Source of the DNA: an uncultured Lachnospiraceae bacterium
GTDB lineage: Bacteria; Bacillota; Clostridia; Lachnospirales; Lachnospiraceae
Direction: 5' to 3'
DNA length: 64,000 bases
Assembly: GCA_947174495.1 (NCBI GenBank)
Contig: CAMWJC010000006.1
Coordinates: forward strand, 1 to 64,000
The position numbers and the translations under genes were made by a program. Below are positions 1 through 64,000 of this stretch, one piece after another (position 1 is the stretch's first letter; each line of letters starts with the position of its first letter). Below the pieces are notes generated by a model. It saw nothing but the letters and a program-made list of their open reading frames with translations. It was not told the DNA's origin and ran no database searches.

Positions 1-2
1 AC

Positions 3-395
3 AGCAATATCAAGGAGTTCCAGCAGGGTTATCAAACCATTCTGGGTGAGCGGGGGGTCACGGTTTCCGGCGGCCAGAAGCAGAGAATATCCATTGCCCG
101 GGCGCTGATGAAGGATGCGCCTATCCTGATCTTAGATGATTCCGTATCTGCCGTAGATACGAAAACTGAAGCCACGATTCTGGAAAATCTGCGCACTGCC
201 AGACAGGGTAAGACTACCATTCTGATCGCTCACCGCGTCACTACCATTGAGAAGATGGATAAGATCCTGTTCCTTGAGGATGGACAGCTGATTGCGGCAG
301 GACCGCATGAAGCATTGTATGAGTCCTGTCCGGGATACAGGAAAATGGTGGATCTTCAGAAACTGGAGGAGGAAGGAGAAGGACACAATGACTGA
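3..395 (+). CDS. ABC multidrug exporter subunit, C-terminal part (5' end outside window)
   Basis: Only the last part of the nucleotide-binding domain is inside the window; the frame is open from base 3. The signature VSGGQKQRISIARAL and the Walker B ILILDDS are visible, followed by the D-loop SAVD and the H-loop IAHR. The residue after the Walker B aspartate is Asp, not the catalytic Glu. This is typical of the degenerate-site half of heterodimeric exporters such as BmrC or TM287. The stop codon overlaps the start of the next ABC gene by 8 bases, so the two are translationally coupled and very likely form one transporter. The substrate cannot be told from sequence; drug or lipid efflux is the usual role of the family. 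Confidence 0.9.
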   Translation, partial: SNIKEFQQGYQTILGERGVTVSGGQKQRISIARALMKDAPILILDDSVSAVDTKTEATILENLRTARQGKTTILIAHRVTTIEKMDKILFLEDGQLIAAGPHEALYESCPGYRKMVDLQKLEEEGEGHND

Positions 396-2274
396 GTATT
401 TGCCTTTATTGATCGTGGGTGCGATTATCGGCGCTTTTACGATTGTTTTCCTGCTGGCATATGGCGCACTTAGAAAGATAAAAGACGAGTCCAATAAGGA
501 GAGAAATATGCCGGATGGCGAAATCATCCGGCGTCTGCTGCAATATGCCAGACCCTATTGGAAAAGTTTTGTGATAGTATTTATCGTCATGCTGTTTTCC
601 ATCGTGTACGATCTGATTTCCCCGCTGATCGTTGGACGAATACAGGGGCTGATCAAGGACGATTTTGAACTGAGCCGGCTGTATACCATGGTAGGGTTAT
701 ATGTAGGAATCCTGATCGTATCCATGGTCTGTACTTATTTACAGGCAATGATCCTGCAGAAAACGGGTCAGAAGATCCTCTCACGCATACGGCTGGATGT
801 GTTTACCCATATTGAGAGCTTAAGCCATGAGCAGTTGAATAACATTCCTGTGGGTAAGCTTGTAACCAGAGTGTCCAATGATCCCAATTCCATCTCCTAT
901 ATGTTCACCAATATTCTGGTGACACTGGCCAGAAATTCCATGGTGATCGTGGGTGTGCTGGGCGCCATGCTGATGCTGAATTATGCGCTGACCTTGATGG
1001 TGTTGTGTTTTGTGCCTTTTGTGGTGCTGTTTACCGTGATTTTCCGAGAATTTTCCCGCAGGGTACACCGCAGGGTCAACGATGCCACCACGGATATCAA
1101 TACCTATCTGTCCGAAAATCTTTCCGGTATGAAGATTACTCAGATTTTTAACAGGGAAGAACAGAAACTGGACGATTTCCTGAACCGCAGCCGGACGCTG
1201 CAGAAGGCCAAGTTTAATCGAATGTTTGTATTCGGTATTTTTCGGCCTATGGTATATATGCTCTATGTTTCTTCGAACCTGTGTCTGTTTTATTTCGGGG
1301 CTAAGGGTTATATCAGGGATATTCATTACTTTGGACAGGTGATTGACAGTAGTATTATGGTGTCTTTTTATATGTATATTTCCCGTTTTTTCAATCCGAT
1401 CCAGACACTGGCGGAGCAGTTCGATATGCTGCAGCGTTCCTTTGCTGCGGCAGAGAAGATTTTCACGATTCTGGATATGGTGCCGGAGATAGTGGATGAA
1501 CCGGATGCCATTGAGTTACCGGAGCTTCGGGGCGAGATCGAATTTCGGGACGTGTGGTTTTGTTATAAGCCGGATGAATGGGTATTGAAGGGAGTGTCCT
1601 TCCATGTGGAGCCGAAGCAGACGGTGGCTTTTGTGGGTTCCACAGGTTCCGGTAAGACCACGATCCTCAGCCTGATCTGCCGTAATTATGATATCCAGAA
1701 AGGGCAGATTCTCATTGACGGGATTGATATTCGTAAAATTAAAATATCTTCCCTGCGGCGGCACTTCGGTCAGATGCTTCAGGACGTGTTCCTGTTTTCC
1801 GGTGATATCCGCAGCAATATTCTGCTGCGCAAAGAGGATGTGGGAGACGAGGAAGTGTGGGAAGCCTGTCGCTATGTCAATGCGGATACCTTTATCAGCA
1901 GGCTGGAAAACGGTCTGGATGAAGTAGTACGGGAACGGGGCAATAATTTTTCTGCCGGACAGCGTCAGCTTCTTTCCTTTGCCCGTACCATTATCCACAA
2001 GCCTTCAGTCATGATTCTGGACGAGGCTACCGCAAACATTGATACCGAGACGGAATTGTTGATTCAGGACAGTCTGGAAAAAATGAAGAATATTGGAACT
2101 ATGCTGATCGTGGCTCACAGGCTTTCTACCATCCAACACGCGGACAATATTATTTTGTTGTCCCATGGCCGGATCGTGGAACAGGGCAGCCACCAGCAGC
2201 TGCTGCACCAGAAGGGGCGCTATTATAATCTTTACACATTGCAGTATCATAAAGAGATGCTTCAAAATTCCTAA
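388..2274 (+). CDS. ABC multidrug exporter, second subunit (permease-ATPase fusion)
   Basis: This 628-residue half-transporter has an N-terminal transmembrane anchor (about residues 4-25), six transmembrane helices (about 50-340) and a C-terminal ATPase. Walker A is GSTGSGKT near residue 417, Walker B is VMILDEA near 540 with the catalytic Glu, and the H-loop is VAHR. The signature is FSAGQ instead of LSGGQ. That is complementary to the Asp-type Walker B of the upstream partner, as expected for an asymmetric BmrCD/TM287-288-like heterodimer with one active ATP site. The start at 388 was chosen over an upstream in-frame ATG because a purine-rich GGAGGAAGGAG run precedes it and the 8-base overlap is typical of coupled genes. 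Confidence 0.9.
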   Translation: MTEYLPLLIVGAIIGAFTIVFLLAYGALRKIKDESNKERNMPDGEIIRRLLQYARPYWKSFVIVFIVMLFSIVYDLISPLIVGRIQGLIKDDFELSRLYTMVGLYVGILIVSMVCTYLQAMILQKTGQKILSRIRLDVFTHIESLSHEQLNNIPVGKLVTRVSNDPNSISYMFTNILVTLARNSMVIVGVLGAMLMLNYALTLMVLCFVPFVVLFTVIFREFSRRVHRRVNDATTDINTYLSENLSGMKITQIFNREEQKLDDFLNRSRTLQKAKFNRMFVFGIFRPMVYMLYVSSNLCLFYFGAKGYIRDIHYFGQVIDSSIMVSFYMYISRFFNPIQTLAEQFDMLQRSFAAAEKIFTILDMVPEIVDEPDAIELPELRGEIEFRDVWFCYKPDEWVLKGVSFHVEPKQTVAFVGSTGSGKTTILSLICRNYDIQKGQILIDGIDIRKIKISSLRRHFGQMLQDVFLFSGDIRSNILLRKEDVGDEEVWEACRYVNADTFISRLENGLDEVVRERGNNFSAGQRQLLSFARTIIHKPSVMILDEATANIDTETELLIQDSLEKMKNIGTMLIVAHRLSTIQHADNIILLSHGRIVEQGSHQQLLHQKGRYYNLYTLQYHKEMLQNS

Positions 2275-2295
2275 GTTATGTTCTTGGCGCAGAAA

Positions 2296-3429
2296 TTAAG
2301 ATACACTCATCCAACATCCTTCCGCTCCAATACCATCTTTTGGCGGTGTCAAAATTCCTTTGTCAATCAAGATATCCGCAAGGGAATCCAGAATTGGCAT
2401 GCTTGCAAGCACGTTTGCGAACTGCCATTCACCTAAAAGATGTTTCGGCACATTTTCGTATATCAATTTTGCAATATCGGCGGCAATTTTTTCTGCCGAT
2501 GTATCGAAATAGCCTTTTGAAAGCTCATTCGAGATTTCAAAAAGACGATCAGAATCGGATACGTTGTTTACAAGTATTTTAGTATAGAGGATATCCCCTT
2601 CACGGTATAGATAGCCACATTCAATTGCCCTTGCTGCATGTTCCCTGTCCTGATCGGAAAGGCTCTTTATATCTATGCCGTTTATAGCCTGAATTGCAAG
2701 CTGGAGTTCAGGATCGGTTGCAACATTATGATCACAATAAAAATGTATTTTTATATGTTTGTTATAAATATTATCAAAATGGGCTTCTGCATACCCGCAA
2801 ATGTTTTTGGCATATATCCTATCATGACCGCCACCGTAAAAAATTCCATCACTATCATATTCATAGCCGTAAACATTGAAAGGGCGTTCGGGATAGGAGA
2901 TGTGGGAAAAATACTTTTTGGACAAAAGCTGGGTTATTTTTGCTGAAAACATTTGTGACATGGGTAAAATCTGCTGCCATAGGATAAGATTCCAGTCAAC
3001 CTTGTGGTTCAGGTAAGGAAACGCCATTAAGCGTTCCCTATTGTCCTGAACAAATTTTTCAATCACATCAGAAATTTCCAGAATCCGTGTAATGTAAATA
3101 TAATGGGCTTTACTCATTGCCTTTTTGTCTAAAAGAATAAAATTAATTACATATTTACCGTTATCAAGACGGCGGAGAAGACCGTAGTTTCCGTTTTTGC
3201 CGGTTGCAAGGATTTCAAGTTCTTCTTCAACGTAAACAGCCGGAACATTCAATTTTGCTGCTATTTGTTTTGTAGTCATTGGTTCCTGACGGCAGAGCCA
3301 GATAATATGTCTTGAAAAATTTCTTATACAAACGTTTCTGGGGTCATCCCATGCAGGTGACCCGTCTCCCCAAATCACAAAATCAATGTTATTAAGCGCA
3401 ACCGGCTTCTCTACCGTATGATTTTTCAT
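2296..3429 (-). CDS. Unknown protein with winged-helix segment; tandem paralogue of the sigma-fusion C-terminal domain
   Basis: I do not recognise this 377-residue family. A helix-turn-helix-like segment (WLCRQEPMTTKQIAAKLNVP, about residues 49-68) suggests DNA binding near the N terminus. The remainder looks soluble, with no signal peptide or membrane helix. It aligns end to end, at roughly two-thirds identity by eye, with residues 169-543 of the adjacent sigma-domain protein. Both end in IGAEGCWMSV plus one residue. The start ATG has a strong GGAGG seven bases upstream, in the same surroundings as the internal start of its neighbour. A partner, ligand-sensing subunit or regulator of the sigma factor is possible but is inference only. 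Confidence 0.8.
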   Translation of the reverse strand: MKNHTVEKPVALNNIDFVIWGDGSPAWDDPRNVCIRNFSRHIIWLCRQEPMTTKQIAAKLNVPAVYVEEELEILATGKNGNYGLLRRLDNGKYVINFILLDKKAMSKAHYIYITRILEISDVIEKFVQDNRERLMAFPYLNHKVDWNLILWQQILPMSQMFSAKITQLLSKKYFSHISYPERPFNVYGYEYDSDGIFYGGGHDRIYAKNICGYAEAHFDNIYNKHIKIHFYCDHNVATDPELQLAIQAINGIDIKSLSDQDREHAARAIECGYLYREGDILYTKILVNNVSDSDRLFEISNELSKGYFDTSAEKIAADIAKLIYENVPKHLLGEWQFANVLASMPILDSLADILIDKGILTPPKDGIGAEGCWMSVS

Positions 3430-3484
3430 GTTTCTTCCTCCGTTTTATTCCCACGGGCAATGGGCCAAGTGACTGCTGCAGGGG

Positions 3485-3518
3485 TCAAATACCTCGTTGC
3501 TTGCAGAGGGGTATTTGA
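3485..3518 (-). other. Inverted repeat between sigma-fusion gene and its paralogue
   Basis: TCAAATACC (3485-3493) and GGTATTTGA (3510-3518) are perfectly complementary and flank a 16-base loop directly after the sigma-fusion stop codon. No T-run follows on the minus strand, so it is not a clear terminator. It may be an RNA processing or stabilising hairpin in the transcript joining the two genes. Confidence 0.5.
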
Positions 3519-5150
3519 TTATCCTACACTCATCCAGCATCCTTCCGCACCAATATAGTTTTTCGGCGGTATCAACATACCTTTGCCAATTAAGATATCC
3601 GCAAGAGAATCCAGAACCGGTATGTTTGCAAGAGAGTTTACTAACTCCCATTCTCCTAAAAGATGCTCCGGCACATTATCAGATATCAATTCTGCAATAT
3701 CGGCGGCTACTTTTTTCGCAGATTCATCAAAATAATCTTTTGTAAGTTCCTTCGTGATTTCAAAAAGATGTTTGGAATCGGATAGATTGTTTACAAGTAT
3801 TTTGGTATATAGGATATCCTCTTCGCGGTATAGATAACCGCATTCTATTGCCTTTGCCGCATGCTCTCTGTCCTGTTCGGAAAGGCTTTTAATATCAATA
3901 CCGTTTATAGCCTGAATTGCGAGTTGGAGTTCAGGATCGTTGGCAACATCATGGCTACAATTAAAATGTTTTTTAATGTGTTTATTATATAAATTACCAA
4001 AATGGATTTGTGTATATCCACAGATATTTGCAGCATTTATGCCATCACAGCCGCCGCCGTAATTTGTCCCGTTGGACTCAAAGCCGTAAACGCTAAAAGG
4101 GCGTTCCATCATGGTAATGCCGGAAAAATACTTTTCCTTCAAAATGAGATAGACTGTATGGGCAAATGTGCTTGCCATTGGATGAATCTGCTGCCAGAGG
4201 ATGAGATTCAAGTCAATTTTATGGTTCAGGTAGGGAAAAGCCAGAAATCTTTCCTTGTTTTCCTGAATAAACTTTTCAATTACTTCAGAGATCTCCGGAA
4301 GCTGCGCAATATAAATATTATGAGCTTTATTAATTGTTTCCTTATCCAAAAGGATAAAGTTAATTGCAAATTTCCCATTATCGAGACGACGGAGCATGCC
4401 GTATTCCCCATTATTTCCTTTTGTCAGAATTTCAAGTTCTTCTTCAACGTAAACAGTCGGTACATTTATTTCTTCCGATATTTGCTTGGCGGTCATTGGT
4501 TTCTGGCGGCAGAGCCAGACAATATGTCTTGAAAAACGTCTTGTACAAACGTCTCTGGGATCGCCCCATCTGGGATCCCCCGTTCCCCATATCGTGAAAT
4601 CAATGTCATTAAGTGTAACCGGTTTTTGTGTTGTAGGGTTTTCCATTTTTTCTACCTCCGTTTTCAGTGTTTTCCGTGCCGAAAAAAGTCTTTGACGAAT
4701 TGCGGTTTCACTGGTATGCTGCATTTTGGCAATGTCTTTAATCGGAAGACCGTCAAGATAGAAGGCAACCATGACTTCGCGATAGGCTTTTGTCAGAAAA
4801 GCAATCTGTTGATATACATTTTTCAATAATCCGGCATCATCCTGTTCCGGCATTTGCCCATCGTCGGAAATTAATGAAAAAATTTTTTCAGGATCACCCT
4901 CATAGAACCAATCCGTATGCCTGCGATAATGATTGCAAAAATCCGCATATACATTCCGGGCAATTTTCCAGATGTAGGAATAGGCATCGGAAATTTCACC
5001 TTCGGTATTGGCAGTCCGGACAAGGGCATAAACAATATCAGAACATAATTCCTGAGCTTCATAGCTGTCCTTGGTTCTTGCATAGCAAAATCCAAATAGT
5101 TTTTCCAGCAAGTCCTTGTCAATCATTTCCAGTAGTTCCTGTTTTTTCAA
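3519..5150 (-). CDS. ECF-like sigma factor fused to a large winged-helix-containing C-terminal domain
   Basis: This 543-residue protein begins with an ECF-type sigma domain. Region 2 is about residues 12-75 (LFGFCYARTKDSYEAQELCS). Region 4 is about 113-165, with the helix-turn-helix LPIKDIAKMQHTSETAIRQR. From residue 169 it continues without a stop into a roughly 375-residue domain homologous to the neighbouring gene at 2296-3429, including a winged-helix-like stretch near residues 215-240. ECF factors are usually about 170-200 residues, so the extension more than doubles the protein. The start is TTG with GGAGGAAG seven bases upstream. An internal ATG (base 4646) has its own Shine-Dalgarno site, so two products are possible. 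The role of the C-terminal domain is unknown; controlling the sigma domain is a reasonable guess. Confidence 0.85.
   Translation of the reverse strand: MKKQELLEMIDKDLLEKLFGFCYARTKDSYEAQELCSDIVYALVRTANTEGEISDAYSYIWKIARNVYADFCNHYRRHTDWFYEGDPEKIFSLISDDGQMPEQDDAGLLKNVYQQIAFLTKAYREVMVAFYLDGLPIKDIAKMQHTSETAIRQRLFSARKTLKTEVEKMENPTTQKPVTLNDIDFTIWGTGDPRWGDPRDVCTRRFSRHIVWLCRQKPMTAKQISEEINVPTVYVEEELEILTKGNNGEYGMLRRLDNGKFAINFILLDKETINKAHNIYIAQLPEISEVIEKFIQENKERFLAFPYLNHKIDLNLILWQQIHPMASTFAHTVYLILKEKYFSGITMMERPFSVYGFESNGTNYGGGCDGINAANICGYTQIHFGNLYNKHIKKHFNCSHDVANDPELQLAIQAINGIDIKSLSEQDREHAAKAIECGYLYREEDILYTKILVNNLSDSKHLFEITKELTKDYFDESAKKVAADIAELISDNVPEHLLGEWELVNSLANIPVLDSLADILIGKGMLIPPKNYIGAEGCWMSVG
4644..4660 (-). 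promoter_or_regulatory. Internal ribosome-binding site and ATG within the sigma-fusion gene
   Basis: On the minus strand, CGGAGGT lies eight bases before an in-frame ATG (residue 169), exactly at the sigma/C-terminal domain boundary. The paralogue's true start at 3429 has almost the same context (AAAACGGAGG, purine-rich spacer, ATG). The similarity suggests that the C-terminal domain can be made as a separate 375-residue protein. This is inference from sequence. Confidence 0.55.
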
Positions 5151-5254
5151 TCTTAGCTTCCTCCGGCGTATGTTTCATCTATATAGTCTTGGCAATTCTT
5201 AATTTGTTAGGTGGTTTAGAAAAAATTTTATATTAATTATGTTTATTACGTTTA

Positions 5255-8200
5255 TTACGTCAATAACTCTAATAATTCCTCCTTCGTAAAACTTCCGTTT
5301 CCCAAATCTTCGCCGGAAAGTACCTGCTCCGCCAATTCTTTCTTCCGGGTCTGCAGCTTCAGGATATTTTCTTCTATCGTATTTTTCATAATCAGCTTAT
5401 AAACATTCACAACATTTGTCTGGCCGATCCGGTGTGCCCTGTCGGTGGCCTGGTTCTGTACTGCCAGATTCCACCATGGATCAAAATGGATGACGATATC
5501 TGCAGCAGTCAAATTCAGACCGGTTCCGCCTGCTTTCAGCGAAATGCAAAACACATTGGTTTCATTCCGGTTAAAGTCTTCGACCAGCTTCAGGCGCTGC
5601 TCTTTGGGTGTAGAGCCCGTCAGCACATAATAGGAAATCCCCTCTTCTTTCAGTTTTACCTGTAGGTTCTCCAGCATGGAGGTAAACTGTGAGAACAAAA
5701 GTACCTTGTGACCGCCCGCTACCGCGTTTTGAATCAGCTCTATGCACATGGCGGACTTGGCGGAGGGACTTTCATATTTTTCATAAATAAGAGCAGGATC
5801 ACAACATAGCTGCCTTAATTTGGTGAGCTCGGAAAGAATTTGTATCTTAGCTGTCTTAAATTCCTCATCTGACTGTTTGTCCAGCATCATACGGATTCTC
5901 TGGACGTGAGCATAGTAGAGCTTCTGCTGCTCACCCTCCATAGTTGCATACACACATTTTTCCAGTTTATCCGGCAGATCCGTAAGAACGTCTTTTTTCA
6001 GTCTCCGCAGGATAAATGGCCGGATCATTCTTTGAAGTCTGTTTATGGCAGCTTCCTCCCGATTCTGTACCACCGGTATTTCGATTTCTGTACGGAAACG
6101 CTGGTAGCCGTACAGAAATCCCGGCATGAGGTAGTCAAAAATACTCCAGAGCTCGCTCAATCTGTTTTCAATCGGCGTTCCGGTGAGAGCAAAACGGCAT
6201 TCTGACTCTATTGTTTTGACTGCTCTTGCCGCTTGTGTATTATGATTTTTGATATACTGTGCTTCATCTATGATCTGGCAGAAAAATGAAATGCCTTCAT
6301 AGGCTTCCAGATCTCTTTTCAGCAATTCGTAGGAAGTAATTAAAATATCCCTGGTCTGCGAACTGCGTATAAGTTCTTGACGGTCATCAGCGCTGCCTGT
6401 CACCATTTTGACGGGAAGGCTGGGGGCGAAGAGGGAAAATTCATTTTTCCAGTTAAAAACCAAGGAGGCCGGGGTGACAATCAAAACGCGGCGGTTATCT
6501 GAAAACTTTGCTTCCAGATATTCTGACAGAAGGAATGCAATGGTCTGCAGTGTCTTACCCAGTCCCATATCGTCAGCAAGTATGCCGCCGAAACCATTGT
6601 GATACAAGGTCTTGAGCCATATGAAGCCTGTGTTCTGATAGGGACGCAAGGTGGATTCCAGACTAGCTGGCGCCTCAAAATTATTTTCGTCAGCAGTCTT
6701 CATATTTCGGATCAGCTCCAGAAAGGCTTTATTACGGCTGGACGATATATGCTGTGATTCCTGAAGCATGTGATCCAGATAAAGAGCCCTGTACCTGGGC
6801 AGTGCGACAGTTTCTTTTCGCATCTGTGTGTCAGTCAGGTTCAGATCCTGTCTGAGAGTTAGAAGCGTTTGAAACCCCTCATCCTCTGTAAGGATAAAGT
6901 TGCCGTTTTTCAAGCGGAAGTATTTTTTCTTCTTGTCATATTTCGATAGTATTTCGATTAGTTCTTCTCTGGACAATTCATCGGTGTGCATGGTCAGCTC
7001 CAGTAAATCTTCCGACAAAGATACGCCCACTTCCACCTTGCCGCTGTATACCACACGGATTTTCTTTAAGGCGTCAGAGACGTACACATCGCCAAGCACC
7101 TGTAAACGGGGAATTCCTTGTGTGAGCAGTTCATAGATTTTGTCTTCATCTCCGGCAATGACCATTGCATGTTCTTTTTCATCATAGGCATTACAGTAAG
7201 AGGCGACTGTGTTTCCCACCTGTATCTCCTTAACAGCATCCCGCCCGGAGCGTTCTTCCTCCTTTTTATAGACTTCGAATTTTCTTTCCCCATAGACGGC
7301 ATAGACTTTACAAGTAATGAAATCCTTTTGCGGCGCATCCAGATAAATTTCAAAGGAGACGGGTTCCACGCCATAATCGGCTTCGCTGAAATTTATCCGT
7401 TCACATTCATAATATTTCTCCAAAAGAGGAAGTAATTCCCGACAGAACATAGGAATGTCACTTTTGTCAACATAGAACGTGGATTCAGGAAGTTCAGAAA
7501 GGCAGGATAAAAAGTCCTGGATTGGCGAAAGAACTTCTCTGCTTTCGAGGTGGATAAGTCCATCTTGAAAGGTGAAAACAGTATGGGTAGAATAAATTGC
7601 CGTTAAGGGTTCGGATTTCACTTCAATGCCATCTCTTCTTCCAATAATCCGTAAGCGACGGATTGATGGGCTGTCTGTCTGATACCAGATTTTTTCACCG
7701 GAACCGTTCAAATCAATTAGAACAGGGCTGTCTTTTAAAATGTCGAAAAGTTCTTCCAAGTCTGTTCCATTAAGGGGTATCTGGCGTAATTTCAAAAGTG
7801 TTGGCTTGTAGGAGTAATAATTGCGTTCAATATAGCGACTACCATTTTCCTGTGCCCATTCGAGAATAAATTTTACAATTCTTTGAGACATCGGCTCAAA
7901 GGCGCTTAAGGCATGCAGGAACTTTAGTTTTTTCCCATAGGAATATTCTGCGCAAGATGCTATATTTTGGGCAAACTCAAACACATCCTTGAGAACATAC
8001 CGGGTGTCTATTCCGATTTTAAATTCTACAGTAGCGCTGTTCTCACTGCATTTGAAATGGGGTTCCAGAGATACCTTTTCATAAGGCGAATCCTGCATTA
8101 AAGGGAGGGTGGATTTTATTCTCTGACGCCGTAGTAAATCTTTGATGATTGAAGTTGTTTCTTTAGAACGGGGCTTAGGGAGAAAACGTCCGTCATCAGG

Positions 8201-8575
8201 AACAATATAGTCAGAAAGTCTGCGTTTTTGAACGGCGGACCCCGGTTCTTCTATATAGTCAAAAATTGTCTGCTGCATGTCAAGACGACTTTCGCACTCT
8301 AAGAGTACGGCAGCGCAATGTTTGCAAATACCGTCATAGTTGTAGAAAGCGGGACAGTCACAAAAGCATTCGGACAGATATTCATAAAACGTATTGTAGA
8401 CAAGCTCTACTTTATATTTTTTCCTTCCACTGCCCTGTACAGATGCTTTCATGAAAATTTCTTCATCTTGCTTTTTAGACTGAAAAGTCAGCACTTTCTT
8501 CTGGCAGAATAGTTCATAGCCTCTGTTAAAAATGGTGGAGCCGGCAATTTCGTTAATAATCTGCTTATTGAGCAC
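5255..8575 (-). CDS. SNF2-family helicase with SWIM zinc finger
   Basis: This 1106-residue Swi2/Snf2-type ATPase has a SWIM zinc finger near the N terminus (C72, C74, C84, H86). A long middle region resembles the bacterial SNF2-associated domain. A complete two-lobe motor follows: Walker A DDMGLGKT near residue 669, DEAQ box near 773, and motifs V-VI including GGTGLNLT and DRAHRIGQ near the end. Such proteins translocate on DNA and are thought to remodel DNA-protein or RNA polymerase complexes; the bacterial role is poorly known. The start is GTG (8575). A GAGAGG lies eight bases upstream. A 104-base gap separates it from the sigma-fusion gene on the same strand, so co-transcription is possible. 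Confidence 0.93.
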   Translation of the reverse strand: MLNKQIINEIAGSTIFNRGYELFCQKKVLTFQSKKQDEEIFMKASVQGSGRKKYKVELVYNTFYEYLSECFCDCPAFYNYDGICKHCAAVLLECESRLDMQQTIFDYIEEPGSAVQKRRLSDYIVPDDGRFLPKPRSKETTSIIKDLLRRQRIKSTLPLMQDSPYEKVSLEPHFKCSENSATVEFKIGIDTRYVLKDVFEFAQNIASCAEYSYGKKLKFLHALSAFEPMSQRIVKFILEWAQENGSRYIERNYYSYKPTLLKLRQIPLNGTDLEELFDILKDSPVLIDLNGSGEKIWYQTDSPSIRRLRIIGRRDGIEVKSEPLTAIYSTHTVFTFQDGLIHLESREVLSPIQDFLSCLSELPESTFYVDKSDIPMFCRELLPLLEKYYECERINFSEADYGVEPVSFEIYLDAPQKDFITCKVYAVYGERKFEVYKKEEERSGRDAVKEIQVGNTVASYCNAYDEKEHAMVIAGDEDKIYELLTQGIPRLQVLGDVYVSDALKKIRVVYSGKVEVGVSLSEDLLELTMHTDELSREELIEILSKYDKKKKYFRLKNGNFILTEDEGFQTLLTLRQDLNLTDTQMRKETVALPRYRALYLDHMLQESQHISSSRNKAFLELIRNMKTADENNFEAPASLESTLRPYQNTGFIWLKTLYHNGFGGILADDMGLGKTLQTIAFLLSEYLEAKFSDNRRVLIVTPASLVFNWKNEFSLFAPSLPVKMVTGSADDRQELIRSSQTRDILITSYELLKRDLEAYEGISFFCQIIDEAQYIKNHNTQAARAVKTIESECRFALTGTPIENRLSELWSIFDYLMPGFLYGYQRFRTEIEIPVVQNREEAAINRLQRMIRPFILRRLKKDVLTDLPDKLEKCVYATMEGEQQKLYYAHVQRIRMMLDKQSDEEFKTAKIQILSELTKLRQLCCDPALIYEKYESPSAKSAMCIELIQNAVAGGHKVLLFSQFTSMLENLQVKLKEEGISYYVLTGSTPKEQRLKLVEDFNRNETNVFCISLKAGGTGLNLTAADIVIHFDPWWNLAVQNQATDRAHRIGQTNVVNVYKLIMKNTIEENILKLQTRKKELAEQVLSGEDLGNGSFTKEELLELLT

Positions 8576-8668
8576 AATAGGTTCCTCTCTTCTTATTAAT
8601 AGGCAGCTTGTTTAAAGGTATCATAGCTAAAAGACTATTTTATCATAAAATGCCGTGTGGATGTTAGA

Positions 8669-8697
8669 TATATCAGAAATTTAAATTTACATGTCAA
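8669..8697 (-). promoter_or_regulatory. Promoter for the SNF2 helicase
   Basis: On the minus strand TTGACA (8697-8692) is followed after 17 bases by GATATA (8674-8669). The -35 is a perfect match and the -10 is weak. The site lies about 95 bases before the GTG start, in the intergenic space shared with the divergent MATE gene. Confidence 0.45.
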
Positions 8698-8716
8698 GTT
8701 ATCTTGCAATCTTAGT

Positions 8717-8744
8717 TTGAAATTCCCGCTGGGAAGTATATAAT
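8717..8744 (+). promoter_or_regulatory. Promoter for the MATE transporter
   Basis: TTGAAA (8717-8722), a 16-base spacer and a perfect TATAAT (8739-8744) stand 40 bases before the chosen start codon. Confidence 0.7.
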
Positions 8745-8783
8745 TGGGAATAAAGGATGAATGTGGGAAAAGGTGAAACGCAT

Positions 8784-10124
8784 ATGACAACAGATTTTTC
8801 AGAGGGAAAAGTGTGGAAGAACATTATTTTTCAGGCCATTCCATTAACTTTGGCACAGCTAGTACAGCTGCTTTATAATGTGGTTGACCGAATTTACATC
8901 GGGCATCTTCCGGGAGCGGATAATATGGCGCTGACCGGCGTCGGTCTTACTTTTCCTGTTATTACATTGATTGCAGCTTTTACGAATCTGTTTGGCACAG
9001 GCGGTACCCCTCTATTCTCTATTGCCAGAGGGGAAGGTAATGTGGAAAAGGCAGAAAGGATTATGGGAAATGTATTTTCTCTGCTGATTAGAGCTTCACT
9101 TTTGATCTTTTTCTTTTGCTTTTTGTTCCGTAGGCCGATTTTATTTTTGTTTGGAGCCAGCGAGGCATCCTATACGTATGCGGATAAGTATTTGCAAATT
9201 TATTTATTTGGTACATTGTTTTCCATGGTTGCCACAGGAATGAACGGGTTTATTAATGCCCAGGGGTATCCTAAGATTGGTATGCTGACAACCGTGATTG
9301 GAGCAATATTGAATTTGTTGTTGGATCCATTGTTTATATTTGTATTTCATATGGGCGTGAGCGGTGCGGCATTAGCTACGGTGATCAGTCAAATGGTTTC
9401 TGCTATCTGGGTATTTCGCTTTTTGACAGGAAAAAAGGCAATCCTACGGATCAAAAAGGAAAATATGAAGCTAGATGGCAGACTGGTGCGGAATATCATG
9501 TCCCTGGGAACTTCCGGTTTTATTGTGCAGTTTACGAATGCTCTGGTACAGATTGTCTGTAATGTTACTCTTCAAAGCCATGGCGGAGATTTATATGTGG
9601 GTATTATGACAGTTTTAAATTCTGTGAGAGAACTTTTGTCTTTGCCGGTAATGGGCATCACCAGTGGATGCCAGCCGATCCTTGGATATAATTATGGAGC
9701 AAAAAAGATGTCGCGCGTAAAAGAAGGTATTCGTTTTACTGCATTAATCGGTGTGGGATATACACTTTTGGCGTGGGTGCTGGTTATGAGGTTTCCCCAG
9801 TTTCTATTTGCTGTTTTTACTGACGATGTTACGATGGTGGAGACAGGAAATGCGGCGCTTCAAATGTATTTTTTTGGATTTTGTTTTATGGCATTCCAGT
9901 TTACGGGACAGTGCACGTTCCAATCCCTGGGATATGCAAAAAGATCGATTTTTTTCTCATTGTTCCGAAAGGCTATTATTGTAGTTCCATTGACGTTGCT
10001 TTTACCAATTTTGGGATTTGGGGTGAATGGGGTTTTTCTGGCAGAACCTGTTTCTAATCTGATAGGCGGGTTGGCATGCTTTTTAACCATGTGGTTCACA
10101 GTGTACCGAAAATTAGAGGGGTAG
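8784..10124 (+). CDS. MATE family efflux transporter
   Basis: This 446-residue membrane protein has about 12 predicted helices in two homologous halves, the usual length for MATE (multidrug and toxin extrusion) cation-coupled exporters. Conserved stretches include the first-helix PLTLAQLVQLLYNVVDRIYIG and the loop GCQPILGYNYGAKK. The start at 8784 (MTTDFSEG) was preferred to an in-frame ATG 27 bases earlier: AGGTG stands before it, and the family begins with a short segment before helix 1. The gene stands alone behind its own promoter. The substrate is not evident. Confidence 0.9.
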   Translation: MTTDFSEGKVWKNIIFQAIPLTLAQLVQLLYNVVDRIYIGHLPGADNMALTGVGLTFPVITLIAAFTNLFGTGGTPLFSIARGEGNVEKAERIMGNVFSLLIRASLLIFFFCFLFRRPILFLFGASEASYTYADKYLQIYLFGTLFSMVATGMNGFINAQGYPKIGMLTTVIGAILNLLLDPLFIFVFHMGVSGAALATVISQMVSAIWVFRFLTGKKAILRIKKENMKLDGRLVRNIMSLGTSGFIVQFTNALVQIVCNVTLQSHGGDLYVGIMTVLNSVRELLSLPVMGITSGCQPILGYNYGAKKMSRVKEGIRFTALIGVGYTLLAWVLVMRFPQFLFAVFTDDVTMVETGNAALQMYFFGFCFMAFQFTGQCTFQSLGYAKRSIFFSLFRKAIIVVPLTLLLPILGFGVNGVFLAEPVSNLIGGLACFLTMWFTVYRKLEG

Positions 10125-10178
10125 GGCAGACATTTTTTCTTTTCGTATGGTATGGACAGAACTTTTGGGGAAATAACA

Positions 10179-10208
10179 TTGAAGAAGAGAAATGGGAAAT
10201 GTTATAAT
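10179..10208 (+). promoter_or_regulatory. Promoter for the aldo/keto reductase
   Basis: TTGAAG (10179-10184), an 18-base spacer and TATAAT (10203-10208) lie 29 bases before the start codon of the next gene. Confidence 0.6.
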
Positions 10209-10237
10209 AAAAAGAGAAGAGAAAATGGAGGACCAGA

Positions 10238-11230
10238 ATGTATAAAGCAAATAAAGCAAGATATGGAACGATGATTTATAATCGGTGTGGCAGAAGCGGT
10301 CTTAAGCTGCCAGCGCTTTCCCTTGGAATGTGGCATAATTTTGGGTCCGTCAATAATGTTGAAAATATGAAACAGATTCTTTTTACGGCTTTTGATAATG
10401 GGATTACACATTTTGACCTGGCTAATAATTACGGTCCGGTATATGGAAGTGCGGAAGCGAACATGGGAAGGATACTGAAATCTGATCTCATGCCATATCG
10501 AAACGAGCTGGTGATCTCCACGAAAGCAGGATATGATATGTGGAAGGGACCATACGGAGACGGCGGTTCCCGAAAATATTTGATTGCCAGTTTGGATGAA
10601 AGTTTGAAGAGATTAGGGTTGGAGTATGTGGATATTTTTTATCATCACAGACCAGATCCCGATACGCCCATGGAGGAGACTATGGCGGCGCTGGATCAGA
10701 TTGTGAGATCCGGTAAAGCACTTTATGTGGGAATTTCCAATTACAATCAGGAGCAAACCAGAGAAGCATATTGCATTTTGCAGGAGCAAAAAACGCCCTT
10801 TGTGATTAATCAGGTTTCTTATTCCATGCTGAACCGTTGGATTGAAACGGATGGAGTGAAAGATTTCCTGTACCGTAACGGAATCGGTTGTATTGCATTC
10901 AGTCCTCTGGCGCAGGGGATTCTTACCGGCAAGTACTTAGATGGAATTCCAAAGGATTCCAGAGCGGGGAGCGGGAAAAGTCCTTATCTGCGTAAACGGG
11001 ATATTTCGGAGGAAAAGCTGGATAAAGTGAGAGCGCTTGCAGAGATTGCAGGTGAGAGAGGACAGTCGCTGACTCAGATGGCGTTATCTTGGATTTTAAG
11101 AGATGGAAAGGTAACTTCCGTTTTGATCGGAGCCAGCAGACCAGAGCAAATCGGTGAGAACATTAAAGCTCTTGAAAACATTCAGTTTTCACAGGAGGAA
11201 TGTGGCAGGATTGACGAGATTCTGGTATGA
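10238..11230 (+). CDS. Aldo/keto reductase (YghZ-like)
   Basis: This 330-residue NADPH-dependent aldo/keto reductase belongs to the AKR14/YghZ group (L-glyceraldehyde-3-phosphate reductase-like). The catalytic tetrad is visible: Asp and Tyr in FDLANNYG, Lys in STKAGYDMW and His in FYHHRPDP. The C-terminal cofactor motif SVLIGASRPEQI is present. GGAGG lies just before the ATG. It may detoxify reactive aldehydes, but the natural substrate cannot be deduced. It sits upstream of prmA with a 27-base gap and could be co-transcribed with it. Confidence 0.9.
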   Translation: MYKANKARYGTMIYNRCGRSGLKLPALSLGMWHNFGSVNNVENMKQILFTAFDNGITHFDLANNYGPVYGSAEANMGRILKSDLMPYRNELVISTKAGYDMWKGPYGDGGSRKYLIASLDESLKRLGLEYVDIFYHHRPDPDTPMEETMAALDQIVRSGKALYVGISNYNQEQTREAYCILQEQKTPFVINQVSYSMLNRWIETDGVKDFLYRNGIGCIAFSPLAQGILTGKYLDGIPKDSRAGSGKSPYLRKRDISEEKLDKVRALAEIAGERGQSLTQMALSWILRDGKVTSVLIGASRPEQIGENIKALENIQFSQEECGRIDEILV

Positions 11231-11257
11231 CACGTTATTTTTTTAGGGGATGACTTT

Positions 11258-12271
11258 ATGAAATGGTTGAAATTTAAAATAAAAACGATTACAGAAGCAG
11301 AGGATATTGTTATCAGCAGTTTGTATGATATTGGACTGGAAGGCGCACAGATTGAGGACAAGATTCCGCTCAGTGCATGGGAAAAGGAGCAGATGTTCGT
11401 TGATATTCTTCCTGATCAGCCAGAGGATGACGGAATTGCTTATCTGAGCTTTTTTATGGAAGAAAAAGAAGGAGAGGTAAAAGCCGAAGGAAGTCAATAT
11501 CCAGTATTGATCTTAGGAGACGAAGAAGTATCTGCCGAAGAGATACTTTCTCGTGCATATGCCGTGCTTGACGAAGTGAAAGAATTCATGGAAATCGGCG
11601 AGGGAAGTATCAAAATTGAGGAGACAGAGGATCTGGACTGGATCAATAACTGGAAGCAGTATTTTCATCAGTTTACCATTGATGATGTGTTGGTGATTCC
11701 GTCATGGGAGGAAGTAGGGCAGCAGGATCAGGACAAGATTATTCTTCATATTGATCCGGGCACGGCATTCGGAACCGGAATGCATGATACAACCCAGCTT
11801 TGTATTCGTCAGCTGCGAAAATATATTACACCGGAGACGGTGCTTTTGGATGTAGGAACCGGAAGCGGAATCCTGGCGATTCTTTCTCTGATGTTTGGGG
11901 CAAAGAGGGCTATGGGGACGGATCTTGATCCCTGTGCTGCAGAGGCAGTGAAAGAAAATATGGAAGTAAACGGGATTGCTGATAGTGATTTTTCCATGAT
12001 GATCGGAAATATTATTACCGATAAACAGGTTCAGGATCAAGTAGGATATGAATGCTATGATATTGTGGTGGCAAATATTCTTGCGGAGGTTCTGGTAGAA
12101 CTCACGCCGGTTATTGTGAATCAGCTGAAAAAAGGGGGTATCTATATTACATCAGGAATTATTGATGACAAGGAAGATACTGTGGTAAGTGCGGTAAGGA
12201 CAGCAGGACTGGAAGTTTTGGATGTGACTTATCAGGGAGAATGGGTCAGTGTAACAGCAAGAAAGAATTAG
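11258..12271 (+). CDS. prmA: Ribosomal protein L11 methyltransferase
   Basis: PrmA methylates lysine side chains and the N terminus of ribosomal protein L11 using S-adenosylmethionine. This 337-residue copy has the N-terminal substrate-recognition domain. The Rossmann methyltransferase domain follows, with the family signature DPGTAFGTGMHDTT, motif I LLDVGTGSGILAI and VVANILAEVL. The Shine-Dalgarno AGGGGATGA precedes the ATG. It is followed by rsmE, the usual neighbour in Firmicutes, forming a ribosome-modification pair. Confidence 0.95.
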   Translation: MKWLKFKIKTITEAEDIVISSLYDIGLEGAQIEDKIPLSAWEKEQMFVDILPDQPEDDGIAYLSFFMEEKEGEVKAEGSQYPVLILGDEEVSAEEILSRAYAVLDEVKEFMEIGEGSIKIEETEDLDWINNWKQYFHQFTIDDVLVIPSWEEVGQQDQDKIILHIDPGTAFGTGMHDTTQLCIRQLRKYITPETVLLDVGTGSGILAILSLMFGAKRAMGTDLDPCAAEAVKENMEVNGIADSDFSMMIGNIITDKQVQDQVGYECYDIVVANILAEVLVELTPVIVNQLKKGGIYITSGIIDDKEDTVVSAVRTAGLEVLDVTYQGEWVSVTARKN

Positions 12272-12319
12272 TTTGTGAATAAATGTTCTTAAAATGCCGG
12301 TTTTGCATAAGGGGGCTGT

Positions 12320-13060
12320 ATGTATCAGTTTTTTGTGAATCCTTCGCAGATTCGAGATCAAGACGCGGTGATCAAGGGGAAGGATGTTAATCATATTAAA
12401 AATGTACTTCGCATGAAGCAAGGGGATCAGATTATCTTAAGAAATGGGTTTGATGGTCGCAAGTATCTTTGCAGAATTGAATCGCTTTGCGAGGAGGAAA
12501 TCGGGTGTAGGGTTTGCATGATAGAAGATGGCAGTACAGAGCTGCCTTCTAAGGTCTATCTTTTTCAGGGGCTTCCCAAAAGCGATAAGATGGAGACGAT
12601 TATTCAAAAAGCGGTGGAGCTTGGTGTATATGAGATTATTCCTGTAGCATGCAGACGCTCGGTAGTAAAGCTGGATGAAAAGAAAGAAAAATCGAAGTTG
12701 ACAAGATGGCAGGGAATTTCTGAGGCGGCGGCTAAACAAAGTAAAAGAGAAATGATTCCACAGATAAAAGAAGTTATGAGCTTTCAGGAAGCAGTTTCTT
12801 ACAGCAGATGTGCTAAAGTCAGAGTTATTCCCTATGAATTGTGGGAAGGAATGGACAAAACCAGGGAAATTCTGGGAGGACTTAAGCCGTCAGAAGATGT
12901 GGCGGTTTTTATTGGACCTGAAGGAGGGTTTGCTGAGGAGGAAATAGAAAAAGCCATGCAGGAGGAGATTTTGCCGATCACACTGGGCAAACGTATTTTG
13001 CGCACAGAAACGGCAGGCATGACAGTTCTCTCCATTATAATGTACCATTTAGACCAATAG
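12320..13060 (+). CDS. rsmE: 16S rRNA (uracil-1498-N3)-methyltransferase
   Basis: RsmE is a SPOUT-class enzyme that methylates N3 of U1498 in 16S rRNA. The 246-residue length fits. The N-terminal PUA-like part contains HIKNVLRMKQGDQI. The C-terminal knot region contains FIGPEGGFAEEEI and LGKRILRTETAG, the SAM-binding knot residues. AAGGGGG precedes the start. It follows prmA at a 48-base distance and is probably in the same transcript. Confidence 0.95.
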   Translation: MYQFFVNPSQIRDQDAVIKGKDVNHIKNVLRMKQGDQIILRNGFDGRKYLCRIESLCEEEIGCRVCMIEDGSTELPSKVYLFQGLPKSDKMETIIQKAVELGVYEIIPVACRRSVVKLDEKKEKSKLTRWQGISEAAAKQSKREMIPQIKEVMSFQEAVSYSRCAKVRVIPYELWEGMDKTREILGGLKPSEDVAVFIGPEGGFAEEEIEKAMQEEILPITLGKRILRTETAGMTVLSIIMYHLDQ

Positions 13061-13074
13061 TTACATAATATATA

Positions 13075-13115
13075 TTAGCCGCAAAGCGCGAAAGCGCGGG
13101 TTTGCGAGTTTAATG
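13075..13115 (+). repeat. Intergenic repeat with TTTGCGAG core and GAAA-loop hairpin (copy a)
   Basis: After the rsmE stop, CGCAAAGCGC, a GAAA loop and GCGC-GGG-TTTGCG form a hairpin with a three-base bulge (13080-13106). The 3' arm contains TTTGCGAG, the core shared with copies near 14321, 54939 and 62751. There is no T-run, so it is not a standard terminator. Confidence 0.45.
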
Positions 13116-13149
13116 AGGAACAAAAGAATTTAGAAAGGCCAGTAATCAT

Positions 13150-14304
13150 ATGGAGGTATATTTGGATAATTCGGCAACTACCAGATGTTTTGATCAGGTA
13201 GCGGAACTGACGGCTCATATTATGTGTGAAGACTATGGAAATCCCTCCAGTCTCCATAGAAAGGGCGTACAGGCAGAAAAATACACCCGCTATGCAAAAG
13301 AGGTAATTGCAGGAAATTTAAAGGTAAACGAAAAAGAAATATTTTTTACATCAGGAGGAACCGAGTCTGATAATCTTGCATTGATCGGATGTGCCCGTGC
13401 AAACTGTCGCAGCGGACGGCATTTGATCACAACACAGATTGAGCATCCTGCTGTTTTACAGACTATGAAGCACTTAGAGGAAGAGGGGTTTCGTGTGACC
13501 TATCTTCCGGTGGATAAATTGGGCTGCATCAGGCTGGAAGATTTAGAGAGGGCGATTACAGGAGAAACCATATTGGTCTCCATCATGCATACGAACAATG
13601 AAGTAGGGGCTATGCAGCCTGTTGCCCAGGCCGGTGCATTGATTAAAAGAATGAATCCCAGAATTTTATTTCATGTAGATGCGGTTCAGGGATATGGAAA
13701 ATTTCGTATTTATCCCAAGAGGATGAAAATTGATTTATTATCAGCCAGTGGGCATAAGATCCATGGACCGAAGGGGGTAGGACTTCTTTATGTAGATGAG
13801 AAGGTCAAGATAAAGCCCATTTCTTTTGGCGGAGGACAGCAAGGCGGTATGCGTTCGGGGACGGAAAATGTCCCGGGAGCGGCCGGATTTGCAAAAGCGG
13901 TAGAGCTTGTCTATAAGAATCTGGATCAGGATATGGAAAGAATGTATCAGATTAAGAGAGCCTTTGTGGATGGCGTTCAAAAGATGGATGATGTGGTGGT
14001 AAACGGATGCCCGGATGAAGCCGGAGCACCTCATGTAGTCAGTGTTTCTTTCAGGGGAGTCCGCAGTGAGGTATTACTTCATGCATTGGAGGATAAGGGG
14101 ATTTATGTTTCGGCAGGCAGTGCCTGCTCTGCACGGAAACCCCAGCCATCGGCAACTCTTCAGGCGATGGGAATTGAGAAAGAACTTTTAAGTTCTACGA
14201 TCCGGTTTAGCTTTTCGGTCTTTACGACGATGGAAGAGATAAACTATACTTTACAGACTTTATATGATATAATTCCTATGCTCAGGAAATATACACGTAA
14301 ATAG
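13150..14304 (+). CDS. Cysteine desulfurase (NifS/IscS-like, ThiI partner)
   Basis: This PLP-dependent enzyme takes sulfur from cysteine and passes it on as a persulfide. The 384-residue protein starts with YLDNSATTR. The PLP lysine is in SASGHKIHGPKG and the catalytic cysteine in SAGSACSARKPQPS. The cysteine loop is of the short-range NifS/IscS type. It is directly upstream of thiI. In Firmicutes a dedicated cysteine desulfurase (NifZ in Bacillus) commonly sits beside thiI and supplies sulfur for 4-thiouridine in tRNA. That is its most likely role here, though a broader role in Fe-S or thiamine synthesis cannot be excluded. Confidence 0.92.
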   Translation: MEVYLDNSATTRCFDQVAELTAHIMCEDYGNPSSLHRKGVQAEKYTRYAKEVIAGNLKVNEKEIFFTSGGTESDNLALIGCARANCRSGRHLITTQIEHPAVLQTMKHLEEEGFRVTYLPVDKLGCIRLEDLERAITGETILVSIMHTNNEVGAMQPVAQAGALIKRMNPRILFHVDAVQGYGKFRIYPKRMKIDLLSASGHKIHGPKGVGLLYVDEKVKIKPISFGGGQQGGMRSGTENVPGAAGFAKAVELVYKNLDQDMERMYQIKRAFVDGVQKMDDVVVNGCPDEAGAPHVVSVSFRGVRSEVLLHALEDKGIYVSAGSACSARKPQPSATLQAMGIEKELLSSTIRFSFSVFTTMEEINYTLQTLYDIIPMLRKYTRK

Positions 14305-14305
14305 G

Positions 14306-14345
14306 CAACGGATGTCATGCTTTGCGAGCCGTCTTTATGTTAATA
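14306..14345 (+). repeat. Intergenic repeat with TTTGCGAG core (copy b)
   Basis: Starting two bases after the cysteine desulfurase stop, this roughly 37-base stretch matches the segment after leuA (54925-54962) at most positions, including AACGG, GTCA, GCTTTGCGAG and TTATGT. It is followed directly by a hairpin, as is the leuA copy. Confidence 0.55.
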
Positions 14346-14347
14346 AA

Positions 14348-14372
14348 CCGGCGCTGCAGATTGCAGCGCTGG
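14348..14372 (+). other. Hairpin in the thiI leader
   Basis: An 11-base-pair inverted repeat (CCGGCGCTGCA / TGCAGCGCTGG, loop GAT, one G-T pair) lies about 10 bases before the thiI Shine-Dalgarno site. It has A's, not T's, downstream on the plus strand. It is therefore not a terminator in that direction and may affect thiI translation or mRNA stability. Confidence 0.5.
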
Positions 14373-14389
14373 TCAAAAAAGGAGTCAGT

Positions 14390-15574
14390 ATGTTTAGTGC
14401 ATTTTTGATCAAGTACGCAGAAATTGGTGTAAAAGGAAAAAACAGATATTTATTTGAGGAAGCGTTGGTGCAGCAGATCAAGTATGCATTAAAGCGTTGT
14501 GAGGGAGAGTTTAAGGTCACAAGGACAGATGGCAGGATCTATGTACATGCATTGTCTGATTTTGATTATGAGGAGACGGTGGACAACTTAAAGACCGTAT
14601 TTGGAATATCGGGAATATGCCCAGTGGTTCATGTGGAGGATGAAGGCTTTGAGAAGCTGGCAGAAACGGTAGTTTCTTATGTGGACAAGGTATACCCGGA
14701 TAAGCATATGACCTTTAAGGTACAGGCAAGGAGAGCCAGAAAAAATTATCCCATGAACTCCATGGAAATTAATATGGCACTTGGAGAGGCCGTTCTCAAT
14801 GCTTATTCGGAAATGAAAGTGGATGTACATCATCCGGATGTGATGCTCTATGTGGAAATTCGTGAGAAAATATACATATATTCTATTGAGATTCCCGGCC
14901 CTGGCGGTATGCCGGTGGGAAGCAACGGAAAGGCAATGCTCCTTTTGTCCGGCGGTATTGATTCACCAGTGGCAGGGTACATGATCGCGAAGAGAGGAGT
15001 AAAGATTGATGCGGTTTATTTTCATGCACCTCCATATACCAGCGACCGTGCAAAGCAGAAGGTTGTCGATCTGGCAAAGCAGGTATCACGCTATGCAGGA
15101 CCGGTTTATCTTCACGTCATTAATTTTACGGATATCCAGCTTTATATATATGAAAAATGTCCCCATGAAGAGCTTACGATAATCATGCGCCGGTATATGA
15201 TGAAGATAGCGGAAATGATAGCGAAGGAAAATGATTGTCTGGGGCTGATCACAGGGGAGAGTATTGGTCAAGTGGCATCTCAGACCGTGCAGTCACTGGC
15301 TGTTACCAATGAGGTCTGCACATTGCCTGTGTTTCGTCCGTTAATTGGATTTGATAAGATGGAGATTGTAGAGGTTTCGGAAAAGATAGGTACTTATGAG
15401 ACTTCCATTCTTCCTTTTGAAGATTGCTGCACAATTTTTGTCGCAAAGCATCCGGTAACGAAACCGAATCTGAATGTGATCAAACGTCATGAGCAGAATT
15501 TGACTGAAAAAATTGATGAATTGGTACAACAGGCAATCGAATCCGATGAGGTAGTGATCGTGAAATATACGTAA
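14390..15574 (+). CDS. thiI: tRNA 4-thiouridine synthase ThiI
   Basis: ThiI activates U8 of tRNA with ATP and inserts sulfur. The 394-residue protein has an N-terminal ferredoxin-like and THUMP RNA-binding region (about 1-165). The PP-loop ATPase follows (LLLSGGIDSPVAGYM), and the family segment with FEDCCTIFVAKHPVTKP. There is no rhodanese domain, as usual in Firmicutes. The start at 14390 (MFSAFLIKYAEIGVKGKNR) was chosen because AAGGAG precedes it and it matches the family N terminus; the open frame extends 26 codons further upstream. The upstream cysteine desulfurase is the likely sulfur donor. Confidence 0.95.
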   Translation: MFSAFLIKYAEIGVKGKNRYLFEEALVQQIKYALKRCEGEFKVTRTDGRIYVHALSDFDYEETVDNLKTVFGISGICPVVHVEDEGFEKLAETVVSYVDKVYPDKHMTFKVQARRARKNYPMNSMEINMALGEAVLNAYSEMKVDVHHPDVMLYVEIREKIYIYSIEIPGPGGMPVGSNGKAMLLLSGGIDSPVAGYMIAKRGVKIDAVYFHAPPYTSDRAKQKVVDLAKQVSRYAGPVYLHVINFTDIQLYIYEKCPHEELTIIMRRYMMKIAEMIAKENDCLGLITGESIGQVASQTVQSLAVTNEVCTLPVFRPLIGFDKMEIVEVSEKIGTYETSILPFEDCCTIFVAKHPVTKPNLNVIKRHEQNLTEKIDELVQQAIESDEVVIVKYT

Positions 15575-15575
15575 A

Positions 15576-15610
15576 AAGGACTGCCATTTAGGCAGTCCTT
15601 GATTTCTTTT
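15576..15610 (+). terminator. Rho-independent terminator after thiI
   Basis: AAGGACTGCC and GGCAGTCCTT form a perfect 10-base-pair stem with loop ATTTA, followed by GATTTCTTTT. It ends the desulfurase-thiI transcript just after the thiI stop. Confidence 0.85.
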
Positions 15611-15634
15611 GAGTACGCCTTACGGCAATCTTAA

Positions 15635-15865
15635 TTAAATCATGTACGGTTTTAACGTTTCCAAAATCTCATCTACATTGTCTTCTACATGGATATTCAG
15701 ATCAATGGGTTTGGATAAATCCAGACTGAAAATTCCCATGATAGATTTTGCATCGATGACATATCTTCCAGATACCAAGTCAAAGTCATAATCAAATTTT
15801 GTAATATCATTTACGAAAGATTTTACTTTGTCAATTGAATTCAATGAAATCTGAACTGTTTTCAT
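15635..15865 (-). CDS. HPr-like protein lacking the active-site histidine (Crh-like)
   Basis: This 76-residue protein has the HPr length and fold pattern. The regulatory serine segment DAKSIMGIFSLDL matches the Ser46 site of HPr (KSIMG). The N-terminal active-site loop, normally GLHxRPA, is replaced by NSIDKVKSF and is a few residues shorter, so there is no His15 to carry phosphate from PEP. This pattern resembles Bacillus Crh, which keeps Ser46 but lacks His15 and acts in catabolite repression with CcpA. Regulatory function is inferred. GGAGG stands before the ATG. A complete HPr is encoded at 52957-53220. Confidence 0.75.
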   Translation of the reverse strand: MKTVQISLNSIDKVKSFVNDITKFDYDFDLVSGRYVIDAKSIMGIFSLDLSKPIDLNIHVEDNVDEILETLKPYMI

Positions 15866-15879
15866 GGTAAATTACCTCC

Positions 15880-15908
15880 TTCAAATTGTTCATACCTTCT
15901 GCTATTAT
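15880..15908 (+). promoter_or_regulatory. Possible promoter for mtaB
   Basis: TTCAAA (15880-15885), a 17-base spacer and TATTAT (15903-15908). It overlaps the oppositely directed promoter of the HPr-like gene. Confidence 0.35.
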
Positions 15909-15935
15909 AGTAAGGGGTAATGGTTGAAAAGTCAA
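15907..15935 (-). promoter_or_regulatory. Possible promoter for the HPr-like gene
   Basis: On the minus strand TTGACT (15935-15930), a 17-base spacer and TACTAT (15912-15907) precede the gene by about 40 bases. The -10 element is a modest match. Confidence 0.4.
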
Positions 15936-15968
15936 TGATAAAACAATACAAAAAAAGTGGTGAATAAT

Positions 15969-17324
15969 ATGAAAAGTGTAGCATTTCACAATCTCGGCTG
16001 TAAAGTGAACGGATATGAGATGGACTTTATGCAACAAACATTAGAGGAAAGAGGATATAAAATTGTATCTTTTGAGGAACGGGCGGATATTTACATTATA
16101 AATACATGCACAGTTACCAATATAGCGGACCGGAAAAGCAGACAGATGCTTCATAGGGCAAAAAAGTTGAATCCAGATGCGGTGGTGGTGGCAGTTGGAT
16201 GTTATGTACAGGTGGGAAACGAAGATACATTACGGGATATGAGTATTGATCTGGCTGTGGGAAATAACCGGAAGAAGGATTTGGTCTTTATTTTGGAAGA
16301 ATACCTTAAAGAAAGAGAAATCAAAGGAGCATTTTCTGATAAAACACTTTATGGAAAGACAATTATAGATATTGGGAATACGAGTGAATATGAAGCAATG
16401 GAACTAAGACATACAGCCGGACACACCAGGGCATTTATTAAGGTGCAGGACGGATGCAATCAATTTTGTTCCTACTGTATCATCCCTTATGCAAGAGGAA
16501 GAATCCGAAGCCGTGAGATTGAAGATGTGGTTACAGAGGTAAAGACGCTCGCCGGAAACGGGTACCATGAGGTGGTTCTTACCGGTATTCATTTAAGCTC
16601 CTATGGCTTATCCGGAGGCAATGATTTCTCACAGAGCAGACTGCTTGCGCTGATAAAGGCGGTATCACAGGTTTCGGGCATCGAGCGTATCCGCTTAGGC
16701 TCCTTAGAGCCCCGGATTATTACCGAGCAGTTTGTACGGGAACTGGCAGAATGCAGCAAGCTTTGCCCTCACTTTCATTTATCTCTGCAAAGTGGATGCG
16801 ATTCTGTTTTGAAAAGAATGAATAGAAAGTATACAGCAGGGGAATATTATGAAAAGGTATGTATGCTAAGAAATTTTTATGAAAATCCGGCAATTACCAC
16901 GGACGTAATTGTAGGTTTTCCGGGAGAAAGTGAGCAGGAGTTTTGTGAAACTGCAGATTTCCTCAAAAAAACAGGATTTTATGAGATGCATATTTTTAAA
17001 TATTCCAGGCGGAAAGGAACGCCTGCTGCAGAGATGAAAGAACAGATCCCAGAGGACGTGAAAGGAGAAAGAAGCGCCAGACTGATGGAATTGGAAGCGT
17101 TCATGTCTTATAAATACAGGGAGAGCTATTTACATAAAGAAATGGAAGTTTTGTTTGAGGAAAAAAAGACTATAAACGGAAAGAGCTATCAGATCGGTCA
17201 TACCAGAGAGTATATCAAAGCAGCGTGCGAAACCGGTGAAAATCTTTCTGGACAGATATTTAACGGTGTTTCCGAAAGGTTCCTTCAGCCTGACATTTTA
17301 CTGTTTCAGGAGCAAATGCATTGA
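15969..17324 (+). CDS. mtaB: tRNA (t6A37) methylthiotransferase MtaB
   Basis: MtaB is a radical-SAM enzyme that adds a methylthio group to t6A37 of tRNAs, giving ms2t6A. The 451-residue protein has the UPF0004 domain (LGCKVNGYEMD, INTCTVTNIAD and a third Cys in VAVGCYVQ), which binds the second Fe-S cluster. The radical SAM core has CxxxCxxC in GCNQFCSYC. A C-terminal TRAM-like segment follows. The N terminus and KVN sequence fit MtaB better than MiaB. The ATG at 15969 was preferred because GGTGA lies five bases before it. An in-frame GTG pair occurs four codons earlier. Confidence 0.92.
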   Translation: MKSVAFHNLGCKVNGYEMDFMQQTLEERGYKIVSFEERADIYIINTCTVTNIADRKSRQMLHRAKKLNPDAVVVAVGCYVQVGNEDTLRDMSIDLAVGNNRKKDLVFILEEYLKEREIKGAFSDKTLYGKTIIDIGNTSEYEAMELRHTAGHTRAFIKVQDGCNQFCSYCIIPYARGRIRSREIEDVVTEVKTLAGNGYHEVVLTGIHLSSYGLSGGNDFSQSRLLALIKAVSQVSGIERIRLGSLEPRIITEQFVRELAECSKLCPHFHLSLQSGCDSVLKRMNRKYTAGEYYEKVCMLRNFYENPAITTDVIVGFPGESEQEFCETADFLKKTGFYEMHIFKYSRRKGTPAAEMKEQIPEDVKGERSARLMELEAFMSYKYRESYLHKEMEVLFEEKKTINGKSYQIGHTREYIKAACETGENLSGQIFNGVSERFLQPDILLFQEQMH

Positions 17325-17349
17325 ATTTTGGGAAAAAATGGAGTATGAT
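17321..17349 (+). promoter_or_regulatory. Promoter for ireB-ruvX cluster
   Basis: TTGAAT (17321-17326), a 17-base spacer and TATGAT (17344-17349) overlap the end of mtaB and precede ireB by 37 bases. Confidence 0.5.
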
Positions 17350-17385
17350 AAGGGATAACGAATGTTTTGGTAAGGGGTGTGACTT

Positions 17386-17646
17386 ATGCAGGATTTAGGA
17401 AATACGCGTTATTTTAAAGTGGAGACAGACAAAACTACCGTAAAGGAAATTCTGGCGGAGGTGTATCAGGCGCTGACAGAAAAAGGCTATAATCCTGTTA
17501 ACCAGATCGTAGGCTATATTATGTCCGGTGATCCTACTTATATCACTAGCTACAAGAATGCCAGAAGTCTGATCATGAAGGTAGAGAGAGACGAACTGGT
17601 GGAAGAGATGCTGACAGAATATATAAAGAGCAGTCATTGGAAATAA
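17386..17646 (+). CDS. ireB: IreB family regulatory phosphoprotein (UPF0297)
   Basis: This 86-residue protein matches the IreB/YrzL family, including [21 protein letters not shown] and an N-terminal threonine-rich patch (DKTTVKEIL). In Enterococcus, IreB is phosphorylated by the PASTA kinase IreK and influences cell-wall stress resistance. The order ireB-ruvX-DUF1292 is conserved across Firmicutes, which supports the call. AAGGGG precedes the start. Confidence 0.93.
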
Positions 17647-17671
17647 ATTAAGCCAAAAGGGTGAGATAAAG

Positions 17672-18106
17672 ATGCGAATTATGGGGTTAGATTTCGGATC
17701 AAAGACAGTAGGGGTGGCAATCAGCGATCCGTTATTAATTACTGCTCAGGGAATTGAGATTATTAGAAGAAAAGATGAGAATAAGCTGCGTCAGACGCTT
17801 GCGAGAATTGAAGAGCTGATACTAGAGTATGAAGTAAGGGAAATCGTACTTGGATTGCCAAAGAATATGAATGACACAGAAGGTCCAAGGGTAATGCTGA
17901 CCATGGATTTTAAAGAGAAGCTTGAGAGGCGCACCGGACTGCCCGTACATACCTGGGATGAGAGGCTGACCACTGTTGCTGCTGACAGAACTATGATGGA
18001 AGCGGGAATAAGACGGGAAAATCGTAAGGAATATGTAGACAAGATTGCGGCTGTTCTTATTTTGCAGGGATACTTGGATTATATAGGAAGAAAGCAGGAA
18101 GACTGA
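17672..18106 (+). CDS. ruvX: Putative pre-16S rRNA nuclease / Holliday-junction resolvase YqgF
   Basis: This 144-residue RNase H-fold protein starts with the family motif [16 protein letters not shown]. It also has [15 protein letters not shown] and the late catalytic segment [11 protein letters not shown], plus [15 protein letters not shown]. Members were first named RuvX/YqgF resolvases; later work supports 16S rRNA 5'-end processing. It lies 25 bases after ireB and one base before the next gene, inside a conserved cluster. Confidence 0.94.
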
Positions 18107-18107
18107 G

Positions 18108-18365
18108 TTGGATAAGATTAAATTTATGTTAGATACACAGGAAAGTGTGGAGTTTTTTGTGTTGGAGCAGACAAGGCTGGGTGGAAAACAGTATATTCTG
18201 GTAACGGATGCCCCGGAAGGCGACGCAGATGCTCTGATTCTCCGGGAAAGTTCCTTAAGTGAGGGGAAAAGTGAAAGTATTTATGAAGTGGTAGAGGATG
18301 ATACGGAACTTTCAGCGGTAGCTGCTGTATTTGAAAACTTGCTGGATGACACAAAGCTTTTGTAA
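18108..18365 (+). CDS. DUF1292 protein (YrzB family)
   Basis: This 85-residue acidic protein of the DUF1292/YrzB family has no known function. The core pattern FFVLEQTRLGGKQYILV is recognisable. The gene begins with TTG one base after the ruvX stop, so it is probably translationally coupled. Its place between ruvX and the fur remnant matches clostridial gene order. Confidence 0.82.
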   Translation: MDKIKFMLDTQESVEFFVLEQTRLGGKQYILVTDAPEGDADALILRESSLSEGKSESIYEVVEDDTELSAVAAVFENLLDDTKLL

Positions 18366-18405
18366 AAACAAATGATATTAAAAACTATGAAATTGTAAAA
18401 CAGAT

Positions 18406-18595
18406 TGCCCGGAGATTGGTCTGGCAATTGTTTATAAGACCATACAGTTACTGGATGCGTTTCATTTTGTTGATTGCATTGATCTGAATGATGAATCTGC
18501 CGGAGGAGCCGGAGAATAAGATTATGTGTGCCACGGAAGTGGTGGTGAAGGATCACAAGATGAAATCATGCGGGTACTGTAAAGAATGTGGAGGT
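18406..18595 (+). pseudogene. Decayed fur-family regulator
   Basis: Two fragments of a Fur-family protein remain in different frames. Bases 18406-18519 encode PEIGLAIVYKTIQLLD followed by FVDCIDLNDES, the end of the DNA-binding domain, ending at a stop. From about 18539, one base out of that frame, VVVKDHKMKSCGYCKECGG matches the C-terminal Fur pattern (DHxLxxYGxCKxC). The N-terminal helix-turn-helix and the central His-rich metal site are missing. In many Clostridia an intact fur-family gene sits exactly here, between the DUF1292 gene and RNase J. A sequencing error alone cannot explain it because large parts are absent. Confidence 0.75.
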
Positions 18596-18602
18596 AGACT
18601 TA

Positions 18603-20276
18603 TTGAAAAAAATAGAACAAAAAAATAGCTTGGGGCTCAAGATAATTCCCCTTGGAGGTCTTGAGCAAATCGGCATGAACATTACTGCCTTTGAGTATGA
18701 TGACAGTATTGTTGTGGTAGATTGCGGTCTTTCCTTCCCGGAAGATGATATGCTTGGAATCGATCTGGTCATTCCAGATGTAACTTATCTTAAGAATAAT
18801 ATTGAAAAAGTAAAAGGATTTGTGATCACACACGGGCATGAGGATCATATTGGTGCACTTCCTTATGTGCTCCGGGATATCAATATTCCCATTTATGCGA
18901 CGAAGCTAACAATGGGAATTATCGAAAACAAATTGAAAGAGCATAATCTGACGGGAAATACCAAGCGTAAGGTGGTAAAATTTGGCCAGTCCATCAATTT
19001 AGGACAGTTCCGGATCGAATTCATTAAAACAAATCACAGTATTGTGGATGCGGCAGCTCTGGCAATCTATTCCCCGGCAGGAATCGTTGTGCACACGGGA
19101 GACTTTAAGGTAGATTATACCCCGGTATTTGGCGATGCCATTGATCTGCAACGCTTTGCAGAAATCGGGAAAAAAGGCGTTCTGGCTTTGATGTGTGACT
19201 CGACAAATGCAGAGAGACCAGGATTTACGCCTTCGGAGCGGACGGTAGGAAAGACTTTTGATATTCTTTTTGAAGAGCATAAAAATACACGTATTATTAT
19301 TGCTACCTTTGCTTCTAATGTGGACAGAGTGCAGCAGATTATTAATACGGCCTATCGTTTTGGACGAAAAGTCGTGGTGGAAGGCCGCAGTATGGTAAAT
19401 ATCATTGAAACGGCAACCAATCTGGGATATTTGAGTATTCCGGATAACACATTAATTGATATTGAACTGCTAAAAAATTATCCGGATGAAAAGACCGTCA
19501 TTATTACTACGGGAAGTCAGGGAGAAAGTATGGCGGCATTAAGCCGTATGGCGGGAGATAATCATCGGAAAATATCCATTGGTCCTACCGATACGGTAAT
19601 CTTTTCTTCCCATCCGATTCCTGGAAATGAAAAAGCAGTAACAAATGTAATTAATGAATTGCTTTTAAAGGGTGCGGATGTAATCTTCCAGGATGTGCAT
19701 GTATCAGGGCATGCTTGTCAGGAAGAAATAAAGCTGATTTATACACTGGTTCATCCTAAGTATGCCATTCCGGTTCACGGAGAGTTTAAGCATTTGAAAG
19801 CACAGGCTAAAATTGCTAAGGAGCTTGGTATTCCCAAGGAGAATATCTTTATTATCCAGTCCGGAGATGTGTTAGAGCTCTCTGAGGAAAAGGCGGAGAT
19901 AACCGGGAAAGTACCGGTAGGAGATATTTTGGTAGATGGATTGGGAGTCGGTGATGTTGGAAATATTGTGCTCAGAGACAGGCAGCATCTGGCAGAAGAT
20001 GGAATTTTGATTGTTGTTTTGGGGCTGGATGGGGCAACGGATGAGTTGGTAAGCGGTCCGGATATTGTTTCAAGGGGATTTGTTTATGTTCGTGAGTCTG
20101 ATGAGCTGATGGATGAAGCTAGAGTCGTTGTAAACGATGCAGTGGAAGGATGCTTAGGAAGAGGAATCTCCGATTGGGGAAAACTTAAGAGTTCCATTAA
20201 AGATGCTCTTGGTGAGTATGTCTGGAGAAAGACAAAGCGCCGCCCCATGATCCTGCCGATTATCATGGAAATATAG
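18603..20276 (+). CDS. rnj: Ribonuclease J
   Basis: This 557-residue metallo-beta-lactamase/beta-CASP nuclease acts in mRNA turnover and rRNA maturation, with endo- and 5'-exonuclease activity. The zinc motif HGHEDHIGALPY and the beta-CASP motifs are visible, including CDSTNAERPGFTPSE, SSHPIPGNEKA and HVSGHA. The start is TTG at 18603 with GGAGGT seven bases upstream; that Shine-Dalgarno site lies within the fur remnant. An in-frame GTG at 18588 is less well placed. Confidence 0.95.
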   Translation: MKKIEQKNSLGLKIIPLGGLEQIGMNITAFEYDDSIVVVDCGLSFPEDDMLGIDLVIPDVTYLKNNIEKVKGFVITHGHEDHIGALPYVLRDINIPIYATKLTMGIIENKLKEHNLTGNTKRKVVKFGQSINLGQFRIEFIKTNHSIVDAAALAIYSPAGIVVHTGDFKVDYTPVFGDAIDLQRFAEIGKKGVLALMCDSTNAERPGFTPSERTVGKTFDILFEEHKNTRIIIATFASNVDRVQQIINTAYRFGRKVVVEGRSMVNIIETATNLGYLSIPDNTLIDIELLKNYPDEKTVIITTGSQGESMAALSRMAGDNHRKISIGPTDTVIFSSHPIPGNEKAVTNVINELLLKGADVIFQDVHVSGHACQEEIKLIYTLVHPKYAIPVHGEFKHLKAQAKIAKELGIPKENIFIIQSGDVLELSEEKAEITGKVPVGDILVDGLGVGDVGNIVLRDRQHLAEDGILIVVLGLDGATDELVSGPDIVSRGFVYVRESDELMDEARVVVNDAVEGCLGRGISDWGKLKSSIKDALGEYVWRKTKRRPMILPIIMEI

Positions 20277-20288
20277 GGAGATAAGGTT

Positions 20289-20621
20289 ATGCTTGATAAC
20301 AGAATGGAAACAGCAGCAATTAGATTTGTCAAGTCAATCAAGGAAACAGAAATTTATAAAAGATACAATTTTCAGTTAGAAAGAATCAAGGAAGAACCGG
20401 AACTTTTTGAGAAGGTGAATGAATTCCGAAAGCGTAATTTTGAATTACAAAATACTAGCCATGTTGATGAGCTTTTTGATAAAATGGATGGGTTTGAGAG
20501 AGAGTATGAGCAATTTTGTGAGAATCCTCTGGTTGATGATTTCTTGGCAGCAGAATTGGCTTTTTGCCGAATGATGCAGGAGATTGACATATTTATCACG
20601 AAGGAACTGGATTTTGAGTAG
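20289..20621 (+). CDS. YlbF/YmcA family regulator
   Basis: This 110-residue helical protein has the Com_YlbF pattern: an N-terminal IKETEIYKRYNFQLERIKEEPEL and a C-terminal long helix with AELAFCRMMQEID. In Bacillus, YlbF, YmcA and YaaT form a complex that modulates RNase Y and affects competence, biofilm and sporulation. Lying next to RNase J is consistent with a role in RNA turnover, by inference. AGGGAGATAAGG precedes the start. Confidence 0.8.
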   Translation: MLDNRMETAAIRFVKSIKETEIYKRYNFQLERIKEEPELFEKVNEFRKRNFELQNTSHVDELFDKMDGFEREYEQFCENPLVDDFLAAELAFCRMMQEIDIFITKELDFE

Positions 20622-20663
20622 CCTGCAAAAGTAAGACAGGCTGAGAAAGAACAGGTGATTTTG

Positions 20664-21125
20664 ATGAAAGTAGGATATCTGATAGGGGCTGCAGTGGAAA
20701 TGATTGTCAAAGTGGTGGTCGTTGCAGCAGTGGTTATGTTTGTCTTTCGGGGAGCTACACAGGCATATGAGTTTGGCTACAAGGTATTTGCAGATGAACC
20801 CATGTCGATATCGGGAGGACGAACAATAACAGTAGGAATTTCCGACAATATGAGCACAAGTGATATTGCTCAGATGTTAGAAGAAAAGGGATTGATCGAA
20901 GATGCCAGATTATTTGTTGTACAGGAATTGCTTTCTGCTTATCATGGTGAGATTACTCCCGGCATTTATGACCTGAGTACGGCTATGACAGCACAGGAAA
21001 TGCTTGCAATTATGTCGGTTCCTGAGGAAGAATCAGAGGAGCCAAGAGAGGCATCTACACCGGAACCGGAAGTGGAACCAGAAGTTGAACCGGAGGTGGA
21101 ACCGGAAGCAGGCGGCGAATCATGA
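20664..21125 (+). CDS. MltG-like membrane protein without catalytic domain
   Basis: This 153-residue protein has one transmembrane helix (about residues 10-30). A LysM-like domain follows, typical of the N-terminal part of endolytic transglycosylase MltG/YceG (ISDNMSTSDIAQMLEEKGLI, then ITPGIYDLSTAMTAQEML). It ends in an acidic Pro/Glu tail with four near-identical EPEV-type units. The catalytic YceG domain, about 200 residues in true MltG, is absent. In Bacillus the MltG homologue yrrL lies at the same position, before yrrM, so this is a reduced form. It may bind peptidoglycan or partner proteins. AGGTGA lies five bases before the ATG. Confidence 0.75.
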   Translation: MKVGYLIGAAVEMIVKVVVVAAVVMFVFRGATQAYEFGYKVFADEPMSISGGRTITVGISDNMSTSDIAQMLEEKGLIEDARLFVVQELLSAYHGEITPGIYDLSTAMTAQEMLAIMSVPEEESEEPREASTPEPEVEPEVEPEVEPEAGGES

Positions 21126-21766
21126 TTACGGAAGAAAGACTCAGTGATTTTATTAATTCTTTTGACATGGGAAATACGACTTTCTTGAATGAACTGGAGC
21201 AGACTGCAATTCAAACAGGCATACCAATCATACGCCCTCAGATGCAGAGCTTTTTGAAGCTTCTTCTTGCAATCAAACAGCCGAAACAGATCTTAGAGGT
21301 AGGAACAGCCATAGGCTTTTCTGCGCTTCTTATGAGTGAGTATGGGCCAAAGGATTGTCAAATCACTACGATTGAGAATTACGAAAAGAGAATACCAATT
21401 GCCAGAGAGAATTTTAAAAGGGCAGGGCGAGAGAAGCAGATTACCTTGCTGGAAGGGGATGCATCTTTACTTCTTGGAGAGCTTTCCGGTGAATTTGATT
21501 TTATTTTTATGGATGCGGCAAAAGGACAGTATATTCATTTTCTGCCGGATCTATTAAGGCTGATGCCCCTTGGAGGCCTTTTGATTTCAGACAATGTGTT
21601 ACAGGATGGTGATATTCCGGAATCCCGATATGCGGTGACAAGGCGGGACCGGACCATTCATGGGCGGATGCGAGAATATTTGTATGAGCTAAAGCATAAT
21701 GAGCAGCTTCAGACAGATATTTTACCTCTAGGTGATGGTGTTACGGTAAGCGTAAGGATGAAATGA
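21122..21766 (+). CDS. trmR: tRNA 5-hydroxyuridine methyltransferase (O-methyltransferase)
   Basis: This 214-residue class I methyltransferase of the COMT-like family has ILEVGTAIGFSALLM as motif I and FIFMDAAKGQYIHFL as a later motif. The Bacillus orthologue YrrM (TrmR) methylates 5-hydroxyuridine at position 34 of tRNA to mo5U. The downstream U32 protein makes that hydroxyuridine, which strengthens the call. The ATG overlaps the previous stop by four bases (ATGA), indicating translational coupling. Confidence 0.88.
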   Translation: MITEERLSDFINSFDMGNTTFLNELEQTAIQTGIPIIRPQMQSFLKLLLAIKQPKQILEVGTAIGFSALLMSEYGPKDCQITTIENYEKRIPIARENFKRAGREKQITLLEGDASLLLGELSGEFDFIFMDAAKGQYIHFLPDLLRLMPLGGLLISDNVLQDGDIPESRYAVTRRDRTIHGRMREYLYELKHNEQLQTDILPLGDGVTVSVRMK

Positions 21767-21783
21767 AGAAAGATGGAGTTAGA

Positions 21784-23052
21784 ATGAAGAAACCGGAACT
21801 GTTAATACCTGCCAGTTCGCTGGAGGTTCTGAAGACGGCAGTGCTGTTTGGAGCAGATGCCGTATATATTGGAGGAGAAGCTTTCGGACTGCGTGCAAAG
21901 GCCAAAAATTTTTCTTCGGAGGAGATGAAACAGGGAATAGAATTTGCTCATCAACATGGCGTAAAAGTACATGTGACAGCAAATATTCTGGCTCACAATG
22001 ACGATCTTGCCGGGGCAGAAAGGTACTTTTGGGAATTGAAGGAACTAAGGCCGGATGCATTGATTATTGCAGATCCCGGAATGTTTACGCTGGCAAGGGA
22101 AATTTGCCCTGAGATTGATATTCATATATCTACCCAGGCCAATAATACAAATTATCTTACTTATTTGTTCTGGTACAGACTGGGAGCTAAAAGAGTGGTC
22201 TGTGCAAGGGAGCTTTCACTTAGAGAGATAAAAGAAATTCGTGAGAAGATTCCGGCGGATATGGAGATAGAAAGCTTTATTCATGGAGCTATGTGCATTT
22301 CCTATTCCGGAAGGTGTCTGCTCAGTAACTATTTTACAGGACGGGATGCTAATCATGGTGCATGCACGCATCCTTGCAGATGGAAATATGCGGTAGTGGA
22401 GGAGACAAGACCGGGAGAATATCTGCCGGTTTATGAAAATGACCGTGGAACCTATATTTTTAATTCCAGAGATCTGTGTATGATTGAATATATTCCGGAG
22501 ATGATTAAAGCAGGTATAGACAGCTTTAAGATAGAGGGAAGGATGAAGACAGCGCTTTATGTCGCCGCTGTGGCGAGAACTTATCGAAAGGCAATTGACG
22601 ATTATCTGGAGTCGGAAGAAAAATACCGTGCTAATATGGGTTGGTACCGGTCGGAGATTTCCAAGTGCACATATCGTAGGTTTACTACAGGATTTTATTT
22701 TCATAAACCTGATGAAAGAGCACAAATCTATGACAATAATACTTACGTAAATGAATATATATATTTAGGAATTGTGAGCCAGACAGCGGATCATGCCATA
22801 GATTTACAGCAGGGAGTGCAGCAGGGTTTTTTTGTCCGGATTGAGCAGAAAAATAAGTTTTGCATAGGAGATGAGATTGAGATTATGAAGCCGGATGGAA
22901 GAAACATGCCGGTGAAGGTACTATCTATACTTACCGAGGATGGACAGAGGGTGGAAAGCGCGCCCCATCCCGGGCAGGTTTTGTGGGTTTCCATAAGCAG
23001 TCCGGCTGAAAAATATGATCTTTTAAGAGTCTCAAAGCAAAAGGAAAACTAA
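21784..23052 (+). CDS. trhP: U32 family tRNA hydroxylation protein
   Basis: This 422-residue protein of peptidase family U32 has the signature FIHGAMCISYSGRCLLSNYF followed by CTHPCRWKY, cysteines likely to hold an Fe-S cluster. Bacterial TrhP/YrrNO and YegQ use prephenate for 5-hydroxyuridine formation at tRNA U34 and are not true peptidases. The Bacillus cluster has two genes (yrrN, yrrO); a single copy is seen here. The start at 21784 was preferred because GGAG stands before it. An earlier in-frame ATG at 21763 overlaps the trmR stop. Confidence 0.88.
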   Translation: MKKPELLIPASSLEVLKTAVLFGADAVYIGGEAFGLRAKAKNFSSEEMKQGIEFAHQHGVKVHVTANILAHNDDLAGAERYFWELKELRPDALIIADPGMFTLAREICPEIDIHISTQANNTNYLTYLFWYRLGAKRVVCARELSLREIKEIREKIPADMEIESFIHGAMCISYSGRCLLSNYFTGRDANHGACTHPCRWKYAVVEETRPGEYLPVYENDRGTYIFNSRDLCMIEYIPEMIKAGIDSFKIEGRMKTALYVAAVARTYRKAIDDYLESEEKYRANMGWYRSEISKCTYRRFTTGFYFHKPDERAQIYDNNTYVNEYIYLGIVSQTADHAIDLQQGVQQGFFVRIEQKNKFCIGDEIEIMKPDGRNMPVKVLSILTEDGQRVESAPHPGQVLWVSISSPAEKYDLLRVSKQKEN

Positions 23053-23068
23053 AAATGAAAAAAAGGTA

Positions 23069-23097
23069 TTGCAATTTCTCAAATTTTCGTATATAGT
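23069..23097 (+). promoter_or_regulatory. Promoter upstream of glnN
   Basis: TTGCAA (23069-23074), a 17-base spacer and TATAGT (23092-23097). A transcript from here would begin near 23104 and enter the terminator hairpin at once. Confidence 0.5.
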
Positions 23098-23113
23098 GAT
23101 TTTTGAACAAAGA

Positions 23114-23142
23114 TGTTCCAAAGATATTTGGGACATTTTTTT
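23114..23142 (+). terminator. Terminator between trhP and glnN, possible glnN attenuator
   Basis: TGTTCCAAA and TTTGGGACA form a 9-base-pair stem (one G-T pair) with loop GATA, followed by seven T's. The 5' arm can alternatively pair as GAACA-AAGA-TGTTC (23105-23118), a competing hairpin. It may simply end the upstream operon, or act as an attenuator in the glnN leader. Confidence 0.7.
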
Positions 23143-23180
23143 GTTTTTGGGAGGAAAAGTTAAGGAAAGGAAGAATAAAA

Positions 23181-25292
23181 ATGAGTGATGTAATCAATGT
23201 AGAAGAAATTTTTGCCAGCAAAGTATTTACCCGTGCGATGATGAAAGAACGTCTGCCGAAAAGCATTTATAAGGAAGTTGTCAGCGTAATGGATAAAGGT
23301 GGTGAGCTTTCACTTGAGGCGGCAGATGTAGTAGCAAAAGAGATGAAGGATTGGGCGGTGGAAAACGGAGCTACCCATTATACACACTGGTTTCAACCGC
23401 TCACAGGAATTACTGCTGAAAAGCATGATTCTTTTGTTTCCCATCCGGATGAAAACGGGAAGATGATCATGGAATTTTCCGGAAAGGAGCTGATCAAGGG
23501 TGAACCCGATGCGTCTTCTTTCCCATCAGGAGGACTTCGTGCAACCTTTGAGGCAAGAGGATATACGGCATGGGATATTACTTCACCAGCTTTTTTGAAG
23601 GAGGATGCTACAGGGGTTATTCTTTGTATCCCCACAGCATTCTGTTCTTATAAGGGAGAAGCCCTTGACAAGAAAACACCATTGCTCCGTTCCATGGAAG
23701 CAATCAGTGAACAGGCAGTCCGTATTGTGCGTTTGTTTGGGAATACGGGAGCGACTAAGGTGGTCGCAAGTGTAGGACCCGAACAGGAATATTTCCTGGT
23801 AGACAGAGAAAAGTATTTAAAAAGACCTGACCTGATTTATGCGGGACGTACTCTGTTTGGAGCACCGGCTCCGAAGGGACAGGAAATGGAAGATCATTAT
23901 TTCGGTACGATTCGTGAGAGAATTGGCGCTTACATGAAGGATCTGAATATTGAATTATGGAAGTTGGGCGTTACGGCCAAAACACAGCACAATGAAGTAG
24001 CTCCCGCGCAGCACGAATTGGCGCCGATTTATGAGACAGCAAATATAGCAGTTGATCATAATCAGTTGGTTATGGAGACGATGAAAAAGGTAGCAGGACG
24101 TCATGGAATGACCTGTCTGCTTCATGAGAAGCCCTTTGCAGGAGTCAATGGTTCCGGTAAGCATAATAACTGGTCATTGACAACAGATAATGGAGTGAAC
24201 CTCCTTGATCCGGGTGATACACCGAATGAAAATATTCAGTTTTTACTGGTTTTAGCCTGCATGATCAAAGCCGTAGACATTCATGCGGATTTGCTAAGGC
24301 AAAGTGCATCCGATGTAGGAAATGATCATAGACTGGGAGCAAATGAGGCGCCTCCGGCAATTATTTCCATTTTCCTTGGCGAGCAGCTTGAGGATGTGGT
24401 TAAGCAATTAGTTGAGACCGGTGAAGCGGCGCATGTGCTGCAGGGTGGTAAGCTTGCTACAGGTGTATCCACATTACCCGATTTTGAAAAGGATGCTACG
24501 GACAGAAACAGGACTTCGCCTTTTGCATTTACGGGAAATAAATTTGAGTTTCGTATGGTGGGCTCTGCAGACTCTATTGCAAGTCCAAATACCATATTGA
24601 ATGCTATTGTTGCGGAGGCATTTTGTGAAGCGGCTGATGTTCTGGAAAAAGCTGATGATTTCGAATTGGCAGTACATGATCTAATCAAGAAATATCTTAC
24701 AGATCATCAGAGGATCATTTTCAATGGCAACGGATATGCACCTGAATGGGTAGCAGAGGCTGAGAGAAGAGGTCTTCCGAATATCAAGTCCATGGTGGAA
24801 GCGGTTGATACGCTGACTACAGAGAAATCCGTTAAACTGTTCGAGAAGTTTGGTATCTTTACAAGAGCAGAACTGGAATCCAGAGAGGAAGTTCTTTATG
24901 AAACCTATGCAAAGAGTATTAACATTGAAGCGCTTACTATGATCGATATGGCTTCTAAACAGATTATCCCTGCAGTGATCAAGTATAGCAGATCATTGGC
25001 AGATACGGTCATTGCGGTGAAAGAAGCAGGAGCAGATGCATCTGTGACAGCGGATCTGCTGCAGGAGCTTTCCGAAAAGCTTTCTGAGATGAAGGCAGCA
25101 CTTGCCAGATTGAAAGAGGTGGAGAAAAAGGCGGGAACAATTGCAGACGCCAAGGAACAGGCATTTTATTATAAAGATGTGGTAAGAAAAGCAATGGATG
25201 AATTGAGAGCGCCTGCGGATGAAGCAGAGATGCTGGTTGACAAGAAAGTATGGCCTATACCTACATACGGAGATTTGATCTTTGAGGTATAA
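23181..25292 (+). CDS. glnN: Glutamine synthetase, type III
   Basis: GlnN makes glutamine from glutamate, ammonia and ATP. The 703-residue length and the motifs [42 protein letters not shown] and [10 protein letters not shown] are characteristic of the large GSIII class of Clostridia and Bacteroides. The start at 23181 ([11 protein letters not shown]) follows AAGGAAAGG; the open frame reaches further upstream but through the terminator hairpin. It is monocistronic, ending in a GC-rich hairpin. Nitrogen control through leader structure is plausible (see the terminator feature). Confidence 0.96.
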
Positions 25293-25311
25293 ATAGGAAG
25301 TTTAGAGGAAT

Positions 25312-25342
25312 ACAGCCCCGCCGCATACGGCGGGGCTGTTTG
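25312..25342 (+). terminator. Terminator after glnN
   Basis: A perfect 12-base-pair stem ACAGCCCCGCCG / CGGCGGGGCTGT with loop CATA is followed by only a short T stretch. The very stable stem makes termination likely. Confidence 0.75.
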
Positions 25343-25395
25343 CAAGTTATGCATGTTGTCAAAAATGCAGAATGCTGCGAAAAACAAACAGCAGA

Positions 25396-26067
25396 TCAGT
25401 CAATTTTAACTTCCAGATAGCCTAAAAGCTTACTCATATCATAATCCTGAATGACGCCCAGATTGGAGTCGTAGAACTTACCATCATAATGAACCAGATA
25501 GTGACAATAAAGCCCCATCTTTTCCATCATAATACAGCATTTTGGAAGAGTGGCTTCCTGACCTTCTGTATAGACAATTATATCACTGTGATCAATTCCG
25601 TAATAATTCAAAGCCGAGATGACACGTCCCATAGTTGCCTGCCATTCGCGGCAGTCCATAACGCTGATTACTTCTGCGATTGTGACTCCAGCAAGCATTG
25701 CCACGCAGGTCTGTCCGCAAAGCCCGTCTTCGGGTTGAATGATAACATCAATATGATCGATTTTGCGGATCGGGTTATCAAAGCTATAAGGGCTGTTTTG
25801 ATTCATTTGAATAAGGCTTCCGTTAATATGGAGCAGTATCTTGTGGATCTGGTCAGTATTAATGTGTGATACATCCTCATTTTTTAAATGAATTTTGTAA
25901 TTGCCTTTGGCTTCCGGAAGAAGATCACAGTTAATGATTTTGTTGTCTAAAACCAGATCTGCCTTGATAACATCTCTGAGTTTGCAGACTTCCCATATAT
26001 TAAAAGGAATGCGAATACAGTAAATGTCATCTTCTTTTTCGATTTTTCCATTAAAAAAATACCTCAT
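25396..26067 (-). CDS. Unknown protein: beta-rich N-terminal domain plus cysteine-protease-like C-terminal domain
   Basis: This 223-residue protein has no signal peptide or membrane helix. Residues 1-85 are beta-rich and resemble DUF1905-type domains (FNGKIEKEDDIYCIRIPF). Residues 105-223 look like a C39/papain-like cysteine peptidase or a relative: GLCGQTCVAML carries a likely nucleophile Cys121 after Gly-Gln, and HYLVHYDGKFYDSN offers His193 and Asp200. Family assignment is tentative, and activity or substrate cannot be told. GGAGG stands before the start. It is transcribed alone, convergent with glnN. Confidence 0.7.
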   Translation of the reverse strand: MRYFFNGKIEKEDDIYCIRIPFNIWEVCKLRDVIKADLVLDNKIINCDLLPEAKGNYKIHLKNEDVSHINTDQIHKILLHINGSLIQMNQNSPYSFDNPIRKIDHIDVIIQPEDGLCGQTCVAMLAGVTIAEVISVMDCREWQATMGRVISALNYYGIDHSDIIVYTEGQEATLPKCCIMMEKMGLYCHYLVHYDGKFYDSNLGVIQDYDMSKLLGYLEVKID

Positions 26068-26098
26068 AATATCCTCCTGAAATCCGTTTCTAAATACT

Positions 26099-26127
26099 TT
26101 TATAGTTAAAACATAACAAATTTTGAA
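26099..26127 (-). promoter_or_regulatory. Promoter for the cysteine-protease-like gene
   Basis: On the minus strand TTCAAA (26127-26122), a 17-base spacer and TATAAA (26104-26099), about 32 bases before the start codon. Confidence 0.5.
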
Positions 26128-26217
26128 GGAAATGAAAACAGTTTTTGGGTAAAATTTTCAAAGTTTTGAAAAAAAAACAACCTGATAAAAAAGTAACAAG
26201 AAAATTGCATTTTTTAC

Positions 26218-26246
26218 TTGCCAAACAGATACTAATCGTGTATAAT
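26218..26246 (+). promoter_or_regulatory. Promoter for tRNA-Gln
   Basis: TTGCCA (26218-26223), a 17-base spacer and a perfect TATAAT (26241-26246) are placed 18 bases before the tRNA 5' end. Confidence 0.75.
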
Positions 26247-26264
26247 ACCAAAAGTAATCTACAT

Positions 26265-26336
26265 TGGGCTATCGCCAAACGGTAAGGCAACGGACTCTGA
26301 CTCCGTCATTTCAAGGTTCGAATCCTTGTAGCCCAG
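26265..26336 (+). tRNA. tRNA-Gln (anticodon CUG)
   Basis: A complete cloverleaf can be drawn. The acceptor arms are TGGGCTA/TAGCCCA. The anticodon stem ACGGA/TCCGT has loop CTCTGAC (anticodon CTG), and the T arm contains GGTTCGAATCC. CCA is not encoded; the discriminator base is G. It is a single gene with its own promoter and terminator and reads CAG codons. Confidence 0.95.
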
Positions 26337-26341
26337 CTTTA

Positions 26342-26374
26342 AATCTCAACAGATTAATCTGTTGAGATTTTTTT
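26342..26374 (+). terminator. Terminator after tRNA-Gln
   Basis: AATCTCAACAGATT and its perfect inverted copy AATCTGTTGAGATT are followed by a run of T's to 26374. Confidence 0.85.
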
Positions 26375-26410
26375 ATGTAAACTTTTTATTCACAAAATAT
26401 GGAATAAGTC

Positions 26411-26439
26411 TTGATTTCCTATACTAAATGAGATATGAT
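26411..26439 (+). promoter_or_regulatory. Promoter for the secreted repeat protein
   Basis: TTGATT (26411-26416), a 17-base spacer and TATGAT (26434-26439) precede the start codon by about 57 bases. Confidence 0.55.
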
Positions 26440-26496
26440 GAGTTTACATAATCTAATAATTATGGTAATCCATTATGAATACTGCGGAGGTTACGT

Positions 26497-27555
26497 ATGG
26501 GAAAATATAGAATTATACAAAAATGTATGGCGGTTTGTCTTGCATTAGGACTGTTTATCATGGGTAATCCCTTAACGGTACGTGCAGAAGAGGCAATCAC
26601 TGTGCAGGGAACCGTTCAGTCGGGAACTACTTCAGAGCTTCTTTTGCTTTCCACAGACGGTGGGAGGATGGAGATTAAACTGGATAGTGGAACAGATACC
26701 AGTGCATGTAAGATCTTGCTTCCCGGGAAAAAAATAAGTGTTTCTGTAGTTCACGGTTCCGATGAATATTTGCATGCAACCAAGATCACAACGGATTCAC
26801 CGACCGTTTCACTCACTATAGACACATCGTCGGCAACTACTGTGACGGGGACGATCAGCGACAAGACAAAGGGAGATATTTTATATTTTGTTACACCTCA
26901 GGGAGAAATGCAGATCAAGCTGGATACGACTACCAATATGAGCGGTTGTTCTGTTTTGGTTGTAGACAAGAGTTATAGTATTGTTTGTGCCAGAGGTTCA
27001 GATGCATATATGCATGCAATCAGTATTTCCGATTCTGCATCGGTGGTGACGGGATATGTTGATACTTCTATTACACCGGCACCTGCATCGGCAGTGACAG
27101 CCCAAACCATGTCCGTGACCGGAACTGTATCGGATAAGACAAAGGAGAACCTTCTATATCTTTCAACAAAAGATGGAGAAATGCAGATTATAATTGATAA
27201 TAATACGGACAGCAGAAACGGACTGGTTCTGACATCCGGAAGGAAACTGTCAGTTACGGTATATAATGGTTCAGATGCATATCTGCATGCGGCCAGCATT
27301 GTGGGAACAAAGGAGAGTGTGTTCCCGGCGCAAATAGATACAAATACAAAAGCAGAAGTGAGCGGAACAGTAGGAAGTAAATCAACCGAAAATGTTTTGT
27401 TCCTTAAGACACCTCAGGGGGAGATGGAACTAAAATTAGATGCCCTGAACAGTGTTGTGGGCTGCAAAGTATTTATTACCGGTAAGAAGTTGACCGTGAC
27501 TTGTGCACGGGGATCGGATGCATATATGCATGCCCTTGACATAAAGGGAGCATAA
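26497..27555 (+). CDS. Secreted protein of four tandem beta-rich repeats
   Basis: This 352-residue protein has a clear signal peptide (positive start, hydrophobic core, cleavage after VRAE-like residues near 30). Four repeats of about 65-70 residues follow, at roughly 33-97, 113-180, 205-270 and 285-351. Each contains a T-G/S-T-V start, a block like QGEMQIKLD, a K-K-x-x-V segment, and ends with GSDAYMHA or a close variant. Repeats 1, 2 and 4 have one Cys in the same place; repeat 3 lacks it. I do not recognise the family. Small beta-barrel (OB-like) units outside the cell are plausible. No LPXTG or other anchor is seen. It has its own promoter and terminator. Confidence 0.75.
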   Translation: MGKYRIIQKCMAVCLALGLFIMGNPLTVRAEEAITVQGTVQSGTTSELLLLSTDGGRMEIKLDSGTDTSACKILLPGKKISVSVVHGSDEYLHATKITTDSPTVSLTIDTSSATTVTGTISDKTKGDILYFVTPQGEMQIKLDTTTNMSGCSVLVVDKSYSIVCARGSDAYMHAISISDSASVVTGYVDTSITPAPASAVTAQTMSVTGTVSDKTKENLLYLSTKDGEMQIIIDNNTDSRNGLVLTSGRKLSVTVYNGSDAYLHAASIVGTKESVFPAQIDTNTKAEVSGTVGSKSTENVLFLKTPQGEMELKLDALNSVVGCKVFITGKKLTVTCARGSDAYMHALDIKGA

Positions 27556-27570
27556 AATAGTTAGTTTTGA

Positions 27571-27598
27571 CTCCGGCAGAAATCTGCCGGAGTTTTTT
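27571..27598 (+). terminator. Terminator after the secreted repeat protein
   Basis: CTCCGGCAG and CTGCCGGAG with loop AAAT, followed by six T's. Confidence 0.9.
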
Positions 27599-27651
27599 GC
27601 ATAGTTCTGTACAAAAAATAGTAAGGGACACTGTTTCTTTCAAAGAGTTCA

Positions 27652-27660
27652 TGCTATAAT
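27652..27660 (+). promoter_or_regulatory. Extended -10 promoter for the thioesterase operon
   Basis: TGCTATAAT is an extended -10 element 34 bases before the start. The -35 position (TGTTTC, 27632-27637) is a poor match. Confidence 0.5.
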
Positions 27661-27693
27661 CAGTAAGATTAGTGTTAGAAAGAAGGAAGAATC

Positions 27694-28428
27694 ATGTATA
27701 CGTTTCAGAGTAGAATCCGGTATAGTGAGACGGATAAAACAGGGCATTTAAAATTGGAATCTCTGTTGGATTATTTTCAGGATTGTTCAACCTTCCATTC
27801 AGAAGATATCGGTCTGGGACTGGATTATTGCCGGGAGCATCATGTCGTGTGGGTTATGTCTTCCTGGCAAATCGTGGTAAAGCGTTATCCGATTATGGGA
27901 GAAAAGGTAACAATTGGAACATTACCTTATGAATTTAAGAGTTTTGTAGGTTATCGAAATTTTTGTATGAAGGATGAGCAGGGAGAGGAGATTGCATGTG
28001 CAAATACGATATGGAGTCTGCTCAGTACAGATACCGGAAAACCGGCAAAGCCGGATGAAAAGATGCTCGAAGGATATAAATTGGAACCAAAGCTTCCAAT
28101 GGAATACGCACCCAGGAGGATCAAGATACCAGAAAACAGTACTCCGGGGGAGGCAATAGTGATTAAAAGCTATCACCTTGATACAAATCAGCATGTCAAT
28201 AACGGACAATTTATCCGGATTGCAATGGACTCTCTGGAACAGAGCTTCGATATTATCCAGCTCAGAGCAGAATATAAAAAACAGGTGTTATTCGGAGATG
28301 TTCTTATACCACACATTTCCCAGACAGATGAAGGAAGGCATGTGATTGTACTTGAAAATGCAAAGGGTGATGTATGCTGTATTGTGGAACTGGAAGAAAG
28401 TGCAGAAAGAATTGAGGATCAAAAATGA
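27694..28428 (+). CDS. Acyl-ACP thioesterase
   Basis: This 244-residue double hot-dog protein of the FatA/FatB-like family releases fatty acids from acyl carrier protein. The N terminus (SRIRYSETDKTGHLKLESLLDYFQD) and the conserved LDTNQHVNNGQF in the second hot-dog unit, with catalytic Asn/His, are visible. AGAAAGAAGGA precedes the ATG. The stop overlaps the next start by four bases (ATGA), so it is coupled with cvfB. Confidence 0.88.
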   Translation: MYTFQSRIRYSETDKTGHLKLESLLDYFQDCSTFHSEDIGLGLDYCREHHVVWVMSSWQIVVKRYPIMGEKVTIGTLPYEFKSFVGYRNFCMKDEQGEEIACANTIWSLLSTDTGKPAKPDEKMLEGYKLEPKLPMEYAPRRIKIPENSTPGEAIVIKSYHLDTNQHVNNGQFIRIAMDSLEQSFDIIQLRAEYKKQVLFGDVLIPHISQTDEGRHVIVLENAKGDVCCIVELEESAERIEDQK

Positions 28429-29285
28429 TAGAGCTGGGAAAAAGGCAGGTATTGACGATTGTTAAAAGAGTAGAGTTTGGAGTATATCTTGCAGACGGAA
28501 AAGGGACGGACAGCTCGGAAGAAAAAGTGTTGCTGCCGGGGAAGGAAGTGCCAGATTCTGCACAGATCGGTGACGAGCTGGATGTATTTATTTACCGGGA
28601 TTCGAAAGACAGGATGATTGCAACCACAAGACAGACATCTCTTACAGTAGGACATACGGCGTTGCTTAAGGTTAAGGAGGTAGGAAAAATTGGTGCCTTT
28701 CTTGCATGGGAATTGGAGAAGGATCTTCTTCTGCCGTTTAAGGAGCAGACTGCTCCCGTAAAGGAACAGGAAGAATGCCTGGTGGCGCTTTACGTGGATA
28801 AGAGCGGAAGATTGTGTACGACAATGAAGGTTTATCATTATCTGGAAACTGACAGTCCATACAAAAAAGATGATATGGTGCAGGGGATCGTCTATGAAAT
28901 CAGTAAAAGATTTGGAGTGTTTGTGGCGGTTGACGATCGGTACAGCGGATTGATTCCGGCGAAAGAGCCAGCGGAGAGCGTGAAGGTCGGCGAACGAGTA
29001 CAGGCAAGAGTGGCAGGTGTTTTGGAGGATGGTAAGTTAACGTTGAGTCTTCGGGAGAAAGCACATATTCAGGTCGGAAAGGATGCAGAGAGAATACTGG
29101 AAATGTTGGATCAGGCAGGCGGAAGGCTGTCCCTTCACGATAAAACAGATCCGGAACTTATAAAGGAAAAGACCGGTATGAGTAAGAACGAATTTAAGAG
29201 GGCGATAGGAAATTTGTACAGACAGCGTTTGATCATCATAGAGCCGGATGGCATCCAAAGGGTGCATGAGAAGAGTGGAAAATAA
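28425..29285 (+). CDS. cvfB: S1 RNA-binding protein, CvfB family
   Basis: This 286-residue protein has the CvfB (YitL) layout: N-terminal S1-like domains, a third S1 domain at about 145-210 (DMVQGIVYEISKRFGVFVAVD), and a C-terminal winged helix (MSKNEFKRAIGNLYRQRLI). CvfB binds RNA and affects virulence gene expression in Staphylococcus. The molecular role here is unknown. It is translationally coupled to the thioesterase gene. Confidence 0.88.
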   Translation: MIELGKRQVLTIVKRVEFGVYLADGKGTDSSEEKVLLPGKEVPDSAQIGDELDVFIYRDSKDRMIATTRQTSLTVGHTALLKVKEVGKIGAFLAWELEKDLLLPFKEQTAPVKEQEECLVALYVDKSGRLCTTMKVYHYLETDSPYKKDDMVQGIVYEISKRFGVFVAVDDRYSGLIPAKEPAESVKVGERVQARVAGVLEDGKLTLSLREKAHIQVGKDAERILEMLDQAGGRLSLHDKTDPELIKEKTGMSKNEFKRAIGNLYRQRLIIIEPDGIQRVHEKSGK

Positions 29286-29320
29286 ATAGTTCACTTGTTG
29301 TGGATAAACGGAGGTACATT

Positions 29321-30292
29321 ATGAATGCAAAAAAGGCAAACTGGGCGTTTTTATTTATGATTCTGTCATATCTTGGCGTATCCATTTTAGCTGCCTTTCT
29401 TTTACCATCGGCAGTGAATAATATCGTGGTGTCCAATCTGTTGATTGAGGTTTCTGTTTTTATTCCGATTCTAATTCCAATGCTTCTTTCGGGAGAAAAG
29501 ATAACAGACTTTTTGGCATTTCATAAAATAAAGCCAGGGTCTGTGCTTATGATTGGTTTATATGCATTTTTGACAAATCCGCTGCAGACGTTGTTTAATG
29601 TGATTTCCCAATTCTGGGTGAAAAATGAAGTGGTATCTATAATGGACAACTATCAGATAGTTAATATGTCCTTCTTTCCGTTATGGCTGTCAACGGGAGT
29701 AATTGCACCGGTATTTGAAGAAGTGATCTGCCGGGGAGGTATTTACCGCTCTTATCGCAGAAGCGGAAGTGCATTTAAGGCAATGATTCTCTCTGCGGTA
29801 GTCTTTGCCTGTCTGCATTTGAATTTTAATCAGGCTGCATATGCGATGGTAATGGGTGTGCTGGCAGTTCTTCTGGTGGAGGCAACGGGAAGTCTGTGGG
29901 CTTCCATTATTTTTCACGGATTGATCAATGGAAGCAGCAGTCTATTGATGTATCTTTCTTTAAAGGCCTTCCCTAATATTTTGGATACATTGGATATGCT
30001 GGATCATCAGATGCTCAACAAACTTCTGCTTTTTGATGTGGGAAAGGAGTTGATTCTTGCAGCAGCATTTACGCCTTTTGCATTTGCAGTGCTTGTGTGG
30101 ATTGAAAAGCATGAAGGAAGAGAAGGGACACTTGAGGCAATCTGGAGAGACAGGAAATGGTCTCCTGAACCCTATATAAATAAAAAAGGAAAAATGAAAA
30201 AGGATAAGCTGATTACCGTACCTCTGGTACTCGCGCTTATCCTCTGCCTGCTTGTAATGATCGGCATGTCATACTATTTGGAGCAATTGTGA
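29321..30292 (+). CDS. CPBP family intramembrane metalloprotease
   Basis: This 323-residue polytopic membrane protein has the three CPBP (Abi/Rce1-like) motifs: FEEVICRGGIYR (EExxxR), CLHLNFNQ and FHGLINGSS. These provide the glutamates and histidines of the membrane-embedded active site. The C-terminal end adds a cytoplasmic stretch and a last transmembrane helix. The start at 29321 (MNAKKANW) follows GGAGG; an earlier in-frame start is 21 bases upstream. The substrate is unknown; bacteriocin immunity and membrane-protein processing are known roles of the family. Confidence 0.88.
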   Translation: MNAKKANWAFLFMILSYLGVSILAAFLLPSAVNNIVVSNLLIEVSVFIPILIPMLLSGEKITDFLAFHKIKPGSVLMIGLYAFLTNPLQTLFNVISQFWVKNEVVSIMDNYQIVNMSFFPLWLSTGVIAPVFEEVICRGGIYRSYRRSGSAFKAMILSAVVFACLHLNFNQAAYAMVMGVLAVLLVEATGSLWASIIFHGLINGSSSLLMYLSLKAFPNILDTLDMLDHQMLNKLLLFDVGKELILAAAFTPFAFAVLVWIEKHEGREGTLEAIWRDRKWSPEPYINKKGKMKKDKLITVPLVLALILCLLVMIGMSYYLEQL

Positions 30293-30306
30293 CATTGATA
30301 TTGGCT

Positions 30307-30354
30307 GTTCGAGCATAGAGCTCTTCGAGCATAGAACTCTTCGAGTATAACAAT
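30307..30354 (+). repeat. Three tandem 16-base repeats
   Basis: Units start at 30307, 30323 and 30339. The first two differ at two positions (consensus CTTCGAGCATAGAACT); the third diverges at its end. They fill the gap between the convergent CPBP and YjfB-like genes. Confidence 0.6.
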
Positions 30355-30542
30355 TAAATATACATGTCAAAATTACTGCCTACGGCTGGATTGACAGATA
30401 ACTCCATGGAGCGATCCATCATATTGATCAGACTGGCACCCGCTGTTTCTGAGTTTTCCATTGCTTTATCAAGAACAGCGATTCCTACCTGATTCATCAG
30501 ATTGACATTTGCTAAAGCTGTTGATAATTCTGGAATATTCAT
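30354..30542 (-). CDS. YjfB-like putative motility protein
   Basis: This 62-residue protein begins MNIPELSTALANVNLMNQVG and ends with a hydrophilic tail, as in the YjfB family, annotated as putative motility proteins and often regulated with flagellar genes. AAAGGAG lies seven bases before the ATG. Its presence fits with flhO, flhP, flgJ and yvyF elsewhere in the window. The molecular function is unknown. Confidence 0.75.
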   Translation of the reverse strand: MNIPELSTALANVNLMNQVGIAVLDKAMENSETAGASLINMMDRSMELSVNPAVGSNFDMYI

Positions 30543-30830
30543 CTAATCACTCCTTTCCGATTTCCGTTTTATTATATCATAAGGGAAATAAAATGAAAAT
30601 GCCTGGATAGACATATTTTGTGTAAATTTTTGTGTAGGTTGACTAGACAAAAAATAGGTAAAAATCGGCAAAATGCATTAAAAATACACAAAAACTTCAC
30701 AAATAAAGGTAGATTTATTTGTACATTTATATTAAAATAGAAAAGTAAGTTTGTCGGATTTTCTTTTTATGGGCGGGAAATATTGTTTAAATTGTATAAT
30801 GTTTTGAGGCTTTTCAAAGGGGGAAGGAAT
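30543..30830. other. Intergenic region between divergent yjfB-like and PucR-type genes
   Basis: This is 288 bases of AT-rich sequence with several CACAAAA/GACAAAA runs. I see no open reading frame, RNA gene or confident sigma-A promoter; a weak -10 TAAAAT is at 30733-30738 and a TATAAT-like element faces the yjfB-like gene. Confidence 0.4.
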
Positions 30831-31919
30831 ATGATTTCAAATCAGATTTTACAAAATACGATTGATGGGCTTAAGGGGATAGCAAGAGTAGACTTTTGCA
30901 TTATGGATACAGATGGCAAGGAGACAGCTTCCACGACTTCCAGTATGTCGAGCTGTGCCGCAGAGGCAGCGGAGTTTGCCAAATCACCTGCTGATTCACA
31001 GGAAATCAAGGGATTTCAGTATTTCAAAATATATGATGAGCAACAGCTTGAGTATATTTTAATTGCTGCAGGAACCGGAGAGGATGTTTATATGGCCGGC
31101 AAGATGACGGCGTTTCAGATTCAAAATCTCTTGGTGGCGTATAAGGAACGATTTGACAAGGATAACTTTATCAAAAATCTACTTTTGGATAATCTGCTTT
31201 TGGTAGACATTTATAGTCGTGCTAAAAAGCTCCATATTCAGACGGATGTGAAACGGGTGGTCATGATTGTGGAGACGGCAGACGGTAAAGACAACAATGT
31301 GCTGGAAGCAATGCGGATTTATTTTGGTAGCGGTAGCAGGGACTTTATCACGGCAGTGGATGAGAATAATGTAATTGTGGTTAAAGACCTTTCTGATGGA
31401 GAAAGCGCTGCCGATATCGAAAAAGCGGCATTAGGAATAGATGGATATTTAACCAAAGAGGGAATGAAGGGGATACATATTGCATATGGGACGGTGGTAA
31501 AGGAAATCAAAGAGGTAAGCCGTTCCTATAAGGAAGCCAAGATGGCGATGGATGTAGGTAAGATCTTTTTTGATGACCGGAACATTATGGCATACAGTGA
31601 GCTTGGGATTGGGCGTTTAATTTATCAGCTTCCCATTCCGCTTTGTAAGATGTTTATTAAAGAGATTTTTGGCGGAAAGAGCCCGGATGACTTTGATGAG
31701 GAGACACTTACTACTATTAACAAATTTTTTGAGAACAGCTTGAATGTATCAGAAACCTCCAGGCAGCTTTTTATACATAGAAATACATTGGTGTATCGTC
31801 TGGACAAGCTTCAAAAGAATACGGGGCTTGATCTGCGTGTGTTTGAAGATGCGATTACCTTCCGCATTGCGCTTATGGTTGTTAAGTATATGAATTACAT
31901 GGAAAGTTTTGAATACTAA
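30831..31919 (+). CDS. PucR/CdaR-type transcriptional regulator
   Basis: This 362-residue regulator ends with the PucR-type helix-turn-helix (NVSETSRQLFIHRNTLVYRL and LDLRVFEDAITFRIAL, about 305-355). A GGDEF-like middle domain and an N-terminal sensing region of uncertain ligand precede it. The start at 30831 follows GGGGGAAGG; the open frame reaches 16 codons further. It lies 38 bases before ftsE on the same strand, so it may be in the same transcript or regulate it, which is inference. The effector is unknown. Confidence 0.85.
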   Translation: MISNQILQNTIDGLKGIARVDFCIMDTDGKETASTTSSMSSCAAEAAEFAKSPADSQEIKGFQYFKIYDEQQLEYILIAAGTGEDVYMAGKMTAFQIQNLLVAYKERFDKDNFIKNLLLDNLLLVDIYSRAKKLHIQTDVKRVVMIVETADGKDNNVLEAMRIYFGSGSRDFITAVDENNVIVVKDLSDGESAADIEKAALGIDGYLTKEGMKGIHIAYGTVVKEIKEVSRSYKEAKMAMDVGKIFFDDRNIMAYSELGIGRLIYQLPIPLCKMFIKEIFGGKSPDDFDEETLTTINKFFENSLNVSETSRQLFIHRNTLVYRLDKLQKNTGLDLRVFEDAITFRIALMVVKYMNYMESFEY

Positions 31920-31957
31920 AAGGATAATTTAAGAATAAATAACAGAGGTGAACGATT

Positions 31958-32704
31958 TTGGCAAGGAATGAGGTAAGAGGCAGGAAGAGAAGAAGACAGT
32001 CCGGAGGTAATGATGAAATTATCACATTGAATAATGTAAGTAAAGCATATGCTACCGGAGCACCTGCGTTAAATGGTGTGGATCTGCACATCCGAAAAGG
32101 AGAGTTTGTTTTTATTGTGGGGGATAGCGGTTCTGGAAAATCAACCATGATCAAGCTTCTTCTCCGCGAATTGGTTCCCACATCCGGAAATATCAATGTG
32201 ATGGGGTATGATCTGGTACATATCCGTCATAGAAAAATACCGAAGTTTCGGAGAAATCTGGGAATTGTGTTTCAGGATTTCCGTTTACTAAAGGATAGAA
32301 ATGTTTATGAGAATGTAGCGTTTGCTCAACGGATCATTCAAGCTTCCAATAAGGAAATCAAGCGTAATGTGCCCAGCATTTTGGCAACAGTGGGACTTGC
32401 CGGTAAATATAAAGCAAAACCCAGACAGCTTTCCGGAGGGGAGCAGCAGAGAGTGGCGATTGCCAGAGCGCTTGTGAATCGTCCCAGTATTTTGCTTGCA
32501 GATGAACCTACTGGTAATCTGGACCCCAAAAATTCCTGGGAGATTATGAAGCTTTTGGAGCAGATCAATGAAAATGGTACAACCGTATTGGTGGTAACTC
32601 ACAACAGGGAAATAGTCAATGCTATGCAGAAGAGAGTGGTGACTATGAAGAAAGGCGTCATAGTAAGCGACGAAGAAAAAGGTGGTTATATCGATGAGGA
32701 TTAG
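31958..32704 (+). CDS. ftsE: Cell division ATP-binding protein FtsE
   Basis: This 248-residue ABC ATPase has Walker A GDSGSGKST, signature LSGGEQQRVAIARAL and Walker B ILLADEPTGNLD. FtsE with FtsX forms a divisome complex that activates peptidoglycan hydrolases. A basic N-terminal extension (RGRKRRRQ) precedes the usual start of the fold. The start is TTG with AGAGGTGA upstream. The gene overlaps ftsX and is followed by an EnvC-like gene, the expected FtsEX partner. Confidence 0.93.
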   Translation: MARNEVRGRKRRRQSGGNDEIITLNNVSKAYATGAPALNGVDLHIRKGEFVFIVGDSGSGKSTMIKLLLRELVPTSGNINVMGYDLVHIRHRKIPKFRRNLGIVFQDFRLLKDRNVYENVAFAQRIIQASNKEIKRNVPSILATVGLAGKYKAKPRQLSGGEQQRVAIARALVNRPSILLADEPTGNLDPKNSWEIMKLLEQINENGTTVLVVTHNREIVNAMQKRVVTMKKGVIVSDEEKGGYIDED

Positions 32705-33590
32705 TACATTTTTTTATACGATCAAACAGGGAATCATAAATATTTTCAGAAATAAATGGTTTTCACTGGCATCGATAGCCACGATAGGAGCCTGCCTATT
32801 TTTGTTCGGACTGTTCTATGCAGTCATAGCCAATTTTCAAAATATTGTTAAGACGGCGCAGGAAGGCGTATCTGTTACGGTATTCTTTGATGAGGGAATC
32901 AGCCAGGAAAAGATTGAAGAGATTGGCGCGCTTATCGATAAACGTGTGGAGGTATCACGTAAGGAATTTATTTCTGCAGACGAAGCATGGGCTAGCTTTA
33001 AGGAAGAGTATCTGGGCGAATATGCCGATGGGTTTACGGAGAATCCGCTTGCTGATTCCGCAAACTTCGAGATTTATTTAAATGATGTGTCAATGCAGCC
33101 CGCACTGGTAAGTTATCTGGAGGAAGTAGATGGGATCCGGACAGTTAACCGGTCAGAGATCACTGCTTCTACGCTGACCGGTGTGAACGCATTGGTAGCA
33201 TATATTTCTGTAGGTATTATAGCTATTTTGTTTGCCGTTTCTATTTTCCTGATTAGCAATACGGTAACCATTGGGATTGCGGTACGTAAGGAAGAAATTA
33301 CGATTATGAAGTACATCGGCGCTACAGATTTTTTTGTCCGCTCTCCCTTCGTGATTGAAGGTATGCTTATTGGTGTGATCGGTGCACTTTTGCCGATGGG
33401 AATTATTTATGTTCTTTATAATAAAGTGATTGAATATATTATGTTAAAATTTCATATGTTGACAAAGCTGTTGTCTTTTCTCCCGGTAGAACAGGTTTTT
33501 GACATACTACTCCCCGTAGCAGTTTTGATGGGGGTGGGAATTGGTTTTCTCGGAAGTATCACAACAGTCAGAAAGCACTTAAGAGTGTAG
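32694..33590 (+). CDS. ftsX: Cell division protein FtsX
   Basis: This 298-residue membrane protein has one N-terminal helix, an extracellular domain (about 50-165) and three further helices, the FtsX topology. The start at 32694 (MRISTFFYTIKQG) lies inside the end of ftsE, with AAGGTGG upstream, so translation is coupled. FtsX passes the FtsE ATPase state to an extracellular hydrolase activator, presumably the next gene product. Confidence 0.93.
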   Translation: MRISTFFYTIKQGIINIFRNKWFSLASIATIGACLFLFGLFYAVIANFQNIVKTAQEGVSVTVFFDEGISQEKIEEIGALIDKRVEVSRKEFISADEAWASFKEEYLGEYADGFTENPLADSANFEIYLNDVSMQPALVSYLEEVDGIRTVNRSEITASTLTGVNALVAYISVGIIAILFAVSIFLISNTVTIGIAVRKEEITIMKYIGATDFFVRSPFVIEGMLIGVIGALLPMGIIYVLYNKVIEYIMLKFHMLTKLLSFLPVEQVFDILLPVAVLMGVGIGFLGSITTVRKHLRV

Positions 33591-33605
33591 GCATAGGAGA
33601 CTACA

Positions 33606-34826
33606 ATGAAACGATGGAAGAGACTGTTCTGCGTATTGCTTGGATTTGCTCTAATTCTGGGTACAGCTTTCAAGTATCAGTCAACGGCATTAGCCAGTGA
33701 ACTGACGAATGACAGCATTAAACAGAAGGAAGCGGAAATCAATAAGGCAAAAGAAGAAAAGAAAGCATTGCAGAGTGGATTAACCAATGTCAAAGAAATT
33801 AAAAAGCAGCTTGAGCAGTCAAAAGCGGATCTTGCCAATTATGTTGAGGAGCTGGATGCTAATCTGGTGGAGATTCAGGCCAAAATTGATGATTTGAAGA
33901 CGCAGATTTCGCAGAAAGAAGAGGAGATTGTTCAAAAGACTGAGGAACTTGAAGAGGCTGTTTCCGTTCAGCAGACCCAGTATGAGGCAATGAAAACAAG
34001 AATCAAGTTCATGTATGAAAAGGGTGACAGTTTGTCCATGGAACTTCTATTTTCTTCGGAAAGCTTCGGGGAGATGCTCAATAAAGCTGAATATATTGAG
34101 ATGCTTTCCGCATATGATCGTAAGATGCTGGACGAATACGTAGCTTATGCTGAATATGTAGCACTTTGTAAGGAAGATCTGGAAGAGGAAAAAGGAGTTC
34201 TTGATGAGGCAAAGACAGCTGTCGAGGAAGAAGAAGCATCTTTAAACGAATTGATTGCAGCCAAGGAACAGGAAATTTATCAAGTAACCAGTGACATTCA
34301 GGGAAAAGAAGCTGCTATCAAGGAATATGAGGCAGATATTGCAATGCAGAACGATGCAATCAAGGCATTGGAGGCAGCAGTTGCAGAAGAAAGAAAAAGG
34401 CTTGCCGCTGAGCAGGGACGTAAATATGACGGAGGCGTATTTACCTGGCCCGCACCATCTTATAACAGAATTTCGGATGATTACGGAAACCGGATACATC
34501 CTACGCTTGGAATTCAGAAATTTCACAATGGAATTGATATGGCAGCACCCGGGGGCACCCCAATTCTTGCTGCTTACGATGGTAAAGTAGTTGCAGCAGA
34601 CTATAATTCCAGTATGGGAAATTATATTATGATCGATCATGGTGACAGCCTTTATACGATTTACATGCACGCATCTGCACTTTATGTTTCCAAAGGGACG
34701 GAGGTTTCCAAGGGAAGTAAGATTGCAGCCGTGGGAACCACCGGACGTTCCACGGGAAATCATCTGCATTTCAGTGTCCGATTGAATGGAAATTATGTGA
34801 ATCCGTGGAGTTATTTAAGATCCTAG
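33606..34826 (+). CDS. EnvC-like M23 peptidase with coiled coil
   Basis: This 406-residue exported protein has a signal peptide (cleavage after ALAS near residue 30), a long coiled coil (about 35-265) and a C-terminal LytM/M23 domain. The zinc motif is complete (HNGIDMA and HLHF, plus IDHGDSLYTIYMHAS), so it may cut peptidoglycan itself rather than only activate others. The coiled coil resembles the FtsX-binding part of EnvC or PcsB. AGGAGA precedes the ATG. Its position after ftsEX supports the cell-division role. Confidence 0.9.
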   Translation: MKRWKRLFCVLLGFALILGTAFKYQSTALASELTNDSIKQKEAEINKAKEEKKALQSGLTNVKEIKKQLEQSKADLANYVEELDANLVEIQAKIDDLKTQISQKEEEIVQKTEELEEAVSVQQTQYEAMKTRIKFMYEKGDSLSMELLFSSESFGEMLNKAEYIEMLSAYDRKMLDEYVAYAEYVALCKEDLEEEKGVLDEAKTAVEEEEASLNELIAAKEQEIYQVTSDIQGKEAAIKEYEADIAMQNDAIKALEAAVAEERKRLAAEQGRKYDGGVFTWPAPSYNRISDDYGNRIHPTLGIQKFHNGIDMAAPGGTPILAAYDGKVVAADYNSSMGNYIMIDHGDSLYTIYMHASALYVSKGTEVSKGSKIAAVGTTGRSTGNHLHFSVRLNGNYVNPWSYLRS

Positions 34827-34845
34827 AGAGAATGGAGAGATTAGA

Positions 34846-36144
34846 TTGGATAAGCCAACAGAAGATTTAAATAATACATCGTTAGAAATTGAAACAGCCA
34901 AAGAGGAAGAAAAGAAAAGTTTCGGAAAAAGTTTTTTGGGCGGTATGCTGTTTGGTATGCTCACTGTTTTGCTGATAGGTGTATGCGTATATGCAGGGAA
35001 ATTGGCGTATGATCTGTTTGCGGTAAAAGAAGCAGGAGCTGGGAATGCAGGCGGCGGAAGCGTAGTCAGTGCAGAAACTGTTCAGAAGATGAAAACCATC
35101 GAGGAAGTGATCAACACTTATTATTATGGAAATGAGGTCACAGCAGGGGATCTTCAGAATGGTGTCTATAAAGGAATGATGGATGCCTTGGGAGATCCAT
35201 ATTCCGAATATTATTCCAAAGAAGAGCTGGAGGATGCGATAAACAGCAATCAGGGTATCTCTTATGGAATCGGCGCTTATATTTCCATCAATAAAGAGAT
35301 GAATATGGCGATGATTAACGGTGTTATGGAGGACAGTCCGGCACAGGAAGCGGGATTGCGTGAGGGAGACATCATCTATAAGGTTGGAGAAGAGTTTACG
35401 CAAGGGCTGAGCCTTACCAGAGTGGTCAACATGGTCAAAGGCAGAGAAGGAACAACCGTGCAGATTACGATTTATCGCGAAGGAGAAGCGGATTATCTGG
35501 ATATGGAAATTGTCCGGGCAAAGCAGATCGAAACGACAACTGTGGACAGTGGAATCGTGGAAGATCACGAAAACATTGGTTATATTCGAATCAGGGAATT
35601 TGACGGTGTGACGGTGGATCAATATACAGAAGCAGTGGCAGTTTTGAAAGAGCAGGGAATGGAAGCTATGATTTTGGATCTTCGCAGCAATCCGGGTGGA
35701 GATTTGTCCGCGGTAGTGGATATTGCCAGAAAAATTCTTCCAGCCGGGTTAGTTGTCTATACAGAAGATAAGAACGGGGAACGTATGGAATATACCTGTG
35801 ATGGAAAGAATGAGTTGCAGATGCCGCTGGTGGTATTGGTGAATGAGTATTCGGCAAGCGCTTCCGAGATACTTGCCGGGGCAATTCAGGATTATAATAA
35901 AGGTACTTTGATCGGAACGACTACCTATGGAAAGGGAATCGTGCAGAGGATTCATCGTTTGGATGACGGAACAGCGTTAAAACTTACTGTAAGCGCCTAT
36001 TTTACTCCGACCGGAAGAAATATTCATGGGATAGGAATTGAACCTGATATTGAACTGGAATATGACTATGAGGCAAATGAAGCGGATGGCACGGATAATC
36101 AAGTGTTAAAGGCTGTTGAAGTACTGGAAGGGAAAATGAAATAA
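34846..36144 (+). CDS. S41 family carboxy-terminal processing peptidase
   Basis: This 432-residue membrane-anchored protease has one N-terminal helix (about 25-50), then a PDZ domain (about 130-215, DSPAQEAGLREGDIIYKVG). The S41 catalytic domain has DLRSNPGGDL, the serine region EYSASASEILAGA and the lysine in TTYGKGIVQ. The start is TTG with GGAGAG upstream. CtpA/CtpB relatives process cell-surface or division proteins. Its place at the end of ftsEX-envC suggests it cleaves or controls the hydrolase. A terminator follows. Confidence 0.92.
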   Translation: MDKPTEDLNNTSLEIETAKEEEKKSFGKSFLGGMLFGMLTVLLIGVCVYAGKLAYDLFAVKEAGAGNAGGGSVVSAETVQKMKTIEEVINTYYYGNEVTAGDLQNGVYKGMMDALGDPYSEYYSKEELEDAINSNQGISYGIGAYISINKEMNMAMINGVMEDSPAQEAGLREGDIIYKVGEEFTQGLSLTRVVNMVKGREGTTVQITIYREGEADYLDMEIVRAKQIETTTVDSGIVEDHENIGYIRIREFDGVTVDQYTEAVAVLKEQGMEAMILDLRSNPGGDLSAVVDIARKILPAGLVVYTEDKNGERMEYTCDGKNELQMPLVVLVNEYSASASEILAGAIQDYNKGTLIGTTTYGKGIVQRIHRLDDGTALKLTVSAYFTPTGRNIHGIGIEPDIELEYDYEANEADGTDNQVLKAVEVLEGKMK

Positions 36145-36171
36145 AGATGTAAATTTGTAAAACAGTTATAG

Positions 36172-36207
36172 ACAGCTTGCTTTCGGAAACGAAAGCAGGC
36201 TGTTTTT
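36172..36207 (+). terminator. Terminator after the ftsEX-peptidase operon
   Basis: ACAGCTTGCTTTCG and CGAAAGCAGGCTGT with loop GAAA (one mismatch) are followed by TTTTT. Confidence 0.85.
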
Positions 36208-36263
36208 CAATAGAGGTATCAGAACAAAAGTTCGATTTCACTCTGTACTTTTTTATTGGGGTC

Positions 36264-36272
36264 TGCTATAAT
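36264..36272 (+). promoter_or_regulatory. Extended -10 promoter for uvrBA
   Basis: TGCTATAAT is a perfect extended -10 element 62 bases before uvrB; the -35 region is a poor match. No LexA-like box was noticed. Confidence 0.5.
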
Positions 36273-36333
36273 AACACACGGGAATAGATAAGGAACAGAG
36301 CGGCAATGCTTAAATTATACAGGAGAAGTTATT

Positions 36334-38340
36334 ATGGATCATTTTAAGCTTGTATCAGAATATAAGCCCACCGGAGACCAGCCGCAGGCGATTGCGGATC
36401 TGGTGGAGGGCTTTAAAAAAGGCAACCAATTTCAGACATTACTGGGAGTTACCGGATCCGGTAAGACCTTTACCATGGCCAATGTGATCGCAGCACTGAA
36501 TAAGCCTACGTTGATCATAGCTCATAATAAAACATTGGCGGGACAGCTTTATGGTGAATTCAAAGAATTTTTTCCTGAGAATGCGGTAGAGTATTTTGTG
36601 TCCTATTACGACTATTATCAGCCGGAGGCATATGTGCCTTCCTCTGATACTTATATTGCAAAGGACTCATCCGTCAATGACGAAATTGATAAGCTTCGTC
36701 TGTCGGCTACGGCTTCTCTTTCGGAGAGGCGGGATGTGATCGTGGTTGCCAGTGTTTCCTGTATTTATGGATTGGGAAGCCCGGACGATTATCAGGAGAT
36801 GATCGTTTCACTGCGTCCCGGAATGACCAAGGACAGGGATCAGGTGATACGGGAGCTGATTGATATTCAATATGATAGAAATGATATGGACCTTGGAAGG
36901 GGATGCTTCCGGGTCAGAGGAGATGTGCTGGAGGTTTATCCGGCACAGGGCGGAGATCATCTGATCCGAATAGAATTTTTCGGAGATGAGATCGACCGGA
37001 TTGCCGAGACGGATCCCCTTACCGGGCAGGTGCATGCAACCTTAGAGCATATAGCAATCTTTCCGGCATCCCATTACGTAGTGCCTCAGGAAAAGATTAA
37101 TGCCGCCTGCAGAAATATTGAGGTGGAGCTTGAAGAACGTATCCGGTATTTTAAAAGTGAAGATAAGCTTTTGGAGGCACAGAGGATTTCTGAGCGTACC
37201 AATTTTGATATAGAAATGTTGCGGGAGACAGGATTCTGTTCCGGAATTGAAAATTATTCACGGCATCTTGCCGGTATGCCGGCCGGTTCAATGCCTCATA
37301 CATTGATGGACTATTTCGGTGACGATTATCTGATTATTATTGACGAGTCTCATATGACCATTCCCCAGATTGGAGCCATGTATACCGGTGACCGGTCCCG
37401 GAAGACAACACTGGTGGATTATGGCTTCCGCCTTCCATCTGCCCTTGATAACCGACCTTTGTGTTTTGGAGAATTTGAAGATCACATTGATCAGATGATG
37501 TTTGTATCGGCAACTCCTGCGACGTATGAACGGGAGCATGAGCTGATGCGGACAGAACAAATTATCCGCCCTACCGGCCTTTTGGATCCTGAAATTTCGG
37601 TGCGTCCGGTGGAAGGTCAGATTGATGATCTGGTGGCGGAAATTAATAAAGAGACCGCAAAGCATAACAAGGTTCTGGTGACCACTCTTACCAAGCGGAT
37701 GGCTGAAGATTTGACAGATTACATGAATGATGTGGGAATCCGTGTAAAGTATCTTCATTCGGATGTGGACACGCTGGAGAGGGCAGAAATCATCCGGGAT
37801 ATGAGACTGGATGTTTTTGATGTACTAGTAGGCATTAATCTTCTGCGTGAAGGGTTGGATATTCCGGAAATTTCACTGGTCGCTATTCTGGATGCGGATA
37901 AAGAAGGATTTCTGCGTTCCGAAACCTCATTAATTCAGACTATTGGGCGTGCGGCAAGGAACGTGGAAGGACATGTGATCATGTATGCAGATCAGATGAC
38001 TGATTCTATGCGTGCGGCAATTGATGAGACAAACAGACGCCGTGCCCTACAGCAGAAGTACAATGAAGCGAATAATATTACGCCACAGTCCATAAAGAAG
38101 GCAGTCAGAGATTTGATCAGTATTTCCAAAGTGCTGGCTAAGGAAGAACTTCAGTTTGAAAAGGATCCGGAATCCATGAGCAGAAAGGAACTTGAGAAGT
38201 TGATTACTCAGGTTGAAAAGCAAATGAAAAAGGCAGCAGCGGACCTGAATTTTGAAGCGGCCGCAGAACTGCGGGATAAAATGGCGGAGCTTAAGAAAAA
38301 GCTTAAAGATCTGGAAGATGAGGAACGGAAAAAGAGTTGA
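36334..38340 (+). CDS. uvrB: Excinuclease ABC subunit B
   Basis: UvrB is the DNA damage-verifying helicase-like subunit of nucleotide excision repair. This 668-residue copy has Walker A GVTGSGKT and the beta-hairpin region [18 protein letters not shown]. It also has DESH, helicase motif [10 protein letters not shown] and the C-terminal UVR domain that contacts UvrC. It is followed by uvrA after 53 bases on the same strand, the usual arrangement. Confidence 0.97.
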
Positions 38341-38393
38341 GAGCAGTTTATTATTTATAGAAGAAATACGTAAGAAAGGAAATGAGGAGAGAT

Positions 38394-41288
38394 ATGAAAT
38401 TATCGGATAAACATGTTGAGATACCCAAAATACGTCCGCGGGAATACATTAAGATCAGGGGGGCAAACGAGCATAATCTTCACAATCTGGATGTAGATAT
38501 TCCGAGGAATGAACTGGTGGTTTTCACCGGCCTTTCCGGCTCCGGGAAATCTTCACTTGCCTTTGATACAATCTATGCGGAGGGGCAGAGAAGGTATATG
38601 GAATCCCTGTCTTCTTATGCAAGGCAGTTCCTTGGGCAGATGGAAAAACCAAATGTAGAGAAGATAGAAGGTCTTTCGCCGGCAATTTCCATTGATCAGA
38701 AATCAACCAACCGAAATCCCCGTTCCACGGTAGGAACGGTAACGGAAATTTATGATTATTTCCGGCTGCTATATGCCAGAGTCGGTATTCCACATTGCCC
38801 TGAATGCGGCAGGGAAATCAGGCGGCAGAGCGTAGATCAGATGGTGGATCAGGTTATGGAGCTCGCAGAGGGAACAAGAATCCAGTTGCTGGCGCCGGTT
38901 GTCCGGGGCAGAAAAGGTGAACATGCAAAGGTGTTTGACCGTGCCAAAAGAAGCGGTTATGTACGTGTCCGGGTAGACGGCAGCCTTTATGAATTGACGG
39001 AAGAAATTAAGTTAGATAAAAACATAAAGCACAATATTGAGATTGTTGTGGACAGGCTGGTAGTAAAGCCGGGAATTGAGCGGAGACTTACCGATTCCAT
39101 TGAGAATGTGCTTGATCTGGCGGAAGGGCTTTTGATGGTGGATGTGATTGACGGAGAGACGATCAATTTCAGCCAGAGTTTTGCCTGCCCGGATTGCGGT
39201 GTCAGTATCAGTGAGATTGAGCCCAGAAGCTTTTCCTTCAATAATCCCTTTGGAGCCTGTCCGACTTGTTTTGGTCTTGGTTATAAGATGGAATTTGACC
39301 CGGAGCTGATGATACCGGATAAAACGCTTAGCATTACACAGGGAGCTATACAGGTGATGGGCTGGCAGTCCAGCAGTGAGCCGGGAAGCTTTACCAATGC
39401 TCTTTTGCAGGCGTTGGCGAAAGAATATGACTTTAGTCTTGATGCGCCGATCGAGGAGCTTCCGGAAAAGACTTATCAGATGCTTATTCATGGTACGGAT
39501 GGCAGAGAGGTAAAAGTACATTATAAGGGTCAGAGAGGTGAGGGAGTCTACCCAGTAGCTTTTGAGGGGCTGATCCGCAACATGGAAAGAAAATACCGGG
39601 AGACAGGATCTGATATCATTAAGCAGGAATATGAAACATATATGCGCATCACTCCCTGCAAAGAGTGCGGCGGTATGAGGCTGAAAAAGGAATCATTGGC
39701 TGTTACGGTAAGCGATAAGAACATTTATGAGATTACTTCCATGCCAATCCGGGATCTGCATGCCTTTTTAAAAGAAATGAAGCTTTCCAATCAGCAGATA
39801 CTGATCGGCAAACAGATACTTAAGGAGATCAATGCGAGGGTCGGATTTCTGGTTGATGTGGGATTGGAGTATCTTTCTCTGGCCCGCGCAACAGGCACGC
39901 TTTCAGGAGGAGAGGCCCAAAGAATTCGTCTGGCTACCCAGATTGGTTCCGGATTGGTGGGGGTTTGCTATATTTTAGATGAGCCCAGCATTGGTCTGCA
40001 CCAAAAGGATAATGATAAGCTTCTTAATACCCTGAAAAATCTTCGTGATCTGGGCAATACATTGATTGTAGTAGAACATGATGAGGATACCATGTTGGAA
40101 GCAGATTACATTGTGGACATTGGCCCTGGGGCAGGATCTCACGGCGGTGAGGTAATTGCACAGGGAAATGCAGAAGAGATCATGAAAGCGGAGAATTCTA
40201 TTACAGGGCAGTATTTAAGCGGAAAAATACAAGTACCCATACCGGAAAAACGCCGTAAACCCAAAGGCTGGCTGACGGTCACCGGAGCGGCGGAAAATAA
40301 TCTTCAAAATATTACGGTAAATATTCCTACCGGTGTATTTACCTGTGTTACAGGGGTATCAGGGTCCGGCAAAAGTTCGCTGGTCAATGAGATACTTTAT
40401 AAGCGTCTGGCAAGAGATTTGAATCGTGCTCGGACCATTCCGGGTAAGCATAAAAATGTTACAGGGATTAAGAATCTGGACAAGGTGATAAATATTGATC
40501 AGTCTCCTATCGGAAGGACGCCCAGATCCAATCCGGCCACTTATACCGGTGTGTTTGATATGATCCGGGATTTGTTTGCCGGAACTCCTGATGCAAAGGC
40601 AAGAGGCTATAAGAAGGGACGTTTCAGCTTCAATGTAAAGGGCGGAAGATGTGAGGCGTGCGGCGGAGACGGTATCATTAAGATCGAAATGCACTTTCTC
40701 CCGGATGTATATGTGCCTTGTGAGGTATGCGGCGGCAAACGTTATAATAGGGAGACTCTGGATGTAAAATATAAGGGAAAGAATATTTATGATGTTCTGG
40801 ACATGACAGTAGAGGAGGCAGTTCCTTTCTTTGAAAATCTTCCTTCCATCCGGAGGAAGATCGAGACGCTGAATGATGTGGGCCTTTCTTATGTAAAGCT
40901 CGGTCAGCCCTCCACAACATTGTCCGGAGGAGAAGCCCAGAGAATTAAGCTTGCCACGGAACTGAGCAGAAGAAGCACCGGAAACACTATTTATATTTTG
41001 GACGAACCGACGACAGGACTGCATTTTGCAGATGTGCATAAGCTGGTGGAAATAATTCACAGACTGGCAGATGGCGGGAACACGGTAGTAGTGATCGAGC
41101 ATAATCTGGATGTAATTAAAACAGCCGATTATATTATCGATATGGGACCGGATGGAGGTGACAGGGGAGGAACTGTGGTCGCCTGCGGTACGCCGGAGGA
41201 GGTATCGGAAGCACCAGGCTCCTATACAGGACAGTACGTGAAAAAAATGCTGAAGAAGTATAAAGAAAATCTGGAGAAGTACCGATAA
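38394..41288 (+). CDS. uvrA: Excinuclease ABC subunit A
   Basis: UvrA is the damage-sensing ATPase of excision repair. The 964-residue protein has two ABC units with GLSGSGKSS and GVSGSGKSS as Walker A motifs, signatures [12 protein letters not shown] and [12 protein letters not shown], and zinc-binding cysteine pairs ([15 protein letters not shown] with CEVCGG). The start at 38394 (MKLSDKHV) was chosen because AGGAG stands before it. An ATG four codons earlier is also possible. Confidence 0.97.
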
Positions 41289-41304
41289 ATAAATCAGAGC
41301 ATGG

Positions 41305-41356
41305 ACGCAGCAGATAAGACGGAAGGAGCCGTTCTTATTTCTGCGTTCAATTTTTT
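41305..41356 (+). terminator. Terminator after uvrA
   Basis: A long imperfect hairpin (ACGCAG...ATAAGACGG / CCGTTCTTATTTCTGCGT) is followed by TTTTTT. Its core ATAAGACGG recurs in the terminator at 44540-44588. Confidence 0.75.
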
Positions 41357-41390
41357 CAAGTGAATTTTGTTAATTTTTTATGAAATCCCT

Positions 41391-41418
41391 TTGACAATGC
41401 ATTTTGATGGGTTATAAT
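41391..41418 (+). promoter_or_regulatory. Strong promoter for mbl operon
   Basis: Perfect TTGACA (41391-41396), a 16-base spacer and perfect TATAAT (41413-41418), with about 70 bases of leader before the start codon. Confidence 0.8.
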
Positions 41419-41493
41419 AATTCGTGTATGTGCCTGATTATTGAATTTATTATAATATACAGATAGCAGAATGCATAGAAAGGGGATATGGTA

Positions 41494-42486
41494 ATGCAGT
41501 ATACGGACATCGGAATTGACTTAGGAACTGCCAGTATTTTGGTCTACATCAGAGGGAGAGGAGTTGTACTGAAGGAGCCCTCGGTTGTAGCTTTTGATAG
41601 AGATACCAATCGGATCAAAGCAATTGGAGAGGATGCAAGACTGATGCTTGGAAGAACGCCAGGTAATATTGTAGCGGTTCGTCCTCTGCGTCAGGGTGTT
41701 ATTTCTGATTATAAAGTGACAGAGCAGATGATGAAATATTTTATTCAGAAGGCTCTGGGAAAGAAGACTTTCCGCAAACCCAGAATTGCAGTGTGTGTTC
41801 CCAGCGGTGTTACAGAGGTAGAAAAGAAAGCCGTCGAGGATGCAACGCTTCAGTCAGGGGCAAGAGAGGTTTCCATTATTGAGGAGCCTATTGCCGCCGC
41901 AATCGGTGCAGGAATTGATATTTCTAAGCCTTGCGGGAACATGATCGTAGACATTGGAGGAGGAACATCAGATATTGCGGTGATTTCTCTTGGAGGAACA
42001 GTGGTCAGTGCCTCCATCAAGATTGCAGGTGATGATTTTGATGAAGCGCTTGTCAGATATATGCGTAAAAAGCACAATCTGCTGATCGGTGAAAGGACGG
42101 CAGAGGATATTAAGATTAAAATTGGTTCCGCTTTCAAGCGTGTTGAGGTGGATTACATGGATGTCAGAGGACGTAACCTGGTGACAGGACTTCCGAAGAC
42201 AGTCAAAGTATCTTCCGAAGAGACAGAGGAAGCTCTGAAGGAAACTACTGCGCAGATTATTGAGACTATTCATAGCGTATTAGAGAAGACACCTCCGGAA
42301 CTGGCAGCGGATATTGCTGATCGGGGAATTGTCCTGACAGGAGGAGGCAGTTTGCTTCGTGGATTGGAGGATTTGATCGCCGAGAAAACAGGAATCAATA
42401 CTATGACAGCGGAGGATCCGATGACAGCTGTTGCAATCGGTACAGGTAAATATGTGGAATTCCTTGCCGGTTATAAAGAAGAATAA
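41494..42486 (+). CDS. mbl: MreB-family actin-like protein (Mbl)
   Basis: This 330-residue bacterial actin guides side-wall peptidoglycan synthesis. Motifs are GIDLGTASILVY (phosphate 1), VDIGGGTSDIAVISLGG (phosphate 2) and VLTGGGSLLRGL (adenosine). It is followed by flhO and flhP, as is mbl in Bacillus, hence the Mbl name; MreB proper would sit beside mreC/mreD. The start at 41494 was preferred over the ATG six bases earlier for better spacing to AAGGGG. Confidence 0.88.
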   Translation: MQYTDIGIDLGTASILVYIRGRGVVLKEPSVVAFDRDTNRIKAIGEDARLMLGRTPGNIVAVRPLRQGVISDYKVTEQMMKYFIQKALGKKTFRKPRIAVCVPSGVTEVEKKAVEDATLQSGAREVSIIEEPIAAAIGAGIDISKPCGNMIVDIGGGTSDIAVISLGGTVVSASIKIAGDDFDEALVRYMRKKHNLLIGERTAEDIKIKIGSAFKRVEVDYMDVRGRNLVTGLPKTVKVSSEETEEALKETTAQIIETIHSVLEKTPPELAADIADRGIVLTGGGSLLRGLEDLIAEKTGINTMTAEDPMTAVAIGTGKYVEFLAGYKEE

Positions 42487-42526
42487 AGAATCAGGCAGAT
42501 GATAGGCCTGATGGGGAGGTGTTCAT

Positions 42527-43303
42527 ATGGTAAAAGGATTGTACACTGCCTACACAGGCATGATCAATGAGCAGCACCGAATGGATGTGCTGACTAATAA
42601 CCTGGCTAACGCAGATACCAACGGATTTAAGAAAGAGGGAGCGACAAGTCAGTCCTTTGACAGTGTCCTTGCTTATAAAATCAAGGATATTTCAGAGGGT
42701 AATCGTCTTGCAAGACGGATAGGGGTGAATAATCCGGGAGTTAAAATCGGAGAGGGATATACGGATTTCAGCGAGGGACCGATTAAAACAACCGGAAATA
42801 TGTATGATCTTGCATTGACGGACAGAGGATTTTTTGCCGTTGAATTTACCAATAAAGCAGGAGAAACATCTGTGAAATATACCAGAGACGGTAATTTTAC
42901 ACTGACACAGGAAGGACGTCTGGTTACCAGGGACGGTGATCCGGTTCTGGGTGAAGATGGCCAGCCTATTGAAATTGATCCTTTAAAGGAGGCACAGATC
43001 AATACCAGCGGACAGATTATACAGGATGATCAGGTGGTGGCAACCATTCAGGTCACAGATTTTGAGGATTACAATTATCTGGAACATTACGGGGAGAACT
43101 ACTTTCAACCAATTGAGGGAGCAGTGGAAACGGAGGCACCTGCACGTGTTTACTCCGGTTATCTGGAAACTGCCAATATGTCTGTTGTTACAGAAATGGT
43201 AAACATGATTACTGTTTCTAGAGCATACGAAAGCAATCAGAAAATTATTACAACAATTGACGGAACACTGGATATAGCTGCAAATCAGCTTGGTAGAATT
43301 TAA
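42527..43303 (+). CDS. flhO: Flagellar hook-basal body protein FlhO/FlgF type
   Basis: This 258-residue rod/hook family protein has the N-terminal signature MVKGLYTAYTGMINEQHRMDVLTNNLANADT and the C-terminal helix TEMVNMITVSRAYESNQK. It forms part of the flagellar rod. GGGGAGG stands before the ATG. A 7-base-pair inverted repeat (ATCAGGC/GCCTGAT, 42490-42512) sits just upstream of the ribosome site. Confidence 0.9.
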   Translation: MVKGLYTAYTGMINEQHRMDVLTNNLANADTNGFKKEGATSQSFDSVLAYKIKDISEGNRLARRIGVNNPGVKIGEGYTDFSEGPIKTTGNMYDLALTDRGFFAVEFTNKAGETSVKYTRDGNFTLTQEGRLVTRDGDPVLGEDGQPIEIDPLKEAQINTSGQIIQDDQVVATIQVTDFEDYNYLEHYGENYFQPIEGAVETEAPARVYSGYLETANMSVVTEMVNMITVSRAYESNQKIITTIDGTLDIAANQLGRI

Positions 43304-43314
43304 GGAGGCATTTG

Positions 43315-44136
43315 ATGGTTAGAAGTTTATGGACAGCTGCTACGGGTATGAATGCTCAGCAGACTAATGTGGATACGATTGCAAACAATCTTGCTAATGT
43401 AAATACGGTAGGATATAAGGCGCAGGTTGCGGAATTTAAGTCGTTGCTTTATCAGACACTTCAGACGGCGACAACAACAGCCAACGGAGACCCGAAACCG
43501 ACCAGTTCTCAGGTAGGATTAGGTGTACGTACATCTTCAATTAATTCTATAGTTACTCAGGGGCCGATGTTGGCATCAAACAGTGATACTTCTTTTGGAA
43601 TTGAAGGAGATGGCTATTTCGCAATTCAGGGTGCTGATGGAAACACGTATTATACGAGGAATGGTGATTTTACCTGGGCAACGAATGGGCCGGGAAGAGG
43701 TATGATTTTGACCAATCAGGATGGACTTCCGGTACTCAGTACAACAGGAAGGACAATCACGTTGGATTCATCATATGTTACAAACAAAGTAACGGTAACT
43801 GCAGACGGAACAGTCTGCTATCCAGATGCCAATAATGTACCTCAGTCTTTGGGCATGACAATTGGAATGTATCAGTTTAATAACCGGGGAGGTCTTGTGA
43901 GAACAGGAGATACCATGTGGGCGGTCAGCGCGGCCAGTGGAGAAGCGCTGAATGAGGCCACAAACAGAAACCTGATTCCAAGTAAGATCCGTCAGGGCTA
44001 TCTGGAAGGTTCTAACGTACAGGTGGCGGATGAGATGGTCAATTTGATCGTTGCACAGCGTGCTTATGAGATGAACTCCAAAGCGATCACGACTACTGAT
44101 GAAATGATGCAGACGGCAAACAACCTTAAGAGATAG
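43315..44136 (+). CDS. flhP: Flagellar rod protein FlhP/FlgG type
   Basis: This 273-residue paralogue of flhO has N-terminal LWTAATGMNAQQTNVDTIANN and C-terminal VADEMVNLIVAQRAYEMNSK, typical of the distal rod. The start at 43315 follows AAGGAGG; a TTG one codon earlier is not needed. It is part of the mbl-flhO-flhP-flgJ unit. Confidence 0.92.
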   Translation: MVRSLWTAATGMNAQQTNVDTIANNLANVNTVGYKAQVAEFKSLLYQTLQTATTTANGDPKPTSSQVGLGVRTSSINSIVTQGPMLASNSDTSFGIEGDGYFAIQGADGNTYYTRNGDFTWATNGPGRGMILTNQDGLPVLSTTGRTITLDSSYVTNKVTVTADGTVCYPDANNVPQSLGMTIGMYQFNNRGGLVRTGDTMWAVSAASGEALNEATNRNLIPSKIRQGYLEGSNVQVADEMVNLIVAQRAYEMNSKAITTTDEMMQTANNLKR

Positions 44137-44158
44137 TTGCTAGGGAGGATTTAAGCGT

Positions 44159-44515
44159 ATGGATGGTATAGGCGGATTTTCTTCTGCATATGCAGATTAT
44201 ATACAAAGCCAGAATACGGCAGAGACGAAACTGAAAGAAACAATCAGCAGCACGAATTATTCTCAGGCAACGGATGATGAATTATTGGATGCCTGTAAAC
44301 AGTTTGAAGCATATTTTTTGGAACAAGTTTTCAAGGAAATGCAGAAGACAGTAGACTGTTGGAGAGATGAAGACAGCATTGATAAAAGTAACAGTATGTT
44401 AGATTATTTTAAAGATAATGCTATTCAGGATCTGGCAGCTACGTCCACTGAGATTCAGGGACTTGGACTTGCACAGACGTTATATGAACAGATGAAGCGC
44501 AATTACGGTCTGTAA
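44159..44515 (+). CDS. Rod-binding protein, FlgJ N-terminal domain
   Basis: This 118-residue protein has the rod-binding domain (LLDACKQFEAYFLEQVFKEM and LAQTLYEQMKRNYG) without the muramidase domain found in proteobacterial FlgJ. It probably caps or assists rod assembly. GGAGG stands before the ATG. A terminator follows. Confidence 0.88.
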   Translation: MDGIGGFSSAYADYIQSQNTAETKLKETISSTNYSQATDDELLDACKQFEAYFLEQVFKEMQKTVDCWRDEDSIDKSNSMLDYFKDNAIQDLAATSTEIQGLGLAQTLYEQMKRNYGL

Positions 44516-44539
44516 ATGTATTTGGATAAGTATATAGTA

Positions 44540-44588
44540 GGCTGCCAGGATAAGACGGATTACCGTCTTATTTGGCAGTCCTTTTTTT
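44540..44588 (+). terminator. Terminator after the flagellar rod genes
   Basis: GGCTGCCAGGATAAGACGG and CCGTCTTATTTGGCAGTCC form a long stem with loop ATTA, followed by seven T's. Confidence 0.9.
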
Positions 44589-44603
44589 ACATGGAGGTAT
44601 ATT

Positions 44604-46850
44604 TTGGAGACAGTCAGAGGATATGTGGATCATATTATTTTTCAAAATAAGGAAAATGGATATGCTGTGATTTCTTTTGATGTGGCAGGAGATGAGCTGG
44701 TCTGTGTAGGAACTTTCCAGTCAGTGGAAGCTGGTGAAATGCTGGAGCTTATAGGAGACTATGTGGAGCATCCGGTATATGGTCGTCAATTAAAAGTAGA
44801 AAGTATCCGTATTGGTACGCCGGACGATGCAATAGGTATGGAACGTTATCTGGGTTCCGGTGCGATTAAGGGAATCGGTGAAGCTCTTGCAGCAAGGATT
44901 GTAAAAAAATTTGGTGATGATACCTTTCGGGTGATTGAGGAGGAGCCGGAAAGGTTAGCAGAAATAAAGGGAATCAGTCTGCATAAGGCTCAGGAAATTG
45001 GTCAGCAGATGATCGAAAAAAGGGATATGAGGGAAGCTTTTGTATTCCTGCAGCAATATGGAATATCCAATACGCTTGCTATAAAAATCTTCAACCAATA
45101 TGGAATGGCTTTATACGGTATTATGAGAGAAAACCCATATCGTCTGGCAGAAGATATTGATGGTGTTGGATTTAAAATAGCGGATGAAATTGCGATAAAG
45201 ACAGGCATATGCGCCGATTCAGAGTATCGTGTCAGAAGTGGAATTCTCTATTCTCTGCTTCAGGCATCTGCAGAGGGGCATATTTATCTGCCGGAGAATA
45301 TACTTGAAGAAAGAGCCGGAGCAATGCTAGAGGTGGAGAAAGAGATAGTATCCTCGCAGCTTGGAAATTTGGCAATGGATAAAAAGATAGTCATGAAGCG
45401 AAAGGAAGAGGAGGTAAGGGTTTATGCTTCATCGTATTATTATGCAGAGCTTGCCTGTGCAAGGATGCTTCATGACCTGAACGTCAAAATGGAAGAGGAA
45501 TTTCTGCCCGCCCAGGAGGCTCGGCTGGAACAATTACTTCATGTTTTGGAACAGGAGCAGGGAATTGTGTTGGATGAGCTGCAAAAACAAGCAGTGCTTG
45601 AAAGTGTTAAATCAGGTCTGATGATTCTTTCGGGAGGGCCAGGAACAGGGAAAACAACAACAATCAATACGATCATCCGCTTTTTTGAAACGGAAGGGCT
45701 GGACATTCTTCTGGCAGCCCCTACAGGAAGAGCGGCAAAGCGTATGACGGAAGCTACAGGGTATGAAGCACGCACGATCCACAGACTCTTGGAGATAAAC
45801 GGTGCGTTGGAGGAAGGTCGCAGCGCACAATTTGAAAGAAATGAAGAAAACCCGTTGGAGACAGACGTTATTATTATTGATGAAATGTCTATGGTAGACA
45901 TTCATCTTTTCAAGTCGCTCCTTGCCGCAGTCAGCGTGGGAACCCGTCTGATCATGGTAGGAGATGTGGATCAGCTCCCTAGTGTGGGTCCGGGGCAGAT
46001 ATTGCATGATCTGATTGAGAGCAGAGCGTTTCCGGTTGTGATTTTGAAGACCATATTCCGCCAGGCGGGGGAAAGCGATATTGTGGTTAATGCGCATAAG
46101 ATTAATCAAGGTCTGGACATTGAGCTAAATAATAAGAGCCGTGATTTTTTCTTTTTGGAAAGAAAAGATGTGAATGTGATTTATAAGCACATGATACAGT
46201 TGATCCGTGAAAAGCTTCCGGCTTATGTAGAAGCAAGACCCTGGGATATTCAAGTGTTGACCCCCATGCGAAAAGGCAATCTTGGAGCAATAGCACTTAA
46301 CGGGATTTTGCAGCAATATCTTAATCCGCCGGATACTTCCAAAAGAGAGCATCTCGCAGGAGAAAGACTCTTTCGGGAAGGTGACAAAGTCATGCAGATT
46401 AAAAATAATTATCAGATTTCATGGGAGATTGTGAGTCGTTATGGTATTCCTATTGATAAGGGAATGGGAGTGTTTAACGGAGACATGGGAATCGTAAAGG
46501 AGATCCGGGAAACGGTTCGTCTTATGGTCGTTGAATTTGATGAAGGAAAGAGAGTAGAGTATTCGTTTCCTCAGTTGGATGAGCTGGAACTTGCATATGC
46601 AGTGACGATTCATAAATCCCAGGGAAGTGAATATCCGGCAGTGATCCTTCCACTTCTTTCGGGGCCTAAAATGCTTTTTAACAGAAATCTATTATATACG
46701 GCAGTGACCCGTGCCAGGAGGTGTGTTACGATTCTGGGCAGCAGTGATACAGTTCGGGAGATGATACATAATGAAAAGCAGCATAAACGATATAGCAGCT
46801 TGTGCGACCGGATTGTGGAATTAGAGGAAAGTGTAGGTGAAAACGATTAA
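44604..46850 (+). CDS. recD2: RecD2-type DNA helicase
   Basis: This 748-residue superfamily 1B helicase of the stand-alone RecD2/YrrC type has an N-terminal OB and helix-hairpin-helix region (GIGEALAARIVKKFG and related repeats). The ATPase has Walker A SGGPGTGKTTT, Walker B VIIIDEMSMVD and the late motif YAVTIHKSQGSEYP. It works in DNA repair and replication-fork maintenance without RecBC. The start is TTG with TGGAGG upstream. Its end overlaps the next gene by 14 bases. Confidence 0.95.
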   Translation: METVRGYVDHIIFQNKENGYAVISFDVAGDELVCVGTFQSVEAGEMLELIGDYVEHPVYGRQLKVESIRIGTPDDAIGMERYLGSGAIKGIGEALAARIVKKFGDDTFRVIEEEPERLAEIKGISLHKAQEIGQQMIEKRDMREAFVFLQQYGISNTLAIKIFNQYGMALYGIMRENPYRLAEDIDGVGFKIADEIAIKTGICADSEYRVRSGILYSLLQASAEGHIYLPENILEERAGAMLEVEKEIVSSQLGNLAMDKKIVMKRKEEEVRVYASSYYYAELACARMLHDLNVKMEEEFLPAQEARLEQLLHVLEQEQGIVLDELQKQAVLESVKSGLMILSGGPGTGKTTTINTIIRFFETEGLDILLAAPTGRAAKRMTEATGYEARTIHRLLEINGALEEGRSAQFERNEENPLETDVIIIDEMSMVDIHLFKSLLAAVSVGTRLIMVGDVDQLPSVGPGQILHDLIESRAFPVVILKTIFRQAGESDIVVNAHKINQGLDIELNNKSRDFFFLERKDVNVIYKHMIQLIREKLPAYVEARPWDIQVLTPMRKGNLGAIALNGILQQYLNPPDTSKREHLAGERLFREGDKVMQIKNNYQISWEIVSRYGIPIDKGMGVFNGDMGIVKEIRETVRLMVVEFDEGKRVEYSFPQLDELELAYAVTIHKSQGSEYPAVILPLLSGPKMLFNRNLLYTAVTRARRCVTILGSSDTVREMIHNEKQHKRYSSLCDRIVELEESVGEND

Positions 46851-47550
46851 AATTAATCCATTGGATTATCTTTTTCCATCCAGATGCGTAGTCTGTGACG
46901 AGGTGACAGACAGGCCTGGAGCAGGTCTTTGCGAAAGGTGCAGAGATAAGATTGTTTATATCAAAGATCCATATTGTCTGAAATGCGGTAAACAATTAAA
47001 GAAGGAAGAGAAGGAATATTGCAGTGACTGTGAAGGGATAAAACATTTTTTTGAATCCGGGATAGCTCTTTATGATTATGGAAGTATGGCCGATTCTGTT
47101 TATCGATTTAAATATGGAGGAAGAACAGAATATGCATCTTTTTACGGAAAGGATTTATATGAGAAGAAGGCATATTGGCTGAAAGCACTTAGACCGGATG
47201 CATTGGTGCCGGTTCCAATTCATTCTTCCAGGATGAGGAGAAGAGGATATAATCAAGCAGCGCTGATAGCCAGAGAACTGTCAAAGTATTCGGGGGTCCC
47301 GGTTAGGGAACATTTGATTAGAAGAAATTTGCGGACACAGCCTTTAAAGGATTTAAGTCATGCGGAAAGGCAAAATAATTTGAAAAGGGCTTTCAAAATC
47401 TGTCAAAATGATGTAAAATTAAATACGATTGTTATTATAGATGACATCTACACAACCGGAAGCACTATAGACTCTATGACAAAAGTTTTAAAAGATGCCG
47501 GTATAGGGAAGGTGTACTTTATAACATTAACTATTGGGAGAGGTATATAA
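46837..47550 (+). CDS. comFC: ComF family phosphoribosyltransferase-like protein
   Basis: This 237-residue protein has an N-terminal zinc-ribbon (CVVCDEVTD, then CERC, CLKCGKQ and CSDC) and a C-terminal phosphoribosyltransferase fold with VVIIDDIYTTGST. ComFC takes part in DNA uptake and processing in competent bacteria; many non-competent species also keep it. The GTG start lies within the end of recD2. The order comFC-yvyF matches the Bacillus comF-flg region. Confidence 0.92.
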   Translation: MKTIKINPLDYLFPSRCVVCDEVTDRPGAGLCERCRDKIVYIKDPYCLKCGKQLKKEEKEYCSDCEGIKHFFESGIALYDYGSMADSVYRFKYGGRTEYASFYGKDLYEKKAYWLKALRPDALVPVPIHSSRMRRRGYNQAALIARELSKYSGVPVREHLIRRNLRTQPLKDLSHAERQNNLKRAFKICQNDVKLNTIVIIDDIYTTGSTIDSMTKVLKDAGIGKVYFITLTIGRGI

Positions 47551-47567
47551 ATACAGGAGGTATTCAT

Positions 47568-47999
47568 ATGAATGTACGTAATTGTAAGAAATGTGGGAGA
47601 ATATTCAATTATATAGGTGGTCCGATCACGTGCCAAAAGTGCCGGGAGGAGTTGGAGGAAAAATTCCAAGAGGTCCGGAAGTATGTGCGGGATAATCCGG
47701 GAGTGGACATAGCGGAGGTTTCAGAGGAATGTGATGTGGAGCCCAAGCAGATCCGCCGATGGATTCAGGAAGAAAGACTGGAATTGTCAGAGAATTCTCC
47801 GATTAAGATACCTTGTGAAGGCTGTGGAGCATTGATCCGCTCAGGGCGTTTTTGCGAAAAGTGCAAAGCACAGGTGACGAAGGATTTCAAGGGTATTGTT
47901 AATCAGAATAAACCGCAGGAGCCGACATCAGGAGAGAGTGTAAGCAGACGCGGCAGCGACAGAATGCATTTCCTGCATGGAAATCCCAATGAGCAGTAA
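47568..47999 (+). CDS. yvyF: YvyF-type flagellar operon protein
   Basis: This 143-residue protein has two short zinc-ribbon pairs (CKKCGRIF/CQKC and CEGCGALI/CEKC) around a helix-turn-helix-like centre (DIAEVSEECDVEPKQIRRWI). It matches the YvyF/TIGR03826 family next to comFC and flgM in Bacillus. No flgM follows here. It is probably a regulator or assembly factor in motility. Strong GGAGG before the ATG. Confidence 0.85.
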   Translation: MNVRNCKKCGRIFNYIGGPITCQKCREELEEKFQEVRKYVRDNPGVDIAEVSEECDVEPKQIRRWIQEERLELSENSPIKIPCEGCGALIRSGRFCEKCKAQVTKDFKGIVNQNKPQEPTSGESVSRRGSDRMHFLHGNPNEQ

Positions 48000-48017
48000 C
48001 GGTCGAAAGGCAGAGGT

Positions 48018-48404
48018 ATGATAAACGAAGAGAAAGTCATTCTTATGACCAGAATGGCATCCTATGAGGAACATGAGGGCAAAAAGGATATTTCCATAAT
48101 TCACTATTTCAGGGGCGATTATATTGGTTTTCAGGTCTTAAAGTCAGTGATTGCCGCCACAATCTCATTCCTTGCACTTTTTGCGGTGTATTTATTTTAC
48201 AATTTTGAAGAATTGATGCAGGATATCTACAGCATGGATCTTCTGGCGTTCGGCAAAAATGTAATTATTTTGTATCTGTGTACGATAGGCGCATACGCAG
48301 TGATTTCGTATGTGATGTTTGCGAGCAGATACAGCAAAGCAAGGAAGAGTCTGAAGCATTATTATGACAATTTGAAGAAGCTTTCAGGCATGTATGAGAA
48401 ATAA
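48018..48404 (+). CDS. Small membrane protein of unknown function, cdaA-linked
   Basis: This 128-residue protein has a hydrophilic N terminus and two transmembrane helices (about 40-62 and 85-105), then a basic C-terminal tail (KARKSLKHYYDNLKKL). I do not recognise the family. GAAAGG lies eight bases before the start. It lies between yvyF and another membrane protein in front of cdaA, so a role near c-di-AMP signalling or the envelope is only suggested by position. Confidence 0.7.
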   Translation: MINEEKVILMTRMASYEEHEGKKDISIIHYFRGDYIGFQVLKSVIAATISFLALFAVYLFYNFEELMQDIYSMDLLAFGKNVIILYLCTIGAYAVISYVMFASRYSKARKSLKHYYDNLKKLSGMYEK

Positions 48405-48417
48405 CGAGGATGACCAT

Positions 48418-49377
48418 ATGACAACATTATTGGTTGCAAAGCAATACATTAAAAATTTTATAAACAAATATGAGGTTTATTTAAAACCTTTGTTGAAGTT
48501 GATTCTGGCGCTGGTATCTTTGATGATGATCAATAGCAAGATAGGCTATATGCATAGGCTGGATAATATTTCCATAGTGCTGATTGTTGCGTTGATGTGT
48601 TCATTTATGCCGATGAATTTTATAGTATTTGTGTCAGCGGTATTTATTATGATGCATTTTTACGCACTGTCACTTGAGTGTGCGGCAGTTACACTAGTTT
48701 TATTTATAGTGATGTTTCTGCTCTATTTCAGATTTTCACCCAAGGATACGTTAGTAGTGGTGCTTCTGCCCATATGCTTCGTGCTTAAGATTCCATATGT
48801 GATACCTCTTGCAATGGGACTTCTTGGGACTCCTGCATCGGTTGTTTCTGTGGGGTGCGGAGTTGTTGTCAGCTATCTGATTGGTTATGTGGCAGACAGT
48901 ACGACAGTACTGTCCGGCATGGAAGCGGAAGATATAACAACCAGATTCCGGTTTGTGATTGATGGACTGTTGGATAATAAGGAAATGGTGCTTACAATAG
49001 CAGCGTTTGCTGTTACGATCATTGTTGTTTATATGATCAGGAGGTTATCCATTGATCATGCATGGACAATTGCAATGATAGCGGGAGCAATTGTCAATGT
49101 AATGATTCTTTTAGTGGGAGATTTAATGTTTGACACGAATGTGTCAATCGTGGGAATTTTTGTTGGAACCATTTTTTCTGTGCTGATTGTTAAAATTTTG
49201 GAATTTTTTGTATTTCATCTGAATTACAGCAGGGTGGAAAAGGTTCAGTTTGAAGATGATGAATATTATTATTATGTAAAGGCTGTGCCGAAGATTACAG
49301 TGGCAGCGCCGGCAAAAACTGTGAAGAGAATCAATACCCCCAGAAAAAGAAGCAGTTCGGGGCAGTCAAGGAGATAG
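48418..49377 (+). CDS. Polytopic membrane protein of unknown function, upstream of cdaA
   Basis: This 319-residue protein has about eight to nine transmembrane helices and a positively charged C-terminal tail (KRINTPRKRSSSGQSRR). The start at 48418 (MTTLLVAKQYI) follows GAGGATGA. I do not recognise a characterised family. It directly precedes cdaA (42-base gap), and together with the preceding small protein it forms a conserved-looking addition to the cdaA-cdaR-glmM module. Confidence 0.75.
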   Translation: MTTLLVAKQYIKNFINKYEVYLKPLLKLILALVSLMMINSKIGYMHRLDNISIVLIVALMCSFMPMNFIVFVSAVFIMMHFYALSLECAAVTLVLFIVMFLLYFRFSPKDTLVVVLLPICFVLKIPYVIPLAMGLLGTPASVVSVGCGVVVSYLIGYVADSTTVLSGMEAEDITTRFRFVIDGLLDNKEMVLTIAAFAVTIIVVYMIRRLSIDHAWTIAMIAGAIVNVMILLVGDLMFDTNVSIVGIFVGTIFSVLIVKILEFFVFHLNYSRVEKVQFEDDEYYYYVKAVPKITVAAPAKTVKRINTPRKRSSSGQSRR

Positions 49378-49419
49378 GGAGAAATAAGAATTAATAATTT
49401 GGTGACGGGGAATAGTTGA

Positions 49420-50289
49420 ATGTTACAAAATTTTGAAATTGTAGAAACATACCTGTCGAGAGTTTCAGGTATCAGATGGACAGATATTGCAGAGCTTGTT
49501 ATTCTCTCTTTTTTGCTTTATCAAATATTGGTCTGGATCAAAAATACAAGAGCATGGTCACTTTTAAAGGGAATTCTTGTTATAGCGATTTTTATTCTTG
49601 TGGCAGCATATTTTGAAATGAATACCATTCTCTGGATTGTGCAAAATATGTTTGGAGTGGCTGTGACGGCTGTGGTGGTTATATTACAGCCGGAGTTACG
49701 TAAGGCAATTGAAGAAATAGGAAGAAAAAATATTATAACTTCTATTATGCCGTTTGAGTTGGGAAAGAATCCGGCAGAGGGCAGATTTTCAGATAAGACG
49801 ATTAATGAGATAGTAAAGGCGTGTGTAGAGATGGGCAAGGTGAAAACCGGTGCCCTTATTGTTGTACAACAGAATCAACCGTTGGATGAGTATGAGAGAA
49901 CGGGAATTGATGTAGATGGCATTGTGACAAGTCAGCTTCTTATCAATATTTTTGAGCATAATACGCCGCTCCATGATGGTGCTGTGATCATTAGAGGAAA
50001 TAGGGTTGTATCTGCAACCTGCTACCTTCCACTTTCTGATAATATGGCACTCAGCAAGGATTTAGGAACCAGGCATAGGGCTGGTGTTGGAATTTCGGAA
50101 GCCACGGACTCTCTTACTGTGATCGTTTCGGAGGAGACAGGTAAGATTAGTGTGGCATACGGCGGAAATCTGGAACGGAGTTTAAGCGGAGAAAAATTAA
50201 AGGAAAAATTGAAAATAATACAGAATAAACCGGAAGAGGAGAGCCGGAAGAGGATTCTGTGGAAGGGAAGGTCAAAAGGTGAAAAATAG
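49420..50289 (+). CDS. cdaA: Membrane-bound diadenylate cyclase
   Basis: CdaA makes cyclic di-AMP from two ATP. The 289-residue protein has three N-terminal helices (about 20-95). The DAC domain has the two catalytic motifs DGAVII and RHRAGVGISE. The following cdaR and glmM encode its known regulators in Firmicutes. The gene order cdaA-cdaR-glmM is intact and links c-di-AMP to wall synthesis and potassium or osmotic balance. Confidence 0.96.
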   Translation: MLQNFEIVETYLSRVSGIRWTDIAELVILSFLLYQILVWIKNTRAWSLLKGILVIAIFILVAAYFEMNTILWIVQNMFGVAVTAVVVILQPELRKAIEEIGRKNIITSIMPFELGKNPAEGRFSDKTINEIVKACVEMGKVKTGALIVVQQNQPLDEYERTGIDVDGIVTSQLLINIFEHNTPLHDGAVIIRGNRVVSATCYLPLSDNMALSKDLGTRHRAGVGISEATDSLTVIVSEETGKISVAYGGNLERSLSGEKLKEKLKIIQNKPEEESRKRILWKGRSKGEK

Positions 50290-51559
50290 ACTGACACGCA
50301 ATGTTGGCCTTAAACTGGCATCGGTCTTGTTGGCTGTAATTCTTTGGCTGGTAGTCAACACAGTAAACAATCCTACAGTTCCTCAATCCTATTACAATAT
50401 TCCTGTTACATTACTGAATACAGAATTAATTACGGAGTCAGGTCAGGTATATGAAGTGCTTGACGGAACGGATATGATTAGCAGGGTAGTAGTAAGAGCA
50501 CCCCGATCAATAATCAGTGAATTAAAGGATGAGAATATTATAGCAACTGCGGATGTGAGAGACATAAGCAGTCTCGATACCATAGCAATAAAGTTGACCA
50601 CAGACAGGTCAAACAGAGATATCAGCAGTATTACAGGAAGTATTGATACGGTTAAGTTGAAGATTGAGAATGAAAAGGTGAAGTCTCTGGCACTGAAAAC
50701 ATCTACATCCGGGGAGGTAGCGGATGGATATTTGATCGGAGAAGTTACAACGGAGCAGAATCTTGTTCGGCTTACTGGCCCGGAATCAGTTGTTGACCAG
50801 GTGACGAAAGCCGTGGTTGATGTGAACGTGGATGGAATGACCGGCGATATTGTTACCAATGCAGAGATTAAGTTGTATGATGCGGAAGATCAGATTGTAA
50901 GCGATGAGAGGATTACGCAGAATATCCGTTTAGTAGGCGTAAAGGTAAGTATCTGGCAGACGCTATCTGTTCCTGTAAATTATAGCATTACCGGAACGCC
51001 AGCACAGGGATATCATGCCACAGGAGAAATTGTGGGAAGCGGTGAAAATGTCGTTATTGGCGGAAAGGCAAGTGCTCTCAGAAACATTTCCGCAATTGAT
51101 GTGCCAGCAGAGGCACTGGATATTAGTGGATTGACAGAGAGCTTAGAGAAGGAGATTGATCTGCGACAGTATTTGCCGGATAATGTGTTCCTGGTTAATT
51201 CGGCTGAGGCAATACGCAAGGTTACGGTTCCGATTGAAGTTGAAATCTCTAAGAGGCTGGAGATCCGGGGAGAAAGAGTCCAGATGACCAATGTTCCCGA
51301 AGGATGCATTGCGAGTATTTCAGAACTGGATGAAAGTTTTATAATAGAAGTGATCGGTCTTTCAAGGGATGTTGGAACTTTGCAAGCACAAAATATTACA
51401 GGTACGGTAGATGTTGCAAAATGGATGCGCGAAACCAATATGGAGGAGCCGCAACCCGGTTTCTACACGGTAGAGGTAGATTTTGGTTTGCCGGAGGATG
51501 TAAGATTACGCGAGGCAGTTACCGTAACACTTCACATATCAGAGCCTGAAGAGCAGTAG
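50279..51559 (+). CDS. cdaR: CdaA regulatory protein CdaR (YbbR-like)
   Basis: This 426-residue protein has one N-terminal transmembrane helix (ASVLLAVILWLVVNTV) and several YbbR domains outside the membrane (repeating beta-strand units through to the C terminus). The GTG start overlaps the end of cdaA by 11 bases, so production is coupled. CdaR modulates CdaA activity in Bacillus and Listeria. Confidence 0.93.
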   Translation: MKNRLTRNVGLKLASVLLAVILWLVVNTVNNPTVPQSYYNIPVTLLNTELITESGQVYEVLDGTDMISRVVVRAPRSIISELKDENIIATADVRDISSLDTIAIKLTTDRSNRDISSITGSIDTVKLKIENEKVKSLALKTSTSGEVADGYLIGEVTTEQNLVRLTGPESVVDQVTKAVVDVNVDGMTGDIVTNAEIKLYDAEDQIVSDERITQNIRLVGVKVSIWQTLSVPVNYSITGTPAQGYHATGEIVGSGENVVIGGKASALRNISAIDVPAEALDISGLTESLEKEIDLRQYLPDNVFLVNSAEAIRKVTVPIEVEISKRLEIRGERVQMTNVPEGCIASISELDESFIIEVIGLSRDVGTLQAQNITGTVDVAKWMRETNMEEPQPGFYTVEVDFGLPEDVRLREAVTVTLHISEPEEQ

Positions 51560-51580
51560 TCGAAAGGAGTAAAAGAAAGA

Positions 51581-52930
51581 ATGAGTAGATTATTCGGAAC
51601 AGATGGTGTAAGAGGTGTGGCAAATGATGAATTGACCCCTCTCTTGGCAATGCAGCTCGGGCAAGCAGGCGCTTTTGTACTTACAAAAGAAAATATGCAT
51701 AAGCCGACAATCATGGTAGGCTGTGACACCAGAATTTCAGGGGATATGTTGGCTAATGCTCTTATGGCAGGTATCTGTTCGGTAGGCGCAAATGCAGTTT
51801 ATGTAGGTGTTATTCCGACACCTGCAGTAGCTTATCTGACAAGGAAATACAAAGTAGATGCCGGAGTTGTTATTTCGGCTTCACATAATCCGGTAGAGTT
51901 TAATGGAATCAAGTTTTTTGACGGTAATGGTTATAAACTTCCTGATGCATTGGAAGATGAAATTGAAGCAATTATTAAGAGTGATATGAACGGGATTAAG
52001 TTCCCTATTGGGTCAAATGTTGGAAAAATAAAATATCGGACAGATTCCAGAGAGGAGTATATCAATCATTCCATTCAATCGGTAAATGTGGATTTGACGG
52101 GGCTTAAGATTGTTGTGGATTGTGCAGAAGGAGCATCGTACTATACTTCAGTGGAAGCGCTTAGAGAGCTGGGCGGAAATATTGTGGCGATCCACAATAT
52201 GCCTGATGGAACCAATATTAATGCAAACTGTGGTTCTACTCATATGCAAGAGCTTCAGGCAAGAGTCGTTTTCGAAAAGGCAGATATCGGTCTTGCCTTT
52301 GACGGCGACGCAGATCGTCTGCTGGCTGTGGATGAGATGGGGAATATTGTTGATGGAGACCAGATTATGGCCATTGTGGGTAACCACATGAAAGAGAATG
52401 GTGAATTGGTAAATGATACAATCGTTGCAACCGTTATGAGTAACCTGGGATTTTTCTTGATGGCTGAAAAGAACGGAATCCATATGGAGCAGACAAAAGT
52501 AGGCGACAGGTATGTTCTTGAGCGAATGAAGGAGATTGGAGCGAGTCTGGGAGGAGAACAATCTGGACATATAATCTTTTTAAATGAGAACACTACCGGT
52601 GACGGACTTCTCAGTGCATTACATCTTTTAAAGGTTATGGTTGAGACAGGAGAAAAGCTTTCGGAGCTTGCCTCGATTATGGAAGTACTTCCTCAAGCAT
52701 TGGTAAATGCTAAAGTGCCGAATCACAAGAAAGAAAGATATATGGAATATCCAGAGATTGCCGATGCAATTCAAAAGCTTACAGATAAGTTTGCAGGAGA
52801 GGGAAGAGTTCTGATTCGGCCTTCAGGAACTGAACCGCTTGTGCGTGTCATGATCGAGGGCAAAGATCAGAAGATGATTGAGGAGGAAGCAAAGAGACTG
52901 GCAGAGTTAATTCAGAACATTATGCTCTAA
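51581..52930 (+). CDS. glmM: Phosphoglucosamine mutase
   Basis: GlmM converts glucosamine-6-phosphate to glucosamine-1-phosphate for cell-wall precursor synthesis. The 449-residue protein has the start MSRLFGTDGVRGVAN, active serine loop ISASHNPVEFNG, metal loop DGDADR, and the C-terminal RPSGTEPLVRVMIEG phosphate-binding loop. GlmM also interacts with CdaA. It ends the cda operon. Confidence 0.97.
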   Translation: MSRLFGTDGVRGVANDELTPLLAMQLGQAGAFVLTKENMHKPTIMVGCDTRISGDMLANALMAGICSVGANAVYVGVIPTPAVAYLTRKYKVDAGVVISASHNPVEFNGIKFFDGNGYKLPDALEDEIEAIIKSDMNGIKFPIGSNVGKIKYRTDSREEYINHSIQSVNVDLTGLKIVVDCAEGASYYTSVEALRELGGNIVAIHNMPDGTNINANCGSTHMQELQARVVFEKADIGLAFDGDADRLLAVDEMGNIVDGDQIMAIVGNHMKENGELVNDTIVATVMSNLGFFLMAEKNGIHMEQTKVGDRYVLERMKEIGASLGGEQSGHIIFLNENTTGDGLLSALHLLKVMVETGEKLSELASIMEVLPQALVNAKVPNHKKERYMEYPEIADAIQKLTDKFAGEGRVLIRPSGTEPLVRVMIEGKDQKMIEEEAKRLAELIQNIML

Positions 52931-52956
52931 TAGACAAAGTGATTGGAGGGAAAGGT

Positions 52957-53220
52957 ATGGTAAGGCAGAAGGTGGTTATTAAAAACCCCACAGGTCTGCA
53001 TCTCAGACCAGCAGGGATTTTATGTAAGGAGGCAATGCAGTTCAAATCATTGATTACATTTACATTCAGAGAAAATACAGCAAATGCAAAGAGTGTACTT
53101 AGCGTATTAGGTGCCTGCGTAAAATGCGGTGATGAGATTGAATTTATCTGTGATGGTGAAGATGAAGAACAGGCATTGGAGGCTCTTGTAAAAGCGATTG
53201 AAAACGGATTAGGTGAATAA
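52957..53220 (+). CDS. HPr-type phosphocarrier protein
   Basis: This 87-residue protein has the HPr active-site loop TGLHLRPAGI with the His that accepts phosphate from enzyme I. The Ser46 segment is altered to NAKSVLSVLGA, still with the serine. It carries phosphate in the PTS and can signal carbon status when Ser-phosphorylated. GGAGGGAAAGG precedes the ATG. The open frame has an in-frame GTG six codons earlier. A second, His-less copy is at 15635-15865. Confidence 0.88.
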   Translation: MVRQKVVIKNPTGLHLRPAGILCKEAMQFKSLITFTFRENTANAKSVLSVLGACVKCGDEIEFICDGEDEEQALEALVKAIENGLGE

Positions 53221-53241
53221 TCAGAAAGGCATGGATACAAA

Positions 53242-54921
53242 ATGCTGAATTATAAGCGATATAGGAAAAATCCGGTAGTGAATTACCCGGAGAGAGAATG
53301 GCCGTGTAAAGAAATTGAGAAGGCTCCTATCTGGTGCAGCGTGGATCTGCGCGACGGGAATCAAGCGTTGATTGATCCGATGGTGGTCAGTGAAAAAATA
53401 GAAATGTTCCAGTATTTGATCGGACTTGGATTTCGGGAAATTGAAATCGGATTTCCGGCAGCCAGTCAAATTGAATTCGATTTTTTGCGCCAGCTTGTAG
53501 AGAGGAAGATGATTCCGGATGATGTGAGGGTGCAGGTGCTTACTCAGTGCAGGGAGGAACTGATCGACCGAACCTTTGAGTCTATAGAAGGATGTAAAGA
53601 AGCGATTGTGCATATTTACAACTCCACATCTACCCTGCAGAGGGATGTGGTCTTTGGGATGAGCAGAGAAGAGATTATTGATATTGCAGTTCAGGGAACT
53701 CTGATGGTGAAGGAACGTGCAGAGAAGTTCCCGGGAAAGATTATCTTAGAGTACTCTCCGGAGAGCTTCACGGGAACAGAACTTGATTTTGCGTTGGAGA
53801 TTTGTACAGCAGTACAAAAAACCTGGGGAGCGACCAAGGAAAATCCGATCATTATCAATTTACCTTCTACGGTAGAGATGAACACGCCGAATGTTTATGC
53901 GGATCAGATTGAGTGGATGAACCGACATTTCGAAGACAGGGAAAGTATTATTTTAAGCGTTCATCCCCATAATGACCGCGGAACAGGCGTGGCTTCTGCA
54001 GAGCTTTCCATGCTGGCAGGAGCAGAGCGCGTAGAGGGGACTTTATTTGGAAACGGAGAAAGAACCGGAAATGTAGACATATTGAATATTGCATACAATA
54101 TGTTTTCACAGGGAGTTGATCCGGAACTGAATATAGAGAAAGTTAATGAGATTATTGAAATTTATGAGAGGTGTTGTAAGCTTCCGATACACCCCAGGCA
54201 TCCTTATGCGGGTAAGCTGGTGTTTACAGCATTTTCCGGCTCTCATCAGGATGCCATCAATAAGGGAGTTAAGGCTATGAAGGAGCGCAAAAGCGAATTT
54301 TGGCAGGTTCCTTATCTTCCTATTGACCCTTCAGATATTGGCAGGGAATATGAGCCAATTGTTCGAATCAATTCGCAGTCAGGTAAAGGCGGTGTGGCCT
54401 TTATTATGGATACATACTTTGGATTCAAGCTTCCTAAGGGAATGCACAAGGAATTTGCAAATGTGATCCAGGACATTTCGGAGAAGCAGGGAGAGGTTTC
54501 GCCGGATGAGATTATGGCGGCTTTCAGACAGGAATATCTGGAACAGAAAGAACCGATTCATTTCCGTAAGTTAAAGGTGGATGATCTGAGCGGTGAAATT
54601 CAGTCTGAGTTTGATACAAAGGTTTTTGTTACCTATACCGATGCAGGTTGTGAGAAGACTTTTGAGGCAGTAGGAAACGGCCCCATCGATGCGGTACAGA
54701 GGGGACTTATGCATGAACTGGATATTTCCATTAAGGTGTTAGATTACGAAGAGCATGCGCTTCAAAGCGGTTCCAATTCTCAGGCGGCAGCCTATATTCA
54801 TTTGCTGGATGCGGATAGCGGAAGAGTCACCTACGGCGTAGGTGTAAGCTCTAATATCACCAGGGCTTCTGTGAGAGCAATCTTTTCGGCAATCAATCGA
54901 ATGGGATTAGGAGAGAAATAG
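53242..54921 (+). CDS. leuA: 2-isopropylmalate synthase
   Basis: LeuA condenses 2-oxoisovalerate and acetyl-CoA, the first step of leucine synthesis. The 559-residue length and start MLNYKRYRKNPVVNYPEREW are of the long (LeuA type 2) class also found in Actinobacteria and fungi. Motifs are WCSVDLRDGNQAL, HPHNDRGTGVA and GTLFGNGERTGNVD; a C-terminal regulatory domain for leucine feedback is present. AAAGG is rather far (13 bases) from the ATG. No T-box or leader peptide was found in the 21-base gap to HPr. Confidence 0.95.
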   Translation: MLNYKRYRKNPVVNYPEREWPCKEIEKAPIWCSVDLRDGNQALIDPMVVSEKIEMFQYLIGLGFREIEIGFPAASQIEFDFLRQLVERKMIPDDVRVQVLTQCREELIDRTFESIEGCKEAIVHIYNSTSTLQRDVVFGMSREEIIDIAVQGTLMVKERAEKFPGKIILEYSPESFTGTELDFALEICTAVQKTWGATKENPIIINLPSTVEMNTPNVYADQIEWMNRHFEDRESIILSVHPHNDRGTGVASAELSMLAGAERVEGTLFGNGERTGNVDILNIAYNMFSQGVDPELNIEKVNEIIEIYERCCKLPIHPRHPYAGKLVFTAFSGSHQDAINKGVKAMKERKSEFWQVPYLPIDPSDIGREYEPIVRINSQSGKGGVAFIMDTYFGFKLPKGMHKEFANVIQDISEKQGEVSPDEIMAAFRQEYLEQKEPIHFRKLKVDDLSGEIQSEFDTKVFVTYTDAGCEKTFEAVGNGPIDAVQRGLMHELDISIKVLDYEEHALQSGSNSQAAAYIHLLDADSGRVTYGVGVSSNITRASVRAIFSAINRMGLGEK

Positions 54922-54924
54922 TAT

Positions 54925-54962
54925 AACGGCCGTCACGCTTTGCGAGTCGTTCTTATGTAAAA
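54925..54962 (+). repeat. Intergenic repeat with TTTGCGAG core (copy c)
   Basis: The sequence after the leuA stop closely matches copy b after the cysteine desulfurase gene (14306-14345). Like that copy it begins a few bases after a stop codon and runs straight into a hairpin, here a terminator. Confidence 0.55.
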
Positions 54963-54995
54963 AAGCTGAGATGTCTTTAGACATTTCAGCTTTTT
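54962..54995 (+). terminator. Bidirectional terminator between leuA and DUF3048 gene
   Basis: AAAGCTGAGATGTC and GACATTTCAGCTTT with loop TTTA. T's follow on the plus strand and A's precede it, so it can serve both convergent genes. Confidence 0.85.
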
Positions 54996-55042
54996 GTTCA
55001 TAATGTATTATGCCGGTTTAAAACCAATATTCACAGTGCTTA

Positions 55043-56209
55043 TTACTGTGTTATGGCTGTTCCGTTTACCTGGAAAGCATCGCCGTCTTCCACTATACAG
55101 ATCATAGTTTTTCCGGTATTAAGCCTGATTTCATTTCCGTCATCATCATAGTATCTAGTAGCGCCATAATCGGAAGTTTTTTCCCAGTTTACATGAATAC
55201 CTCTTCCATTGGTAAAAAACCATCCATCCCTTGTGGTATCATGACACTGGAAAGAAAGATAACCTTTCTGGTCACGAACTTCATAATAAGTATTTTGTAT
55301 CAGCAGGTTCTTGAAAGCGAGCTGCGTATTTGTCGCAATATCAATATGAGGCCCCTCATGCTCACCGGACAAGTGCTGATAGCGGTCATAAAGACCGGTG
55401 TCCTCATTATATTTAAAATAACAGTTCGTAAGCGGATAAGCGAGGGACAGATCCACCATAGAGGCATCAATAAAGTTTTCATACTGAGTCAGCAGATTCG
55501 GATCCTGTTCTGACGCGAATAAAAAATGCTGTTCATCGGAATAATCAGTTCTGTATTCCAGAGAATAGTTGGCGTCATCAATATATTTTTCAATATAAGA
55601 TGACTTGGTAAATGCATTATCAAAATCATTTTTGGCAATGTCGCGGAAATGATATGTTTTTTTAATATCAATATTTAAATTAATATGTTCAGTGTCTTTC
55701 CGGGCAATCAGATCATCCATATAAAAGGGACCGCCGTAATGAATGTGAAATGCATCCCATTCAAAAGACCAGTACAAAAAGTAATCGCGGCTGCTTCTGA
55801 CATTTCCTACCTTATCCAGATCATCCCAATTTTCCCATATTCCCATAAGTCGTGTAATACTGGACTCCACATTACATTCGTAGAGAACATCCGCCGTTGA
55901 AAGGCCATATTGACTCGCTGTTTTGGTATTAGGAACCATAATGGCGACCGGACGCCGGTTGGCTATTTTTTCGGGAACCCACTCGTTTGTAATGCGGCTT
56001 CTAATCATTCCTGCTGCGGGCGGAGTGTCCACAGCAGGTTCATTATTTTCGATTTCGGGCGTTGCTGTCTGGTCAGGTTGCGGTTCTGATTGGACAGGCG
56101 TGTCAATTGGCTGGATGGAAGCCTTAGAACTATCATCCTCTTTTTTGCAGCCAGATAATAAAAGTAACGACGACAGGGCTATCAAAACAAGTATTTGAAA
56201 TTTTTTCAT
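55043..56209 (-). CDS. DUF3048 lipoprotein (YerB-like), copy 1
   Basis: This 388-residue lipoprotein has lipobox LLLSGC (Cys21), an acidic linker, then the DUF3048 region (RPVAIMVPNTKTASQYGLSTADVLYE and FQCHDTTRDGWFFTNG). The Bacillus relative YerB is a lipoprotein of unknown role. The start at 56209 (MKKFQILV) was preferred over one six codons upstream; GGGAG stands before it. It is the second gene after its paralogue at 56236-57429. Confidence 0.85.
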   Translation of the reverse strand: MKKFQILVLIALSSLLLLSGCKKEDDSSKASIQPIDTPVQSEPQPDQTATPEIENNEPAVDTPPAAGMIRSRITNEWVPEKIANRRPVAIMVPNTKTASQYGLSTADVLYECNVESSITRLMGIWENWDDLDKVGNVRSSRDYFLYWSFEWDAFHIHYGGPFYMDDLIARKDTEHINLNIDIKKTYHFRDIAKNDFDNAFTKSSYIEKYIDDANYSLEYRTDYSDEQHFLFASEQDPNLLTQYENFIDASMVDLSLAYPLTNCYFKYNEDTGLYDRYQHLSGEHEGPHIDIATNTQLAFKNLLIQNTYYEVRDQKGYLSFQCHDTTRDGWFFTNGRGIHVNWEKTSDYGATRYYDDDGNEIRLNTGKTMICIVEDGDAFQVNGTAITQ

Positions 56210-56235
56210 AATGATCTCCCTCTCCATGTGGTCAA

Positions 56236-57429
56236 TTATTTGGAAGACTTTAATGTGGTTCCGTCAGCATCAATGGAATCTCCATCCTTAACGATACAGA
56301 ACATAGTCTTTCCGGTGTTAACTTCTACCTCATTTCCGTTATCATCGTAGTACTTTGTAGGTTCATAGTCCGTTGTTTTTTCCCAGGTAACATGGATTGC
56401 TTTACCGTTTGTAAAGTAATATCCGTCTCTGGTAGTGTCGTGGCACTGGAAAGCAAGATAACCCTTCTGGTCACGAACCTCGTGATAAGTAAACTGAACA
56501 AAAATATTCTTGAATGCAAGCTGCTGATTGTTATTTGCAGCGTCTACATCTGCTTTACCGTACATGGAACGATAATACAGCCCGTCTCCCTCATCATAAG
56601 AAAAAGAAGTCTTGGTGATGGGGTAAGCCTTGGAAAGATCAAGCTCCTTTGCACTGACTGCATCACTGTATTGCTCAAGTGTATTTGGTTCATTAGAAGA
56701 AGCAAACTTAAAGTGGTTCGGATCGTGATAACTATCACGATAAGTCTTTGAATAACCAAATTTGTCAATGGCTTTGTTGATACCTTCCGCACTTGCGTAT
56801 GCATTCTGGGGAGCGGAGCGGTCTGATGCGCGATAGAATGCATTTTCAAAAAGACCAACCGTACGCTTGTCACCGTAGCTACATCCGGTTATATTATTGG
56901 TGCTCTCCTGTTCAATGATACCTTCAATATAATAAGGACCGCCAAAATGTACATAAATGGAATCCCATTCCAATGCCCAATATACAAAATAGTCACGGCA
57001 GCTTCTCACGTTGCCGATCCGGTCAAGAGACTCCCAGTCCTTAAAGATAGCCATACTTCTGGTAATGCCACCTTCAACCGGACATTCATAAAGGAGATCC
57101 GCTTTGGAGAAATTGTAATGGGGCAGTGCATTGGAGTCGTTCGGACTCATAACAGCGATGGGTCTTGCATCTTCAAGATCCCCGCTGATCCATTCATTGG
57201 TAAGGGTACTGCGTACCATTCCTTCCTCAGGTGGAAGGTCCGTCTCATCTTCGGTTTCTTCAGCCTCATTAGCCTCATCAGGGCCCTCTTCTTGTACTTC
57301 GGGCTGGACTTCAACAATGGGCTCAACAACAACGGGTTGCACCGCATCATCGTCTTTATCTCCGCAACCGAACAATAAAAGGGATGAAGACAAGGCTACA
57401 AGAAAAAGAACTTGTAATCTTTTCATCAT
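56236..57429 (-). CDS. DUF3048 lipoprotein (YerB-like), copy 2
   Basis: This 397-residue paralogue of the downstream gene has lipobox LLLFGC (Cys22), a Glu-rich linker (about 35-70), and the same core (RPIAVMSPNDSNALPHYNFSKADLLYE, FQCHDTTRDGYYFTNG). The two copies are clearly related along their whole lengths and probably arose by tandem duplication. They share one promoter. The function is unknown; surface location is expected. Confidence 0.85.
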   Translation of the reverse strand: MMKRLQVLFLVALSSSLLLFGCGDKDDDAVQPVVVEPIVEVQPEVQEEGPDEANEAEETEDETDLPPEEGMVRSTLTNEWISGDLEDARPIAVMSPNDSNALPHYNFSKADLLYECPVEGGITRSMAIFKDWESLDRIGNVRSCRDYFVYWALEWDSIYVHFGGPYYIEGIIEQESTNNITGCSYGDKRTVGLFENAFYRASDRSAPQNAYASAEGINKAIDKFGYSKTYRDSYHDPNHFKFASSNEPNTLEQYSDAVSAKELDLSKAYPITKTSFSYDEGDGLYYRSMYGKADVDAANNNQQLAFKNIFVQFTYHEVRDQKGYLAFQCHDTTRDGYYFTNGKAIHVTWEKTTDYEPTKYYDDNGNEVEVNTGKTMFCIVKDGDSIDADGTTLKSSK

Positions 57430-57488
57430 ATTTCCTCACTTTCGTATCTATAAATATCGCATGGTTACTTTAAAACCACACGGTAAAT

Positions 57489-57517
57489 ATTATAGCATAT
57501 GATAGCATAGTAGTCAC
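57489..57517 (-). promoter_or_regulatory. Promoter for the DUF3048 pair
   Basis: On the minus strand an extended -10 TGCTATAAT (TATAAT at 57494-57489) with GTGACT 17 bases upstream (57517-57512), about 60 bases before the first start codon. Confidence 0.55.
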
Positions 57518-57612
57518 TAGAAAAATGTGTAAAAAGTTCTACAAAATTATTAAGAAATTATTACAGAGAGTGAAAATAACGTAATTATATTGTCCGGAAG
57601 TTGGATAAGTGC

Positions 57613-57641
57613 TTGTCTAAAAAGGATTTAAAGGGTACAAT
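57613..57641 (+). promoter_or_regulatory. Promoter for the surface-sugar operon
   Basis: TTGTCT (57613-57618), a 17-base spacer and TACAAT (57636-57641), 35 bases before rfbD. Confidence 0.55.
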
Positions 57642-57676
57642 AATAGTTAGACTAATGAAAGGAAGCTGGACACGTT

Positions 57677-58528
57677 ATGAAAAAAATCATCGTAACAGGG
57701 TGCAATGGACAACTGGGGCGTGCAATCAATCTGGAATTAAATAAGAATCCGGAACTTGAATTTATAAATACGGATGTAGCGGAGCTAGATATTACCAGTA
57801 TCGATCAGGTGATGACGCTTGCAAGAGAAGTAAAGCCCTATGCTATTATTAACTGTGCGGCACACACCGGTGTGGATGCTTGTGAGACTGATGTGGACAA
57901 TGCATACCGAATCAATGCAGTAGGGCCGAAAAACCTTAGTATTGCCGCAACGGAGACAGGAGCAAAGATGGTTCATATTTCTACGGATTACGTATTTGAC
58001 GGGAAGGGTACAAGGCCGTATCTGGAATTTGACGGAACCGACCCGCAGGGAGTGTATGGAGCAACAAAGCTTGCCGGAGAAAATATGGTAAAGGATTTTG
58101 CAGATCGATATTTCATATTGCGGACAGCCTGGCTTTATGGAGATGGCAAAAATTTTGTCAGAACCATGCTGCGTTTGTCGGAAACGAATGAAATGGTAAG
58201 AGTGGTCAATGATCAGGTGGGAAGTCCTACCAGTACCAAGGAATTGGCAGGAGCAATTGCTCATCTTTTGTTTACGGAAAACTATGGCTTGTTCCATGCA
58301 ACCTGTGAAGGAAGCTGTTCCTGGGCGGACTTTACCAGAGAGATTTTCAGAATTGCAGGGAAGAATACGCAGGTTGTAGGTATTACCACAGAGGAGTTTG
58401 GAGCGAAAGCGCCCAGACCGGCTTACTCCATTTTGGAAAATTATATGCTTAAGCTTACTACGGATTATATGTTTGCAGACTGGCACGATGCGATAGAGGT
58501 GTACTTGAAAAATGAACTTTCTCAGTGA
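57677..58528 (+). CDS. rfbD: dTDP-4-dehydrorhamnose reductase
   Basis: RfbD makes dTDP-L-rhamnose from dTDP-4-dehydrorhamnose using NAD(P)H. The 283-residue short-chain reductase has the nucleotide motif GCNGQLGRAI. The catalytic region has STDYVFDG and YGATKLAGE (Tyr/Lys). rfbA, rfbB and rfbC are not in the window and should be elsewhere. The end overlaps the next gene by 17 bases. Confidence 0.92.
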   Translation: MKKIIVTGCNGQLGRAINLELNKNPELEFINTDVAELDITSIDQVMTLAREVKPYAIINCAAHTGVDACETDVDNAYRINAVGPKNLSIAATETGAKMVHISTDYVFDGKGTRPYLEFDGTDPQGVYGATKLAGENMVKDFADRYFILRTAWLYGDGKNFVRTMLRLSETNEMVRVVNDQVGSPTSTKELAGAIAHLLFTENYGLFHATCEGSCSWADFTREIFRIAGKNTQVVGITTEEFGAKAPRPAYSILENYMLKLTTDYMFADWHDAIEVYLKNELSQ

Positions 58529-58973
58529 ATTACTCCATAATCAGATATTTGTATCCGCGGTGCTGGGATGGCTGGTGGCGCAGGTGCTGAAAACAATTAT
58601 TCACATGATCGTTAATAAACAGTTTGTGGCGGAACGAATGGTGGGGGGAGGCGGAATGCCAAGCTCTCATTCCGCAACGGTTTGTGCTCTGGCTACGGCT
58701 GTAGGGATGAAATGTGGCGGAGGTAGTGTTGAGTTTGCCATATCCGTCATGTTGGCTATTATTGTTATGTATGACGCCATGGGGGTACGCAGAGAGACCG
58801 GAATTCAGGGACGAATCCTTAATGAGATGCTGGAAATCTTTACGAATATGGGTAAGGAGATCAGCGCTGAGGCAAAGTTGAAGGAGCTGGTAGGCCACAC
58901 GCCGTTACAGGTGCTGATGGGTGCCATTCTCGGAATTGTGATTGCCCTGATAACGGGGAATATAGGCTTATAG
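58512..58973 (+). CDS. YuiD-like (divergent PAP2 family) membrane protein
   Basis: This 153-residue protein has several transmembrane helices and the motif GGGGMPSSHSATVCALA, a divergent PAP2 phosphatase signature, plus YDAMGVRRETGIQ. The family is widely distributed with unknown function; lipid phosphate processing is possible. The start overlaps rfbD, so the two are coupled. Confidence 0.88.
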   Translation: MNFLSELLHNQIFVSAVLGWLVAQVLKTIIHMIVNKQFVAERMVGGGGMPSSHSATVCALATAVGMKCGGGSVEFAISVMLAIIVMYDAMGVRRETGIQGRILNEMLEIFTNMGKEISAEAKLKELVGHTPLQVLMGAILGIVIALITGNIGL

Positions 58974-58996
58974 AATAAAAAGCAAAGGAGATTTTT

Positions 58997-60091
58997 ATGC
59001 AGAAAATAGCGCTTATCACAGGAATAACAGGACAGGACGGTTCTTATCTGGCGGAGTTTCTGCTGGAGAAGGGGTATGAAGTACATGGTCTGATCCGCAG
59101 ACACAGCATCAGTAATACTTCACGGATCGATCATATTCTTCAGTCGGATTATAATAAGGTGAAATTTTTTCTTCACTTTGCGGATACCACGGATTCAAGT
59201 AATCTGATGCGGTTGATTTCGGAAATCCGCCCTACAGAGGTGTACAATTTAGCTGCTCAGTCCCATGTGGGAGTTTCTTTTGAAGTTCCCGAATACACGG
59301 CTGAGGCAACAGGAGTAAGTACACTAAAGCTTCTGGAAGCAATCCGGGTAAACGGAGGAAACTGCAGATATTATCAGGCATCTACTTCGGAACTATTTGG
59401 AGGAATTCCTGAAACGGCGCCACAAAGTGAAGCCACGCCATTTTATCCCAAAAGTCCTTATGGAGCAGCAAAGCTTTATTCTTATTGGATTACCGTAAAT
59501 TATCGGGAATCTTACAATATGTTTGCCTGCAACGGTATTTTGTTTAATCACGAATCACCCAGAAGAGGAGAAAATTTTGTTACCAGAAAGATTACTCTGG
59601 CAATTGCAAATATTATAGCAGGAAAGCAGGAGAAGCTTTCCCTTGGAAATATGAACGCCAAGCGTGACTGGGGATTTGCCGGTGATTACGTAAAGGGTAT
59701 GTGGATGATGCTTCAGCAGGATAAGCCCGACGACTATGTGCTTGCTACCAATGAGACACATACGGTAAGAGAATTTGTGGAAACGGCCTTCGGCGAACTG
59801 GGAATCAAGATTCGCTGGGAAGGAAGCGGCGTAAACGAAAAAGGATATGACGCAGAAACCGGAAAGCTGCTTGTTGATGTGAATCCGGAGTTCTATCGTC
59901 CCGCGGAAGTGGAATTCCTCTGGGGAAATCCGGCAAAGGCGGAAAAAGAGCTTGGCTGGAAACGGGATGTAGATTTTAAGGCTTTAGCTGCAATGATGAT
60001 GGAAGCGGATCTGAAAGAGATTGCAGGTATGACTTGCAAAGAATACAAAGAAAAAAGAAAAGTGGAAGATACCGGTATAAAAGAGGCATGA
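58997..60091 (+). CDS. gmd: GDP-mannose 4,6-dehydratase
   Basis: Gmd converts GDP-D-mannose to GDP-4-dehydro-6-deoxy-D-mannose, the first step of GDP-L-fucose synthesis. The 364-residue protein has [16 protein letters not shown], the QASTSELFG region and [10 protein letters not shown] (catalytic Tyr/Lys). Together with fcl at 61799-62740 it completes the GDP-fucose pathway from GDP-mannose. Confidence 0.96.
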
Positions 60092-60095
60092 GTAA

Positions 60096-61760
60096 ATGAT
60101 TTCTGTGATTTTCGTCTGGCTGTACATGCTTTTTACCTGTTATGTAACAGGTTTTGTATGCGTGAGGATCATGGCCGGAAATAGGAAATTCAAAGTAAGG
60201 AAGGAGACCGATTATCTGTATGCAGGTGTCGGGGTTATAACCGTATATGCCCAGGTGTTCAGCATTTTTTGGAAGGTTGGATTATGGGCAAATGTGGTTC
60301 TTTTGTCTGCCTGCATTATTTTTTCTTTTCTGTTGCGAAAAGATTTCGGGGAGCAGCTTCGAGGATTCCGACTGACGGTAAAACCAGGCGGGATCATAAT
60401 GACACTGCTGCTGTTTCTGATTTTTGCATATGGAACCTCTAGAGGGTATATTCATTATGATACCGGTCTGTATCATGCGCAGAGTATCCGGTGGATTGAG
60501 GAATACGGAATCGTTCCGGGACTGGGAAATTTGCACAGTCGTCTGGCATATAACAGCTCCGCATTTTGCTTATCGGCTCTTTACAGCATGGCTTTTCTTG
60601 GAGGAAGGTCCTACCACTGCTGTGCAGGATTTTTAGCATTTTTATTATCATTGGTCTGTGGCGAAATCATTCGAAAGGATTTTTTTAAAAATCCCCGGTT
60701 GTCGGATTTTGTCAGGATTATGGGAATCTACTATCTTTTGAATATTTTTGATGAAATGATTTCTCCGGCATCGGATTATTTTATGGTTCTTCTGGTATTT
60801 TTCATTTTGATCCGGTGGCTGGAGTTACTTGAAAAGGGCGAGAAGTCCTTTTTTCCTTATGCCATGCTGAGTGTTTTGTGTGTCATTGTAGTCAGTGTTA
60901 AGCTTTCCGGGGCACTTATTCTTTTGCTGGCATTAAAGCCCGCGGTGCAGATGGTCAGGGAAAAGAAGGTCGGGGAAATATTAAAATTTCTGGGGACAGG
61001 GTTTGTTGCGATCGTTCCCTTTCTCGCACGTAATGTAATTCTGTCAGGCTGGCTGGTTTATCCTTTTACAGCCATTGATCTGTTTGATGTTGACTTTAAG
61101 ATCCCTAAGGGGATGGCGGATTATGACTCGAAAGAAATACAGGTTTGGGGAAGAGGCTATTCGGATGTGACAAGGTATGAGGAACCTGTCAGCAAGTGGC
61201 TGCCGGAGTGGATGAAAGGACTTGGAGGCGTCGATACAGTATTTTTGGTATTAGCGGTAAGCGGTATCCTGTTGTTGGTTTTATTTGCAGGTTACACCTT
61301 CTGGAAACGAAAAAGAGAGATGCTTGACTATCTGCATGCAGCGGGAACATTAACCATATGTTTTCTTTTTTGGCTGCTCAGCGCACCGCTGATTCGCTAT
61401 GGTTGTGTTTTTTTGTGGCTTGTTCCGGTAGTGACATGGGGATATTTGTATTTAAAGATTTCACCGCATACGGACCGGTTCAGGATTTATGCGGTACTTG
61501 TTGTATTGGTCGGTATTTACAAAGCAGGAGCATTTGGATTTGAGCAGTATCGCTTTGTATCAGCAGATTATCTGGTCTTTCAGAAGGACTATGATAAGTA
61601 TGAGACGGAAAGCTATGAACTTCATGGTTACACTTTTTACTATTCGCCTTTGGGGGATCAGACAGGTTATGACGCTTTCCCGGCATCGCCTGTAAAGGCC
61701 GAGGATATTTTCAGAGGTGAAACCATAGAAGAAGGCTTTAAAGATGTGATACATTCTTAG
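60096..61760 (+). CDS. Large polytopic membrane protein between gmd and fcl
   Basis: This 554-residue protein has roughly 12 transmembrane helices through most of its length and a hydrophilic C terminus. It resembles uncharacterised LIC_10190-like membrane proteins that occur in surface-polysaccharide gene clusters, though I am not sure of the family. No recognisable glycosyltransferase motif is evident, but a motif search is needed. It lies directly (4 bases) after gmd and before fcl, so a part in making, exporting or polymerising a fucose-containing glycan is likely. Confidence 0.7.
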
Positions 61761-61798
61761 AAGAATATACTCTTAAGAAGAAAAGAAAGGATATTGTT

Positions 61799-62740
61799 AT
61801 GGAAAAAACAGATAAAATTTATGTGGCAGGGCACAGAGGACTGGTGGGAAGCGCAATAGTCAGGAATTTAAAGGAAAAAGGATATTCCAATATTGTGGGA
61901 AAAACACATAAGGAGTTGGATCTTACCAATCAGGCCATGGTCAGGGAGTTTTTTGAATCGGAAAGACCGGAGACGGTGGTGCTTGCGGCGGCAAAGGTGG
62001 GCGGAATCAATGCCAACAATACGGCTCCCGCAGAGTTTGCTTACGAAAATATGCAGATCCAATGTAATGTGATTGAATGTTGTCATAGATATAAAGTAAA
62101 GAAGCTGTTGTTTTTGGGAAGTACCTGCATTTATCCTAAGATGGCACCCCAACCGATTCCTGAGGATGCACTGCTTACCGGGCCTCTGGAAGAGACCAAT
62201 GAGGCATATGCCATAGCGAAGATTGCAGGATTGGAGATGTGTAAATTCTATAAGAGACAGTATGGAGATAACTTTATCAGCTGTATGCCCACGAATCTGT
62301 ATGGGCCTCACGACAATTATGATCTTCAGGGTTCTCATGTTATGCCTGCCATGATCCGCAAGTTTCATGAAGCAAAAGTAAGTAAGGCGCCTGCGGTGGA
62401 GCTTTGGGGAACGGGAACGCCCCTGCGGGAATTTCTCTATGTGGATGATATGGCGGATGCCTGCGTCTTTCTTCTGGAAAATTATGAGGGCGAGCAGCAT
62501 GTGAATATCGGTACGGGTAAGGAAGTTACGATTAAGGAGCTTGCAGAGACGGTGCAGCGAGTTGTAGGTTATGAGGGTGAGATTGTATGGAATAAGGACA
62601 TGCCTGACGGGACACCCAGAAAGCTTACCAACGTGGACAAACTTCATCAGCTTGGCTGGACTCATAAGGTAGAATTGGAAGAGGGCGTAAAGCTGGCATA
62701 TCAGTGGTTTAAGGATAATGTGGAGGGTGCCAGGCTGTAA
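61799..62740 (+). CDS. fcl: GDP-L-fucose synthase
   Basis: Fcl (WcaG) epimerises and reduces the Gmd product to GDP-L-fucose. The 313-residue protein has [12 protein letters not shown], the catalytic stretch LGSTCIYP with [12 protein letters not shown] (Tyr/Lys) and the terminal substrate-binding part. It follows the polytopic membrane protein by 38 bases on the same strand. Confidence 0.96.
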
Positions 62741-62778
62741 CGGCTGCGAGTTTGCGAGTCTACAGGTCTATGAGTAAA
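62740..62778 (+). repeat. Intergenic repeat with TTTGCGAG core (copy d)
   Basis: After the fcl stop, AACGGCTGCGAG and TTTGCGAGTC, followed by TATGAG, resemble copies b and c but are more diverged and shorter. The position just after a stop codon is the same. Confidence 0.4.
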
Positions 62779-62791
62779 AATAATATAACGA

Positions 62792-62820
62792 TTGACATAA
62801 AAGGTCTAATGCGTTAGAAT
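62792..62820 (+). promoter_or_regulatory. Promoter for blaI-M56 pair
   Basis: Perfect TTGACA (62792-62797), a 17-base spacer and TAGAAT (62815-62820). The first operator palindrome overlaps the spacer and -10 element. Confidence 0.8.
62805..62818 (+). promoter_or_regulatory. BlaI-type operator 1
   Basis: TCTAATGCGTTAGA is a near-perfect palindrome on the promoter -10 region, positioned to block RNA polymerase. Confidence 0.75.
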
Positions 62821-62829
62821 GATAATAAG

Positions 62830-62843
62830 TCTAATGCATTAGA
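62830..62843 (+). promoter_or_regulatory. BlaI-type operator 2
   Basis: TCTAATGCATTAGA is a perfect palindrome, identical to operator 1 at 13 of 14 positions and centred 25 bases downstream, near the expected transcription start. The two also form one larger inverted repeat (62799-62849). Confidence 0.75.
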
Positions 62844-62934
62844 CCTTTTGCGCTTTAATACATTATGACGTATGAAAGTATATCACAGAGGAACTACAAA
62901 AAGTATGGAGTTTAAAAGGACAGGGAGGAAGAAG

Positions 62935-63294
62935 ATGGTTCCGAAAATATTTGAGAGTGAGTATCGTTTTTGCGAAATCTTATGGGAGAATGAGCCCGTA
63001 TCCAGCAGTGAGCTGGCAAAGTTGTGCAATGAGAGACTGGAATGGAAAAAGTCTACTACCTATACGGTGATCAAGAGACTTACGGAGCGGGGAGTGATCA
63101 AGTCGGAAAATGCAATCGTCACATCGCTGGTATCCAGAGAAGAGGTACTGGCCCAGGAAAGCGCTGATATTGTGGAAAAAAGTTTTGATGGATCACTGCC
63201 TGCTTTTATAGCGGCGTTTACGAAAAGGAAAAACCTCAGTAGTCAGGAGATTGAAGAAATTCAACAAATTATTGACAGGTATAAGGAACAGTAA
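62935..63294 (+). CDS. blaI: BlaI/MecI family transcriptional repressor
   Basis: This 119-residue winged-helix repressor has FCEILWENEPVSSSELAKLC and STTYTVIKRLTERGVI as recognition region, and a C-terminal dimerisation part. The usual family cleavage site cannot be placed with certainty. AGGGAGGAAG stands before the ATG at 62935; earlier in-frame ATGs exist at 62872 and 62905. It is followed by an M56 metallopeptidase gene, the BlaR1-type sensor. It is most likely autoregulated through the two operators upstream. Confidence 0.9.
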   Translation: MVPKIFESEYRFCEILWENEPVSSSELAKLCNERLEWKKSTTYTVIKRLTERGVIKSENAIVTSLVSREEVLAQESADIVEKSFDGSLPAFIAAFTKRKNLSSQEIEEIQQIIDRYKEQ

Positions 63295-63320
63295 AAGCGG
63301 GGGCGCAGGGAGGGAATCAT

Positions 63321-64000
63321 ATGGGGGAAATTTTCCGGCAGATATTGAATTTAAGCATAACAGGAAATTTTTTGATGGCAGCAGTTATCGTGGTGAGGTT
63401 TCTTTTGCAAAAAGGTTCACGGAATATGATCTGCATTTTGTGGATTTTGGTGGGAATCCGTCTTCTGCTTCCTGTTTCTATCGAGTCTGCGTTTGGAGTC
63501 GTTCCGGCAGGGGAGACTGTTAAGTATAGCGCATGGCAGGACGAAGTTCCGGTTGTGGATACCGGGGTTGAGATAATTGATAACGCCGTTAACAGGCAGA
63601 TTCTGACAAGCTATACGGCAGGAGAAAATGAAAGCAGTTTGACAGTTTGGGATATGTGTTCATACATATGGATAGCCGGGATGCTTCTTTTGGCAGGATA
63701 TCTTGTTTTAAGCTGGCATGGTCTTAAGAAAAGGGTGAGGATGGCGGTACCGGATTATCGGTGCGGGGAAAAGGTTTATCTTTGTGATGACATCCCTTCT
63801 CCCTTTTTAATGGGAATTGTACGGCCCCGTATTTACCTGCCCCGGGGAATGTCAGAAGATGCAATTCCTTACGTGGTTGCGCATGAAACAGCACATAAAG
63901 CGAGAAGGGATTATCTGACCAAGTGGATTGCAAGTCTGTTTTTGATTGTTTACTGGTTCAATCCTTTGATTTGGCTCTCTTATGTTTTACTTTCCAGGGA
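63321..64000 (+). CDS. M56 (BlaR1-type) membrane metallopeptidase, 3' end outside window
   Basis: The frame runs from ATG 63321 to the window end (226 codons) with no stop. Transmembrane helices lie near residues 10-25, 32-48, 114-132 and 198-218, with a soluble part between the second and third. A zinc motif HETAH occurs at VVAHETAHKARRDY near residue 193. GGGAGGGAATC precedes the ATG. In BlaR1/MecR1 systems such a protease senses a cell-wall signal (beta-lactam in known cases) and cleaves BlaI. The sensor domain of this protein is beyond the window, so its signal is unknown. Confidence 0.9.
   Translation, partial: MGEIFRQILNLSITGNFLMAAVIVVRFLLQKGSRNMICILWILVGIRLLLPVSIESAFGVVPAGETVKYSAWQDEVPVVDTGVEIIDNAVNRQILTSYTAGENESSLTVWDMCSYIWIAGMLLLAGYLVLSWHGLKKRVRMAVPDYRCGEKVYLCDDIPSPFLMGIVRPRIYLPRGMSEDAIPYVVAHETAHKARRDYLTKWIASLFLIVYWFNPLIWLSYVLLSR

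Follow-up and report, generated by a model that had tools for sequence, protein, structure and literature searches.

In the window (the whole 64,000-nucleotide stretch that was analysed), the minus strand at positions 3519-5150 encodes an ECF sigma factor fused in frame to a 375-amino-acid domain, and an embedded Shine-Dalgarno-ATG signal at the junction of the two parts is shown, by comparison of related genes in Clostridia, to be conserved. Each of these genes probably makes two proteins, the sigma-domain fusion and the free domain. We consider it likely that the locus works as a one-gene circuit, whose single frame yields an ECF sigma factor that carries a large regulatory domain at its C-terminus, as well as, by internal initiation, that domain in free form.

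The fusion is a single open frame of 543 codons with a TTG start (Table 1). As the first-pass annotation had claimed, the sigma domain runs without a stop into the large C-terminal domain. Two Pfam matches lie inside residues 15-162: sigma region 4, with E 4e-12, and sigma region 2, which at 22 bits (E 1.4e-4) fell slightly short of the cut-off of 24. The NCBIfam model TIGR02937 (sigma70-ECF) scored 62 bits, above its cut-off. Regions 2 and 4 without region 3 are the arrangement of ECF (group 4) factors. Of the 50 matches listed by Foldseek for the full-length fusion, most were sigma factors, and the best were ECF sigma factors. In the structure model, the sigma half was poorly determined (block means of pLDDT 35-80), with no readable interface.

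Table 1. Features of the fused gene and its surroundings, in window coordinates.
Feature	Position	Strand	Detail	Basis
Stand-alone copy of the C-terminal domain	2296..3429	-	377-codon frame (377 aa); starts at the position homologous to the embedded start	70% identity
Spacer between the two genes	3430..3518	-	ribosome site (GGAGG 3437-3441) and 9-bp hairpin	
C-terminal domain	3519..4646	-	375 aa, residues 169-543	AlphaFold2, Foldseek
Embedded start signal	4644..4659	-	GGAGG 4655-4659; ATG 4644-4646 (Met169 of the fusion, predicted first codon of the free domain)	codon conservation, duplex energy
ECF sigma domain	4647..5150	-	residues 1-168, regions 2 + 4	Pfam PF08281/PF04542, TIGR02937, Foldseek
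GGAGG before the TTG start of the fusion	5160-5164	-		ribosome site
Own ECF-type promoter	5182..5212	-	-35 CCTAAC (5206-5211), 17-nt spacer, -10 GACTATA (5182-5188)	conservation

AlphaFold2 modelled the C-terminal domain with a pLDDT of 92.1 and a pTM of 0.86, predicting a winged helix (domain residues 37-100), an alpha/beta part and a second HTH-like part; a GAEGCWM motif is conserved close to the domain's end. For residues 169-543, neither Pfam nor NCBIfam had a family above cut-off; a helix-turn-helix model came nearest (26.3 bits vs a cut-off of 27.4), and the C-terminal domains of ten far relatives likewise had no match above cut-off in either library. Five proteins searched against PADLOC and PHROGs reached a best E of only 0.0097. 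Against PDB sequences, a near-family profile had no match and a far-family profile gave weak winged-helix matches (best AdcR, E 0.006). Among the Foldseek matches listed for the domain, the winged helix alone resembled solved folds. It overlaps CzrA with a TM by target of up to 0.62 and Z-alpha with 0.75, across some 70 residues; no E-value among these matches was significant (all E >= 0.3), and the remaining roughly 280 residues had no convincing match among those listed. Assignment to a known family was rejected on these Pfam, NCBIfam, PADLOC, PHROGs and PDB profile searches, and the initial description of a winged-helix-containing domain of no named family is borne out by the library searches and the predicted structure.

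The fusion recurs. We found 78 relatives among genome contigs, of which 54 carry sigma and domain in one uninterrupted frame; the other 24, with a contig end, a broken frame or a short match, were left out of the intact count. Recurrence in other genomes, which had been proposed as the check, is thereby established, and a sequencing or assembly error was rejected. These 54 genes and that of the window form the near family (55 fused genes), while a superfamily set of 113 fused genes, non-redundant at 80%, has diverged down to about 20% identity. As a rule, an ECF sigma factor is kept in check either by a separate anti-sigma protein or by an extension fused to it. Among the 55 loci, no neighbouring gene family was conserved as a possible anti-sigma gene, which sets the fusion apart from the classical ECF/anti-sigma pair; the most shared neighbour family, which looks like an ABC transporter ATPase, occurs at 9 of the 55, a set that includes some short loci. 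A conserved operon or adjoining target genes were likewise not found there.

Subsequently, we quantified codon use at the junction. Glu165 is encoded by GAG in 55/55 near-family genes, whereas the GAG share is 38% across these genes and does not exceed 65% in any of the 18 further conserved Glu columns. With Met and Trp set aside, 247 columns are conserved, and only that of Glu165 lacks a synonymous change (n=55 genes). Val166 is GTA or GTG in 54/54 genes, one further gene having Met there, and Met169 is ATG in 55/55 although it lies within a variable linker. A junction rule, an in-frame ATG in a 27-codon junction window with an anti-Shine-Dalgarno duplex energy of <= -4 kcal/mol, was passed by 113/113 superfamily genes, related and not independent of each other, and 112 reached <= -5. 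In control windows from the same genes, 10.3% passed at <= -4 and 7.7% at <= -5 (n=5306, overlapping), and the sigma2-sigma4 linker passed in 9/112 at <= -5. When codons were resampled with the amino acids fixed, the observed energy was -8.0 vs an expected -5.4, with 95 of 113 genes stronger than expected, compared with -2.46 observed and -2.45 expected in controls. Gene by gene, p < 0.05 was reached in just 10% of the 113 (controls 2%), indicating that the signal is partly due to which amino acids are used. The same RNA signal is encoded through other residues and frames (KSEVEEM, LKEGIGM, KKECVKM, KRGMxxM, RDRIGEDKM). Another internal ATG has a stronger site in 34/113 genes, and the structure of the window's junction RNA is not below shuffles (z 0.25). 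Of eight hold-out loci outside the class, seven pass the rule, all at -7.5 or better; the eighth, judged by inspection and not by the rule, has a TTG at the same place behind AGGGAGGG.

Both genes in the window lie on the minus strand, so that the stand-alone "downstream" copy has the lower coordinates. Estimated by eye at two-thirds, its identity to the fused domain was measured as 70% over the domain. Its GGAGG and its first codon, an ATG, are homologous to the embedded GGAGG and ATG. No terminator was found in the spacer on the strand of the two genes, and the stability of its hairpin was no better than chance (z 0.67). The dN/dS of the copy (0.19-0.24) indicates purifying selection, and in the tree it branches just outside the fused copies of its own species and the two nearest relatives. 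The genomes of the two closest species, which are 81% and 78% identical, each contain a single domain copy, and a second near-identical domain was seen in the window alone of the loci examined, a rarity that is approximate given that many contigs end early. The tandem copy thus looks like a lineage-specific duplicate of the short cistron including its ribosome site, an event that in the window's lineage would increase the amount of free domain or uncouple it. The first-pass annotation had proposed, from the fused domain together with this copy, a mode of control other than a separate anti-sigma factor, in which the free copy could compete, dimerize or bind the same signal. The absence of a conserved neighbouring anti-sigma gene agrees with that proposal, and it is sensible for such a scheme to include a free domain, but the free form need not come from the tandem copy, given the embedded start in every superfamily gene.

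We then considered whether the junction signal could be explained without initiation. An embedded Shine-Dalgarno and ATG left unused after a stop codon was lost in an older two-gene operon, with a sigma gene and a separate regulator gene, would produce exactly this layout, and in genome G228 a sigma-only copy ends with a stop codon at the very same point, without the ATG. A relic would decay, yet the signal persists in 113/113 genes at about 20% identity and through other encoding residues, as well as in the hold-outs, and in the pooled test it is stronger than the amino acids require; we regard this explanation as very improbable. Just as hard to credit is a purine-rich, Shine-Dalgarno-like stretch that delays the ribosome and gives the sigma half time to fold ahead of synthesis of the C-terminal domain. 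The position at a domain boundary fits such a pause, but a pause needs no start codon, and an ATG (one TTG) is kept at initiation spacing amid varying neighbouring residues. A further reading confines the domain to action in cis, as a built-in sensor of the ECF41 or ECF56 type, and takes the stand-alone copy for an incidental duplicate. Extension-bearing ECFs are a known kind (PMC8999054, PMC3426412), but action in cis alone leaves the embedded start unexplained, and the stand-alone copy keeps a low dN/dS and a ribosome site, so we judge this reading unlikely.

Upstream of the fused genes, an own ECF-type promoter is shown to be conserved at the sequence level, the motif preceding 50/55 genes with a spacer of 17 nt in 49 of the 50. 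In the window's genome this promoter is the only exact match, but conservation carries the weight, because a backwards control pattern has 7 matches there. Allowing up to one mismatch, we obtained 48 matches in 45 genome handles, or 45 after counting duplicate genomes under two handles (G265/G409, G325/G430) once; 4 of the 45 handles had none. By this strict pattern, nearly all sites precede family members: 36 matches are identical to the sequence before a fused gene of the 55-gene set, one precedes a further fused member (G410), one (G393) is identical to the fused-gene promoter of two other genomes, and one precedes the sigma-only copy of G228. One more precedes a transglutaminase-like gene (G265), and 5 were left without an assigned gene. 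This small surplus of matches does not point to targets, because the backwards pattern gives 28 matches in the same 45 handles, and the promoter pattern identified no regulon beyond the own gene. With a far-subfamily pattern, 8 of 10 genomes showed a single site, whose sequence was already known from upstream of the fused genes, and controls showed none; the two other genomes have the motif there too, but its spacer is shorter by one base.

Perfect palindromes of at least 10 bp lie within 30 nt behind the -10 in 48/72 located promoters, compared with 2% of shuffled windows and 0/72 upstream windows; the rule behind this count missed 41 of 113 promoters, and 19 of the 48 palindromes are one string in related genes. 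Their letters vary between lineages, with the symmetry kept. An RNA hairpin is unlikely to be their reason, as perfect palindromes would leave no loop. These data could also mean that the free domain is a DNA-binding repressor, a dimeric winged helix that sits on the palindrome behind its own -10 and completes a negative feedback, with the fusion as the activator. Symmetry that outlasts the letters favours such a repressor, as does the high-confidence prediction of a winged helix, whose closest resemblance is to ArsR/IclR-type repressors, again without a significant E-value. Against it, the palindrome is absent from the window's own clade and from the KKEC-type subgroup, and an operator role therefore cannot be general. 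The window's lineage, as a single case (n = 1), combines this absence with the stand-alone copy, whose gain may have allowed the palindrome to be lost. Nor is specificity visible in the presumed recognition helix, where an acidic Y-x-E is constant across lineages while the palindromes differ. We regard the repressor as possible but not as the favoured account. ATTGATCAAT-type promoter DNA of a relative would be a candidate target of the free domain if it is a repressor.

In the one-gene circuit that we favour, the embedded Shine-Dalgarno-ATG would be used for initiation, the sigma half would transcribe its own gene from its own promoter (autoactivation), and the C-terminal domain would sense a signal and control the sigma half. 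The free domain, produced in proportion to the fusion, would act on it in trans, most likely as a feedback partner: by dimerizing with the fused domain, by an anti-sigma-like hold on the sigma half, or on the palindrome where one is present. One frame would then supply fused and free regulator, with stoichiometry and feedback built into the gene. A compact switch of this kind, built on a sigma factor and equipped with its own promoter, could serve as an insulated circuit part, and one-protein-per-frame gene finders would miss a product in every member. A further extension of this model, tentative and in our view rather doubtful, would be that "self-only" sigma genes form a superfamily across Clostridia and their phylum, each gene a complete switch whose sigma half drives practically only its own promoter, whose embedded start frees the sensor domain, and whose free domain or dimer closes the loop on a lineage-specific palindrome directly behind the -10. 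Promoter, palindrome and protein would then diverge together, allowing several copies per genome without cross-talk.

NsrR is an Rrf2-type protein. In E. coli this repressor is reported to be an anti-sigma-like partner of the ECF factor sigma E (PMC12249550); NsrR and sigma E are separate genes, unlike the fusion, and NsrR has no demonstrated homology to the C-terminal domain. An internal in-frame start of the kind proposed for the fused genes, whose conserved Shine-Dalgarno and start codon lie at a domain boundary, yields a free C-terminal part in Cas11b (PMC11899642) and in SpaO and HrcQ of type III secretion (PMC13059759, PMC8553256): there, one frame gives two products and the short one joins the same machinery. 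These are parts of large complexes, whereas the short product of the fused gene would represent the regulatory half of a sigma factor.

Among extension-bearing ECFs (PMC8999054), sigma2-sigma4 is followed by a fused regulatory domain without an anti-sigma gene, as in the fusion, and ECF41 has very few detectable targets (PMC3426412), as does the fused gene. In place of a SnoaL, TPR or zinc-finger extension, the fusion carries a 375-residue domain with a winged helix. A SnoaL-like domain after region 4, as in ECF41 and ECF56, had no Pfam match at E up to 10 and was not among the 50 Foldseek matches listed, and the TPR-rich extension of ECF42 had no Pfam match in the fusion at E up to 10. The literature consulted contained no description of an embedded translation start in extension-bearing ECFs, and such genes elsewhere merit a check for one. 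The fused family may belong to ECF262 (model: Ruminococcus albus) or ECF288 (Blautia producta), extension groups listed in Table 2 of PMC8999054 and defined by sigma sequence in the 2021 classification, which share with it an extension, clostridial models and an unproven mechanism.

Analysis of the fused gene confirmed the first-pass annotation, in which a sigma domain was described as running without a stop into an unassigned C-terminal domain that is repeated, at two-thirds identity by eye, as a separate downstream gene. This description proved correct because all of its elements were recovered: the two frames, an ECF sigma factor at residues 1–168 by Pfam and NCBIfam profile matches, residues 169–543 with no family match above cut-off in these collections, and a stand-alone frame 70% identical to the fused C-terminal domain. 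Structure prediction of the domain alone (pLDDT 92, pTM 0.86) also placed a winged helix within it, as the annotation had proposed. Among the best 50 of 286 structural matches, no solved structure reached a significant E-value for the domain, and the winged helix overlapped CzrA, ArsR, IclR and Z-alpha types over approximately 70 residues. A nearly invariant Y-x-E motif in the presumed recognition helix is reminiscent of Rrf2 regulators; the Rrf2 Pfam match was weak. In the full-length model, the sigma half was poorly determined.

Features of the fused gene, its stand-alone copy and the C-terminal domain
Feature	Position	Strand	Detail or basis
ECF-type promoter of the fused gene	5182-5212	minus	conserved motif
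Fused frame	5150-3519	minus	543 codons, uninterrupted
Second frame, stand-alone domain copy	3429-2296	minus	377 codons
Winged helix	domain residues 37-100		predicted structure
Long helix and sheet	domain residues 146-221		predicted structure
Second HTH-like part	domain residues 238-287		our reading of secondary structure
Helical end	C-terminal part of domain		predicted structure

A scan of genome contigs yielded 78 relatives of the domain, assigned to Lachnospiraceae, Oscillospiraceae, Clostridia, Clostridiales, Eubacteriales and genera such as Ruminococcus and Acetatifactor, together with two candidate genera and one "uncultured bacterium". Sigma factor and domain shared a single intact frame in 54 of the 78, which with the window's gene form the 55-gene near family; the remaining 24, which were truncated, interrupted or incomplete, were left out. 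These 54 frames establish the recurrence of the fusion and rule out a sequencing or assembly error of a single genome. The near-family domain profile matched at least 25 of 391 genomes of the class and at least 17 of 200 genomes of the window's family (window's genome included), and a profile of the more diverged far family matched at least 34 of the same 391 and at least 13 of 398 genomes of the phylum, all lower bounds because most genomes were scored at part of the candidate places. Within the class, 56 of 72 far-family match rows fell inside frames of at least 500 codons. All gathered loci comprised 190 fused frames versus 21 domain-alone frames, of which five represented the window's stand-alone copy, listed repeatedly with different locus numbers, 12 began at a locus end and four remained (L015, L047, L065 and L181). 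The gene is rare and patchy, with several members in some genomes; the window's genome carries at least one further, distant member (G000:C53:17533-18597). One genome (G228) contains a sigma-only family copy (L129:1570-2073, contig C92) with a stop codon exactly at the sigma/domain junction and no embedded ATG, the contig ending about 110 bases past the stop; on its contig C86, the family domain lies in a frame open to the contig start.

At the junction, the linker DNA reads GAGGTA or GAGGTG, six bases and ATG in 54 of the 55 near-family genes, and the deviant one (L042) yet has its own Shine-Dalgarno (SD) sequence and ATG. In the codon alignment, Glu165 was encoded by GAG in 55/55 genes, versus a GAG share of 38% for glutamate in the same genes and 65% for the runner-up among 19 conserved glutamate columns; across 247 conserved columns (Met and Trp excluded), Glu165 alone showed no synonymous change. 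Val166 was GTA or GTG in 54/54 and Met169 was ATG in 55/55, other linker positions being variable. The far relatives provide a stronger test, since their amino acids have changed: junctions reading LKEGIGM, KKECVKM, KRGMxxM, RDRIGEDKM and others all encode an ATG preceded, at a spacing suited to initiation, by a ribosome site.

To quantify this signal, the 190 fused frames were reduced to 165 unique and then to 113 non-redundant genes at 80% identity, some incomplete. An ATG with SD energy ≤ −4 kcal/mol occurred in the 27-codon junction window of 113/113 genes (112 at ≤ −5), compared to 10.3% (7.7% at ≤ −5) of 5306 overlapping control windows elsewhere in the same genes, and the median energy was −8.3 at the junction versus −2.2 for 1098 other internal ATGs. 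The junction ATG was the best internal ATG in 79 genes and not the best in 34. When synonymous codons were redrawn by each gene's own usage with amino acids fixed, the junction SD exceeded expectation in 95 of the 113 (mean −8.0 observed, −5.4 expected), whereas 338 control ATGs showed no excess (−2.46 and −2.45). Gene by gene, only 10% of the 113 reached p < 0.05, indicating that amino-acid choice carries part of the signal; the pooled test is the one that counts. Of 112 genes, 9 had a comparable site in the stretch that links sigma regions 2 and 4. With the rule fixed beforehand, seven of eight hold-out loci from the phylum search (six further full-length matches outside the class were left out) had an ATG with SD energy of −7.5 or better; the eighth fails the rule and, on inspection, carries the alternative start codon TTG at the corresponding position, preceded by AGGGAGGG. 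In the window, folding of the junction RNA was unremarkable (z 0.25). Among the open-licence papers listed by searches on internal starts in sigma factors or other bacterial proteins, none described an ECF sigma factor with an internal translation start. We consider it very likely that the embedded start is used in cells.

Upstream of the fused gene, CCTAAC, 17 nt and GACTATA were found by rule in 50 of the 55 genes, and close variants by eye in four of the other five. In the window's genome (78% complete), this promoter was the sole exact match, a count that means little because a reversed-pattern control matched seven times; conservation carries the case. Allowing at most one mismatch, a longer pattern gave 45 distinct matches across 45 entries for 43 genomes, two of them entered twice (28 for the reversed control), of which 36 were identical to the site before a fused gene of the 55 and one or two of the remainder belong to further family members. 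For a far subfamily whose promoter differs (CCAACC..TGTCTATA), 8 of 10 genomes each had a single site, and the control gave no matches. Given that matches lie mostly before family members, the sigma factor seems, by this strict pattern, to be dedicated to its own gene; targets that are weaker or of another kind may exist. The only clear second target seen was a transglutaminase-like gene by eye (L023:3402-4385) with the same promoter as the adjacent sigma gene. In the window, the promoter lies within the 104 bases separating the sigma gene from a same-strand upstream gene (5255-8575) that by eye resembles a SWIM zinc-finger SNF2 helicase.

Behind the −10 element, a perfect palindrome of at least 10 bp within 30 nt was detected in 48 of the 72 promoters that a simple rule located among the 113 genes, compared to 2% of shuffled windows and 0/72 upstream windows. 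ATTGATCAAT was common to 19 of the 48; other lineages spelled it differently (TGAAAGCTTTCA, CAATCATGATTG, TTGAGTGCGCACTCAA and others) and kept its position and symmetry. Far relatives such as L159, L085, L088 and L177 exemplify these lineage-specific palindromes. The palindrome was absent from the window's own clade and from the KKEC-type subgroup. It resembles a binding site for a dimer, and the free domain would be the first candidate to read it, with direct binding a tentative proposal that we hold at about one chance in three.

The fusion, the embedded start signal and the gene's own promoter are all evident in the sequences. We envisage that the sigma half would activate its own gene, that this one gene would yield both the fused protein and the free domain, and that the latter would act on the fused protein or on the fused gene's promoter; this two-product feedback scheme as a whole is probable.

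The stand-alone copy starts at an ATG homologous to the embedded start and carries the counterpart of the fused gene's GGAGG, which there forms part of the linker's coding sequence. In the tree, it diverges immediately outside the group formed by the fused copies from the window's species and its two nearest relatives (all four, 100/100; three fused copies, 98/85), and each of these two species shows a single copy in the genomes examined. Its end branch is longer (0.32 versus 0.11–0.17), and dN/dS values of 0.19–0.24, versus 0.14–0.16 among the three fused copies, indicate that it is under selection, if somewhat relaxed. The most natural view of the copy is that the short cistron, which would yield the free domain from Met169, has become independent. 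The spacer between the two genes (3430-3518) contains a 9-bp hairpin without a T run, with folding energy no better than shuffles. In an Acetatifactor relative (L051:2831-4879), the fused protein runs on, by eye in the alignment, into a CheY-like receiver-like C-terminus, a hint that the domain may take signals.
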